A DNA stretch of 39,335 nucleotides from contig JAFUTR010000012.1 in NCBI GenBank assembly GCA_017477845.1, forward strand, positions 1-39,335, in the 5' to 3' direction. The position numbers and the translations under genes are program-made. How positions within the stretch are numbered: position 1 is the stretch's first letter; each line of letters begins with the position of its first letter. Of this stretch, positions 1-39,335 are shown piece by piece. The notes below the pieces were generated by a model that ran no database searches, was not told the origin of the DNA, and was given only the letters and a program-made list of their open reading frames with translations. This stretch comes from Bacilli bacterium (lineage in GTDB: Bacteria; Bacillota_I; Bacilli_A; RF39; UBA660).

Positions 1-292
1 CATGCCCTGAAATACTAACTTGAACACATATATTGTATTTTTTTTAGAAAAATTACTTCTTTTTGTTTCATTTAGTCCTTCAATTTTAAATAATATGAAA
101 AGATTAAATGCATGTTGCACTTAATTTTTCATTTCACCTTATTTATTAAAAAGGGAAATATTTAGAAAAACTGATAAATTATCTTCCTTTAAATATACAT
201 TTTAAATACCGAAAAATATTATATTTTTTTATTAAAAAGTCTTCAAGATTATCGTAATCAATTAAATTATTGTCGATTTTTTATTTTTTTCT
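1..292. other. AT-rich spacer, no supported gene
   Basis: No gene can be supported here. The minus strand has a roughly 40-codon open frame running off the left edge (from a GTG near 122) and a start-less frame of about 35 codons ending near 179. Neither has a recognisable motif or ribosome site. Positions 95-107 and 121-132 form an imperfect inverted repeat (ATGAAAAGATTAA / TTAATTTTTCAT) that resembles the palindromic IS30-like end at the other edge of the window. Confidence 0.5.
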
Positions 293-321
293 TTGACAAC
301 ACCAAAATTATATTTTAGAAT
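293..321 (+). promoter_or_regulatory. Promoter of the Cna-B adhesin gene
   Basis: TTGACA (293-298), a 17-base spacer and TAGAAT (316-321) form a near-consensus vegetative promoter. Transcription should start near 328, giving a leader of about 70 bases before the adhesin start codon. Confidence 0.75.
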
Positions 322-333
322 AGTAAGCCATAC

Positions 334-372
334 ATGAGATTTTTATGATAATTAAACATGTGAAAATCTCAT
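334..372 (+). promoter_or_regulatory. Leader hairpin / operator-like inverted repeat
   Basis: ATGAGATTTT (334-343) is the exact reverse complement of AAAATCTCAT (363-372), with 19 bases between them. It lies immediately after the predicted transcription start and before the ribosome site GGGAGG (384-389). It has no T-run, so it is not a terminator. It could stabilise the mRNA 5' end or be a protein-binding site; the sequence does not tell which. Confidence 0.5.
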
Positions 373-396
373 AATATATTAGTGGGAGGTTGAAAG

Positions 397-3033
397 TTGA
401 AGATGAAAAGAATTCTTATTCTGTTTTTAAGTATGCTTCTTTTTTGCAATACGAACGTATATGCTCTAGTTGAAAATGAAAATAATGTTGCACAAGAAAA
501 TTCTTCTTTAGCAAATACTCAAGAAGAATTTACAAAAAATGAAGAAACTAAAACAGAAGTCAAATCAGAAAATGATAATTCTGATGGGCAAGATTACCTT
601 GAGGTTGATGAAGTAAACGAAAATAAAAACAAAGAAACATCAAATGATAACCTTGAGAATCAAAAAGAAGAAGGAAACATTGAAAATTTAAATGAAAAAA
701 ATGAATCCAGTGAATTACAAGAAAATTTACTAAATCAAGAATCATCAAATAATTTAGATTCAAATGTTTCTAAAGAGGAAGATGGCCTTAATAATAATGA
801 AAATACTAATGAAATGAATACCAATAATGAAAAAACTGAATCTACTCTAAATAGTGACACAGATAATGAGCAAGGAGAAAATAACACAAGTTCTGAGACA
901 ACTGATCACGTCAAAGATAATAATGTCTATGACATTCAAAAAGTAAAAGTTGTAGTCACTAAAATCATTAGAGATGGTGAAGAAACAACACCATTAAAAG
1001 GATCTATTCTTCAGATTATCAATTCAACAAATAATGATATAGTAGATGAATGGACATCAGATGGAAATGAACATGTAATAGAACTTCCTGAAGGAAAATA
1101 TATTATACACGAAAAAGAAGCTCCTCTTGGATACAATCTAGCAGAAGATATTCCTTTTACAGTAAGCATTAATATTGAAGAAATAAATGCTGGAAGTGAT
1201 GTTGATCCTTACCCTTGTGACCACTACGGAAATGGTAAAGATAAAGGTGTAGTTTTGTACTTTATTGAAATTGGAGGAGTAAAATATGAAGTTTATTGTA
1301 TTAATCAAAATTTAGCAACACCAGATGAAAATTCTTCATATGATGGAGCATTATTAAATCCTACCGACATAAATAATTACACTATACAAGAAACTTATAA
1401 AAATCCTCAAATGGAATTAGAAACAAAAGATGTTTCAGATCCTAGTCTAAGCAGTCAAGAATTATATGATAAATACTTAAACATTATTTATCATAGACAT
1501 TTAGCAGTTAAAGAATTTCCAGATTTAAATGAATCAGAAATTAGATATGTAACAGAAAGTGCTTTAAAAAATTATTCAAACACTCTTCTTATGGAAAGGC
1601 AAAGAGTAAAAAAGAGTCAAGCACCTGTTGGCTATGACAAATATAATTCATATGAAGAAGTTATCGGTGCGACAACATACGTTTGGTACATTTATCCAAT
1701 GTATAGATCATTTGTATATTTACCAGATGCTCCATTAGGAAGCCCAATATATACTACTATAGTAGATGGAGAAAATGCTAACTCATTTGGAAACATCGCA
1801 AGACATTGGAATGACAGACATAACGCATCAACTGACGAAGAAGTTAGAAAACAAGTTAAAAGATACTATGATTTATATAACTTCTTAATAAGTGATGAAA
1901 ATCCTCATCCAAGTGAAATGAATTTATATATTTATTCACCTAATGTTCTTCATTATGATGAAAATGGAGAAAATCCTGAACCATATCAACATCTTTTAGG
2001 TATTACAGGTTACTTTGAAGTATTTGATCAAGAAGAGCAACACTATGAAATGGAAGATACATATAGTACTGAAACAGTTGAAGCTTCTATTAAAAAGGAA
2101 TGGAATGATCAAAACAATAAGTATGAAACTCGTCCAAATGAAATAACAGTTGCACTTAATACTGGTGAAACAATAACATTAAATGAAGAAAATAATTGGT
2201 CAGGAACTATTTCTAACATACCAAAATATAATAAGGGAGAACTTATTAATTATGAATGGGAAGAAACAGAAGAAAAAGGTTATACTTTAACTAATAAAAG
2301 TACTGAAGGAACAGTTACAACTATTACAAATACGCTTGAAACAGTAGATGTAACAATTAATAAGGTATGGGTTGATAATAATAATCAAGATGGATTACGC
2401 CCTACTAGCCTTGAAGTTACTTTAAATAATGGTACAAAAGTAACATTAAACGAAGAACACAATTGGACTTTTACTATTAAAGATTTACCAGCATATAAAA
2501 ATGGAAAGAAAATAGAATATACTTGGAGTGAACCAAGTATTGAAGGATATACTCAAGAAAGTATTAAAACTGAAAATAATATAACAACTATAACTAATTC
2601 TCACAAAGTTGAACTAATTGAAATAAGTGTTAAAAAAGAATGGCACGATAATAATAATGAAAGAAAAATGCGTCCAGATAAAGTTATAATTACCCTACTT
2701 GCTGATGGTGAAAATTATGATAAATATGAACTAAGTGAAAGTGATGATTGGACACATATATTTAAAGAATTACCAAAATACAACGATGGTAAAGAAATTG
2801 AATATGAAATAATTGAAGAAGAAATTGCAAATGATTATAAAGTTTCTTATGAAGGAAATATAAAAGAAGGAATTATAATACATAATTCTTTAGAATATGG
2901 TGATATAACTCCTCCACCTAGTTTTAATCCAAAAACTTCTGATAACGTTATTACATACTTTATAACATTATTTATAAATGCCATAGTTCTTATTTCAACA
3001 AGTATCTATTTTATAAAAATAAAATCTGAATAG
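397..3033 (+). CDS. Sortase-anchored Cna-B/SpaA-type surface adhesin
   Basis: 878 residues. TTG start chosen because GGGAGG sits 7 bases upstream; ATG at 403 is the alternative. Order of parts: signal peptide (about 1-23); Asn/Glu/Ser-rich stalk (about 25-175); SpaA-like prealbumin-fold domain (about 179-265); a thioester-domain-like region (about 270-555) with Cys301 in VYCINQN; three Cna-B domains (from about 561, 649 and 741), each opening with a Lys-x-Trp strand (IKKEW, INKVW, VKKEW) and ending in an Asn strand (TNT, TNS, HNS), the residues that form intramolecular isopeptide bonds in this family; sorting motif NPKTSD (from 844), a hydrophobic span and a short charged tail. It is inferred to be a wall-attached host- or matrix-binding protein. 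No pilin-motif lysine was recognised, so adhesin is preferred to backbone pilin. It is monocistronic, with its own promoter and terminator. Confidence 0.85.
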   Translation: MKMKRILILFLSMLLFCNTNVYALVENENNVAQENSSLANTQEEFTKNEETKTEVKSENDNSDGQDYLEVDEVNENKNKETSNDNLENQKEEGNIENLNEKNESSELQENLLNQESSNNLDSNVSKEEDGLNNNENTNEMNTNNEKTESTLNSDTDNEQGENNTSSETTDHVKDNNVYDIQKVKVVVTKIIRDGEETTPLKGSILQIINSTNNDIVDEWTSDGNEHVIELPEGKYIIHEKEAPLGYNLAEDIPFTVSINIEEINAGSDVDPYPCDHYGNGKDKGVVLYFIEIGGVKYEVYCINQNLATPDENSSYDGALLNPTDINNYTIQETYKNPQMELETKDVSDPSLSSQELYDKYLNIIYHRHLAVKEFPDLNESEIRYVTESALKNYSNTLLMERQRVKKSQAPVGYDKYNSYEEVIGATTYVWYIYPMYRSFVYLPDAPLGSPIYTTIVDGENANSFGNIARHWNDRHNASTDEEVRKQVKRYYDLYNFLISDENPHPSEMNLYIYSPNVLHYDENGENPEPYQHLLGITGYFEVFDQEEQHYEMEDTYSTETVEASIKKEWNDQNNKYETRPNEITVALNTGETITLNEENNWSGTISNIPKYNKGELINYEWEETEEKGYTLTNKSTEGTVTTITNTLETVDVTINKVWVDNNNQDGLRPTSLEVTLNNGTKVTLNEEHNWTFTIKDLPAYKNGKKIEYTWSEPSIEGYTQESIKTENNITTITNSHKVELIEISVKKEWHDNNNERKMRPDKVIITLLADGENYDKYELSESDDWTHIFKELPKYNDGKEIEYEIIEEEIANDYKVSYEGNIKEGIIIHNSLEYGDITPPPSFNPKTSDNVITYFITLFINAIVLISTSIYFIKIKSE

Positions 3034-3038
3034 TACAG

Positions 3039-3071
3039 TAAAATAAACTCTCATTTGAGAGTTTATTTTAT
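3039..3071 (+). terminator. Intrinsic terminator after the adhesin gene
   Basis: A perfect stem (AAATAAACTCTC at 3041-3052 with GAGAGTTTATTT at 3057-3068, extendable by two pairs) with loop ATTT, followed by TTTTATT. It begins 6 bases after the stop codon. Confidence 0.9.
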
Positions 3072-3165
3072 TGATATATTTTTTCACTTTCCCGCTTTTG
3101 GGCGCCTATTATGGTTTCCAGAGCCTAATTCTCGCGTCAAATATTGGCAAAGTCATATCTCATCC

Positions 3166-4214
3166 TTAATTTACTATAAATGGTCGAGCCATTGACCCAT
3201 CCCCATCTACATATTCTGTAAGAGGGGCAAGTGAAACTGAAGGCCGAGTGCCGTTCGTGTAAACGACATAGTTGTATGAGAAGTCACCCAAAGAAGCGAC
3301 GTAATGCACGTAAGCATCGTAGTTGCCGAAGCTGCTAGTGGACGCAAGCCAGTAATACTCCCCTGCTTTTCGTATATTTGAATTATTAAGCAAATTCATT
3401 TCTGGAGCACTCATTAATCCTACTTTATATGTTAATTTTGCTTTATCATTACTTACACTAAACTTGTCTGTTATATTACTACAACTTAAATCTGTTGTTT
3501 CATCATACTCTTTAAATTGTAGCTGTTTATTTGTCATTCCTCCATCTGGATTCCATCCATTTGTTGATGCATTGTTCATACTCCTATCATTACAGAATAT
3601 TGTATCTTCTAAATATTCATCATATGGAAGCATATTCATCTCATACCATGCATCAATACTACCTTTAATCGTTGAATTATATTCATTTACGTCATCATTA
3701 TATAACATTTCATTTAGTGCATCTTCTACTTCTTTTCATTTTCAAGTAGTACATAATACATTTTTGTTCCAGATAAATAATATACATATCCAACTTGTGA
3801 ACATACTTTTAAACCATTTCCTGCACACATATAATGATGTGTTGATAAGTTTGTTGTATTGTTATAATTTTCTATTTCTATTGGGTCCACTAATGTATAG
3901 TTTGTTCCATCCCATGTTACACTACTTCCCCAATAGTGATTATATGCATATGTGTACCCTGTTGTACTATATGCTGTTATCATTCTTAGATTTGTTTCTG
4001 TACATGTGCTACTAGTGTCATTACATGTATACTTGTAATCACTATAATTTGATCTATTTGATATTAATTCATCTTTTCTTATTTCTTCTGTTGGGTCATT
4101 TCCTCTTAATGCTGTTGTAAGTATACTTGTTTTTGATTCAATGAAAAACAAACCTAGAAATAAAAATATAATTTCGATTATAATTACTTTTTTAGAACTC
4201 AATTTTACCTTCAT
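3166..4214 (-). pseudogene. Frameshifted surface protein with lectin-like variable 3' end
   Basis: Two adjacent frames form one protein. The upstream part (4214-3726, 162 residues) has an N-terminal hydrophobic anchor (about 9-25) and ends in VLLENEKK-stop. The downstream part (to 3166) continues as KEVEDALNEMLYNDD in the -1 frame, with its first ATG at 3708 lacking a ribosome site. Loss of one A from a GAAAAAGAA run near 3729-3735 would explain the break; programmed -1 slippage at A-AAG is less likely. The C-terminus (EYYWLAS, GTRPSVSL, GDGSMARPF) resembles a C-type-lectin/formylglycine-enzyme-like fold seen in many gut Firmicutes surface proteins. Coding positions about 3215-3365 are about 50% GC against about 22% next to them, with many C-ending codons. 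The native function is unknown; surface display or ligand binding is inferred. Confidence 0.65.
3225..3361 (-). other. GC-rich variable-region-like segment
   Basis: Encodes the YYWLAS...GTRPSVSL part of the preceding gene. I counted 60 G/C in 3241-3360, against 13 of 60 in 3421-3480. In the 33 codons after LAS, 17 end in C, against the A/T-ending habit of the rest of the window. Length, 3'-terminal position and lectin-like protein context fit the variable repeat of a diversity-generating retroelement, but no reverse transcriptase or template repeat is visible in this window. Confidence 0.35.
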
Positions 4215-4265
4215 GATATCACTTACTTTCTATCCTAAATAAATAATATTATTTTTAATTACATT

Positions 4266-4293
4266 ATTATAAATTTACATGAAAATTTTACAA
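4266..4293 (-). promoter_or_regulatory. Promoter of the frameshifted surface gene
   Basis: On the minus strand TTGTAA (4293-4288), 16 bases, TATAAT (4271-4266). The start codon at 4214 follows about 45 bases after the predicted transcription start. Confidence 0.6.
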
Positions 4294-4340
4294 AACTTTC
4301 ACAATTGTTTCTTTTAACTTTTTACATGATAACATAATAA

Positions 4341-4375
4341 AATAAAAACCTACTCTAGGGTACACTAAAGTAGGC
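4341..4375 (-). terminator. Intrinsic terminator of the csbB-yfhO operon
   Basis: Minus strand: CCTACT ... AGTAGG stem (4374-4369 with 4354-4349), strengthened by inner TAG/CTA pairs, then TTTTTATTTTATT. A second, bulged hairpin lies upstream at 4383-4421 (GGAATGT / ACATTTCC), so the operon may end in tandem terminators. Confidence 0.8.
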
Positions 4376-4468
4376 AAAAACAAAAGGAAATGTCTAATAG
4401 TAATAGTTAAACATTCCTTTTTCATTTTATAATATAGTTTAAAAATAACATTATATTTTTAAACATCT

Positions 4469-6994
4469 TTATTTAATAAATGAGTATAAAAATATAATAA
4501 ATGGTACTATATAAAAAACTAATAAAAATATAGAATATAATAACAAATAAATATAATATGAAATATTATTTAAAATATTAACTGATGTAACAACACTAGA
4601 ATACTTTATTAAAAGAATAAATAACATAATACCTACAACAGAAATAATAATACCTTCTTTTAATAGAGGAACATCATAATCAATAGAAATATTATTAATT
4701 CCTTTTTTAATATTAACACCGACAAAACTATCAAATACTTTAAGAGAATTTAATCCATTTATATAAGAAATTGGAATAAATAAAAGTTTATCACTTTCTG
4801 ATTCATACTTGATATTTATAGAACTTTTAGAAGAAATATCAATATCATGGTAATTATCTATAAAAAACTTTTCCATCTTTACATTATCTAAAATACCAAT
4901 ATAAATATTTTTAAATTTTTTAGGATCCTTTACAGCTTTAATTTTAATATTAACTACTTCATTATTAAAAGTCCCCAAATAGATACTTCCATTATTTTCT
5001 TTTGTCGGATACATTGAATAAAATTCATCATTTATATATATCTCAAATGTATTAAAAGTTTTTACTTTCTCACTACTTAAATATGAGTTAATAGCTTCAA
5101 GATAAATGCTCTTCTTCCCTTCAATACTAATATTTTTTTCATAAATATTAATGTCATAATCATATATCTCAAATATATCATCGGAATTATTAAAAGCCTT
5201 ATAAATCAAATTACTAGCATCAAAAGAATTCGAAGAATCTTTAATACTTATATCTTTATCTAGTAAATAAGCTTTTGATATTGGAAGATTATAACTATAT
5301 AAATAATAACTTCCAACTTTATATAAAAATTTATAATATTCATTTTTTATAATATTATCACTTAAAATATATTTATTAGCAAGTATTCCATCAATAAAGA
5401 AATTTCCCCCACTCGACTTAACATTCATCCAATTAGAATTATATCCTAATTTTTGATAATTCATAAACATATTATCATCAATTAAAGATGTAAAAAAGTC
5501 ACTAGATGTTTTATTAGAAACAAATCCATAATTATCAAACAAATCTGAAACATTATTCTTAATATGATATCCTTCTTCTATATTACTCTTATATAAAATG
5601 TTTAAATTATCATATTCAAGATGAAACTTATTTTCTGTCTTATCAATCATAATATACATTAAACAGGAAGATACTACAAAAACAAGAACAGTAATACTTA
5701 AAACAAAATACGTTTTCTTATCACTTTTTTTACAAAATACAAATACAAATAAAAAAGTAATTATATCTAACATTACTATTAAAATAATAAGTAAAAATGC
5801 TTTATGATTAGAAGAAAATGTAAGCTTGTTAATAGATTCTTGAAATATATTATAGTATTTATGTGATATGAAAATAATTATTAGATTAGATATAATCGCA
5901 ATAATACAAGGAATTACTTTCTTATAGTTTTTTTTATCATTGTTTTTTGAAAGGTAAAACGCTGCAATCACAATAAACAAAAATATCAATATAAAACCAT
6001 ATCTCAAAGGATAATAAACATAACTTCCAAAATGTAACATCTTATTTATTGGTTCTATTATTAATGGTAAAGATTGAAATACAAGAAGTGGAATCATTAT
6101 TTTCAACCAATCTTTATTTTTTTTAAATTCAAATAAAGAAAGAATTAAACATGAAATCCCTAAAGAAGATGATGTTAAAAACATAAATTTATCAATAACA
6201 GGTCCCATTTTTGAATTAACTAATTCAGTAAAATTAAACCCTAGTCTTGCTGAGTTAGTGATTGAATCAATTACTGGTAGCAATAAAAAAGAGGACATAA
6301 GTAATGCTGCTAATGTTGAAATACCAAGAAGTGTAACCCTGCTCTTTTTATTGTCATTCTCAAAAAAATGTAAATAAACAAATGATGCAAAAAAGATAAA
6401 CAATAAAGACATTAAAGCAAGATAAAAATTAAATATAATAGATAGAAATAAAACTATTACAAACATCTTATATTTAGATTCATGAAGTAATAAGTATGAT
6501 GAATATAACAAAAGAGGAAACATATAAACAATATCTAAAAAACCAGATATAATATAAAGTGATAAATTATAAGTAGATAATGCATATAAAACACTTAGTA
6601 AAACTTTATAAAAATTATCTAATTTTTTAAACATTTTATCTAAAAAATAATTACATGTAATTCCAGCTAAACTAATTTTCAAAATTGTTATTATAGAAAC
6701 TGCCAAAGGAATATCAGATCTTTCAAAAAACAATACTATAAAGCTAAAAGGACTTGAAAAATAATATGCAAAATTAGAAAATAAATTCACTACTGTTCCA
6801 CTTGTAAAGTCGACTAAAAGGGATTTACCATTATAAACAAAATCATATAAATTATAATAAAAAGGTACTAACTGGGCATGCATATCTCCCCATGCTATAT
6901 ATTTACTACCAAAAGGATATATTCCCTTTACAAAATAAACAATCAAAAGAATTAGTAGTACTAATAAACCAGATAAAAAGTATTTCTTTTTCAT
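4469..6994 (-). CDS. yfhO: YfhO-family membrane glycosyltransferase
   Basis: 841 residues, within the family's usual size. Many membrane segments in the first 450 residues (first at about 7-24, just before the conserved YPFGSKYIAWGDMHAQ loop, where the acidic residue is typical of GT-C enzymes). A large extracytoplasmic region spans about 460-750, and two membrane helices close the protein. It overlaps csbB by 4 bases (ATGA), so the two are translationally coupled. In Bacillus and Listeria, CsbB-type enzymes load a sugar onto undecaprenyl phosphate and YfhO-type proteins transfer it outside the membrane to lipoteichoic acid. The same role is inferred here; the sugar and acceptor are not readable from sequence. 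The flippase of such three-part systems is not in this window. Confidence 0.85.
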   Translation of the reverse strand: MKKKYFLSGLLVLLILLIVYFVKGIYPFGSKYIAWGDMHAQLVPFYYNLYDFVYNGKSLLVDFTSGTVVNLFSNFAYYFSSPFSFIVLFFERSDIPLAVSIITILKISLAGITCNYFLDKMFKKLDNFYKVLLSVLYALSTYNLSLYIISGFLDIVYMFPLLLYSSYLLLHESKYKMFVIVLFLSIIFNFYLALMSLLFIFFASFVYLHFFENDNKKSRVTLLGISTLAALLMSSFLLLPVIDSITNSARLGFNFTELVNSKMGPVIDKFMFLTSSSLGISCLILSLFEFKKNKDWLKIMIPLLVFQSLPLIIEPINKMLHFGSYVYYPLRYGFILIFLFIVIAAFYLSKNNDKKNYKKVIPCIIAIISNLIIIFISHKYYNIFQESINKLTFSSNHKAFLLIILIVMLDIITFLFVFVFCKKSDKKTYFVLSITVLVFVVSSCLMYIMIDKTENKFHLEYDNLNILYKSNIEEGYHIKNNVSDLFDNYGFVSNKTSSDFFTSLIDDNMFMNYQKLGYNSNWMNVKSSGGNFFIDGILANKYILSDNIIKNEYYKFLYKVGSYYLYSYNLPISKAYLLDKDISIKDSSNSFDASNLIYKAFNNSDDIFEIYDYDINIYEKNISIEGKKSIYLEAINSYLSSEKVKTFNTFEIYINDEFYSMYPTKENNGSIYLGTFNNEVVNIKIKAVKDPKKFKNIYIGILDNVKMEKFFIDNYHDIDISSKSSINIKYESESDKLLFIPISYINGLNSLKVFDSFVGVNIKKGINNISIDYDVPLLKEGIIISVVGIMLFILLIKYSSVVTSVNILNNISYYIYLLLYSIFLLVFYIVPFIIFLYSFIK

Positions 6995-7917
6995 TTTTTA
7001 TTTCCTCTTCTCTTACTTTCTTCACGAATAATATAAATAGGTCTATTTTTAATCTCAGTATAAGTTTTAGATAAATATAAAGACATCACTCCAAGAAGTG
7101 CTAAAATAACACAAGTTGAAATAAGCACAAAAGATGAAACAATAAATGTTCCACTAGATATTAATAGTCCCCATATTAAAAAAACTAAAAATAATACAAA
7201 AAATATAAAACTAAAAATAAATGGTAAAACTAAAGGAAAAGTTGAGAATGCTACTATGCCTTCAATAGAATATAAGAATAATTTCCAAAAAGACCATTTT
7301 GTCTCTCCCGCAGCTCTTTCAATATTTTCATATTCTAACCATTTTGTCTTAAATCCAATCCAACCAAAAATACCTTTAGAAAATCTATTATATTCTTGAA
7401 TTGATAAAACACTATCAGCCATTTGCCTTGTCATTAATCTAAAATCTCTTGCACCATCAACTATATCTGCTTTAGATATTTTATTAATTAATTTATAAAA
7501 TAATCTTGCAAAAAAACTTCTAATAGGTGGTTCTCCACTCCTAGTAACACGTCTTGTTGCAACACAATCATAATCACTATTACTAACAATATCATACATT
7601 TCAATTAAAAGTTTTGGAGGATCTTGTAAATCAGCATCCATTATTGCAACATAGTCTCCAATGGATTCTTTAAGTCCAGCATACATTGCAGCTTCTTTCC
7701 CAAAATTACGTGAAAATGATATATATCTAAATTTAGAATTTTTAGAAGAATAATCTTTTATAATTTCAAGGGTCCTATCACGACTCCCATCATCAACAAA
7801 AATAATTTCAAACTCCACTTTCTCTAAATGTTTAATTACCATATTTATTTCTTTATAAAATAAAGGTAAAACTTTTTCTTCATTAAAACAAGGAACAATA
7901 ATACTAATCTTATCCAT
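6991..7917 (-). CDS. csbB: CsbB/GtrB-like polyprenyl-phosphate glycosyltransferase (GT2)
   Basis: 308 residues. The N-terminal GT-A domain has IIVPCFNEE (about 6-14), the nucleotide-sugar motif FVDDGS (about 40-45) and the DxD-type metal motif MDADLQDPP (about 93-101). The acceptor-side motif YNRFSKGIFGWIGF and ERAAGETKW precede two membrane helices (about 230-255 and 262-285), the layout of GtrB/CsbB/DPM1-like enzymes that glycosylate undecaprenyl phosphate on the cytoplasmic face. The ATG is supported by GAGGGAG upstream. It is first in a two-gene operon with yfhO and has its own extended -10 just after the terminator of the GT8 gene. Confidence 0.88.
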   Translation of the reverse strand: MDKISIIVPCFNEEKVLPLFYKEINMVIKHLEKVEFEIIFVDDGSRDRTLEIIKDYSSKNSKFRYISFSRNFGKEAAMYAGLKESIGDYVAIMDADLQDPPKLLIEMYDIVSNSDYDCVATRRVTRSGEPPIRSFFARLFYKLINKISKADIVDGARDFRLMTRQMADSVLSIQEYNRFSKGIFGWIGFKTKWLEYENIERAAGETKWSFWKLFLYSIEGIVAFSTFPLVLPFIFSFIFFVLFLVFLIWGLLISSGTFIVSSFVLISTCVILALLGVMSLYLSKTYTEIKNRPIYIIREESKRRGNKK

Positions 7918-7942
7918 ATCAAAAAACTCCCTCTACAAAATA

Positions 7943-7951
7943 ATTATAGCA
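7943..7951 (-). promoter_or_regulatory. Extended -10 promoter of csbB-yfhO
   Basis: Minus strand TGCTATAAT, directly downstream of the GT8 terminator. No good -35 at 16-18 bases. Confidence 0.55.
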
Positions 7952-7977
7952 TAAAAAGATATCAAACGATATCTTTT
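7952..7977 (-). terminator. Intrinsic terminator of the DUF1846-GT8 operon
   Basis: Stem AAAAGATATC / GATATCTTTT (10 bp) with a 4-base loop, then TTTTTATG on the minus strand. The stem contains the GT8 stop codon. Confidence 0.75.
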
Positions 7978-8738
7978 ATTAATTCTAAATATTTATCAAA
8001 ATAATATAATTGATTCTTTTTATCATTCTTAATAAGATTATATCTATACTTCTCTATCTCATTTTCATTTAACATCCAAGGCTTTATGTTCCCTATAAAA
8101 TGAACAACAGCAATACTATTTCTACTAAAGCCTAAATTATCTATATAATAATCAACTAAATCTATAAACAAATTATAATTTTCCGAAAGTATTAAGCCAT
8201 CATTATTATTTGCCCAATCATAATACTTTTCTATAACATCTTGGTCACCTATATCTTTATCAAATTTCTCATGATATAAAACATATAACAATTTCTCAAC
8301 TAGACCAAATTCAGGTTCTATAACCATAAGTCCTGACCCTAACTTCTTCCAAGAATTAACATATCTTTTCCCTGCAATTACGCAAGACATATGTGGTTTT
8401 GAAAACAATTCATCTATATTTTTTGCAATATACATATCACTATCTAAATATACAATTTTATCAAACTCTACAAGAGAAAACACATTCAATTTATCAAATG
8501 TATTAACCCAGTATTCATAAGAATCATTTCTAACAAAAGAGGCTTCAATTTTATTTCTTCTTATTATTGTATATCCATAAAGTTCAAATTTAGTAATTAT
8601 TTTTTTATTAATTGTTTCATTTACAACAACAACAAAATTATTATATTTTGGATTAGTTTTTTTTAATGACTCAAAAAGTGCAATAACACCTTCATAATAA
8701 TTATCAGTACTTAAAACTGTAACATATGCATACCTCAT
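7962..8738 (-). CDS. Glycosyltransferase family 8 (glycogenin-like)
   Basis: 258 residues. The start YAYVTVLSTDNYYEGVIAL and the motif KIVYLDSDMYIAKNIDELF (about 93-111), with its DxD metal/UDP-sugar site, are typical of GT8 retaining enzymes of the glycogenin/galactinol-synthase branch; the C-terminal VVHFIGNIKPW gives the usual His/Gly/Lys donor-binding motif (HxxGxxKPW). It probably moves a glucosyl or galactosyl residue from a UDP-sugar to an unknown acceptor. It is cytosolic, with no membrane segment. The start is supported by GAGG about 8 bases upstream. The gene follows DUF1846 by 8 bases, so they share a transcript. Confidence 0.82.
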   Translation of the reverse strand: MRYAYVTVLSTDNYYEGVIALFESLKKTNPKYNNFVVVVNETINKKIITKFELYGYTIIRRNKIEASFVRNDSYEYWVNTFDKLNVFSLVEFDKIVYLDSDMYIAKNIDELFSKPHMSCVIAGKRYVNSWKKLGSGLMVIEPEFGLVEKLLYVLYHEKFDKDIGDQDVIEKYYDWANNNDGLILSENYNLFIDLVDYYIDNLGFSRNSIAVVHFIGNIKPWMLNENEIEKYRYNLIKNDKKNQLYYFDKYLELIKDIV

Positions 8739-8746
8739 AAAAGCCT

Positions 8747-10207
8747 CTATACTTCATCAAGAAATTCATTTTCACAAGTTAAATTAATTTTTAATTCTCT
8801 TAGAGCATTTCTATCAGCACCAGTAACAATATATGTAGCGTGTGCTTCAGCATTTTTTAACTTATGTAAATTAGATAAAGCTTTATATGCCAAAGGATTA
8901 GTAACAGAACTAATACTAAGAGAGGTTAAAACTTCTTGTAAGTTTAATTTATCTCCCGTTCCAAGTTCTTTTTTTAGTCTTAAAATAGGCTCAAGTACTA
9001 AAGGAGAAAGTAAATAAATATCATCTGGAATCTTACTTAAATATTTAATAGCATTTAAAACAACTGATCCAGAAGAACTCATTAATTTAGTTTCTTTACC
9101 AGTAATAATTCTATTATTTACTTTCATTGCGATTACAGGTTTTCCATTTTCCTTTTTCTTTTTCAAAAGTGCAGGAGCTATAACATCAAGATAACTTTCA
9201 TCTATATTTAACTCATTCATTAAAAGTTTAATCTTTTTATAAGTATCTTCATCACATAAACCCATTTTATAATTATTTTGCTCATTGTAATAACGCCTTA
9301 CAATTTCTTTTTTTGATGCAGAACAGACAAGATCATCATCTGTTATACAATATCCAATCATGTTAACTCCCATATCAGTTGGAGAATTATATATATCTTT
9401 TTTTGAAACTTTACTTAATATATTTTTTAAAATAGGAAATGTTTCTATATCACGATTATAATTTATTGCTGTTTCGTTATATTTTTCTAGGTGAAATGGA
9501 TCTATCATATTAACATCTTTTAAATCAGATGTTGCGGCTTCGTAAGCTAAATTAACTGGATGTTTTAAGGGTAAATTCCATACTGGAAATGTTTCAAATT
9601 TAGCATAACCAGCATTAACACCCCTTTTATTCTCATGATATATTTGTGAAAGACATGTTGCAAGTTTTCCAGATCCAGGCCCTGGAGCATTAACAAGTAT
9701 CAAATGTTTTGTCGTTTCTACATATGGATTTGCTCCATACCCTTCTTCGCTAACAATTGTATCAACATCAGTCGGATACCCTTTTGTATATGTATGAATA
9801 TACGTTTTTATTCCATTCCTATTTAATTTCTTAATAAATTTATCGACACTAACTTGATTTTTATATAAAGTAATTACAACACTGTTAACAAAAAAGCCTA
9901 ATTTTTTTGATTTATTAATTAACTTCATTATTTCCAAATCATAAGTAATGCCATACTCTCCTCTAATCTTATTTTTTTCTATATCACCAGCATTAATACA
10001 AAAAATAATTTCTAAGTCATCTTTTAACTCTTTAAACATACTAATTTTAACATCATTTTTAAATCCAGGAAGAATTCTTGCAGCATGTGAATCATCAAAT
10101 AATTTCCCACCTACTTCAAGATATAATTTATCAAACAATTTAAATCTTTCTTTTATTTTTTCGCTTTGAATTTTTACATATTTTTCATTATCAAATCCCT
10201 TTTTCAT
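8747..10207 (-). CDS. DUF1846 (UPF0371) family protein
   Basis: 486 residues, close to the full family length of about 490-500. N-terminal KKGFDNEKYVKIQSEKI and HAARILPGF, the glycine-rich NAPGPGSGKLATCLSQ (about 172-187, resembling a P-loop) and YAKFETFPVWNLPLKHPVN are family hallmarks. The family has structures but no settled biochemical function; ATP or nucleotide binding is suggested only by the GPGSGK segment. An AGGAG ribosome site precedes the ATG, and a TATAAT -10 (10229-10234) lies upstream. It is the first gene of a two-gene unit with the GT8 enzyme, which gives no strong clue to role. Confidence 0.85.
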   Translation of the reverse strand: MKKGFDNEKYVKIQSEKIKERFKLFDKLYLEVGGKLFDDSHAARILPGFKNDVKISMFKELKDDLEIIFCINAGDIEKNKIRGEYGITYDLEIMKLINKSKKLGFFVNSVVITLYKNQVSVDKFIKKLNRNGIKTYIHTYTKGYPTDVDTIVSEEGYGANPYVETTKHLILVNAPGPGSGKLATCLSQIYHENKRGVNAGYAKFETFPVWNLPLKHPVNLAYEAATSDLKDVNMIDPFHLEKYNETAINYNRDIETFPILKNILSKVSKKDIYNSPTDMGVNMIGYCITDDDLVCSASKKEIVRRYYNEQNNYKMGLCDEDTYKKIKLLMNELNIDESYLDVIAPALLKKKKENGKPVIAMKVNNRIITGKETKLMSSSGSVVLNAIKYLSKIPDDIYLLSPLVLEPILRLKKELGTGDKLNLQEVLTSLSISSVTNPLAYKALSNLHKLKNAEAHATYIVTGADRNALRELKINLTCENEFLDEV

Positions 10208-10267
10208 ATTTTCTCCTACCTTAAAATAATTATAATATGATATTAATTATTTTTATATATATTTTTA

Positions 10268-10293
10268 TAAAAAAAGAAAGAATAAATCTTTCT
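10268..10293 (-). terminator. Intrinsic terminator
   Basis: AGAAAG / CTTTCT stem with a 7-base loop, then TTTTTT on the minus strand. It overlaps the stop codon of the 222-residue membrane protein. Confidence 0.75.
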
Positions 10294-10960
10294 AGTATTT
10301 TAAAACAGGGAAAATTTTTGTTGATAATGCTACTAATAGAATAGCAATTAAATATAATGTTAATATTATTATTACATGTTTTTTATCACTTTTCATTTTT
10401 TTACTTACGTTATGAATAATTGTATAAATAAATGCTACAACAAAAATTACTATAATAAAATAAAAATATAATTTGATATTACTCGGAATTCCTCCATCAC
10501 TAAATACTGGATTATTTGCGAAATCAATACCTATCGACATATTCTCAGTGCTTGATCCAAGTAATGAACTTAACATTAAAAATAAGCCAGTTCCTCCATG
10601 TGAAAACAAAAAAATAATACCAAAGAATGGAACATATAATCCCACAAATAATCCTGCAAGAAAAAATACAAAACCAAATAAGTATATTGGAACAGTTATT
10701 CCATTTGCAGGAATTAAAGAAACCATTGCTATTAATACACAAATAACTACAATAGTTTTAAATTTTATATCAAATTCAAAATTAAAATTATTAGAATTTT
10801 CCTTTCTATTCTCTTTTATAAAACCAAGTTCTACTAATCTTCTTTTAGCCATTCTATTAGCTCTTACTTTATCTTCTTCATATATTTTATGTAACTCATT
10901 TAAATATCTATTATAATAATCATCATTTACATTATTATCATTCTTTTCTTGTAATCTCAT
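10292..10960 (-). CDS. Membrane protein of unknown function
   Basis: 222 residues; not recognised. A charged cytosolic N-terminal segment of about 65 residues with short helical KVRANRMAKRRLVELGF is followed by a hydrophobic core with about five membrane spans (about 69-85, 90-112, 115-133, 166-184, 198-216). A non-membrane loop around 135-160 contains NPVFSDGG. The start is the ATG at 10960; GGAGGAAG lies 12 bases upstream, slightly distant, and no closer start exists in frame. It is monocistronic, between two terminators. Confidence 0.6.
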   Translation of the reverse strand: MRLQEKNDNNVNDDYYNRYLNELHKIYEEDKVRANRMAKRRLVELGFIKENRKENSNNFNFEFDIKFKTIVVICVLIAMVSLIPANGITVPIYLFGFVFFLAGLFVGLYVPFFGIIFLFSHGGTGLFLMLSSLLGSSTENMSIGIDFANNPVFSDGGIPSNIKLYFYFIIVIFVVAFIYTIIHNVSKKMKSDKKHVIIILTLYLIAILLVALSTKIFPVLKY

Positions 10961-11051
10961 ACCAAATTTATTCTTCCTCCAAAATCTTTATGTTTATTAT
11001 TAAAATACAATATAAGTATATCATAAATTCATATTTTTACATTTAATAATT

Positions 11052-11076
11052 AAAAAATAACTGAAAAAATTTCAGT
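11052..11076 (-). terminator. Intrinsic terminator of the DUF362 gene
   Basis: ACTGAAA / TTTCAGT stem with a 3-base loop, then TTATTTTTTAATT on the minus strand, immediately after the stop codon. Confidence 0.7.
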
Positions 11077-11079
11077 CAC

Positions 11080-11970
11080 TTATTTAATTTCAATTAATTC
11101 GTAATCAGATGAACCAAGTCCAATACTTTCAGCATACTCTGTTATATGTCTTCCAACTTGCCTATCAATACGTTCCATCATTTTAACATGGCCAGGATCA
11201 ACAGAAGTCCAAATTGCATCGATAAAAGCTTGATCATTTGCAACAGGATCTAAACTTGCAAAGATTCCTAAATCAGCCATTACTGGGTCCCCTTGATGCG
11301 AATCACAATCACAATCTACTGATATAGCATTAGCAACTGTTATATAAAGAATTGGTTTATTATTTTCTCTTAAATAATCTGAAACGGCCTTAGCTGCTTC
11401 TGCCATAGATTCAATAAAGTCTTTTTGCTCATAATCTACACTCCAGCATTTATCTGGATCTTCTGTTTGACCACAAGAATGAATATATGCTTTACCATTA
11501 CGAGAAGCAATCCCAATAGATTGATTCTTTAAGTTTGCACCAAATCCTCCCATAGCATGTCCTTTTCCATGTGCTAAATTTAATATTGCATCATAATTTT
11601 TAAAATTTTCTCCAACTATATCATATTTTAAATGTTTTCCATTATTAACAGGAATTTTATATTCTCTTTCTCCATCCATAATATCTACATTTGCAAAAGA
11701 AGTAAAACCATGCTTTTTTGCAACTTCTAAATGGTCTTCTTTTGTATTTCTAGCACCAGGATAAGCAGTATTACATTCAATAATTGTTCCATTTATTTTT
11801 TTTACTAAAGGTCCTATTAAATCAGCTTTTAAATATCCTTTAGCACCATCTTCACCAGTTGATACTTTAACACCAACATTTCCAGTTAATTTAACTCCAA
11901 GTGCTTCATAAATTTTAATTAAATTATCGCTATTAATATCTTTACAAAAATATACTTTTGATTTTTCCAT
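11080..11970 (-). CDS. DUF362 domain protein
   Basis: 296 residues from the ATG at 11970. The frame is open to 12000, but a TATAAT -10 (11997-11992) occupies that extension, and GAGAGGATG stands 7 bases before 11970. The sequence has the DUF362 pattern: VGVKVSTGE near the N-terminus, IIECNTAYPGARN, LNLAHGKGHAMGGFGANLKN, and a C-terminal DLGIFASLDPVANDQAFID segment. Cysteines occur as HSCG, DKC and CDCD, the last possibly metal-binding. DUF362 proteins are often found next to ferredoxin domains; no 4Fe-4S motif is visible here. The function is unknown, and an iron-sulfur or redox role is only a guess. It stands alone between terminator and promoter. Confidence 0.82.
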   Translation of the reverse strand: MEKSKVYFCKDINSDNLIKIYEALGVKLTGNVGVKVSTGEDGAKGYLKADLIGPLVKKINGTIIECNTAYPGARNTKEDHLEVAKKHGFTSFANVDIMDGEREYKIPVNNGKHLKYDIVGENFKNYDAILNLAHGKGHAMGGFGANLKNQSIGIASRNGKAYIHSCGQTEDPDKCWSVDYEQKDFIESMAEAAKAVSDYLRENNKPILYITVANAISVDCDCDSHQGDPVMADLGIFASLDPVANDQAFIDAIWTSVDPGHVKMMERIDRQVGRHITEYAESIGLGSSDYELIEIK

Positions 11971-12044
11971 ATTATCATCCTCTCTAACTAAATTATACAT
12001 TTTTTAATAATACAAGTCACTATTTTTTTTAAGTTTCAATTTTT

Positions 12045-13121
12045 TTAATCTTCATCTATTTTTTTAATCCCTTTAACAGAAACAAAAACATATGCTATAA
12101 AATCAAGTAAAATCCTTTTAGTAGATTTATCTATTTCACCCATATTATGAATTATCTTAAATAGGTTTCTAATCTTCCCTACATTTGGAAATGTTGTGAC
12201 ATCAGACTTTTTCAAAGCATCAAATACTGCTTTAAAAACTCTTTCTTTATCTTCATCAGAATGTTCATGAAGCCATATTTCTAAACTTTTTCTTAATCTT
12301 ATACTTTTTACAGATAATTCTCCTAAATCAAGTTTGTCATCAACAACTCCCCATGTTGTTAAGGCATGCCCAATTATATTTTTTTTAGATGATTTAACAA
12401 CAACTTCTTTATCTGATTTAAGCATCATTCCAACAACAGAGCAAAAAGGAACTATATGAATATACTTACTTTTAATATTAAGATATTCATTAGAATAATA
12501 CTCATTATCTCTAAGACCAGGTCCATCATTACTATATACCTTAATTACTTTTCCACTTTTATATTTTCTCATATACATTGAAGAAACAAGAGCCAAGTTT
12601 CCACCCTTTGAGTGCCCTCCAACTATATATTTTGGCCCAAATAACTTAACATGCTTATTAACATATTTAACCGCTTCTATTTGAGATGGCACCGGAAAAG
12701 TGTAAGATAACATCCCATCTTCAATCCATCCAGATAAAACTTCATCAGTACCTTCAAAGCACAAATAATTTAATTTTTTTGTTACTTCAATAATAAAAGC
12801 ACAAAACTGCATATTATCACTAATTTTATAAGTATAATTTCTTAACTTCAAATCTTTATATCTTTTCTCATCAATAATTCTAGTTAAAACTCTATATGCT
12901 TCATCTTGAGGAATACCAAGTTTTTTTACATCCTCATATTTATTATGTGCTAAATACTCTTTCCCAATCTCACTAATAGAATAAACCTCATTTGTTTTAC
13001 ATTTTTTAGAAAAGTTAGCATAAGAAATAGAACAAAAAACTAGATTATCTATATCATTAAACTTTTTATCTTCAAAACTAAAATTTCCATATTTAGTTAT
13101 ATAATCAAACAAATTACTCAT
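12045..13121 (-). CDS. DUF2974 (Mbeg1-like) lipase-fold hydrolase
   Basis: 358 residues. It carries the alpha/beta-hydrolase nucleophile elbow VGGHSKGGN (Ser at about 171), followed by KVIKVYSNDGPGL, the pattern of the DUF2974/Mbeg1-like family of predicted lipases or esterases. The acid may be the Asp of NDGPG, and the His may be HALTTWG. No signal peptide, so it is probably cytosolic. The start is supported by GAGGG 7 bases before the ATG. It follows the PF06541 membrane gene by 11 bases, probably on one transcript. The substrate is unknown. Confidence 0.82.
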   Translation of the reverse strand: MSNLFDYITKYGNFSFEDKKFNDIDNLVFCSISYANFSKKCKTNEVYSISEIGKEYLAHNKYEDVKKLGIPQDEAYRVLTRIIDEKRYKDLKLRNYTYKISDNMQFCAFIIEVTKKLNYLCFEGTDEVLSGWIEDGMLSYTFPVPSQIEAVKYVNKHVKLFGPKYIVGGHSKGGNLALVSSMYMRKYKSGKVIKVYSNDGPGLRDNEYYSNEYLNIKSKYIHIVPFCSVVGMMLKSDKEVVVKSSKKNIIGHALTTWGVVDDKLDLGELSVKSIRLRKSLEIWLHEHSDEDKERVFKAVFDALKKSDVTTFPNVGKIRNLFKIIHNMGEIDKSTKRILLDFIAYVFVSVKGIKKIDED

Positions 13122-13132
13122 AAAACCCTCAA

Positions 13133-13780
13133 CTATTTATATTTATAATAATCCATATATTTATAACCTATTTTTTCATAAACATCTCTTGCCCTTGGTA
13201 GATGTAAAACTCTTGCAAAAATAAGATTATAAAATTCATCAAACAAAAAAATTATACATAATGAAACACTTATAATCAAGAATGGTTTTTTAGGAATCTT
13301 TTTAGATAAATAAATACAAAATGGAATAATTAAATACATAAGAAATAAAGCAGATAATCCAAAAAAAGTAACACTTCTTAAACAAACATAACCATCTATA
13401 TTTAAAAAATTTAATATTTCAGTATTATAATCCCAACATCTTAATCCATTTCCAAATTTATACATCATTGCACCTGCAAAATACTCCAAAACGCCAGTAG
13501 AAATAGCAGATATAAAAAAAACTAACAAAGGCTTTTTTTTAAATTTACGAGTTAAGATATAAATCATTATCGCTCCAGTTGCATAAATATTAATCCAAGG
13601 AAGAAAATTAGCTCCTCTATAATAAAAAGTCTTAAATCCGCTATTTATAAAATAAAAAATGAACTCATAAATCCACCCAAAAACTCCAGAAATAACAACA
13701 ACAAGAGATATTATTCCTACAATTTGCCACCTTTCTAATTTAATCAAATCATTCATATAATCATTAAAAAACTTCTTCAT
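13133..13780 (-). CDS. PF06541 (ABC-transporter type IV / CmpB-like) membrane protein
   Basis: 215 residues from ATG 13780. A GTG two codons earlier is less likely, since AGGTG sits 5 bases before this ATG. Six hydrophobic segments. GWIYEFIFY after the first helix, a YRGANFLPWINIYATGA loop, and GNGLRCWDYN with GYVCLRSVTFFGL are the conserved features of PF06541, a family named as a putative ABC-transporter permease although no ATPase or binding protein is adjacent. Transport is therefore unproven. An extended -10 (TGATATAAT) lies at 13814-13822. It is co-transcribed with the DUF2974 gene. Confidence 0.8.
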   Translation of the reverse strand: MKKFFNDYMNDLIKLERWQIVGIISLVVVISGVFGWIYEFIFYFINSGFKTFYYRGANFLPWINIYATGAIMIYILTRKFKKKPLLVFFISAISTGVLEYFAGAMMYKFGNGLRCWDYNTEILNFLNIDGYVCLRSVTFFGLSALFLMYLIIPFCIYLSKKIPKKPFLIISVSLCIIFLFDEFYNLIFARVLHLPRARDVYEKIGYKYMDYYKYK

Positions 13781-13813
13781 AAACACACCTATTTTACTAT
13801 ATCATATGTAAAC

Positions 13814-13822
13814 ATTATATCA
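13814..13822 (-). promoter_or_regulatory. Extended -10 promoter of the PF06541-DUF2974 operon
   Basis: Minus strand TGATATAAT, about 35 bases before the start codon. A second candidate, TGATATAGT, lies a little downstream. Confidence 0.55.
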
Positions 13823-13856
13823 AAGTCATTTATAATTTTAAATAATTTAATTAATA

Positions 13857-13865
13857 TGATACAAT
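13857..13865 (+). promoter_or_regulatory. Extended -10 promoter of the anchored + strand gene
   Basis: TGATACAAT overlaps the first in-frame ATG (13856), so transcription should begin near 13872 and translation must start downstream, at 13889. Confidence 0.5.
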
Positions 13866-13888
13866 CAATATGTAAAGATGGTGGTAAA

Positions 13889-14827
13889 ATGGAAGAAATC
13901 AAAAAGAATATAAAAATAAGTATAATAATAATAATTTTAATTCTTCTTTTACTACTTTTTTTATTTTTATTTAATTATTTACGAATAAATATTTTCTATA
14001 TAGCAAATAAAGATAAATATATAGAAGTTTTAGATGTACAAGGCAACACTAATGATTATGTTCCCCAGGGACTTTTTTATCAAGAAAAATATAATATAGT
14101 TTTACAAACGTCATATAACAAAAACAAAAAACCAAGTATGTTATTTGTAACAGATTTTAAATCAAAAAAAGTATTAAAAGAATATATACTCTTAGAAAGT
14201 GATGGAAAAGAATCTTTTAAACATGTTGGAGGGGTTGCTGCAAATGATGAATATGTCTTTATAACAAGTGATTATGAAGTAATGACCTACTCTTTAGAAG
14301 AAATAATGAATAGTAAAGATAAACATATCAAGGCATTAAGAAATGATTCTCTTCCAAATAGAGGGGACTTTGTTACATATAAAGATGGTTTTTTATGGAT
14401 TGGGGACTTTTTTTTAAAACCATTTTATAATGTTAAAGAAGATAAACCACTCCTTTTTGGATACAACATAAATAGACTTGATTTTAATAATCCTGAAATT
14501 GCTATCTTACTTCCTAAAATGGTACAAGGCATGACTTTTACAAAAGATAATAAAATCATATTAAGTTCATCATTTACTTATCTAATTAATTCAAAAATCA
14601 ATATATATAAAAATCCATTCAAAGAAAATCATTCTTATTATGAAATAAATAATAAAAAAATACCTTTATATAATCTAAAAAAAGAAAAATCCCTTTCATT
14701 TCCACCAATGACTGAAGGAATATTCTATAAAGATGATTACTTATATATTCTATTTGAAAATAGTACGAATGCTTATCCTTTAGCATCACCTAAAATTAAT
14801 AAAATAATTAAATACAAACTAAAATAG
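13889..14827 (+). CDS. Membrane-anchored extracytoplasmic protein of unknown function
   Basis: 312 residues from ATG 13889, preceded by GATGGTGG. The earlier ATG at 13856 sits inside a promoter -10. One N-terminal membrane anchor (about 9-33), then an extracytoplasmic region with repeated beta-rich blocks (DYVPQGLFY, GVAANDEYVFITS, VTYKDGFLWIGDF, GMTFTKDNKIILSSS, MTEGIFYKDDYLYILFE) suggesting a beta-propeller of about five blades with 'opens-question-display' strands such as those in YncE/SMP-30-like proteins. No catalytic motif is recognised. It is convergent with the DUF6020 gene and shares its terminator. Confidence 0.6.
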   Translation: MEEIKKNIKISIIIIILILLLLLFLFLFNYLRINIFYIANKDKYIEVLDVQGNTNDYVPQGLFYQEKYNIVLQTSYNKNKKPSMLFVTDFKSKKVLKEYILLESDGKESFKHVGGVAANDEYVFITSDYEVMTYSLEEIMNSKDKHIKALRNDSLPNRGDFVTYKDGFLWIGDFFLKPFYNVKEDKPLLFGYNINRLDFNNPEIAILLPKMVQGMTFTKDNKIILSSSFTYLINSKINIYKNPFKENHSYYEINNKKIPLYNLKKEKSLSFPPMTEGIFYKDDYLYILFENSTNAYPLASPKINKIIKYKLK

Positions 14828-14844
14828 AGCCTAAGCTCTATTTT
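14821..14844. terminator. Bidirectional terminator between convergent genes
   Basis: Perfect 10-bp stem AAAATAGAGC / GCTCTATTTT, loop CTAA, with T-runs on both sides. It contains the stop codons of both flanking genes (14827 + and 14831 -). Confidence 0.9.
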
Positions 14845-16453
14845 TAATTTCCTTGATAAACAAAGAAATAAGTACTCCCATACTAAATATATAAGGCATT
14901 GAATATCTGAAATAAGCATTAGCAGGAGAAGCAATACACACTAAAAGTGTTGCACAGTGAGGAGATAAGACAATTAAACTAGAATATTTTTTTCTATATA
15001 ACAAATAACCTATCATAAACAATAAAACCCATGTATTAAATCCAATATTGGAAATTAATCCTAAAACTGGAATATAAACAAAATATTTAGCATAACTATA
15101 AAGAATCCCTCGTAATGGCTTTAAAGAATTATAATGATAATTAAATCCATTATTTACTATTCTAGTATCATATTTATGATATACATACCATTTAATAGGA
15201 ACTGGATAAAAATAACCATAAGTATTATTTACTGTTGCATCTATATATGTTTTAGGATCCTTAAAAAAATCTCTAAGCCATACTTTGAAATATTCTTTTA
15301 AATCTTCACTTGTATAATTTCTATTAAACTTATTTTTAACTGGATCACTTAGTTCTGGATCATATCTTGCAGCAAGTGTTCTCATATCTAACAGTTTATC
15401 ATATACTTTATATTCCTCTTTACTTACTTTGTTATACTTAACATACCTTGCACTCTGTTGAAATGGAATTGATAATGCTTCTCTTATACTTGTTGGAGTA
15501 ATCTTAAAATATGGAAGAATCACTTTATTATAACTAAAGTTAAAGCTTACAATAAGTAATAAAAGAATTAGTACTTTCTTTCTATTGATTTTATTAATTA
15601 ATAGAAAAGGAAAACTAAGTATTAAAATATAAAAACCATTATTTCTAAACAGTATTATTAATAAAGAAATAATAAATACATATATTACTCTTATAATATT
15701 TATTTTATCTTTACTTTTTAAGATATTATAAATCTCTATCGTATAAAGAATTATAAATGAAGAATATAAAACATCTTTAACAGATGACATCGCATACATT
15801 GGAAACATTGGAACAAGTGAGTAAATTAAAAGTATAATAAATCTAAAATTAAATGAAGATTTCATTTTTTTCATATAATAAATAGTATATGAAAGTGTAC
15901 TTAATAAAACAGTTATTTGAATGATACTATAAATAAATAATCCAAAATTATCGTTTCCAATACTATTTCCAATTTTTAAGCAAGTACCAAGTAAAAGAGT
16001 ATGTAAAACTGGATGATGATTTGTAATAGTAACATTAGGATCAATCATAACAGAATATGTTGAGTACTTATTAGGAATACCAAAATACTGTCTAATTTGA
16101 AAACTAGGATCTGGAGACAATATTGCTGGATAATATGCAATAATATAAGGTAACCAAAAAACTAATATTGTGATAAAGCTGACAATAAAAGGATGACGTT
16201 CAAAAACATCTTTGTATTTCTTAAATACCTTTATATCTTTTTTGTTTTTCTTAGAATCAATATTATCTAAATATTTAAAAACAAATGAAATAATATGTTT
16301 AAAGAGTAAAAACAAGAAAACAAATATAAGAATTGATAAGAAAATATTATCTAATATAAGTTTTGACTCATGTGAAACAAAAAAACTAGTTCCAATAATT
16401 AAAAAGGAACTATAAAGAAAACTTAATATGTTAATTATTGTTTTTTTATACAT
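14831..16453 (-). CDS. DUF6020 family membrane glycosyltransferase-like protein
   Basis: 540 residues with about 11-12 membrane helices. After the second or third helix, the extracytoplasmic loop YYPAILSPDPSFQIRQYFG and TNHHPVLHTLLLG give the acidic and His motifs of GT-C-like integral membrane enzymes of the DUF6020 group. Such proteins are thought to use lipid-linked sugars outside the membrane; the donor and acceptor here are unknown. AGAGGTG precedes the ATG, and the gene follows the L,D-transpeptidase gene by 9 bases, so the two are probably co-transcribed and both act on the cell wall. Confidence 0.72.
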   Translation of the reverse strand: MYKKTIINILSFLYSSFLIIGTSFFVSHESKLILDNIFLSILIFVFLFLLFKHIISFVFKYLDNIDSKKNKKDIKVFKKYKDVFERHPFIVSFITILVFWLPYIIAYYPAILSPDPSFQIRQYFGIPNKYSTYSVMIDPNVTITNHHPVLHTLLLGTCLKIGNSIGNDNFGLFIYSIIQITVLLSTLSYTIYYMKKMKSSFNFRFIILLIYSLVPMFPMYAMSSVKDVLYSSFIILYTIEIYNILKSKDKINIIRVIYVFIISLLIILFRNNGFYILILSFPFLLINKINRKKVLILLLLIVSFNFSYNKVILPYFKITPTSIREALSIPFQQSARYVKYNKVSKEEYKVYDKLLDMRTLAARYDPELSDPVKNKFNRNYTSEDLKEYFKVWLRDFFKDPKTYIDATVNNTYGYFYPVPIKWYVYHKYDTRIVNNGFNYHYNSLKPLRGILYSYAKYFVYIPVLGLISNIGFNTWVLLFMIGYLLYRKKYSSLIVLSPHCATLLVCIASPANAYFRYSMPYIFSMGVLISLFIKEIKNRA

Positions 16454-16462
16454 AATACACCT

Positions 16463-18139
16463 CTATTTATTCCATGGATTAGATGGATCTGGATCAGTTG
16501 GATCCCATCCTCTATTAGGACTATCTGCTGGAATTCTTTTTAAAGTTGGTTTAACTACTCCATTTGGTAAAGCCCCATCATATATTTTAACTGTAGTACC
16601 AGCTGAAACATTATCATAAATCCATTTAACATCTCTTACAGTCATTCTAACACATCCAGCTGAAGCACTAGTACCAAGTTTATTATATTCTTGCCACTCT
16701 AAATTACCTTTATTTCTTGTATAATATGGAACAGAATGAAATAATATATGCCCTGTTATTCTAGTAGAATACTGCCCATACACTCCCCCATATAGAGATC
16801 CCCAAGCATAACCTTTCGATGTTTTAAATGTTCCAACAGGAGTATAATTATTTTTTCCTACAGAGCAAATAAATACTTTAACTATTTTAGAATAATTTCC
16901 ATTTTCATCTTTTCCATATACAACAACTACATTTTGATTTCTAATGACTTCGATATAATAAGGTTTACTACTATTAACTGTTGGAGAAATAACTTTCTTA
17001 ATAACAGAAACTTTTATTGACTTAGTGCTTTTATTACCTGATTTATCAGTACTTGATATTAAAAGAGAATACTCTCCTACTTTATTTGTATTATACTCTC
17101 CTGTAACAGTACAACTTACTAAATCATCAACTTCATCAAAACATTTTACATGATCTTTTACATTTAAATTAGTACCTTCATATACACTTATACTACTAGC
17201 AATAATAATAGGTCCAGTTTTATCTTCAACCAATCTTGATTGAAGATTTGATATTAACTTAGTATCCAACTCTTTAACTAATAAATCATATTTTTCTAAA
17301 ACATTTCTTTTATTAAAAGTAATTATACTCTCATCAATATCATAATATAAAGAATTATCTTTTAAAAATATTAGAATATTTTTTAAAAGAGGTATTGAAT
17401 TATATATAGGATCTAAAATATCAACATTAACTTTTTCATTTATAAAAGATACATACTTTAAGTATTCTAAATTAATATCCTCATTAGAACTAATAGATGA
17501 TACCTCATTATTAATTATATTATTATATTCTTCTTTAATTCCATTAATAGTTTCTAAACTACTATCAAGCCTTATAATTCTCTCATCAAATAAAGAATCA
17601 TTAACTAAAAGTATTTCTTTAATATTTTTATCGTTTACAACTTCATTAACTTTATTTTTTAAAGAAGCAATTTTAAGTAAATAGTCTTCAATATTTTTCT
17701 CTAAAACGTTTAATTCTCCTGTAGTAATATCATCATTAAAGTCTTGCTTTATACTAAGAATATCAAATTCTTTATCTAACAAATTAATAGTATTCTCAAC
17801 TTCATAAGATAATTTTTTCTTTTCGTTATCTTTTTTAAACTTAGGATAAATTACTAATAAAGAAATAACTAATAATAAAACTACTATAATAGAAATTATA
17901 ATTTTTTTAATTAATTTAAACTTATTATTCCTTTTTGTAGCATGCTTTTTATTAGATTTAATTTTATTATTTTTTTCAAAAGTTGTAGCTTCTTTTGATA
18001 TATTTTTAATGTTATTTACCTGTCTAGTTTTATTTTTCTTACTAGCACTATTTTTCTTTTTACTTTCCTTCTTTACCAAATTACTAGTATTTTTAGTATT
18101 ATTCAATTTTTTCAAATCCTTTTTATCTATTTTTTTCAT
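16463..18139 (-). CDS. Membrane-anchored L,D-transpeptidase (YkuD domain)
   Basis: 558 residues. A Lys/Asn-rich cytosolic head (1-78), one membrane anchor (about 79-98), and a long helical, probably coiled-coil, extracytoplasmic stalk (about 105-300) come first. An Ig-like DUF5011-type domain (about 305-375; VYEGTNLNVKDHV, GEYSLLISSTDKSGN) follows. The C-terminal YkuD domain (about 383-530) has the catalytic FHSVPYY and SASAGCVRM, with nucleophile Cys496. It makes 3-3 cross-links or attaches proteins to peptidoglycan. A short Pro/Asp-rich tail ends the protein. Start: ATG with GAGGAAAGG upstream and a clear promoter (18170-18198). Confidence 0.9.
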   Translation of the reverse strand: MKKIDKKDLKKLNNTKNTSNLVKKESKKKNSASKKNKTRQVNNIKNISKEATTFEKNNKIKSNKKHATKRNNKFKLIKKIIISIIVVLLLVISLLVIYPKFKKDNEKKKLSYEVENTINLLDKEFDILSIKQDFNDDITTGELNVLEKNIEDYLLKIASLKNKVNEVVNDKNIKEILLVNDSLFDERIIRLDSSLETINGIKEEYNNIINNEVSSISSNEDINLEYLKYVSFINEKVNVDILDPIYNSIPLLKNILIFLKDNSLYYDIDESIITFNKRNVLEKYDLLVKELDTKLISNLQSRLVEDKTGPIIIASSISVYEGTNLNVKDHVKCFDEVDDLVSCTVTGEYNTNKVGEYSLLISSTDKSGNKSTKSIKVSVIKKVISPTVNSSKPYYIEVIRNQNVVVVYGKDENGNYSKIVKVFICSVGKNNYTPVGTFKTSKGYAWGSLYGGVYGQYSTRITGHILFHSVPYYTRNKGNLEWQEYNKLGTSASAGCVRMTVRDVKWIYDNVSAGTTVKIYDGALPNGVVKPTLKRIPADSPNRGWDPTDPDPSNPWNK

Positions 18140-18169
18140 ACTAAAAACCTTTCCTCATAATTTAAGTAT

Positions 18170-18198
18170 ACTATAATGTATTTATTCATTTTTTTCAA
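18170..18198 (-). promoter_or_regulatory. Promoter of the L,D-transpeptidase operon
   Basis: Minus strand TTGAAA (18198-18193), exactly 17 bases, TATAGT (18175-18170). Confidence 0.7.
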
Positions 18199-18226
18199 TT
18201 AAAAAAGAAAAAGATTTTAATCTTTT
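18199..18226 (-). terminator. Second (backup) terminator
   Basis: AAAAGATT / AATCTTTT stem with a 2-base loop, then TTTCTTTTTT on the minus strand. It follows the main terminator of the upstream gene and abuts the next promoter. Confidence 0.5.
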
Positions 18227-18261
18227 AATATTTAATCTATTCAGCAATGTAAAATATTTCA

Positions 18262-18298
18262 AATTAAAAAAGTAGTTTATCATACTTAATAAACTACT
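18262..18298 (-). terminator. Intrinsic terminator of the anchored repeat-protein gene
   Basis: Perfect 10-bp stem AGTAGTTTAT / ATAAACTACT with an 8-base loop, then TTTTTTAATTT on the minus strand, just after the stop codon at 18308. Confidence 0.85.
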
Positions 18299-18307
18299 CA
18301 TTATATA

Positions 18308-19441
18308 TTACTGAAAATTCTTTATTATATCTTCCTGAGTTAAACTTTTTACTTTTTTATAAGTACCATCATATTCCTTATCACCTTTTACAGTAACAAA
18401 TTTAGCAGTGTCACCACTTAAAGTAATTTCATATTCATCATCAAATAATTTTTCATGCAATTTATTATCACTAACTATTTCGTATTCTAAATTAGAATAT
18501 GAAAGGCCTATTCCTTTCTTTTTTTGAATAAGAACTCTTGTAGTTTTCTCATCTAATTGCATAATATACATTACATAATCATTTAACTCATATTGTCCAT
18601 TATATTTTGAATTTAAATATTTAGAAGCATCACCAAAATTATCTTTAAAATAATCAGCAGCTGCATAATCACCAGTCTTTTTATATGTTCCACTTAGAAT
18701 ACCTTCATCACTAGACTTAATTTCAATTGCATCATTACTAGTTAATTCTATATTTAAATCACTACTCTTTATTTTCCCATTTCCAAAATTCAAATAATTA
18801 GAATAATAATAACTATCCGTATTAACACTAACATAAACATCTTCTTCACTAATAGCAAATAAAGTTACAACTGCATTGTTATACTCATAAACACCATTAA
18901 AATCATTGATTTTAACATTAGAAGTATTAGCATTTTGCGAATCATCAACTACTGCTTCTTTTCCACTATCTTTATTTTCACTATTAGACTTTTTACCATT
19001 AATATTAGGAAGAATAAACACAAAAGCTGCAACAAATAATAATACTACTAAAGCTGCTATTATAACAATATTAGCCTTTGTCTGAGGTTTTTCATTTTGC
19101 TCTTTAGTATCAACAACATCATCTGTTTTAACAGGTTCTACTGCAACTGGTTCTTCATTAGGTACTTCTTTCTTACTATTTACATCAACTGCCTGAAAAG
19201 TATCAGATGGAAGCGGTGAAATAGCAGGATTATTAGAATTAACTGAATCTGGTAAAACAACTTCACTAACAAGTGGAGAATTATCAGATACATTTACATC
19301 ATGCAAAGTTTCTACTTCTTGAACAATTGGTTCTTCTTTAACTTCATTACTAGCAGCACTATCAATTAGATTTTCTACTGGTATTGTTGGATTTTCTACT
19401 GGCTTTAATTGATCGTTTAATTTTTCATTATCTTCATTCAT
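18308..19441 (-). CDS. Anchored protein with two related beta-rich domains, unknown function
   Basis: 377 residues from ATG 19441. The frame is open to 19480, but the -10 region (19460-19467) lies inside that extension and GAGGAG precedes 19441. An acidic, Pro/Val/Ser-rich cytosolic part (1-122) is followed by a single membrane helix (about 123-145), a short linker, and two related extracytoplasmic blocks. One starts FNGVYEYNNAVVTLFAISEED (about 183), ending in SGTYKKTGDY; the other starts YNGQYELNDYVMYIMQLDE (about 280), ending in DGTYKKVKS. Each looks like an up-and-down beta fold of about 80-90 residues, possibly lipocalin-like. The function is not recognised. It is monocistronic. Confidence 0.6.
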   Translation of the reverse strand: MNEDNEKLNDQLKPVENPTIPVENLIDSAASNEVKEEPIVQEVETLHDVNVSDNSPLVSEVVLPDSVNSNNPAISPLPSDTFQAVDVNSKKEVPNEEPVAVEPVKTDDVVDTKEQNEKPQTKANIVIIAALVVLLFVAAFVFILPNINGKKSNSENKDSGKEAVVDDSQNANTSNVKINDFNGVYEYNNAVVTLFAISEEDVYVSVNTDSYYYSNYLNFGNGKIKSSDLNIELTSNDAIEIKSSDEGILSGTYKKTGDYAAADYFKDNFGDASKYLNSKYNGQYELNDYVMYIMQLDEKTTRVLIQKKKGIGLSYSNLEYEIVSDNKLHEKLFDDEYEITLSGDTAKFVTVKGDKEYDGTYKKVKSLTQEDIIKNFQ

Positions 19442-19459
19442 ATTTTTACACTCCTCTTT

Positions 19460-19490
19460 ATTATATATTAGTTGTACCACAAAAATTCAA
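19460..19490 (-). promoter_or_regulatory. Promoter of the anchored repeat-protein gene
   Basis: Minus strand TTGAAT (19490-19485) with TATATA at 17 bases (19467-19462) or TATAAT at 19 bases (19465-19460). Confidence 0.5.
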
Positions 19491-19511
19491 AAAATGCAAA
19501 AGAAAAGAGTT

Positions 19512-20138
19512 TTATTTAGTTCCAAATATTCTATCTCCAGCATCACCAAGCCCTGGACAAATATATTTATTCTTATTTAATTCCCTATCAATATGAGCAC
19601 AATATATTTTAACATCTTTATATTTTTCTAAAACTTTTTCAATTCCTTCAGGTGATGCAATTATACATAAAAAACTTATTTTCTTAACACCTTTTTCTTT
19701 TAATAAAGCAATTGCATCTATTGCACTTCCTCCAGTAGCAAGCATTGGATCAAGTAAAAATACTTCTTTTCTATCTATATCCTTTGGAACTTTAAAGAAA
19801 TAGTTGATAGGTTCAAATGTTTCTTCATCTCGATACATTCCTATATGTCCTATTTTAGCATTAGGTACTACCCTAATTACCCCATCAAGCATTCCCATAC
19901 CTGCTCTTAATATTGGAACAAAGGCATACTTATCCTCATTTAGTCTACCTATTACCATCTTTTCAATAGGTGTGTTTATTACTGTTTTATTAAGTTTAAC
20001 ATTACTCATCGCTTCATAACACAAAAACATTGCAATTTCACTTATCAACTCTCTAAACTCTTTTGTACCTGTTTTTTCATCTCTTAAAATTGATAATTTA
20101 TGTTCAATCAATGGATGTTTTAATTCTACTACATTCAT
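19512..20138 (-). CDS. upp: Uracil phosphoribosyltransferase
   Basis: 208 residues, the usual length. It makes UMP from uracil and PRPP in pyrimidine salvage. The PRPP loop is VFLLDPMLATGGSA (about 127-140) and the uracil-binding C-terminal motif is YICPGLGDAGDRIFGT. ILRAGMGM (about 77-84) is the conserved N-domain motif. The ATG overlaps the uraA stop in ATGA, and AAGGAG lies just upstream within uraA, so uptake and phosphoribosylation of uracil are translationally coupled. No convincing hairpin terminator was found after the gene; the downstream promoter at 19460-19490 takes over. Confidence 0.96.
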   Translation of the reverse strand: MNVVELKHPLIEHKLSILRDEKTGTKEFRELISEIAMFLCYEAMSNVKLNKTVINTPIEKMVIGRLNEDKYAFVPILRAGMGMLDGVIRVVPNAKIGHIGMYRDEETFEPINYFFKVPKDIDRKEVFLLDPMLATGGSAIDAIALLKEKGVKKISFLCIIASPEGIEKVLEKYKDVKIYCAHIDRELNKNKYICPGLGDAGDRIFGTK

Positions 20139-21574
20139 CTTTTCTCCTTACGTTTAAAATTATTATTTTTATTCATTTCTTCTTTTATAGTTTTAATTAT
20201 ATCTTGTTTTAATTCAACTGTTAACTCGCTTTTAATATCATTTTTTAGTTTTCTTACATATTGTGAGTCATCTTCAACTAATACTGCAACATCCTCATCA
20301 GTACTAGATAAGAACATATTTAATATAATTCCTACTACTGCCGATAGACTCATTCCAGAAATTGTTAATGAAAAGTCTCCATTTGTAATTGCTATAACTG
20401 CTCCACCAAGGCCTAATACTAACATAGAAGAAGCTACTATAACATTTTTAGAATCTTCAAAATTAACTTGATTTTTAATCAATACCTTAAGTCCATTTAC
20501 AGCAATAAAACCATAAAGAAGAAGTGAAACTCCACCAAGTACTGCATTAGGTATTGTTGAAATAAGTGCTGTAAATTTACCTAAAAAGCCGATTATAATA
20601 GCAAATACTGCAGCAAGGCCAATAACTTTAACTGATGCAACTTTAGTCATACCAACAACACTAGTATTTTCACCATATGTTGTATTAGCTGGCCCACCTA
20701 ATGCTCCTGCTACAAATGTGGCTATACCATCTCCTAAAAGTGTTCTATCAAGTCCAGGATCATGTATTAAATCTCTTCCAATTATGTTACTAAGTGAAGT
20801 GTGATCTCCAATGTGTTCACAAAGTGTGACAATAGCAATTGGAACAATAGTAACAAATGCACCAAAGTTTAAGTTGTAATCTTTAAATACAATTTTAAAG
20901 TTTGGAATACTAAAGAAATCAGCATCCATAACACTTGTAAAATCAATCATTCCAAGCATACATGCAAAGATATATCCAGTAATGATTCCCACTAAAAATG
21001 GAATGATTTTAAAAAAACCTTTTGCTTTTGTCATAACAATTGCTGTTGTTAAAAATGATATTAGAGCAACTACCAATACCTTCCAGTCAAATGCTACTCC
21101 TTCATTAAGTCCAATTTGTGAAATAGCACTTGGAGCAAGGCCTAAACCAATAATCATAATCATCGGTCCAATAACCACAGGTGGAAGTAACTTATCAAGC
21201 CACTTTTTCCCAACAAAGTGAATTATTATTGCAACAATTACATAGACAAGTCCAACAGCCATAATACCAGTCATTGCTCCAGCAAGTCCTTTTTTTGAGA
21301 AAGCCGCAGCAATAGGTACAATAAAAGCAAACGAACTTCCCAAATATACTGGTGACTTCCCTTTAGTACAAAAAATATAAATAAGTGTACCAATACCAGA
21401 TGTTACAAGTGCAACAGGAATACTTAATACTTCACTACCTGCAGCACTATTTACAAGTATTGGAACTAATATTGTTGCACCAAACATCGCAAATAAATGT
21501 TGAAATGCTAAGATGATAGCTTCTTTCATAGGTGGCATCTCATTAATATCATATGCCATCTTTTTGTTTTTCAT
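20135..21574 (-). CDS. uraA: Uracil permease (NCS2 family)
   Basis: 479 residues, about 14 membrane spans, with the NCS2 layout: QHLFAMFGATILVP near the N-terminus, GSSFAFIVPI, the substrate-site region CEHIGDHTSLSNIIGRDL, and GPANTTYGENTSVVGMT in the tenth-helix region. Glu of CEHIGDH and Glu of YGEN match the uracil-type (UraA/PyrP) rather than xanthine-type transporters, and the adjoining upp supports uracil. An extra charged C-terminal tail of about 55 residues is cytosolic. GGAGGAG precedes the ATG. Expression is probably controlled by the leader ORF and terminator at 21609-21740. Confidence 0.93.
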   Translation of the reverse strand: MKNKKMAYDINEMPPMKEAIILAFQHLFAMFGATILVPILVNSAAGSEVLSIPVALVTSGIGTLIYIFCTKGKSPVYLGSSFAFIVPIAAAFSKKGLAGAMTGIMAVGLVYVIVAIIIHFVGKKWLDKLLPPVVIGPMIMIIGLGLAPSAISQIGLNEGVAFDWKVLVVALISFLTTAIVMTKAKGFFKIIPFLVGIITGYIFACMLGMIDFTSVMDADFFSIPNFKIVFKDYNLNFGAFVTIVPIAIVTLCEHIGDHTSLSNIIGRDLIHDPGLDRTLLGDGIATFVAGALGGPANTTYGENTSVVGMTKVASVKVIGLAAVFAIIIGFLGKFTALISTIPNAVLGGVSLLLYGFIAVNGLKVLIKNQVNFEDSKNVIVASSMLVLGLGGAVIAITNGDFSLTISGMSLSAVVGIILNMFLSSTDEDVAVLVEDDSQYVRKLKNDIKSELTVELKQDIIKTIKEEMNKNNNFKRKEKR

Positions 21575-21608
21575 AAAAACTCCTCCTATTCTTAAGGGAT
21601 TTCTTTAC

Positions 21609-21643
21609 AAAAAAAGAAGGAATTTCAAAATGAAATGCCTTCT
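21609..21643 (-). terminator. Leader attenuator upstream of uraA-upp
   Basis: Minus strand AGAAGG-C-ATTTC stem pairing with GAAAT-T-CCTTCT, 5-base loop, followed by TTTTTTTG. It lies about 35 bases before the uraA start and within the transcribed leader, and its first stem bases are the last bases of a leader ORF stop codon. A regulated, premature terminator is the simplest reading. Confidence 0.8.
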
Positions 21644-21740
21644 AACTTATTAATAAAGAAATATTAAAGAATTTGAAAAAATGAGAATATTTACCTCTTG
21701 CTCTAGTTTTTGGTAAATTGTAAATACTTCTTTTCTTCAT
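21642..21740 (-). CDS. 32-residue leader peptide of the uraA-upp operon (candidate)
   Basis: ATG at 21740, preceded at 8 bases by GAGGG (21753-21749); TAG stop at 21642-21644. The product is basic in its first half (MKKRSIYNLPKTRARGKYSH) and hydrophobic after that. The last third of the message is U-rich (runs near 21660-21685), and the stop codon enters the attenuator stem. In enterobacterial pyrBI, a U-rich pause plus a translated leader overlapping the terminator lets a ribosome block termination when UTP is scarce; the layout here is the same. No full PyrR-loop consensus was found. The call rests on the start site, frame and position only. Confidence 0.55.
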   Translation of the reverse strand: MKKRSIYNLPKTRARGKYSHFFKFFNISLLIS

Positions 21741-21760
21741 ATCTTTTACCCTCACTAAAA

Positions 21761-21789
21761 AGAATATAATATTTTTTATTTAAATGCAA
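21761..21789 (-). promoter_or_regulatory. Promoter of the uraA-upp leader
   Basis: Minus strand TTGCAT (21789-21784), 17 bases, TATTCT (21766-21761); TATATT two bases upstream is an alternative -10. The transcript should start near 21755, so the leader ORF ribosome site is almost at the 5' end. Confidence 0.55.
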
Positions 21790-21808
21790 GTTTTTTTAAT
21801 ATTTTTTC

Positions 21809-22069
21809 TTATCTTTTTACAATTGGATGATTTTCTATATAATCAAGTATTTCTCTACTATCATTTATAGTTCTTCTTTTAGATAAAACAGAGTAAAACC
21901 CTTCTTCTATTTTATCAAGTCTATTAAGTTTTACCTTTTTACCTATAGTATATATTGGATGTAATATAACTCTTATAGTTAATTTATCATCAATAAAAAA
22001 CATAAGATTTTCTCGCTCTTCAGCTATTTGTTTAGAATAATATCTAATTTCATCATCTATGTTTCCCAT
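21809..22069 (-). CDS. Small protein of unknown function downstream of RNase J
   Basis: 86 residues, charged, predicted helical at both ends, with a central hydrophobic strand pattern (LTIRVILHPIYTIGKKVKL). No family is recognised. AAGGTGAT stands 4-5 bases before the ATG and overlaps the RNase J stop region (8 bases between genes), so it is co-transcribed and probably translationally coupled with the RNase J2-like gene. A partner or accessory role in RNA turnover is possible from position alone. Confidence 0.6.
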   Translation of the reverse strand: MGNIDDEIRYYSKQIAEERENLMFFIDDKLTIRVILHPIYTIGKKVKLNRLDKIEEGFYSVLSKRRTINDSREILDYIENHPIVKR

Positions 22070-22077
22070 AGATCACC

Positions 22078-23730
22078 TTATACTTCTTGAATTACAGTAA
22101 TAATCATTGGTTTACACTCAGTTTCTTTATAAAAGTATTTTCCTAATGAATCACGTATATCATTTTTTATTTTAGTGTAATCAACTTTTTTACTCTCAAG
22201 CTCAACATTATTTTTTATAACCTCTAAGCATATAGCTTCAGTTTCTCTAATTAAATCTCCACTTTCTTTAACATAAACAAATCCTCTTGTAAGTATTTCA
22301 GGTCCTGCTAATACTTCTTTAGTTTGCTTATTAAGTGTACAGCTGACTATTACTATTCCACTTTCGCCAAGCATTTCACGATCTTTTAATACAAGTTCAC
22401 CTATATCTCCTTGACTTTTTCCATCTATTAATATTTCATCAACTGGAATATGTTCTATATCATCTGTAAGTTTTCCATTTACAAATGTTGCTACGTCTCC
22501 ATTTTGTTTAAGAATGATATTTTCTTTGTCTATACCAAGGCGTTCAGCTATTTCAGCATTTTTAACTTGATGACGATATTCTCCTTTAACTGGGAAATAA
22601 TATTTAGGATTCATCAAGTTAATCATAAGCATCAAATCTTCACGCGATGAGTGATGAAGTAAATGTTTCTTAGCATCTAAGCATATTGCATTAACATCTT
22701 TTTTAGCAATTTCATCCATTATTAAAGCAGTTCTTTTTTCAATCCCTTCATATGTAGGTTCAGTTATAAATATAGTATCAGTATCCTTAAGTTTAATATA
22801 TTTATCAAATCCCTTTATAATTCTTTCAAGATTCATAAAAGGTTTTTCTTTCCCATCAGATATTAAAATAACTACATTTTTGTCATTAACGTTTTGTAAA
22901 TCTCCAATTCTAGATTTATCAAAAGTGATATACCCCATATCTATTGATTTATTGATAATATTTTGAAGATTCTTTCCCATTATTACCACTTTTCTTTTGG
23001 TCTTAGATACTTCATTAAATATCTCTTGAACTCTATAGATATGAGCAGTCATAATTGTACATATTATTCTATTTTCATTTTTAGCAAGAACATCACGGAT
23101 AAAACCTGTTACTCTGTTATTAGGACTTGTGTGCCCTTCTTTTTCAGCATAAATAGATTCAGCGAGAAGGCATAATACTCCTTGTTTTCCAACATACGCA
23201 AGTTTACCTATATCTGTTTTATAGTTTCCCATCATAGTTGAATCAAATACAAAGTCTCCTGTATAGACAATAGCACCATCAGGAGTATATAAAACATAAC
23301 ACACAGAATCAGGTATAGAATGTGTAACACTTATTGGAAATATACATAAGTCACCAAAATCTATCTTAGAGTGTGGCCTAATTTCTTTTAAGTTAGTTGC
23401 AACTACTCCACTTTCTTGCAAATCTTCTTTTAATATTTCCATCGTAAATTTAGTAGCATAAACAGGTAAATTTGGCATATCAAATAAGATATCAGCCATT
23501 GCTCCCATATTACTATCATGCCCGTGAGTTAAAAATATTCCCTTTACTTTATTTTTATTCTTTTTTATGTAACTATAATCAGGTAATATGTAGTCAACTC
23601 CTAACATTTTATCAGTAGCAAACTTAAGTCCTGCATCAAAGATAAATATGTTACTATCTACATCAACTACATACATGTTTTTACCATTTTCGTTTAGTCC
23701 ACCTAAACTAAATATTTTTATTTTACTCAA
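22078..23730 (-). CDS. RNase J2-like metallo-beta-lactamase ribonuclease, degenerate active site
   Basis: 550 residues with the RNase J order: beta-lactamase fold, beta-CASP insert, then a C-terminal domain. Present: LGGLNENGKNM at the N-terminus, THSIPDS, VYTGDFVFD, PVKGEYRH and the DGKSQGDIGELVLKDR linker. The canonical HxHxDH ligand motif reads HGHDSN (69-74): both early His are kept, but the Asp and the last His are Ser73 and Asn74. SNIHR of the beta-CASP reads TAHIYR, and HGEYR reads KGEYR. This fits a weakly active or inactive RNase J2-type subunit that works with another RNase J. The TTG start is supported by AAAGGAG 7 bases upstream. Confidence 0.88.
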   Translation of the reverse strand: MSKIKIFSLGGLNENGKNMYVVDVDSNIFIFDAGLKFATDKMLGVDYILPDYSYIKKNKNKVKGIFLTHGHDSNMGAMADILFDMPNLPVYATKFTMEILKEDLQESGVVATNLKEIRPHSKIDFGDLCIFPISVTHSIPDSVCYVLYTPDGAIVYTGDFVFDSTMMGNYKTDIGKLAYVGKQGVLCLLAESIYAEKEGHTSPNNRVTGFIRDVLAKNENRIICTIMTAHIYRVQEIFNEVSKTKRKVVIMGKNLQNIINKSIDMGYITFDKSRIGDLQNVNDKNVVILISDGKEKPFMNLERIIKGFDKYIKLKDTDTIFITEPTYEGIEKRTALIMDEIAKKDVNAICLDAKKHLLHHSSREDLMLMINLMNPKYYFPVKGEYRHQVKNAEIAERLGIDKENIILKQNGDVATFVNGKLTDDIEHIPVDEILIDGKSQGDIGELVLKDREMLGESGIVIVSCTLNKQTKEVLAGPEILTRGFVYVKESGDLIRETEAICLEVIKNNVELESKKVDYTKIKNDIRDSLGKYFYKETECKPMIITVIQEV

Positions 23731-23746
23731 AATTAATCTCCTTTCT

Positions 23747-23772
23747 TAATTAGGAAAATACGTTCCTAATTA
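23747..23772 (-). promoter_or_regulatory. Operator-like palindrome over the RNase J promoter
   Basis: TAATTAGGAA (23747-23756) and TTCCTAATTA (23763-23772) are perfect 10-base inverted repeats, 6 bases apart. The right arm overlaps the -10 box and the left arm lies just after the predicted transcription start, the usual place for a repressor site. A hairpin at the mRNA 5' end is the alternative. Confidence 0.55.
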
Positions 23773-23797
23773 TAACAAAGTTTTTCAAATTATTCAA
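23769..23797 (-). promoter_or_regulatory. Promoter of the RNase J gene
   Basis: Minus strand TTGAAT (23797-23792), 17 bases ending in TGT, TATAAT (23774-23769): a full -35 plus extended -10. Confidence 0.75.
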
Positions 23798-23984
23798 TTA
23801 TCAATAAAAAAAATCTCTAGAAAAGTGATTTTTCATATCAGAAAATAAGAAAATAGAAATAATTAACAAAATATATAAACTGGTACAAATTAAAACATAT
23901 AACTGAAAATACACAATTTCACTGAATTTTTATATCTTTTCAAAGTTTTATTTTATAAAACATTTATTCCTTAATTAAATTTCC
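23775..23984. other. AT-rich spacer upstream of RNase J
   Basis: Beyond the RNase J promoter itself, I see no reading frame with a ribosome site, no terminator and no repeat in this stretch. Confidence 0.5.
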
Positions 23985-24024
23985 AAAAAGAAAGAAACAC
24001 CTAACTTAACAATAAGATAGGTGT
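23985..24024 (-). terminator. Intrinsic terminator between rnc and RNase J
   Basis: Stem ACACCTA / TAGGTGT (24024-24018 with 24003-23997) extended by CTTA / TAAG after one A-A mismatch, loop of 4, then TTTCTTTCTTTTT on the minus strand. Confidence 0.8.
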
Positions 24025-24056
24025 AAGCTATTATTTTGGCAACATTCAACTTCTAA
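23985..24056 (-). ncRNA. Candidate small RNA of about 70 nt
   Basis: A minus-strand promoter (TTAACA at 24090-24085, 16 bases, TGTTATACT ending at 24063) lies inside the 150-base gap after rnc, and a strong terminator follows about 60 bases later with no coding frame having a start and ribosome site in between. This spacing would give a short transcript ending in the terminator hairpin. The same hairpin also ends rnc read-through. No known RNA family was recognised. Confidence 0.35.
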
Positions 24057-24062
24057 TATTCA

Positions 24063-24090
24063 AGTATAACATTTTTTATACTTTTGTTAA
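24063..24090 (-). promoter_or_regulatory. Internal promoter downstream of rnc
   Basis: TTAACA, 16-base spacer, extended -10 TGTTATACT. It faces the terminator at 23985-24024. Confidence 0.45.
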
Positions 24091-24170
24091 AAACTATCTT
24101 TAACTTCATATTCATTTGGAACAACTTACTATCAGCAGCATTCAATATTTACAGTTAAATTGCTCATCAT

Positions 24171-24839
24171 TTACTTAACAGCAAGTTTACCTAAAGCATC
24201 ATGTGCAGCTTCTTGCTCTGCTTCCTTCTTACTACCAGCAGTTCCAACTCCATAAACGATATCATCAATTTTAACATTTACAGTGAAACTTTTATTATGA
24301 CTTGGTCCTTGCTCATCTATTACTTCATAAGAAAGACTTCTTTGCTCTGTTTGAACAAATTCTTGTAAGGCGCTCTTATAATCACTAAAGAAGACAATTT
24401 TTGGATTTTCTACATAAGGTACAATAATATTAAGTAAAACTCTTTTTACAATATCAAACCCTAAGTCCAAATAAATAGCACCCATCAATGCTTCAAAAAT
24501 ATCAGCCATAATAACTTTTTTGAACCTTCCACCATCTATTTCTTCTCCATGACCTACTTTAATAAACTTGCTTAACTCAAGATCCATGGAATACTCATAC
24601 AAAGCATTTTCACAAACATAACTTGCACGAAGTTTAGTTAAATCTCCTTCTTTTAAATTAACATTTTTATAAAGATAATCACTCATTACAAGTTCTAAAA
24701 CTGCATCCCCTAAAAATTCTAATCTTTCATAATCACTCTTCATATGATTTTCATTTACATAAGAAGAATGTTGAAAAGCTGTTTCATAAAACTTCAAATT
24801 TTGGGGATTAATATCTAACTTTTTAAATAATTCATCCAT
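24171..24839 (-). CDS. rnc: Ribonuclease III
   Basis: 222 residues from ATG 24839 (GGTGAT upstream). The in-frame ATG at 24851 lies at the predicted transcription start and is unlikely. The signature YERLEFLGDAVLELVMSDYL (about 37-56) supplies the catalytic Glu and Asp; DIFEALMGAIYLDLG (about 113-127) holds the second acidic pair; a C-terminal double-stranded RNA-binding domain (about 152-222) ends with KKEAEQEAAHDALGKL. It cleaves double-stranded RNA in rRNA precursors and mRNAs. The usual smc/ftsY partners are absent; an RNase J gene lies downstream instead. Confidence 0.96.
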   Translation of the reverse strand: MDELFKKLDINPQNLKFYETAFQHSSYVNENHMKSDYERLEFLGDAVLELVMSDYLYKNVNLKEGDLTKLRASYVCENALYEYSMDLELSKFIKVGHGEEIDGGRFKKVIMADIFEALMGAIYLDLGFDIVKRVLLNIIVPYVENPKIVFFSDYKSALQEFVQTEQRSLSYEVIDEQGPSHNKSFTVNVKIDDIVYGVGTAGSKKEAEQEAAHDALGKLAVK

Positions 24840-24855
24840 TAATATCACCATAAAA

Positions 24856-24864
24856 ATTATATCA
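24856..24864 (-). promoter_or_regulatory. Extended -10 promoter of rnc
   Basis: Minus strand TGATATAAT, placing the transcription start at about 24849. Confidence 0.6.
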
Positions 24865-24947
24865 AATATTACTATTTTATTAAATATCTTTTTTCTAATA
24901 TTGATAAAATAATCATTTAATAGTAAAATAAAAATGGTTGTGATAAT

Positions 24948-25181
24948 ATGAAAGTTTTAGTAAAACTTATAAGATTATATCAAAATACTCCTCTATCTAG
25001 TCACTCTATGTGTAGATTTAATCCGACATGTTCTAATTATGCCATTGAAGCAATAAATGAATATGGAAATATTAAAGGAAGCTATTTAACTGTGAAAAGA
25101 GTATTAAAATGTAATCCATTTAACAAAAATTATGGGTATGACCCTGTACCAATAAAGGAGAAAAAGAATGAAAAGAATTAA
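24948..25181 (+). CDS. yidD: YidD membrane protein insertion efficiency factor
   Basis: 77 residues, the normal size. The conserved core [19 protein letters not shown], then [16 protein letters not shown], with three cysteines, is diagnostic of YidD, a small amphipathic membrane-associated protein that aids YidC-dependent insertion. It is usually beside rnpA and yidC; here it sits divergent from rnc. The C-terminus overlaps the start of the ZnuA-like gene by 14 bases, and AAAGGAG for that gene lies within the yidD coding end, so the two are coupled. Confidence 0.93.
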
Positions 25182-26040
25182 ATTATTATTAATACCAATA
25201 TTTACATTATTACTATTTACTGGATGTGATTTTTTTAAAGTCGATAATATGGAAAACATAAGCATTATTACTACTAGTTATCCACTTGCATTTATAATTA
25301 AAACATTATATGGAGAGCACTCTCTTGTTAAATCAATTTATCCAGATGGAACAAACACATATGATTATGAATTAAATGAGAAATCTCTAAAAAACTATAG
25401 TAATGAAGACTTATTTATTTATGTAAGTTACGGAAGAGATAAAGATATAGCAGTAAATCTATTAAACAAAAACAATAGTCTATTAATAATTGACGGGAGT
25501 CTTGGAATGATGCCTGACTATATTGACGAATTATGGCTAAATCCAAGCAACCTTTTAATGGTATCATTAAACATTAAAAATGGTTTAACTGAATATATAA
25601 ATAATAACTATTTAATTAAAGAAATTGATAAAAATTATGAAGATTTAAAACTTAAACTTTCTATGTTAGATGCAGAAATGAAACTAACTGCTGAAAATGC
25701 AACAAGTAAAACTATTGTAACAGCCACAAAATCACTTAACTTTCTAAAAAAATACGGTTTTAACGTAATATCACTTGATGATGATAATACAGCACTTGAA
25801 AAAACAATTCAAGAAGTCACTGAAATGATCAACTTAAGTTCAATAAAATATATATATACTCTTGAAAATATTGAAGATAATGAAACAGTAAAATTACTTT
25901 TAGAAAACAATAAAAACTTAACAGAAATAAAACTAAAAAGGCTTGATAGCATCACTACAGAAGAAAGGAATAATGGAAGCGACTACTTCACTATCATGCA
26001 AAAAAATATTGAAGAGCTTAAAAAAGAAACTTACAAATAG
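25168..26040 (+). CDS. ZnuA-like solute-binding lipoprotein lacking His ligands
   Basis: 290 residues. The lipoprotein signal has lipobox LLFTGC (Cys at about 20). The body follows the ZnuA/AdcA/TroA metal-binding family: [47 protein letters not shown], a long backbone helix (about 140-175), [13 protein letters not shown] and [10 protein letters not shown]. The family's metal-binding histidines (in PHDYEP, PHFWLDP and FHDAF type motifs) are Tyr, Leu and Thr here, and only one His (GEHS) exists in the protein. It may bind another ligand or serve a non-transport role. No ABC permease or ATPase is adjacent. Confidence 0.75.
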
Positions 26041-26052
26041 GTTTCTTTTTTT
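26024..26052. terminator. Bidirectional terminator between convergent genes
   Basis: AAGAAAC / GTTTCTT stem with T-runs on both strands. It lies over the 10-base overlap of the two convergent coding ends (26031-26040). Confidence 0.75.
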
Positions 26053-26624
26053 ATAAGATAAAGATTTCTTTTATAATAAAAAGCTAAAAAAACATTTTGA
26101 CAATCAACTTTTTCCTTTTTCAAAATATTATCAAGCCACTTATCTTTTTTCTTAATTAAATTTAATCCATCATAATCTATCTTTCCATCAAAAATTATAA
26201 AAATTGGATATTTAATAAAAGTATTCCTTCTATAATATAAAACTAATTTCCCATCTTTCAAAACACCACAATTATTTTTATTTAAAAAACTAACACCAGT
26301 ACTTTTTAAATCATTCAATAATGTTGTAATTGAATATTTATTCTTATACATATTTTTAAAATTAATAACGCCATCTACTATTATCAAAGAAGATTCACTA
26401 CTATCATGATAAAAAAATGAATAAATAATTAAAGATACACTAGAAATAAATATTAATAATATTAAAAATACGTGATTACTTACAATATAAAGATATCCAA
26501 AAAATATTATTAAAAGCGTAATACTAATAGTAAAATAATCATGGAAATCAAATCTAACTATAAAAATTTTAATAAATAAAAATATTAATATTAATAAAAA
26601 AAGTTTAAATATCAAAATAATCAC
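26031..26624 (-). CDS. YetF-like (DUF421) membrane protein
   Basis: 197 residues from a GTG at 26624; a TTG at 26615 preceded by AGGTGA is equally possible. Three N-terminal membrane helices (about 1-70) are followed by a cytosolic domain of two repeated halves: LIIVDGVINFKNM ... SITTLLNDLKSTGVSFL ... GVLKDGKLVLYY, then PIFIIFDGKIDYDGL ... WLDNILKKEKV. This is the DUF421/YetF C-terminal pattern, known from B. subtilis spore and membrane proteins. Function is not settled. Its 3' end overlaps the ZnuA-like gene on the other strand. Confidence 0.75.
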   Translation of the reverse strand: MIILIFKLFLLILIFLFIKIFIVRFDFHDYFTISITLLIIFFGYLYIVSNHVFLILLIFISSVSLIIYSFFYHDSSESSLIIVDGVINFKNMYKNKYSITTLLNDLKSTGVSFLNKNNCGVLKDGKLVLYYRRNTFIKYPIFIIFDGKIDYDGLNLIKKKDKWLDNILKKEKVDCQNVFLAFYYKRNLYLIKKETYL

Positions 26625-26687
26625 CTAATATATAATGATTATTTTAATATTTAATTATTCAATACATATAATTAATTGGGTGAATAT

Positions 26688-27044
26688 ATGAAATACTTAA
26701 AAATGATTTTAACAATATTTGGAGTTATTATATTAGTATCTTTTATTACAAGTAATTTATCATATTTTAACTTAATAAAAGAAAATACAAAAGATTTTAT
26801 AAATACATTTAGTATTCTTCTAATTATTTTTATTGTTTGTTTTATAAATGGTAAAAAAATAAATAATAAAGGATACCTAGAAGGAATTAAAATTGGATTA
26901 ATAATAGATTTAATATTTATAATTATTAGATTATTACTGAAAAAGAAAATAACATTATATAAATTATTATTCTATATTATAGTACTATTAATATCCATTT
27001 TTGGAAGTATAACTGGAATAAACAAAAAGAAAAATAAAAGCTAA
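26688..27044 (+). CDS. TIGR04086 family (YrzE-like) membrane protein
   Basis: 118 residues from ATG 26688 (GGGTGA 5 bases upstream; the frame's TTG four codons earlier is less likely). Four membrane helices with FINGKKINNKGYLEGIKIGLI, the conserved Gly-Lys loop of the TIGR04086 family, and a final FGSITGINKKK. In Bacillus this gene sits just after tgt and yajC; here it is convergent with the tgt operon, so the association is kept but the arrangement differs. Function unknown. Confidence 0.72.
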   Translation: MKYLKMILTIFGVIILVSFITSNLSYFNLIKENTKDFINTFSILLIIFIVCFINGKKINNKGYLEGIKIGLIIDLIFIIIRLLLKKKITLYKLLFYIIVLLISIFGSITGINKKKNKS

Positions 27045-27056
27045 AACTTTTATTTT
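27031..27056. terminator. Bidirectional terminator
   Basis: Perfect 10-bp stem AAAATAAAAG / CTTTTATTTT, 6-base loop. It contains the stop codons of the TIGR04086 gene (+) and the last gene of the tgt operon (-). Confidence 0.8.
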
Positions 27057-27747
27057 CTTTTATAATCTTTAATTGTATAACTCTTCACTATCTCAATTTC
27101 CCCAATATTACCATCTTCTAAATATGGAAGTTTAAAATAGTACTCAAATACTTCATTTTCATCTTCATTAAAATAATAATTATCAAGTCTATAAGTCATA
27201 TATATAAAACTATCTTTAAGTTCTATTTTTTTATTTGAAGTAAAACTAGAATCACTTATATAATATCTGAATGATTTATTTTCTATTTTATCTTTAACTA
27301 AAAGAGACAAATCAATAACTTGAGTATCTTTTAATACTAAGTAAGCTTCTGATTCTTCCTCTTTCTCTACTTCTATTAAAAGTGAACTTGGAAGTACTGC
27401 ATAATAAAGAGTATCATTTAATTGCAGATCAGTAATAATTGTATCATCAACTTGAATAAGTTTTCCTGCATCAGTTTCAACAATAGATAGAATTAAAACT
27501 TTATCATTTATAACAATACTCTTTCTATTTAAGTCATATTTTTCTAATGAAATATTATCAAAAATATTAGTTTGAGATTCATTTTTATGATCATTGTTGT
27601 CGCCACTATTTTCTTCTTGATTATTATTGTTCCATTTTTTAGCAATATCATCATAGTAATTAAATACAAAGACTATTATTACTCCCATAATTATTATAGC
27701 AATAACTGATACTACTAATTTAGCAATAATATTTTCATTTAATTTTT

Positions 27748-27751
<4 letters not shown>
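27050..27751 (-). CDS. Membrane-anchored protein of unknown function, third gene of the tgt operon
   Basis: 233 residues. N-terminal membrane helix (about 9-31), an Asn/Asp/Glu-rich linker (about 38-62), then an extracytoplasmic beta-rich domain. No motif is recognised and there are no cysteines. The ATG overlaps the TSCPD stop in ATGA, so translation is coupled. The final domain (SFRYYISDSSF ... FIYMTYRLDNYYF) suggests a small beta-barrel or sandwich, but this is only a pattern reading. Confidence 0.6.
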
Positions 27752-29170
<1,419 letters not shown>

Positions 29171-29176
<6 letters not shown>

Positions 29177-29199
29177 ATTTTTCGTAAATATGTTAAATT
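29171..29199 (+). promoter_or_regulatory. Promoter of the Gln-rich membrane protein gene
   Basis: TTGTAA (29171-29176), 17 bases ending in TGT, TAAATT (29194-29199). The -35 hexamer is the same six base pairs used as -35 by the divergent tgt promoter. Confidence 0.45.
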
Positions 29200-29229
29200 A
29201 ATATAGTATAGAATAAAGGAGTTTTGAAT

Positions 29230-30432
29230 ATGAAAAATTTAATGAAAGTTATTTCCGTCTTTTTACTTGTTGCAATGGTGGGAGTTATTATTCCAATTGT
29301 AATGACGAATATAAGTGGTGAAATAAAAGAATTTTCTGAAAAAATTGCATTCGTCTTAGCAGAATCATTTTTACCAATTATATCAGTTGCAATATGTTGT
29401 TACTGCTTAGAAAGAAATGATGATAATTATTTCTTAAGGATTATCCCAATATATATGGCAGCATATATTTTTATGTCAATAATTCTAGTATTTGCTTTCA
29501 ACTTTAATGTTTCTGAAGGATTTGGGAAAATATTATATGAGATAATGGATTTTATGAATAAAGCAAATGGATGTCTTACTCTAATAAGCTTATTGTTCGT
29601 TATTAAGCCTAATAATAGTATTTCAATTATTATTAAGAAAATTGCCTATGGGGCAATAGTTTTAAATATTGTTTTAGCTGCATGGATTTCAATCAAAGAG
29701 CACATGGAAGAAACTCTTCCAAATGTTTATGATTATGATGGATATTATGGTAGTGGTGGTTTTAATTTTGTAAGTGTATCTTCTACAAAAAATGTTGCCA
29801 ATAAGATTTATAACGTTACAGTAGCTGGAGAAGTATTTTTAGTACTACTTCTATTTACTACAAATTATGCATTTAGTACAAAAGTTGAAGTTGAAACTGA
29901 AGATATAGATTATGACATTATTAAGCAAGAAGCCGAAGAACTTGCTGCAAGCCAAATGAGGAAAAACGTAATTCATGAAGCACCAAAGGAAGAAATTGAC
30001 AGATCTCAAAGTGAAAAAGGACTTATGAATATTAATAACCAATTAGGTGCTAATAGCAACGTTGGGCAAGTTAAAGAAAGTGCTAAAGAAGTGAATATTA
30101 AAGGGGTTGGTATGGAAGCTATAATGCCTTTATCAAATGGGCCGGTAGTTAACGAAACACTATCTCAAGGTGAAAAAATGACAGAAGTTGTAAAACAAAT
30201 GAACAATCAAGTACAACAACCAAAACAACAAGCTCAACCTCAACTCCAAGCACAACCACAAATACAAGAGCAATCAAATGTGCAACAGTCAATGGTACAA
30301 AACAATATTCCTAATCAACTAGGACAACAAATACAAAAGCAATTAAATGCTAATAATATGAATCAACCACAAACTCAAAAAGAACAGTCTCAACCTCAAC
30401 CTCAGCAACCAACACAAAACAAATTCCTATAA
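29230..30432 (+). CDS. Membrane protein with Gln-rich cytosolic tail, unknown function
   Basis: 400 residues from ATG 29230 (AAAGGAG 8 bases upstream; TTG at 29224 is less likely). Five hydrophobic segments (about 6-26, 39-57, 70-91, 112-126, 134-153) and one near 200-218, with an extracytoplasmic Tyr/Gly-rich loop (NVYDYDGYYGSGGF). The last 180 residues are soluble: an acidic helical part, then a low-complexity tail rich in Gln, Pro and Asn (QQPKQQAQPQLQAQPQ). No family is recognised. The tail could be an unstructured interaction region. It is monocistronic, between a promoter and a strong terminator. Confidence 0.6.
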   Translation: MKNLMKVISVFLLVAMVGVIIPIVMTNISGEIKEFSEKIAFVLAESFLPIISVAICCYCLERNDDNYFLRIIPIYMAAYIFMSIILVFAFNFNVSEGFGKILYEIMDFMNKANGCLTLISLLFVIKPNNSISIIIKKIAYGAIVLNIVLAAWISIKEHMEETLPNVYDYDGYYGSGGFNFVSVSSTKNVANKIYNVTVAGEVFLVLLLFTTNYAFSTKVEVETEDIDYDIIKQEAEELAASQMRKNVIHEAPKEEIDRSQSEKGLMNINNQLGANSNVGQVKESAKEVNIKGVGMEAIMPLSNGPVVNETLSQGEKMTEVVKQMNNQVQQPKQQAQPQLQAQPQIQEQSNVQQSMVQNNIPNQLGQQIQKQLNANNMNQPQTQKEQSQPQPQQPTQNKFL

Positions 30433-30460
30433 AAAAATAAAGCTCAACGCTTTATTTTTT
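30432..30460. terminator. Bidirectional terminator
   Basis: Perfect 12-bp stem AAAAAATAAAGC / GCTTTATTTTTT, loop TCAAC, T-runs on both strands. It serves the + strand membrane gene and the lipid operon on the minus strand. Confidence 0.9.
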
Positions 30461-31072
30461 TTGTTCATTTTCACCCATTTTCATAAGTTTACCAATTTCT
30501 TTAGCTAACTTTTCATTAGCTTTTTCAAGAGTCATATTTGAAACTTTAAAAGGTTTACCTATATAAAATCTTAAGTTTTTACTTCTAAATTTATAATCAC
30601 CACTAATTCCAACAGGAACTAAATAACTGTCTGTCTTTTGTGCCATTGAAACAGCTCCAAATTTAAATGGAAGAAGAAACTTATCTGTTTTATTTCTTGT
30701 GCCTTCTGGAAATAGCCCAATTGCACCACCTGAATTTAATACATCAAGTGCTTGTCCTTTAGCATTCTCATCATGTATACTTCTATCAACAGAAATACAT
30801 CCAGCCATTCTAAAAAACCATGCCGTTTTCCCCTCAAAATACTCTTTCTTAGCCATATAATGTATTACTCTTTTAGTAGATACTATTATAGAACACTGAT
30901 CCATTACATGTTTATGATTAGCAGTAATTAATATAGATCCATCTTTTGGAATATTCTCGCTTCCATATACTTTAGGATTGTACCAAAACCTAAATATTGG
31001 CCCTAAAACTGCTCTAAAAAACTTATATCCACGTTCAGGTAATTTTTTCTTATCTTCTTTAGTTTTCACCAT
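30452..31072 (-). CDS. plsC: 1-acyl-glycerol-3-phosphate acyltransferase (PlsC type)
   Basis: 206 residues from ATG 31072 (GAGGAG about 10 bases upstream); the longer frame to 31114 lies inside the preceding gene. It has the LPLAT motifs: ANHKHVMDQ (the HX4D catalytic motif), RMAGCISVDRS, GLFPEGTRNK for glycerol-phosphate binding, and YLVPVGISGDY. It acylates lysophosphatidic acid to phosphatidic acid at the inner membrane face. The start overlaps the acyl-ligase end by 14 bases. It is one of two PlsC paralogues in this operon, and shares an unusual Lys-His after the catalytic His with the other. Confidence 0.88.
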   Translation of the reverse strand: MVKTKEDKKKLPERGYKFFRAVLGPIFRFWYNPKVYGSENIPKDGSILITANHKHVMDQCSIIVSTKRVIHYMAKKEYFEGKTAWFFRMAGCISVDRSIHDENAKGQALDVLNSGGAIGLFPEGTRNKTDKFLLPFKFGAVSMAQKTDSYLVPVGISGDYKFRSKNLRFYIGKPFKVSNMTLEKANEKLAKEIGKLMKMGENEQKK

Positions 31073-32798
31073 TATTCTTATTCTCCTCTTCTTCACTAAG
31101 TTTTCTAAAATCAACTTTTCCTATTAAAGTTTTAGGAAGAGATTTTCTAAATTCATATTCATAAGGAAGAGAATATCTAGCAAGACTTTTCTCACATAAT
31201 TCTTTAATACTTTTCTTAGTACTAGATGAATCACTATATCCATTTTTAAGCACAATAATAGCTTTAGCAACTTGTACTTTATATTTATGAGGAATTCCTA
31301 TTACAGTACACTTCATAACAGCTTCATGAGACTCTATAACGTTTTCAATTTGCTGTGGATATACATTATATCCTGATGATACTATCATTCTTTTTAGTCT
31401 TGATTGATAAAATATTATCCCATCTTCTCTAATATATCCCATATCTCCTGTATGGATCCAAATATTTTTATCTTTATGTATTTGTAAAGCATCATTAGTT
31501 TCTTTTTCGTTATTGAAGTACCCCATCATAACAGTAGGTCCACTTATACATATTTCACCTACTTCACCACGTTCTAATTCTTCTTGAGTATTAGGTCTAA
31601 CTATTTTAAAGTTATTACCAGGTAGAGGTATCCCAATACTTCCTAATATATTATGATTTCCATAAGCAAGAGCAGTAGCAGCAACTGCTTCAGATAGTCC
31701 ATATCCTTGCATTACTTGCACACTACACTTATGTTCTAATAAGAAATCATTTAATCTTTGTCCTAAAGATTCAGTTAAACAATCTCCTCCACTTACTACA
31801 TATTTTAAAGAAGACAAATCAAGTTTCTTATTATTAGTATTTAAAAGTGCTTCAAAAAGTGTTGGAACTCCAACTATAACACTAGGATTACTTTTCTTAA
31901 TTAACTTATCAAAATGTCTTGCATCAAACTGTGGAATTAAATCAACACTCGCACCTATATGAAGTACTGCATGAATTGAAACACCTAACCCAAACCCATG
32001 AAAAACTGGCATAATAGCTAAAATCTTATCATTTGGTTCAAGTTTAGTAAAAATTATTTTTACTTGCTCAGCTAAGGCATTAAAATTACCATTGGAAAGT
32101 ACTATTCCTTTAGGAATACCAGTAGATCCACCACTATGTAATATAACTGCTGGAGTATCCTTATCAGTTTCTGATTCTACTCTTCCATGATAATTATTAC
32201 CCTTAGCTATAAAATCTTTCCAATGTAAGTATTCTCCTCTAAAATAAGGTTTTTTAATTTTATAACTTTTAGTAAATATATACCCAAGCTTCATATGCAT
32301 TGACATAGAACTTCCTGCAGAAACTATTATTGTTTTATATACGTCAGTCTCTTTTATAACTCCAGCTACTTTTTCATAGCATAAATCTATCATTACCATC
32401 ATAACACTATTAGTATTAATTAAATAATTTTTAATTTCTTGTTCACTAGATAATGGATGTATCATACTAGCAATAGCACCTATTTTATTCAAAGCATAAA
32501 AAGATATTACAGCTTCAGGAGTATTAGGCATACATATTGTTACTACATCCCCTTTTCTAATACCTTGACATCTAAAAGCACGAGCTGCACTATCAATTTG
32601 CCTCATAAAATCTTTATAAGTAACATTATGACCATAATAAGAATATGCATACATCCCATCACGTTCACTTACTTGTTTATTTATAAGATTATAAATAGAA
32701 CCTTCAGGTACTTCAAATTTAATTTTTTCACTTTTATAATATTCATTCCAAGGAGTTTTACTCTTTTTTTTAAAATTAAGAAAATTTAATAAATTCAT
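31059..32798 (-). CDS. AMP-forming acyl-CoA/acyl-ACP synthetase
   Basis: 579 residues, normal for long-chain acyl ligases. ANL-family motifs in order: VILHSGGSTGIPKGIVLS (P-loop, about 216-233), MPVFHGFGLGV, GYGLSEAVAATA (aromatic-acid loop), WIHTGDMGYIREDG, then RLKRMIVSSGYNVYPQQIENVI (hinge and C-domain) and the catalytic Lys in PKTLIGKVDFRKL near the end. It activates a fatty acid as acyl-AMP and transfers it to CoA or ACP. It sits between two acyltransferase genes (2-base gap upstream, 14-base overlap downstream), so it probably feeds exogenous or recycled fatty acids into phospholipid. GAGG stands 7 bases before the ATG. Confidence 0.88.
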   Translation of the reverse strand: MNLLNFLNFKKKSKTPWNEYYKSEKIKFEVPEGSIYNLINKQVSERDGMYAYSYYGHNVTYKDFMRQIDSAARAFRCQGIRKGDVVTICMPNTPEAVISFYALNKIGAIASMIHPLSSEQEIKNYLINTNSVMMVMIDLCYEKVAGVIKETDVYKTIIVSAGSSMSMHMKLGYIFTKSYKIKKPYFRGEYLHWKDFIAKGNNYHGRVESETDKDTPAVILHSGGSTGIPKGIVLSNGNFNALAEQVKIIFTKLEPNDKILAIMPVFHGFGLGVSIHAVLHIGASVDLIPQFDARHFDKLIKKSNPSVIVGVPTLFEALLNTNNKKLDLSSLKYVVSGGDCLTESLGQRLNDFLLEHKCSVQVMQGYGLSEAVAATALAYGNHNILGSIGIPLPGNNFKIVRPNTQEELERGEVGEICISGPTVMMGYFNNEKETNDALQIHKDKNIWIHTGDMGYIREDGIIFYQSRLKRMIVSSGYNVYPQQIENVIESHEAVMKCTVIGIPHKYKVQVAKAIIVLKNGYSDSSSTKKSIKELCEKSLARYSLPYEYEFRKSLPKTLIGKVDFRKLSEEEENKNNGEN

Positions 32799-32800
32799 AA

Positions 32801-33391
32801 TTATACCTCACTATCAGTTAATTTATCACTAATAAGTTTCATAAATTTTTCATTAGCTATATCTAAATTACTATTTTTTACTTCAAAAGGCTTAAAAAAT
32901 ATTATTCTAGGTCCTTTATGAAATATTCTATATTCCCCTTTTATTACAAAAGGAACAATTTTACATTTAGCATCATAACTCATTTTAACTGAACCAATTT
33001 TAAATGGTAGTATTGGATCATTACTTTTATTATGAGTACCTTCAGGAAATATTCCAATTACTTTATCGTTTTCCAAGTACTCCATAGCACTTTTCAAAGC
33101 TTTACCATCATGTGCTTTTCTATCAACTGGAATTAATCCCATAGCTTTAAAAAACCATCCAAATTTACCTTTAAATAATTCTATTTTAGCTAAGAAGTGA
33201 ACACATCTTTTAGTAGAAGAAAGAAGCATTCCAGCATCAAAATTATGTTTGTGATTACCAGCTAGTATTATTTTCCCATCTTTAGGAATATTTTCTTTAC
33301 CTATTATTTTAGGTCTATAAAGTACTATAAACAATCCTTTTGCAATAGGTCTTATTATTTTATAGAACAATGGATCATTACATTTACTCAT
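32801..33391 (-). CDS. plsC: Second PlsC-type acyltransferase
   Basis: 196 residues from ATG 33391 (AAAGGA upstream). The frame extends to 33421, but that ATG is at or upstream of the predicted transcription start (33418). Motifs: GNHKHNFDAG (HX4D), KAMGLIPVDRK, IFPEGTHNKS and VPFVIKGEYRIF. In the third motif the usual FPEGTR reads FPEGTH, so the Arg that contacts the phosphate is replaced by His, which may alter acceptor preference. It is similar along its whole length to the other PlsC in the operon, so a tandem paralogue is likely, one possibly using a different lyso-lipid. Confidence 0.85.
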   Translation of the reverse strand: MSKCNDPLFYKIIRPIAKGLFIVLYRPKIIGKENIPKDGKIILAGNHKHNFDAGMLLSSTKRCVHFLAKIELFKGKFGWFFKAMGLIPVDRKAHDGKALKSAMEYLENDKVIGIFPEGTHNKSNDPILPFKIGSVKMSYDAKCKIVPFVIKGEYRIFHKGPRIIFFKPFEVKNSNLDIANEKFMKLISDKLTDSEV

Positions 33392-33424
33392 TTTTATCAT
33401 TCCTTTTAAATAAGTTACCATTTA

Positions 33425-33433
33425 ATTATATCA
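33425..33433 (-). promoter_or_regulatory. Extended -10 promoter of the plsC-ligase-plsC operon
   Basis: Minus strand TGATATAAT, with no clear -35. It separates these three genes from the patatin gene upstream, although read-through is possible as no terminator is seen between them. Confidence 0.5.
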
Positions 33434-33441
33434 TAATTTGA

Positions 33442-34290
33442 TTATTTTAAATACTTTTTTAAATCAGTATACATGCTCTTGGCATCGCTAAGTCCTAAGT
33501 TATAAACAAAGTTTATGTCTTCAATAGTCTTCTTTAATGGATTTATTTCTATATTTTTACTAGGCCTTATAACAAATATTTTTTTACTTTTAGATAATTT
33601 ATCTATTTCATTAAGTGTATCATTATACATTTTTGGTCTATTTATAGAAGCATCAATAAATTTAGGATATTTTTTATATTTTTTTGTTATTTTATTAATT
33701 TCTTTTTCAGTTAATTCTTTTTTTCTATATCCTAAAGGCTGCGTTAATACTACAACTACTCTATCATATTCTAAAGATAAAGCTTTAAGTACAGGAATAC
33801 TATCGCTAACTGCACCATCCAAATACTTTTTATTATCTATTTTTACTATTTTAGTAACTAAAGGCATAGCACTAGTAGCACGCAAGTATTCCATATCATC
33901 TATTGGTTTTTCAATTTTTTTATATTCAGCTTCACCCGTTTCTACATTAGTTAAAACTGCATAAAAATCTTTATTACTTTTTACAAATGTATCTTGGTCA
34001 AATGGATCAAGTTCTTTTGTAATTTTATAATAAGCGAAATTTTTATTTACAAGATTTCCAGTAAAAATAAGTGATAGTAAACTCATATATCTTTTATCTT
34101 TGAAGTACTTTCTATTATATCTGATAACTCGTCCAGGCTGGTTAGAGAAGTAATTAACTCCAAATAATGCCCCTGCACTAACTCCGATAATTGAGTCTAT
34201 GTTAACTTTCTTTTCATATAAATAATCTAAAACCCCAGCAGTATATAATCCTCTTAAGGCACCACCTTCAAGTACAAAACATATTTTCAT
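33442..34290 (-). CDS. Patatin-like phospholipase
   Basis: 282 residues. EGGALRGLYTAGVLDYL (oxyanion-hole Gly/Arg motif, about 8-24), IIGVSAGALFGVNYFS with nucleophile Ser38 in GVSAG, and LDGAVSDSIPV with the catalytic Asp form the Ser-Asp dyad of the patatin fold, of the YjjU-like bacterial branch. It probably hydrolyses acyl esters of membrane phospholipids. No signal peptide. Next to an acyl ligase and acyltransferases, it may supply lysophospholipid or free fatty acid for re-acylation. It has its own extended -10 (34313-34321). Confidence 0.9.
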   Translation of the reverse strand: MKICFVLEGGALRGLYTAGVLDYLYEKKVNIDSIIGVSAGALFGVNYFSNQPGRVIRYNRKYFKDKRYMSLLSLIFTGNLVNKNFAYYKITKELDPFDQDTFVKSNKDFYAVLTNVETGEAEYKKIEKPIDDMEYLRATSAMPLVTKIVKIDNKKYLDGAVSDSIPVLKALSLEYDRVVVVLTQPLGYRKKELTEKEINKITKKYKKYPKFIDASINRPKMYNDTLNEIDKLSKSKKIFVIRPSKNIEINPLKKTIEDINFVYNLGLSDAKSMYTDLKKYLK

Positions 34291-34312
34291 AATAACCTCT
34301 TTTACATTAATA

Positions 34313-34321
34313 ATTATATCA
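34313..34321 (-). promoter_or_regulatory. Extended -10 promoter of the patatin gene
   Basis: Minus strand TGATATAAT, about 25 bases before the start codon. Confidence 0.55.
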
Positions 34322-34329
34322 AAATAAAG

Positions 34330-34355
34330 AAAAAAGGAAAGTATTTATCTTTCCT
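34330..34355 (-). terminator. Intrinsic terminator of the FemX-like gene
   Basis: AGGAAAG / CTTTCCT stem with a 7-base loop, then TTTTTTC on the minus strand. It overlaps the stop codon. Confidence 0.8.
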
Positions 34356-35646
34356 ATTTTTTATGTATTTTTGCTTTTAAATTTTTAGCACCATGATAAA
34401 GTCCAAAAGATGCTTTATATATTTTATAAAAAGTTTTATTAATAACTAAATCAAATTCTCCAATTAGTTCAACGACATATCCAGAATAGCTTTTCTTGAA
34501 AGTATAAAGACCAGCAAGTTCATTTTTAGGATCAAAATCTCCAACAATACCATAGAAGTTATATCTATCATAGTTGTTTTCTATTGCATACTTAACACCA
34601 GCAAAATGAACTGTATAAGCGCTTTTAAACTCCATATATTTATCAAATGAGCCACCAACAAGCGACAATACTTCATTTCCACTTAATAAGAATAAAATAC
34701 CACCAAGAGTTAATACATCTCCATCTTTATTTAAATCTTTATAATGAGATAAATCTTTTTCAAGCTTTTCTATATCTCTTAACACGCTTTCTTGCTTACT
34801 ATTATATTTATTCTCATTCATGTTGATAATTTTATTATCATGTTTATATTTACGCTCATCGTAATCTTTCTTCAAGTCGGAAATTTCTTTGTCTATTTTA
34901 GTAATCAATTCTTTTATGTTAAGTTCTGCTAAGACGATTTTTATTTTATCTTTCATTGCTTCATACATTTCTTGGTAATATGAAAGTGGTCTATCAATGA
35001 ATTCTCTTCTTTCTCCAGTATGTTCCATTATTTCTTTAAATTTTGGTATCTCATCATAGCCAATTTCTCTTGTATATATTCCAAGTCTTTCATTTCTGTG
35101 AAGTATTTGTCTAGTCTTTGGATCCATTTTCTTCATTAATTCATCAACTGTAGTATCCTTGGTATCGGTTACAAACATCCACCTAGGTTGTAGAGTATCT
35201 TGCATTATATTAAATCCAAAATGCTTATATCCTAGTTTTGTAAGATAGCTAAATGCATCTTTATTGTTATATCCGCCTTCAACTATATCTCCATTTATAT
35301 CACGTTCTTGATAAGGAATATAAGGGTCAATTTTAACAAATATAGCGCCATGTTTTTTAGCATATTCTTTTACTTTATCAGTGAATTCTTTTAATAAGTC
35401 ATAATTATTATAATCAATTAAAAATCCACGTGGAGCATAAAACATATCTTTCTTTATAGGAGTTTTTTTAGAAAGGATTAAAGAAGCTGCAACAAGATTT
35501 TTGCCATCTTTCAAACCTAAAAAGTGAGACTTCCATCCATTTTTCTTTTTTAAATCTCCCCAATTAGATATTTGATAAAAAGACCCTTGTGGATGCTTCC
35601 AAGCAAATTTATCAAACTCTTTAGGAGTTAATTCTACTAATTCCAT
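34354..35646 (-). CDS. FemABX-family peptidoglycan bridge aminoacyltransferase
   Basis: 430 residues from ATG 35646 (AGGTGAT upstream; GTG three codons earlier is less likely). Two GNAT-like domains hold a helical coiled-coil arm (about 240-305; KELITKIDKEISDLKK ... SVLRDIEKLEKDLSHY), the typical Fem layout. Also present: HPQGSFYQISNWGDLKKKNGW at the N-terminus, FVKIDPYIPYQ, QPRWMFVTD, MDPKTRQILHRNERLGI and HFAGVKYAIENNYDRYNFYGI. These enzymes add amino acids from aminoacyl-tRNA to the lysine of lipid II or stem peptides in the cytosol. The amino acid cannot be read from sequence. It is monocistronic. Confidence 0.92.
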   Translation of the reverse strand: MELVELTPKEFDKFAWKHPQGSFYQISNWGDLKKKNGWKSHFLGLKDGKNLVAASLILSKKTPIKKDMFYAPRGFLIDYNNYDLLKEFTDKVKEYAKKHGAIFVKIDPYIPYQERDINGDIVEGGYNNKDAFSYLTKLGYKHFGFNIMQDTLQPRWMFVTDTKDTTVDELMKKMDPKTRQILHRNERLGIYTREIGYDEIPKFKEIMEHTGERREFIDRPLSYYQEMYEAMKDKIKIVLAELNIKELITKIDKEISDLKKDYDERKYKHDNKIINMNENKYNSKQESVLRDIEKLEKDLSHYKDLNKDGDVLTLGGILFLLSGNEVLSLVGGSFDKYMEFKSAYTVHFAGVKYAIENNYDRYNFYGIVGDFDPKNELAGLYTFKKSYSGYVVELIGEFDLVINKTFYKIYKASFGLYHGAKNLKAKIHKK

Positions 35647-35663
35647 TTTTATCACCTATACTA

Positions 35664-35672
35664 ATTATAACA
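35664..35672 (-). promoter_or_regulatory. Extended -10 promoter of the FemX-like gene
   Basis: Minus strand TGTTATAAT just after the terminator of the upstream gene. No good -35 seen. Confidence 0.5.
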
Positions 35673-35711
35673 AAATTAAAAAGATATTCAATTATTTAAT
35701 GAATATCTTTT
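35672..35711 (-). terminator. Intrinsic terminator of the SipW-type protein gene
   Basis: 12-bp stem AAAAGATATTCA / TGAATATCTTTT with a 9-base loop, then TTAATTTTG on the minus strand. Confidence 0.8.
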
Positions 35712-35721
35712 ATCATCTTTT

Positions 35722-37056
35722 TTATATCGTATTTCCTTTATATCTGCAATATGAAAAATCACGTGATAGTGGCGGTACTGTACAACACCATGCAGCATTA
35801 GCATCTTCATTCCATGGTTCAGCTACCTCCACTCCTCCATCATCACAGGCAGTTGCCTTAAATCCCTCATTTATACATGTATATCGTGTATAACTGGGAA
35901 AATTTGTTTCTGTACAATTACTTGCTCCAAAAGCACTATCAAGAGTTGCTTTATTTGCTAGGTAACTATCTCCCCCGTCTCCTCCAATTAAGTGCCCTTC
36001 TGCCTCCATTGCCTCAATTGCTGTATCATATAAAACAGGATCACTTCCTCCTAAAGCAGAGTAGCCACCATACCTATTACATTCTCCAACACCAGAATTA
36101 TCTATCCTACATGTAAAACTACTCATTGTCTTATAATGTGCTATTAATATACCACCTTCTACACTTAAATCAACGTCAAACTCATCACATGAACAGCTGT
36201 ATCCTTCAATAATCAAAGCTTCAGTACCTGGATTTGAAGATGTACTACAATTACTTTCTCCAAATGCTTCATCTAAAATTGCTTTATTCTCTTCATAAGT
36301 ATTATCTCCACCTACATAGTAAGTGTTATTGTTGTATACGAATCCTACTTCAGAAAGTATTCCTTGACTTGTTAAGTTTCTTCTTAAAAATGTGTTGTAT
36401 CCAGATGAATCTTGAGCACTTCCAGCATCAGGTAAAGAGTAATCACTTCCATCTATTGAGTATCCAAATCCCCAAGTAGATAATCCTTCACTTTGAATTG
36501 TTTCTGCTGTTAGTGTTAATGTGTATGTTGCGCCGTCATACCCTGTATTTGTTGAAGTGCAAACCAAATCTCCTGTTCCAGTTTCTGTTGAGCACTCCAC
36601 ACTTCCAGTATAATTTGGATTATAAGTTACACTTTTAATTGGACTACTTGTTGTCTCATTTGGTGCTAATTCTTCTTTATAATAATAACAATAATCATAA
36701 TAATCAAATACCCACTCATCAGTGTTATCAGAGTTTACTATTGCTATATCAATATTATTTGTTGTATCGTGATTAGGTAACTCTGTTGTTCCATCAGCTG
36801 CAAGCCAAGAATGTTCTATACATACTCTAACATAAGCATTTATATCTCCATCATTTGTTACAGTAATTGTCTTTGGTGTCTCATCTCCTGGCATCCAGTT
36901 AGAAGGACTAGTAAATTCTTCATGAAATCTAGTACTATAAGTCCCTGTACTAAAAATATTATTAAAAACTCCAGTACTTGTGAAATATGCGAGTGTCCCT
37001 CCAACTCCTAGAAGTATAATTCCTACAATTAATAATAAATTTTTCTTATTCTTCAC
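35722..37056 (-). CDS. SipW-type signal peptide surface/matrix protein with Cys-rich repeats
   Basis: 444 residues from GTG 37056 (AAGGAAG upstream). The N-terminus (LLLIVGIILLGVGGTLAYFTS) and following FNNIFSTGTYSTRF, TVTNDGDINAYVRV match the SipW-cleaved TasA/camelysin/BsaA group of biofilm-matrix fibre proteins. After this domain (to about 200) come two related C-terminal repeats, GGDNTYEENKAILDEAFGES (from about 250) and GGDSYLANKATLDSAFGAS (from about 360), each followed by a cysteine-rich stretch; about eleven cysteines lie in the C-terminal half, suggesting disulfides outside the cell. No SipW peptidase or sortase is in the window. It is monocistronic, with promoter 37083-37111. Confidence 0.75.
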   Translation of the reverse strand: MKNKKNLLLIVGIILLGVGGTLAYFTSTGVFNNIFSTGTYSTRFHEEFTSPSNWMPGDETPKTITVTNDGDINAYVRVCIEHSWLAADGTTELPNHDTTNNIDIAIVNSDNTDEWVFDYYDYCYYYKEELAPNETTSSPIKSVTYNPNYTGSVECSTETGTGDLVCTSTNTGYDGATYTLTLTAETIQSEGLSTWGFGYSIDGSDYSLPDAGSAQDSSGYNTFLRRNLTSQGILSEVGFVYNNNTYYVGGDNTYEENKAILDEAFGESNCSTSSNPGTEALIIEGYSCSCDEFDVDLSVEGGILIAHYKTMSSFTCRIDNSGVGECNRYGGYSALGGSDPVLYDTAIEAMEAEGHLIGGDGGDSYLANKATLDSAFGASNCTETNFPSYTRYTCINEGFKATACDDGGVEVAEPWNEDANAAWCCTVPPLSRDFSYCRYKGNTI

Positions 37057-37082
37057 ATCAACACTTCCTTATTCTACTTATA

Positions 37083-37111
37083 ATTTTATAGTATTTAACA
37101 ATTTGTGTCAA
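37083..37111 (-). promoter_or_regulatory. Promoter of the SipW-type protein gene
   Basis: Minus strand perfect TTGACA (37111-37106), 17 bases, TAAAAT (37088-37083). Confidence 0.75.
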
Positions 37112-37121
37112 TTTATTCATT

Positions 37122-37146
37122 AAAAAAGAACTATTTCTAGTTCCTT
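37122..37146 (-). terminator. Intrinsic terminator of trxA
   Basis: GGAACTA / TAGTTCT stem (one G-T pair), loop GAAA, then TTTTTTAAT on the minus strand. Confidence 0.8.
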
Positions 37147-37441
37147 ATTTTAATAATTCTAAAATAGTATCTTTTGAAGCTAAACCAACAAATCTTTTAT
37201 ATTCCTTTTTATCTTTAAAAGAAATAACGCAAGGAATACTCATAATGCCATATTTATATGCTAGTTCTTCTTCTTCATCAACATTAACTTTAAAAACTTT
37301 ATGTTGCTCTGATATCTCATCCATTATAGGAGCAAGCATTCTACATGGCCCACACCAATCTGCATAAAAGTCTACTAAAACTATTTCATCACTATCTAAT
37401 ACTTCATCATTAAATTCTTGACTATTTATTTTCTTACTCAT
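37145..37441 (-). CDS. trxA: Thioredoxin
   Basis: 98 residues from ATG 37441 (AAGGAAG 8 bases upstream; the frame's TTG at 37459 is unlikely). The single thioredoxin fold has the active site DFYADWCGPCRMLAP (Cys30 and Cys33), the conserved IPCVISF with cis-Pro, and FVGLASKD near the C-terminus. It reduces cytosolic disulfides. The usual IPT before the cis-proline region is IPC, giving a third cysteine next to the active site. It is monocistronic with a full promoter and terminator; no reductase gene is nearby. Confidence 0.93.
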   Translation of the reverse strand: MSKKINSQEFNDEVLDSDEIVLVDFYADWCGPCRMLAPIMDEISEQHKVFKVNVDEEEELAYKYGIMSIPCVISFKDKKEYKRFVGLASKDTILELLK

Positions 37442-37482
37442 AATTAACACTTCCTTCAATTATTATATTTTCAATCAAATAA

Positions 37483-37511
37483 AGTATACAAATAAATCTA
37501 ATTATAGTCAA
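37483..37511 (-). promoter_or_regulatory. Promoter of trxA
   Basis: Minus strand TTGACT (37511-37506), 17 bases, TATACT (37488-37483). Confidence 0.65.
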
Positions 37512-37522
37512 ACAATAATTCA

Positions 37523-38596
37523 TTATCTATTTTTAACTTTTATTGTTTTTACAAGTTGTTTATTACCTGCTTTTATTATATCTAATTCATCAGTTAAATA
37601 TTTATCTTTAACTACATTAAATACTCTTTCAACTGGAGGTAATCCTAAAGTTTCTATATATAAAAATACTGCATCTTTATCTTCTTTTTCTAATTCTCTT
37701 CCATTTTTTATAAATCTACTTTTATAAATATAATCATAGTTTATTGGTTCTAAAGAATTATTAGATATTCTATAATCTATTAGTTTTTTCATAACATCTT
37801 TAGAATCTTCTTTAACTACAGTTTCAAAAAGCCTATTATAAGTTTGCCCAAAAGTTGTAGGAACAACTATATTCATATCTTTATATATTTCTTTCATAGT
37901 ACTACGTGTAAAAAATGGTAAATTCTTTAAAAATAACAATTCATCAAACTTCTCGTTATTTAAGTATCCAGTTTTAACTCCTTCTCTTAAATTTTGACAT
38001 TTTTCTATAGTTTGTTCTATTCGATTATTTTTATTTCTTTCACTAACTTCCAAATATGAATTATATAAATCTTTATCTAATCTTTTAACAGCTTCTACTG
38101 AAAAATCAAATTCTTCCTGTTTAATATTAATATCATTAATGAAAGCTTCTGTAAAACATGAATCATTATAATTTACATAAGCATTTATAATGTCTCTTGC
38201 AAAAGATAAAGAATCAAAATATTTTTTATTATTAAAATATTCTTTAGCCTTATCAAGCATACCATCACGTAAATTAGTTCCATAATAATCAGATATATCA
38301 ATTAGTTTTTTTGCAATTTCTTGATATTCTACTATATCTTTACTTTTTAGAATAAATCTTCCAATAGCTATATTATATTGTTCACAAGTTGAATATATTT
38401 TATTCATTTCAACAACTTTATAGTAGTCATTTTCATTACATTCATAAATACAAATCATTTTTCTTAATTTATCAGCCTTACTATATTTATGTTTATTATT
38501 AACATTTAAATATAAGTCATCATTAGTAAGATAATCATAGATATTTTCATTTTCAACAACATATCTTTTTTCTTCTTCTAAATACATTTTACTCAT
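37523..38596 (-). CDS. Helical protein of unknown function
   Basis: 357 residues; not recognised. It is soluble, rich in Lys/Glu/Asn/Tyr and predicted almost all-helical, with repeated helix pairs (AKKLIDISDYYGTNLRDGM, AKEYFNNKKYFDSLSFARDI) that look like degenerate TPR-type units. There are no membrane segments, signal peptide or catalytic motif. GAGGGG stands 11 bases before the ATG; a second ATG three codons on (MYLEEE) is preceded by GGTAAA. An extended -10 (TGCTATAAT, 38630-38638) drives it. No hairpin terminator follows it. Confidence 0.6.
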   Translation of the reverse strand: MSKMYLEEEKRYVVENENIYDYLTNDDLYLNVNNKHKYSKADKLRKMICIYECNENDYYKVVEMNKIYSTCEQYNIAIGRFILKSKDIVEYQEIAKKLIDISDYYGTNLRDGMLDKAKEYFNNKKYFDSLSFARDIINAYVNYNDSCFTEAFINDINIKQEEFDFSVEAVKRLDKDLYNSYLEVSERNKNNRIEQTIEKCQNLREGVKTGYLNNEKFDELLFLKNLPFFTRSTMKEIYKDMNIVVPTTFGQTYNRLFETVVKEDSKDVMKKLIDYRISNNSLEPINYDYIYKSRFIKNGRELEKEDKDAVFLYIETLGLPPVERVFNVVKDKYLTDELDIIKAGNKQLVKTIKVKNR

Positions 38597-38629
38597 TTTA
38601 CCAATTCCCCTCTTTCAAATATTGCCGCT

Positions 38630-38638
38630 ATTATAGCA
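38630..38638 (-). promoter_or_regulatory. Extended -10 promoter of the helical protein gene
   Basis: Minus strand TGCTATAAT, directly after the terminator of the upstream gene. Confidence 0.55.
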
Positions 38639-38645
38639 TAAAACA

Positions 38646-38675
38646 TAAAAAAAAGCAAGTTTTTTTAAACTTGCT
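38646..38675 (-). terminator. Intrinsic terminator
   Basis: AGCAAGTTT / AAACTTGCT 9-bp stem, 4-base loop, followed by TTTTTTTT on the minus strand. It lies at the stop codon of the 116-residue gene. Confidence 0.85.
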
Positions 38676-39024
38676 ATTTTTTAAGAATAGATTCACCGCT
38701 TGGAAATATAATATTTCCATAAATATCTTCTGAATATCCTTTTTTACCATATTCTTGAACAAAATACATTCTTGCTTCAGAAGATTTTGGAACAAAATAA
38801 ACATCTTGATATGACAATAAAAATTTTTTAATATCTTCGAAAATCCCTTTAAAATGACTTTCTTCTTTTTTTACTACATAGTAATTCCCATCAGAATCTC
38901 TTTCAATATCCTTAAATTCAGTTTGAAAATAAGAATATGACTCGTCACCTCTGCAAATTTTATATGTTCCATAGCGGAAAATCTTTTCTTTCAAATTTGA
39001 CTCTTTTAGATCCAAATTCTTCAT
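38674..39024 (-). CDS. Small soluble protein of unknown function
   Basis: 116 residues from ATG 39024, with GAGGTG just upstream; the GTG four codons earlier is part of that ribosome site. A mixed alpha/beta pattern (KIFRYGTYKICRGDESYSYF ... FKGIFEDIKKFLLSY ... EARMYFVQEYGKKGY), no membrane segment, no motif recognised. It is monocistronic, with its promoter (39041-39068) inside the ispH 3' end and a strong terminator. Confidence 0.6.
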   Translation of the reverse strand: MKNLDLKESNLKEKIFRYGTYKICRGDESYSYFQTEFKDIERDSDGNYYVVKKEESHFKGIFEDIKKFLLSYQDVYFVPKSSEARMYFVQEYGKKGYSEDIYGNIIFPSGESILKK

Positions 39025-39040
39025 AAGACACCTCACCTAA

Positions 39041-39068
39041 AGTATAACACTTTATAATTATACGTCAA
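39041..39068 (-). promoter_or_regulatory. Promoter of the 116-residue gene
   Basis: Minus strand TTGACG (39068-39063, inside the ispH coding end), 16 bases, extended -10 TGTTATACT (to 39041). Confidence 0.65.
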
Positions 39069-39198
39069 GAGTCATCTTTTTTATCCGTGAAATTACTTCA
39101 TCTATAAAGTATTTTGGGGTAGATGCTCCTGCAACGACACCTATTATATCTTCATTTTTAATAAAATCAAGAGATAAATCATCTATTTTTTCAATATG
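39058..39198 (-). pseudogene. ispH: ispH 3' fragment cut by an IS element
   Basis: The last 46 codons of 4-hydroxy-3-methylbut-2-enyl diphosphate reductase, the final MEP-pathway enzyme making IPP and DMAPP. The conserved C-terminal IIGVVAGASTPKYFIDEVI, with the AGASTP substrate loop, is clear. Reading upstream, homology stops at HIEKIDD and an in-frame TAA occurs at 39199-39201, exactly where IS-like sequence begins. No start codon or ribosome site is available to this fragment, so it cannot make IspH here. Whether the rest of the gene lies beyond the element cannot be seen. Confidence 0.8.
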
Positions 39199-39263
39199 TT
39201 AATTGAAAAGTTAAGTTGGACACTAAATTTATTAATGTTCCACTTAATCTTTCAAACATCACG

Positions 39264-39272
39264 TGTTATAAT
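39264..39272 (+). promoter_or_regulatory. Extended -10 promoter of the transposase
   Basis: TGTTATAAT, with TTAATC 17 bases upstream of the TATAAT as a poor -35. Confidence 0.5.
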
Positions 39273-39311
39273 ATGCTCTGATATATTGTCCACATGAAGG
39301 AGGAAATATAA

Positions 39312-39335
39312 ATGACAACTATATCAAATTACAAA
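39312..39335 (+). CDS. IS30 family transposase, first 8 codons (partial)
   Basis: Only MTTISNYK is visible before the window ends. AAGGAGG stands 6-7 bases before the ATG. An N-terminus of this form (xxISNYKHLT-type) is common in IS30-family transposases of Firmicutes, which continue with a helix-turn-helix and a DDE catalytic domain. The family call rests on these eight residues plus the palindromic end. Confidence 0.5.

Follow-up and report, generated by a model that had tools for sequence, protein, structure and literature searches.

What controls uracil uptake in a member of the Bacilli whose uraA-upp operon is preceded by a short ORF and an intrinsic terminator is the question raised by this locus. 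The window, by which we mean the whole stretch of DNA analysed, comprises 39,335 nucleotides of contig JAFUTR010000012.1 (assembly GCA_017477845.1). An earlier note, made from the sequence alone, had read the ORF as a translated leader whose stop codon enters the terminator stem, and had proposed UTP-sensitive attenuation of the pyrBI type in a lineage where PyrR is the rule.

Layout of the uraA leader

The operon lies on the minus strand, in the order leader ORF, terminator, uraA and upp (Table 1). The main elements described in the note are found there: the 32-codon ORF with its GAGGG ribosome site stands between promoter and uraA and encodes MKKRSIYNLPKTRARGKYSHFFKFFNISLLIS followed by a stop, the A and G of the TAG stop form the first two pairs of the terminator, and the last third is U-rich, with 57% U across the final 40 nt preceding the stem. 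The terminator, a stem of AGAAGG-AUUUCA / UGAAAU-CCUUCU plus a U-tract, folds at -11.1 kcal/mol (z = -4.0), and none of 200 shuffles was equally stable. The promoter TTGCAT-17-TATTCT is missing from the list given by a consensus promoter scan of the window; similar promoters are found in the equivalent place in 69 of 77 relatives, with a median of 20 nt from the -10 box to the start codon, and the leader transcript of the window is predicted to start at about 21754-21756. For uraA the best match is the uracil permease profile NF007995, although the score remains below the cut-off of that profile.

Table 1. Features of the uraA-upp locus in the order of transcription.
Feature	Position	Strand	Basis or remark
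Promoter-like site TTGCAT (21789-21784), 17 nt, TATTCT (21766-21761)	21761..21789	-	sequence reading
Long-range helix, 5' arm UGAGGG, overlapping the leader Shine-Dalgarno	21749..21754	-	covariation across 77 relatives
Shine-Dalgarno GAGGG of the leader ORF	21749..21753	-	8 nt to ATG; sequence reading
Leader ORF, 32 codons, ATG 21740, stop TAG 21644-21642	21642..21740	-	architecture kept in 74/77 relatives
Final, U-rich third of the leader ORF, where UTP-sensitive pausing is presumed	21642..21688	-	U composition
Intrinsic terminator (attenuator), stem 21643-21615, U-tract 21614-21608	21608..21643	-	folding
Long-range helix, 3' arm CCCUUA, made only after terminator read-through	21593..21598	-	covariation across 77 relatives
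uraA Shine-Dalgarno AGGAGG	21582..21587	-	sequence reading
uraA, uracil permease (NCS2 family), 479 aa	20135..21574	-	TIGR00801 above cut-off
upp, uracil phosphoribosyltransferase, 208 aa	19512..20138	-	NCBIfam TIGR01091, 278.8 bits

The only other hairpin of the window leader lies within the ORF and is not significant (z = -0.9). A pause hairpin inside the ORF, as in pyrBI, was rejected as unsupported at this value, and the statement of the note that no competing antiterminator hairpin is present holds. The Rfam search of the window gave no match at gathering and only chance matches at E≤5, and the phage collection gave no match.

The leader in related genomes

A search with the leader DNA in 145 family genomes returned short AT-rich noise, except for G049. 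Since leader DNA is too divergent, the uraA protein was taken as anchor to collect relatives from 80 genome contig loci, 21 of 193 same-family genomes and members of the genus. The contig loci are labelled as uncultured Bacilli, Erysipelotrichaceae and Clostridia, and many of the sample names refer to ruminant or other gut material.

Nearly all close uraA genes show this leader arrangement. A Shine-Dalgarno sequence, an ORF of 20-50 codons and a stop codon located -6 to +25 nt from the stem start were found in 74 of 77 dereplicated leaders, against 0.69 +/- 0.84 (maximum 4) when the whole detection procedure was applied to 100 rounds of dinucleotide shuffles. The denominator is made up of 81 dereplicated loci minus four wrong automatic calls, which had picked an upstream gene or the wrong hairpin; before their exclusion the stop position was met in 74 of 81. 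These counts are not independent, as the loci have common ancestry. Scanned under strict criteria, 797 kb containing 624 terminators gave such leaders almost only ahead of uraA, with three exceptions. The outcome named in the earlier note as a refutation, a terminator kept without the frame or a PyrR hairpin in its place, did not come about: frame and stop position are retained in these 74 relatives, and 16 leader loci gave no Rfam PyrR match even at E≤1.

Variants exist. The leader runs through the terminator in only a few relatives (L071, L113), and a stop beyond the terminator rather than at the stem foot is seen in L071 and L125. Some uraA copies have no terminator at that place, including the second copy of the window's own genome (L147, contig C1, 61% identical), which has neither leader nor terminator. 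In the same-family genome G066 a U-rich 28-codon leader with a weak terminator (L143, ~715-860) is located ahead of a PRPP synthetase gene, which is possibly under like control.

Neither is the leader a peculiarity of a single genome. Leaders of like kind precede uraA in six families of the class, the window's own and f6, f16, f18, f25 and f4. Of 20 loci of the Mollicute-like family f4, where many TGA codons are read through in uraA, 18 have such a leader, and its stop lies at -5 to +3 relative to the start of the stem; a TAA or TAG stop at or within the terminator stem is found in L241-L243, L248, L254, L256-L261 and L263-L269, the L243 leader being open only with TGA read as Trp. In one Mollicute-like subgroup the leader end is poorly U-rich (0.19-0.33), which counts against UTP sensing. 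For f9, f13, f22 and others neither leader nor PyrR loop was recognisable by scan, so that the leader is not the sole alternative to PyrR.

Two further arrangements were observed ahead of uraA. In f16 and f25 a purine riboswitch aptamer with its own terminator-like hairpin stands in tandem before a U-rich leader ORF and a second terminator; in L174, L176 and L191 the tandem was judged by eye, and only in L153 is the aptamer upstream of the leader supported by a match (RF00167, 68 bits). In G295 (f22, L184) an ORF of ~59 codons extends across a long hairpin as far as its 3' arm, a geometry closer to that of E. coli pyrL.

Peptide, U content, helix and PyrR as candidate signals

The leader peptide is not conserved and its sequence diverges freely among relatives. 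Four pairs that are near-identical and ungapped show 9, 5 and 6 substitutions at codon positions 1, 2 and 3, with no third-position excess; among the automatic pairs most diverged too far or contained gaps, and few were usable for this test. Judged from these comparisons, conservation concerns the reading frame, which stays open, the position of the stop close to the stem foot and the U-rich second half, not the peptide.

From the first to the second half of the ORF the U content rises from 27% to 55%, an increase present in 77 of 77 leaders, whose first half is A-rich. The last 48 nt contain 46-63% U, and over the last 36 nt the U fraction is 0.56 in leaders versus 0.28 in ordinary genes with terminators. 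At sites where T and A are synonymous the share of T-ending codons goes from 48% in the first half to 75% in the second, compared to a uraA baseline of 46% (Fisher 1e-16; paired p = 9e-10). This enrichment at synonymous sites indicates that U is selected at the nucleotide level, and within the limits of a sequence comparison it is the evidence which discriminates between UTP sensing, amino-acid sensing and selection for a hydrophobic peptide.

Sensing of translation, by a charged tRNA or by a nascent-peptide stall, and not of UTP, would also make use of a ribosome on the leader. A translated leader followed by a terminator is typical of amino-acid attenuators as well, and codons for Phe, Ile, Leu, Ser and Val abound in the second half of the ORF. 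These are mixed, however: no single regulatory codon is enriched, and the leaders share no stretch that repeats the codons of one regulated amino acid. Together with the lack of an antiterminator hairpin (the window candidate being the one at z = -0.9), this leaves both marks of an amino-acid attenuator absent. A nascent-chain sensor is further contradicted by the unconserved peptide, the cargo is uracil uptake, and sensing of amino acids needs no U preference at synonymous sites, where U is nevertheless favoured. We consider this explanation unlikely.

Somewhat less likely still is that a gene of the ordinary kind, coding for a small hydrophobic peptide such as a membrane micro-protein or a type I toxin-like product, stands before uraA by chance, ended by the terminator and silenced by the helix described below. 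The peptides do have a basic N-terminus and a hydrophobic C-terminus, and occlusion of the ribosome site via long-range pairing is known from type I toxins. Ordinary genes at these loci (L042-L121 and the window) likewise end close to a terminator, at a median of -4 nt from the stop, and because of this a stop next to a terminator is by itself weak evidence for attenuation; the leaders are tighter, with a median stop-to-stem distance of 0 and none beyond -15. Against such a gene, the position before uraA is fixed across relatives, the peptide is not conserved, the gap between terminator and uraA, mostly 30-60 nt, leaves scant room for a separate promoter, the hydrophobicity is accounted for by the synonymous U bias, and the leader correlates with the absence of PyrR.

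The ribosome site of the leader is complementary to a stretch between the terminator and the uraA Shine-Dalgarno. When 18-nt windows along the leaders of the 77 relatives were paired with their own or with permuted post-terminator stretches, the window at the ribosome site gave -9.9 kcal/mol with its own partner versus -6.7 with permuted ones (z = -13, 0 of 3000 permutations); an overlapping window gave z = -8.7, and the remaining ones lay between +0.5 and -2.1. Repeating the test without the uraA Shine-Dalgarno gave z = -14. The helix covaries, with up to six pair types at single positions (at position -9 GC 26, UA 22, GU 7, AU 5, UG 4 and CG 2), and near relatives carry GGGC/GCCC versus GGGU/ACCC. 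It reaches 15 or more pairs in L053 and L133 and is also longer in L063, whereas the window has a short version of 6 pairs (-7.9 kcal/mol). The paired stretch starts a median of 8 nt past the -10 box, i.e. at the predicted transcript start. This covarying helix is new, being described neither in Rfam nor in the literature searched.

As the 3' arm is transcribed only after read-through, the helix cannot influence the decision at the attenuator. It can form only in read-through mRNA, which should therefore close its own leader ribosome site; that the helix shuts this site in the finished mRNA, and that it may protect the 5' end, are roles inferred from its position. It could also be regarded as the main switch, with the CCCU-like stretch choosing between the leader and the uraA Shine-Dalgarno to control uraA translation and the terminator as a secondary element. 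The 3' arm is anti-Shine-Dalgarno-like and lies just upstream of the uraA Shine-Dalgarno (median 17 nt from the uraA start codon), but by eye the hairpins which it makes with that sequence have only ~3 bp, and the Mollicute-like f4 leaders keep ORF and terminator with no helix detected (z = -0.2), which makes such a switch very unlikely.

In sister families of the class uraA is preceded by PyrR loops, with RF00515 matches in L151, L152, L171 and L168, weaker ones in L155 and L161, and further loci recognised by motif. Of the 22 genomes whose uraA has a PyrR-type leader, 21 encode a PyrR protein over cut-off (NF003549), and the remaining one is 55% complete. In 16 leader loci no RF00515 loop was found even at E≤1, and the search for pyrR which the earlier note had called for gave a protein above cut-off in 0 of 58 family genomes and 0 of 36 leader genomes. 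The three PF00156 proteins of the window's genome were read from sequence as apt (adenine PRTase), prs (PRPP synthetase) and upp. The AGUGAGGG sequence, taken in the note for a partial PyrR loop, is not one; UGAGGG is the helix arm that pairs with CCCUUA past the terminator, which had been overlooked. A degenerate form of the PyrR-dependent attenuation standard in Bacilli, suggested by the resemblance of AGUGAGGG to a portion of the loop and by the sister families, can be discarded at the sequence level, as there is neither gene nor RNA loop match and UGAGGG is accounted for by the Shine-Dalgarno plus the long-range helix.

PyrF (OMP decarboxylase) was not found in any of 12 genus genomes. The window's genome has two PF02729 carbamoyltransferases, one after an arginine-deiminase-like gene and the other after polyamine-transporter-like genes, which judged by these neighbours are of the ornithine and putrescine type. 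Without an OMP decarboxylase and with carbamoyltransferases of these types, the genome probably depends on uracil uptake. The contig C1 that carries the second uraA copy also bears a carbamoyltransferase gene downstream of polyamine-transporter-like genes.

Proposed attenuation and its relation to known systems

We favour, with a probability of roughly 0.78, the reading that transcription of uraA-upp is attenuated here in a ribosome-coupled, UTP-sensitive manner, similar to pyrBI and in place of PyrR. Of the pyrBI-like attenuation claimed in the note, the features visible in a comparison of genomes stand (architecture, retained frame, U enrichment at synonymous sites and absence of PyrR, to which the covarying helix is added); the response to UTP, the blocking of the hairpin by the ribosome, the role of the helix and the translation of the leader are inferred without experiments in cells.

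A ribosome would load on the leader ORF once its site emerges. With ample UTP the polymerase would speed through the U-rich second half and outrun the ribosome, the terminator would fold and transcription would end. With scarce UTP the polymerase would pause in the U-rich stretch, allowing the ribosome to close the gap and to arrive at the stop at the stem foot, where its footprint over the 5' arm of the terminator would permit read-through into uraA-upp. Uracil uptake and UMP would thereby be restored, and in the read-through RNA the post-terminator stretch would pair with the leader ribosome site near the predicted 5' end, halting leader translation. A uracil permease together with upp is a cargo consistent with uracil attenuation. 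Sequence alone cannot separate UTP from other causes of slow transcription.

The main difficulty is coupling. Transcription in B. subtilis is reported to outpace translation, and tight spacing between stop and terminator, which ordinary genes of the present genomes show as well, was used as a proxy for uncoupled transcription and taken as a sign that uncoupling is widespread (Johnson et al. 2020, as reviewed in PMC7858274). In cells without any coupling the ribosome would be unable to reach the polymerase, which would count against the attenuator; a leader that needs such catching is unexpected in Bacilli, where the B. subtilis polymerase is reported to run ahead. The spacing also suggests that termination is the default since the polymerase outruns the ribosome, and that slowing at low UTP permits a preventive catch-up.

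Of the traits which define pyrBI and pyrE attenuators, a short translatable ORF with an intrinsic terminator before pyrimidine genes is present (translation itself being inferred), as is a U-rich transcript before the terminator, selected as nucleotides, and a ribosome that has reached the last codons would, as inferred from the size of its footprint, shield the terminator's 5' arm. The E. coli pyrBI leader has 44 codons and extends through the terminator; this trait, proper to pyrBI and not required for pyrE, is absent from the window, and here the stop is mostly at the stem foot. In the E. coli pyrE attenuator (rph-pyrE) the upstream ORF stops shortly before the attenuator stem, a geometry close to that of the window leader, although this ORF is the full gene rph and not a dedicated short leader. 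For the E. coli pyrBI attenuator (pyrL leader) read-through has been proposed to need a closely trailing ribosome (Roland, Liu and Turnbough 1988, cited in PMC5021804); it shares with our leader a short translated ORF, a U-rich stretch before an intrinsic terminator and pyrimidine genes downstream. The two differ in phylum, without sequence relationship, and in cargo, biosynthesis there and transport and salvage here, and only here is a covarying helix added over the leader ribosome site. The window-type leader is likely of independent origin from the E. coli attenuators and no sequence descent is claimed. With the PyrR attenuators of Bacilli (RF00515) it shares terminator control of uraA, as seen in the sister families, whereas the PyrR protein, RNA loop and antiterminator which these need are all absent. 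For the E. coli trp leader, Das et al. are said to have described in 1983 a self-limited translation in which the leader ribosome site pairs with a distal segment; the likeness is that a distal stretch, once transcribed, closes the leader's ribosome site, but that system is an amino-acid attenuator, and here the distal arm lies past the terminator and exists in read-through RNA only.

In the open PMC literature (subscription papers were outside the scope of the search) neither a uraA leader peptide nor UTP-sensitive attenuation was found described for Bacillota. What our analysis would add is ribosome-coupled pyrimidine attenuation, as an inferred mechanism, in PyrR-less Bacilli, together with the covarying helix. 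A broader and tentative idea, which we hold to be possible and no more, is that PyrR-less Bacilli and Mollicute-like genomes use coupling itself as a conditional signal, uncoupled by default and coupled at low UTP, and that in the gut lineage the read-through-only helix closes the leader site and caps the 5' end, by which this mRNA would be selectively protected from decay or made available for uraA translation, a two-stage switch without a regulatory protein. With this leader, conditional coupling can be tested genetically and directly outside proteobacteria. The leader also explains how uracil uptake could be controlled in the absence of PyrR by gut Bacilli and Mollicute-like genomes that are reduced and apparently uracil-dependent.
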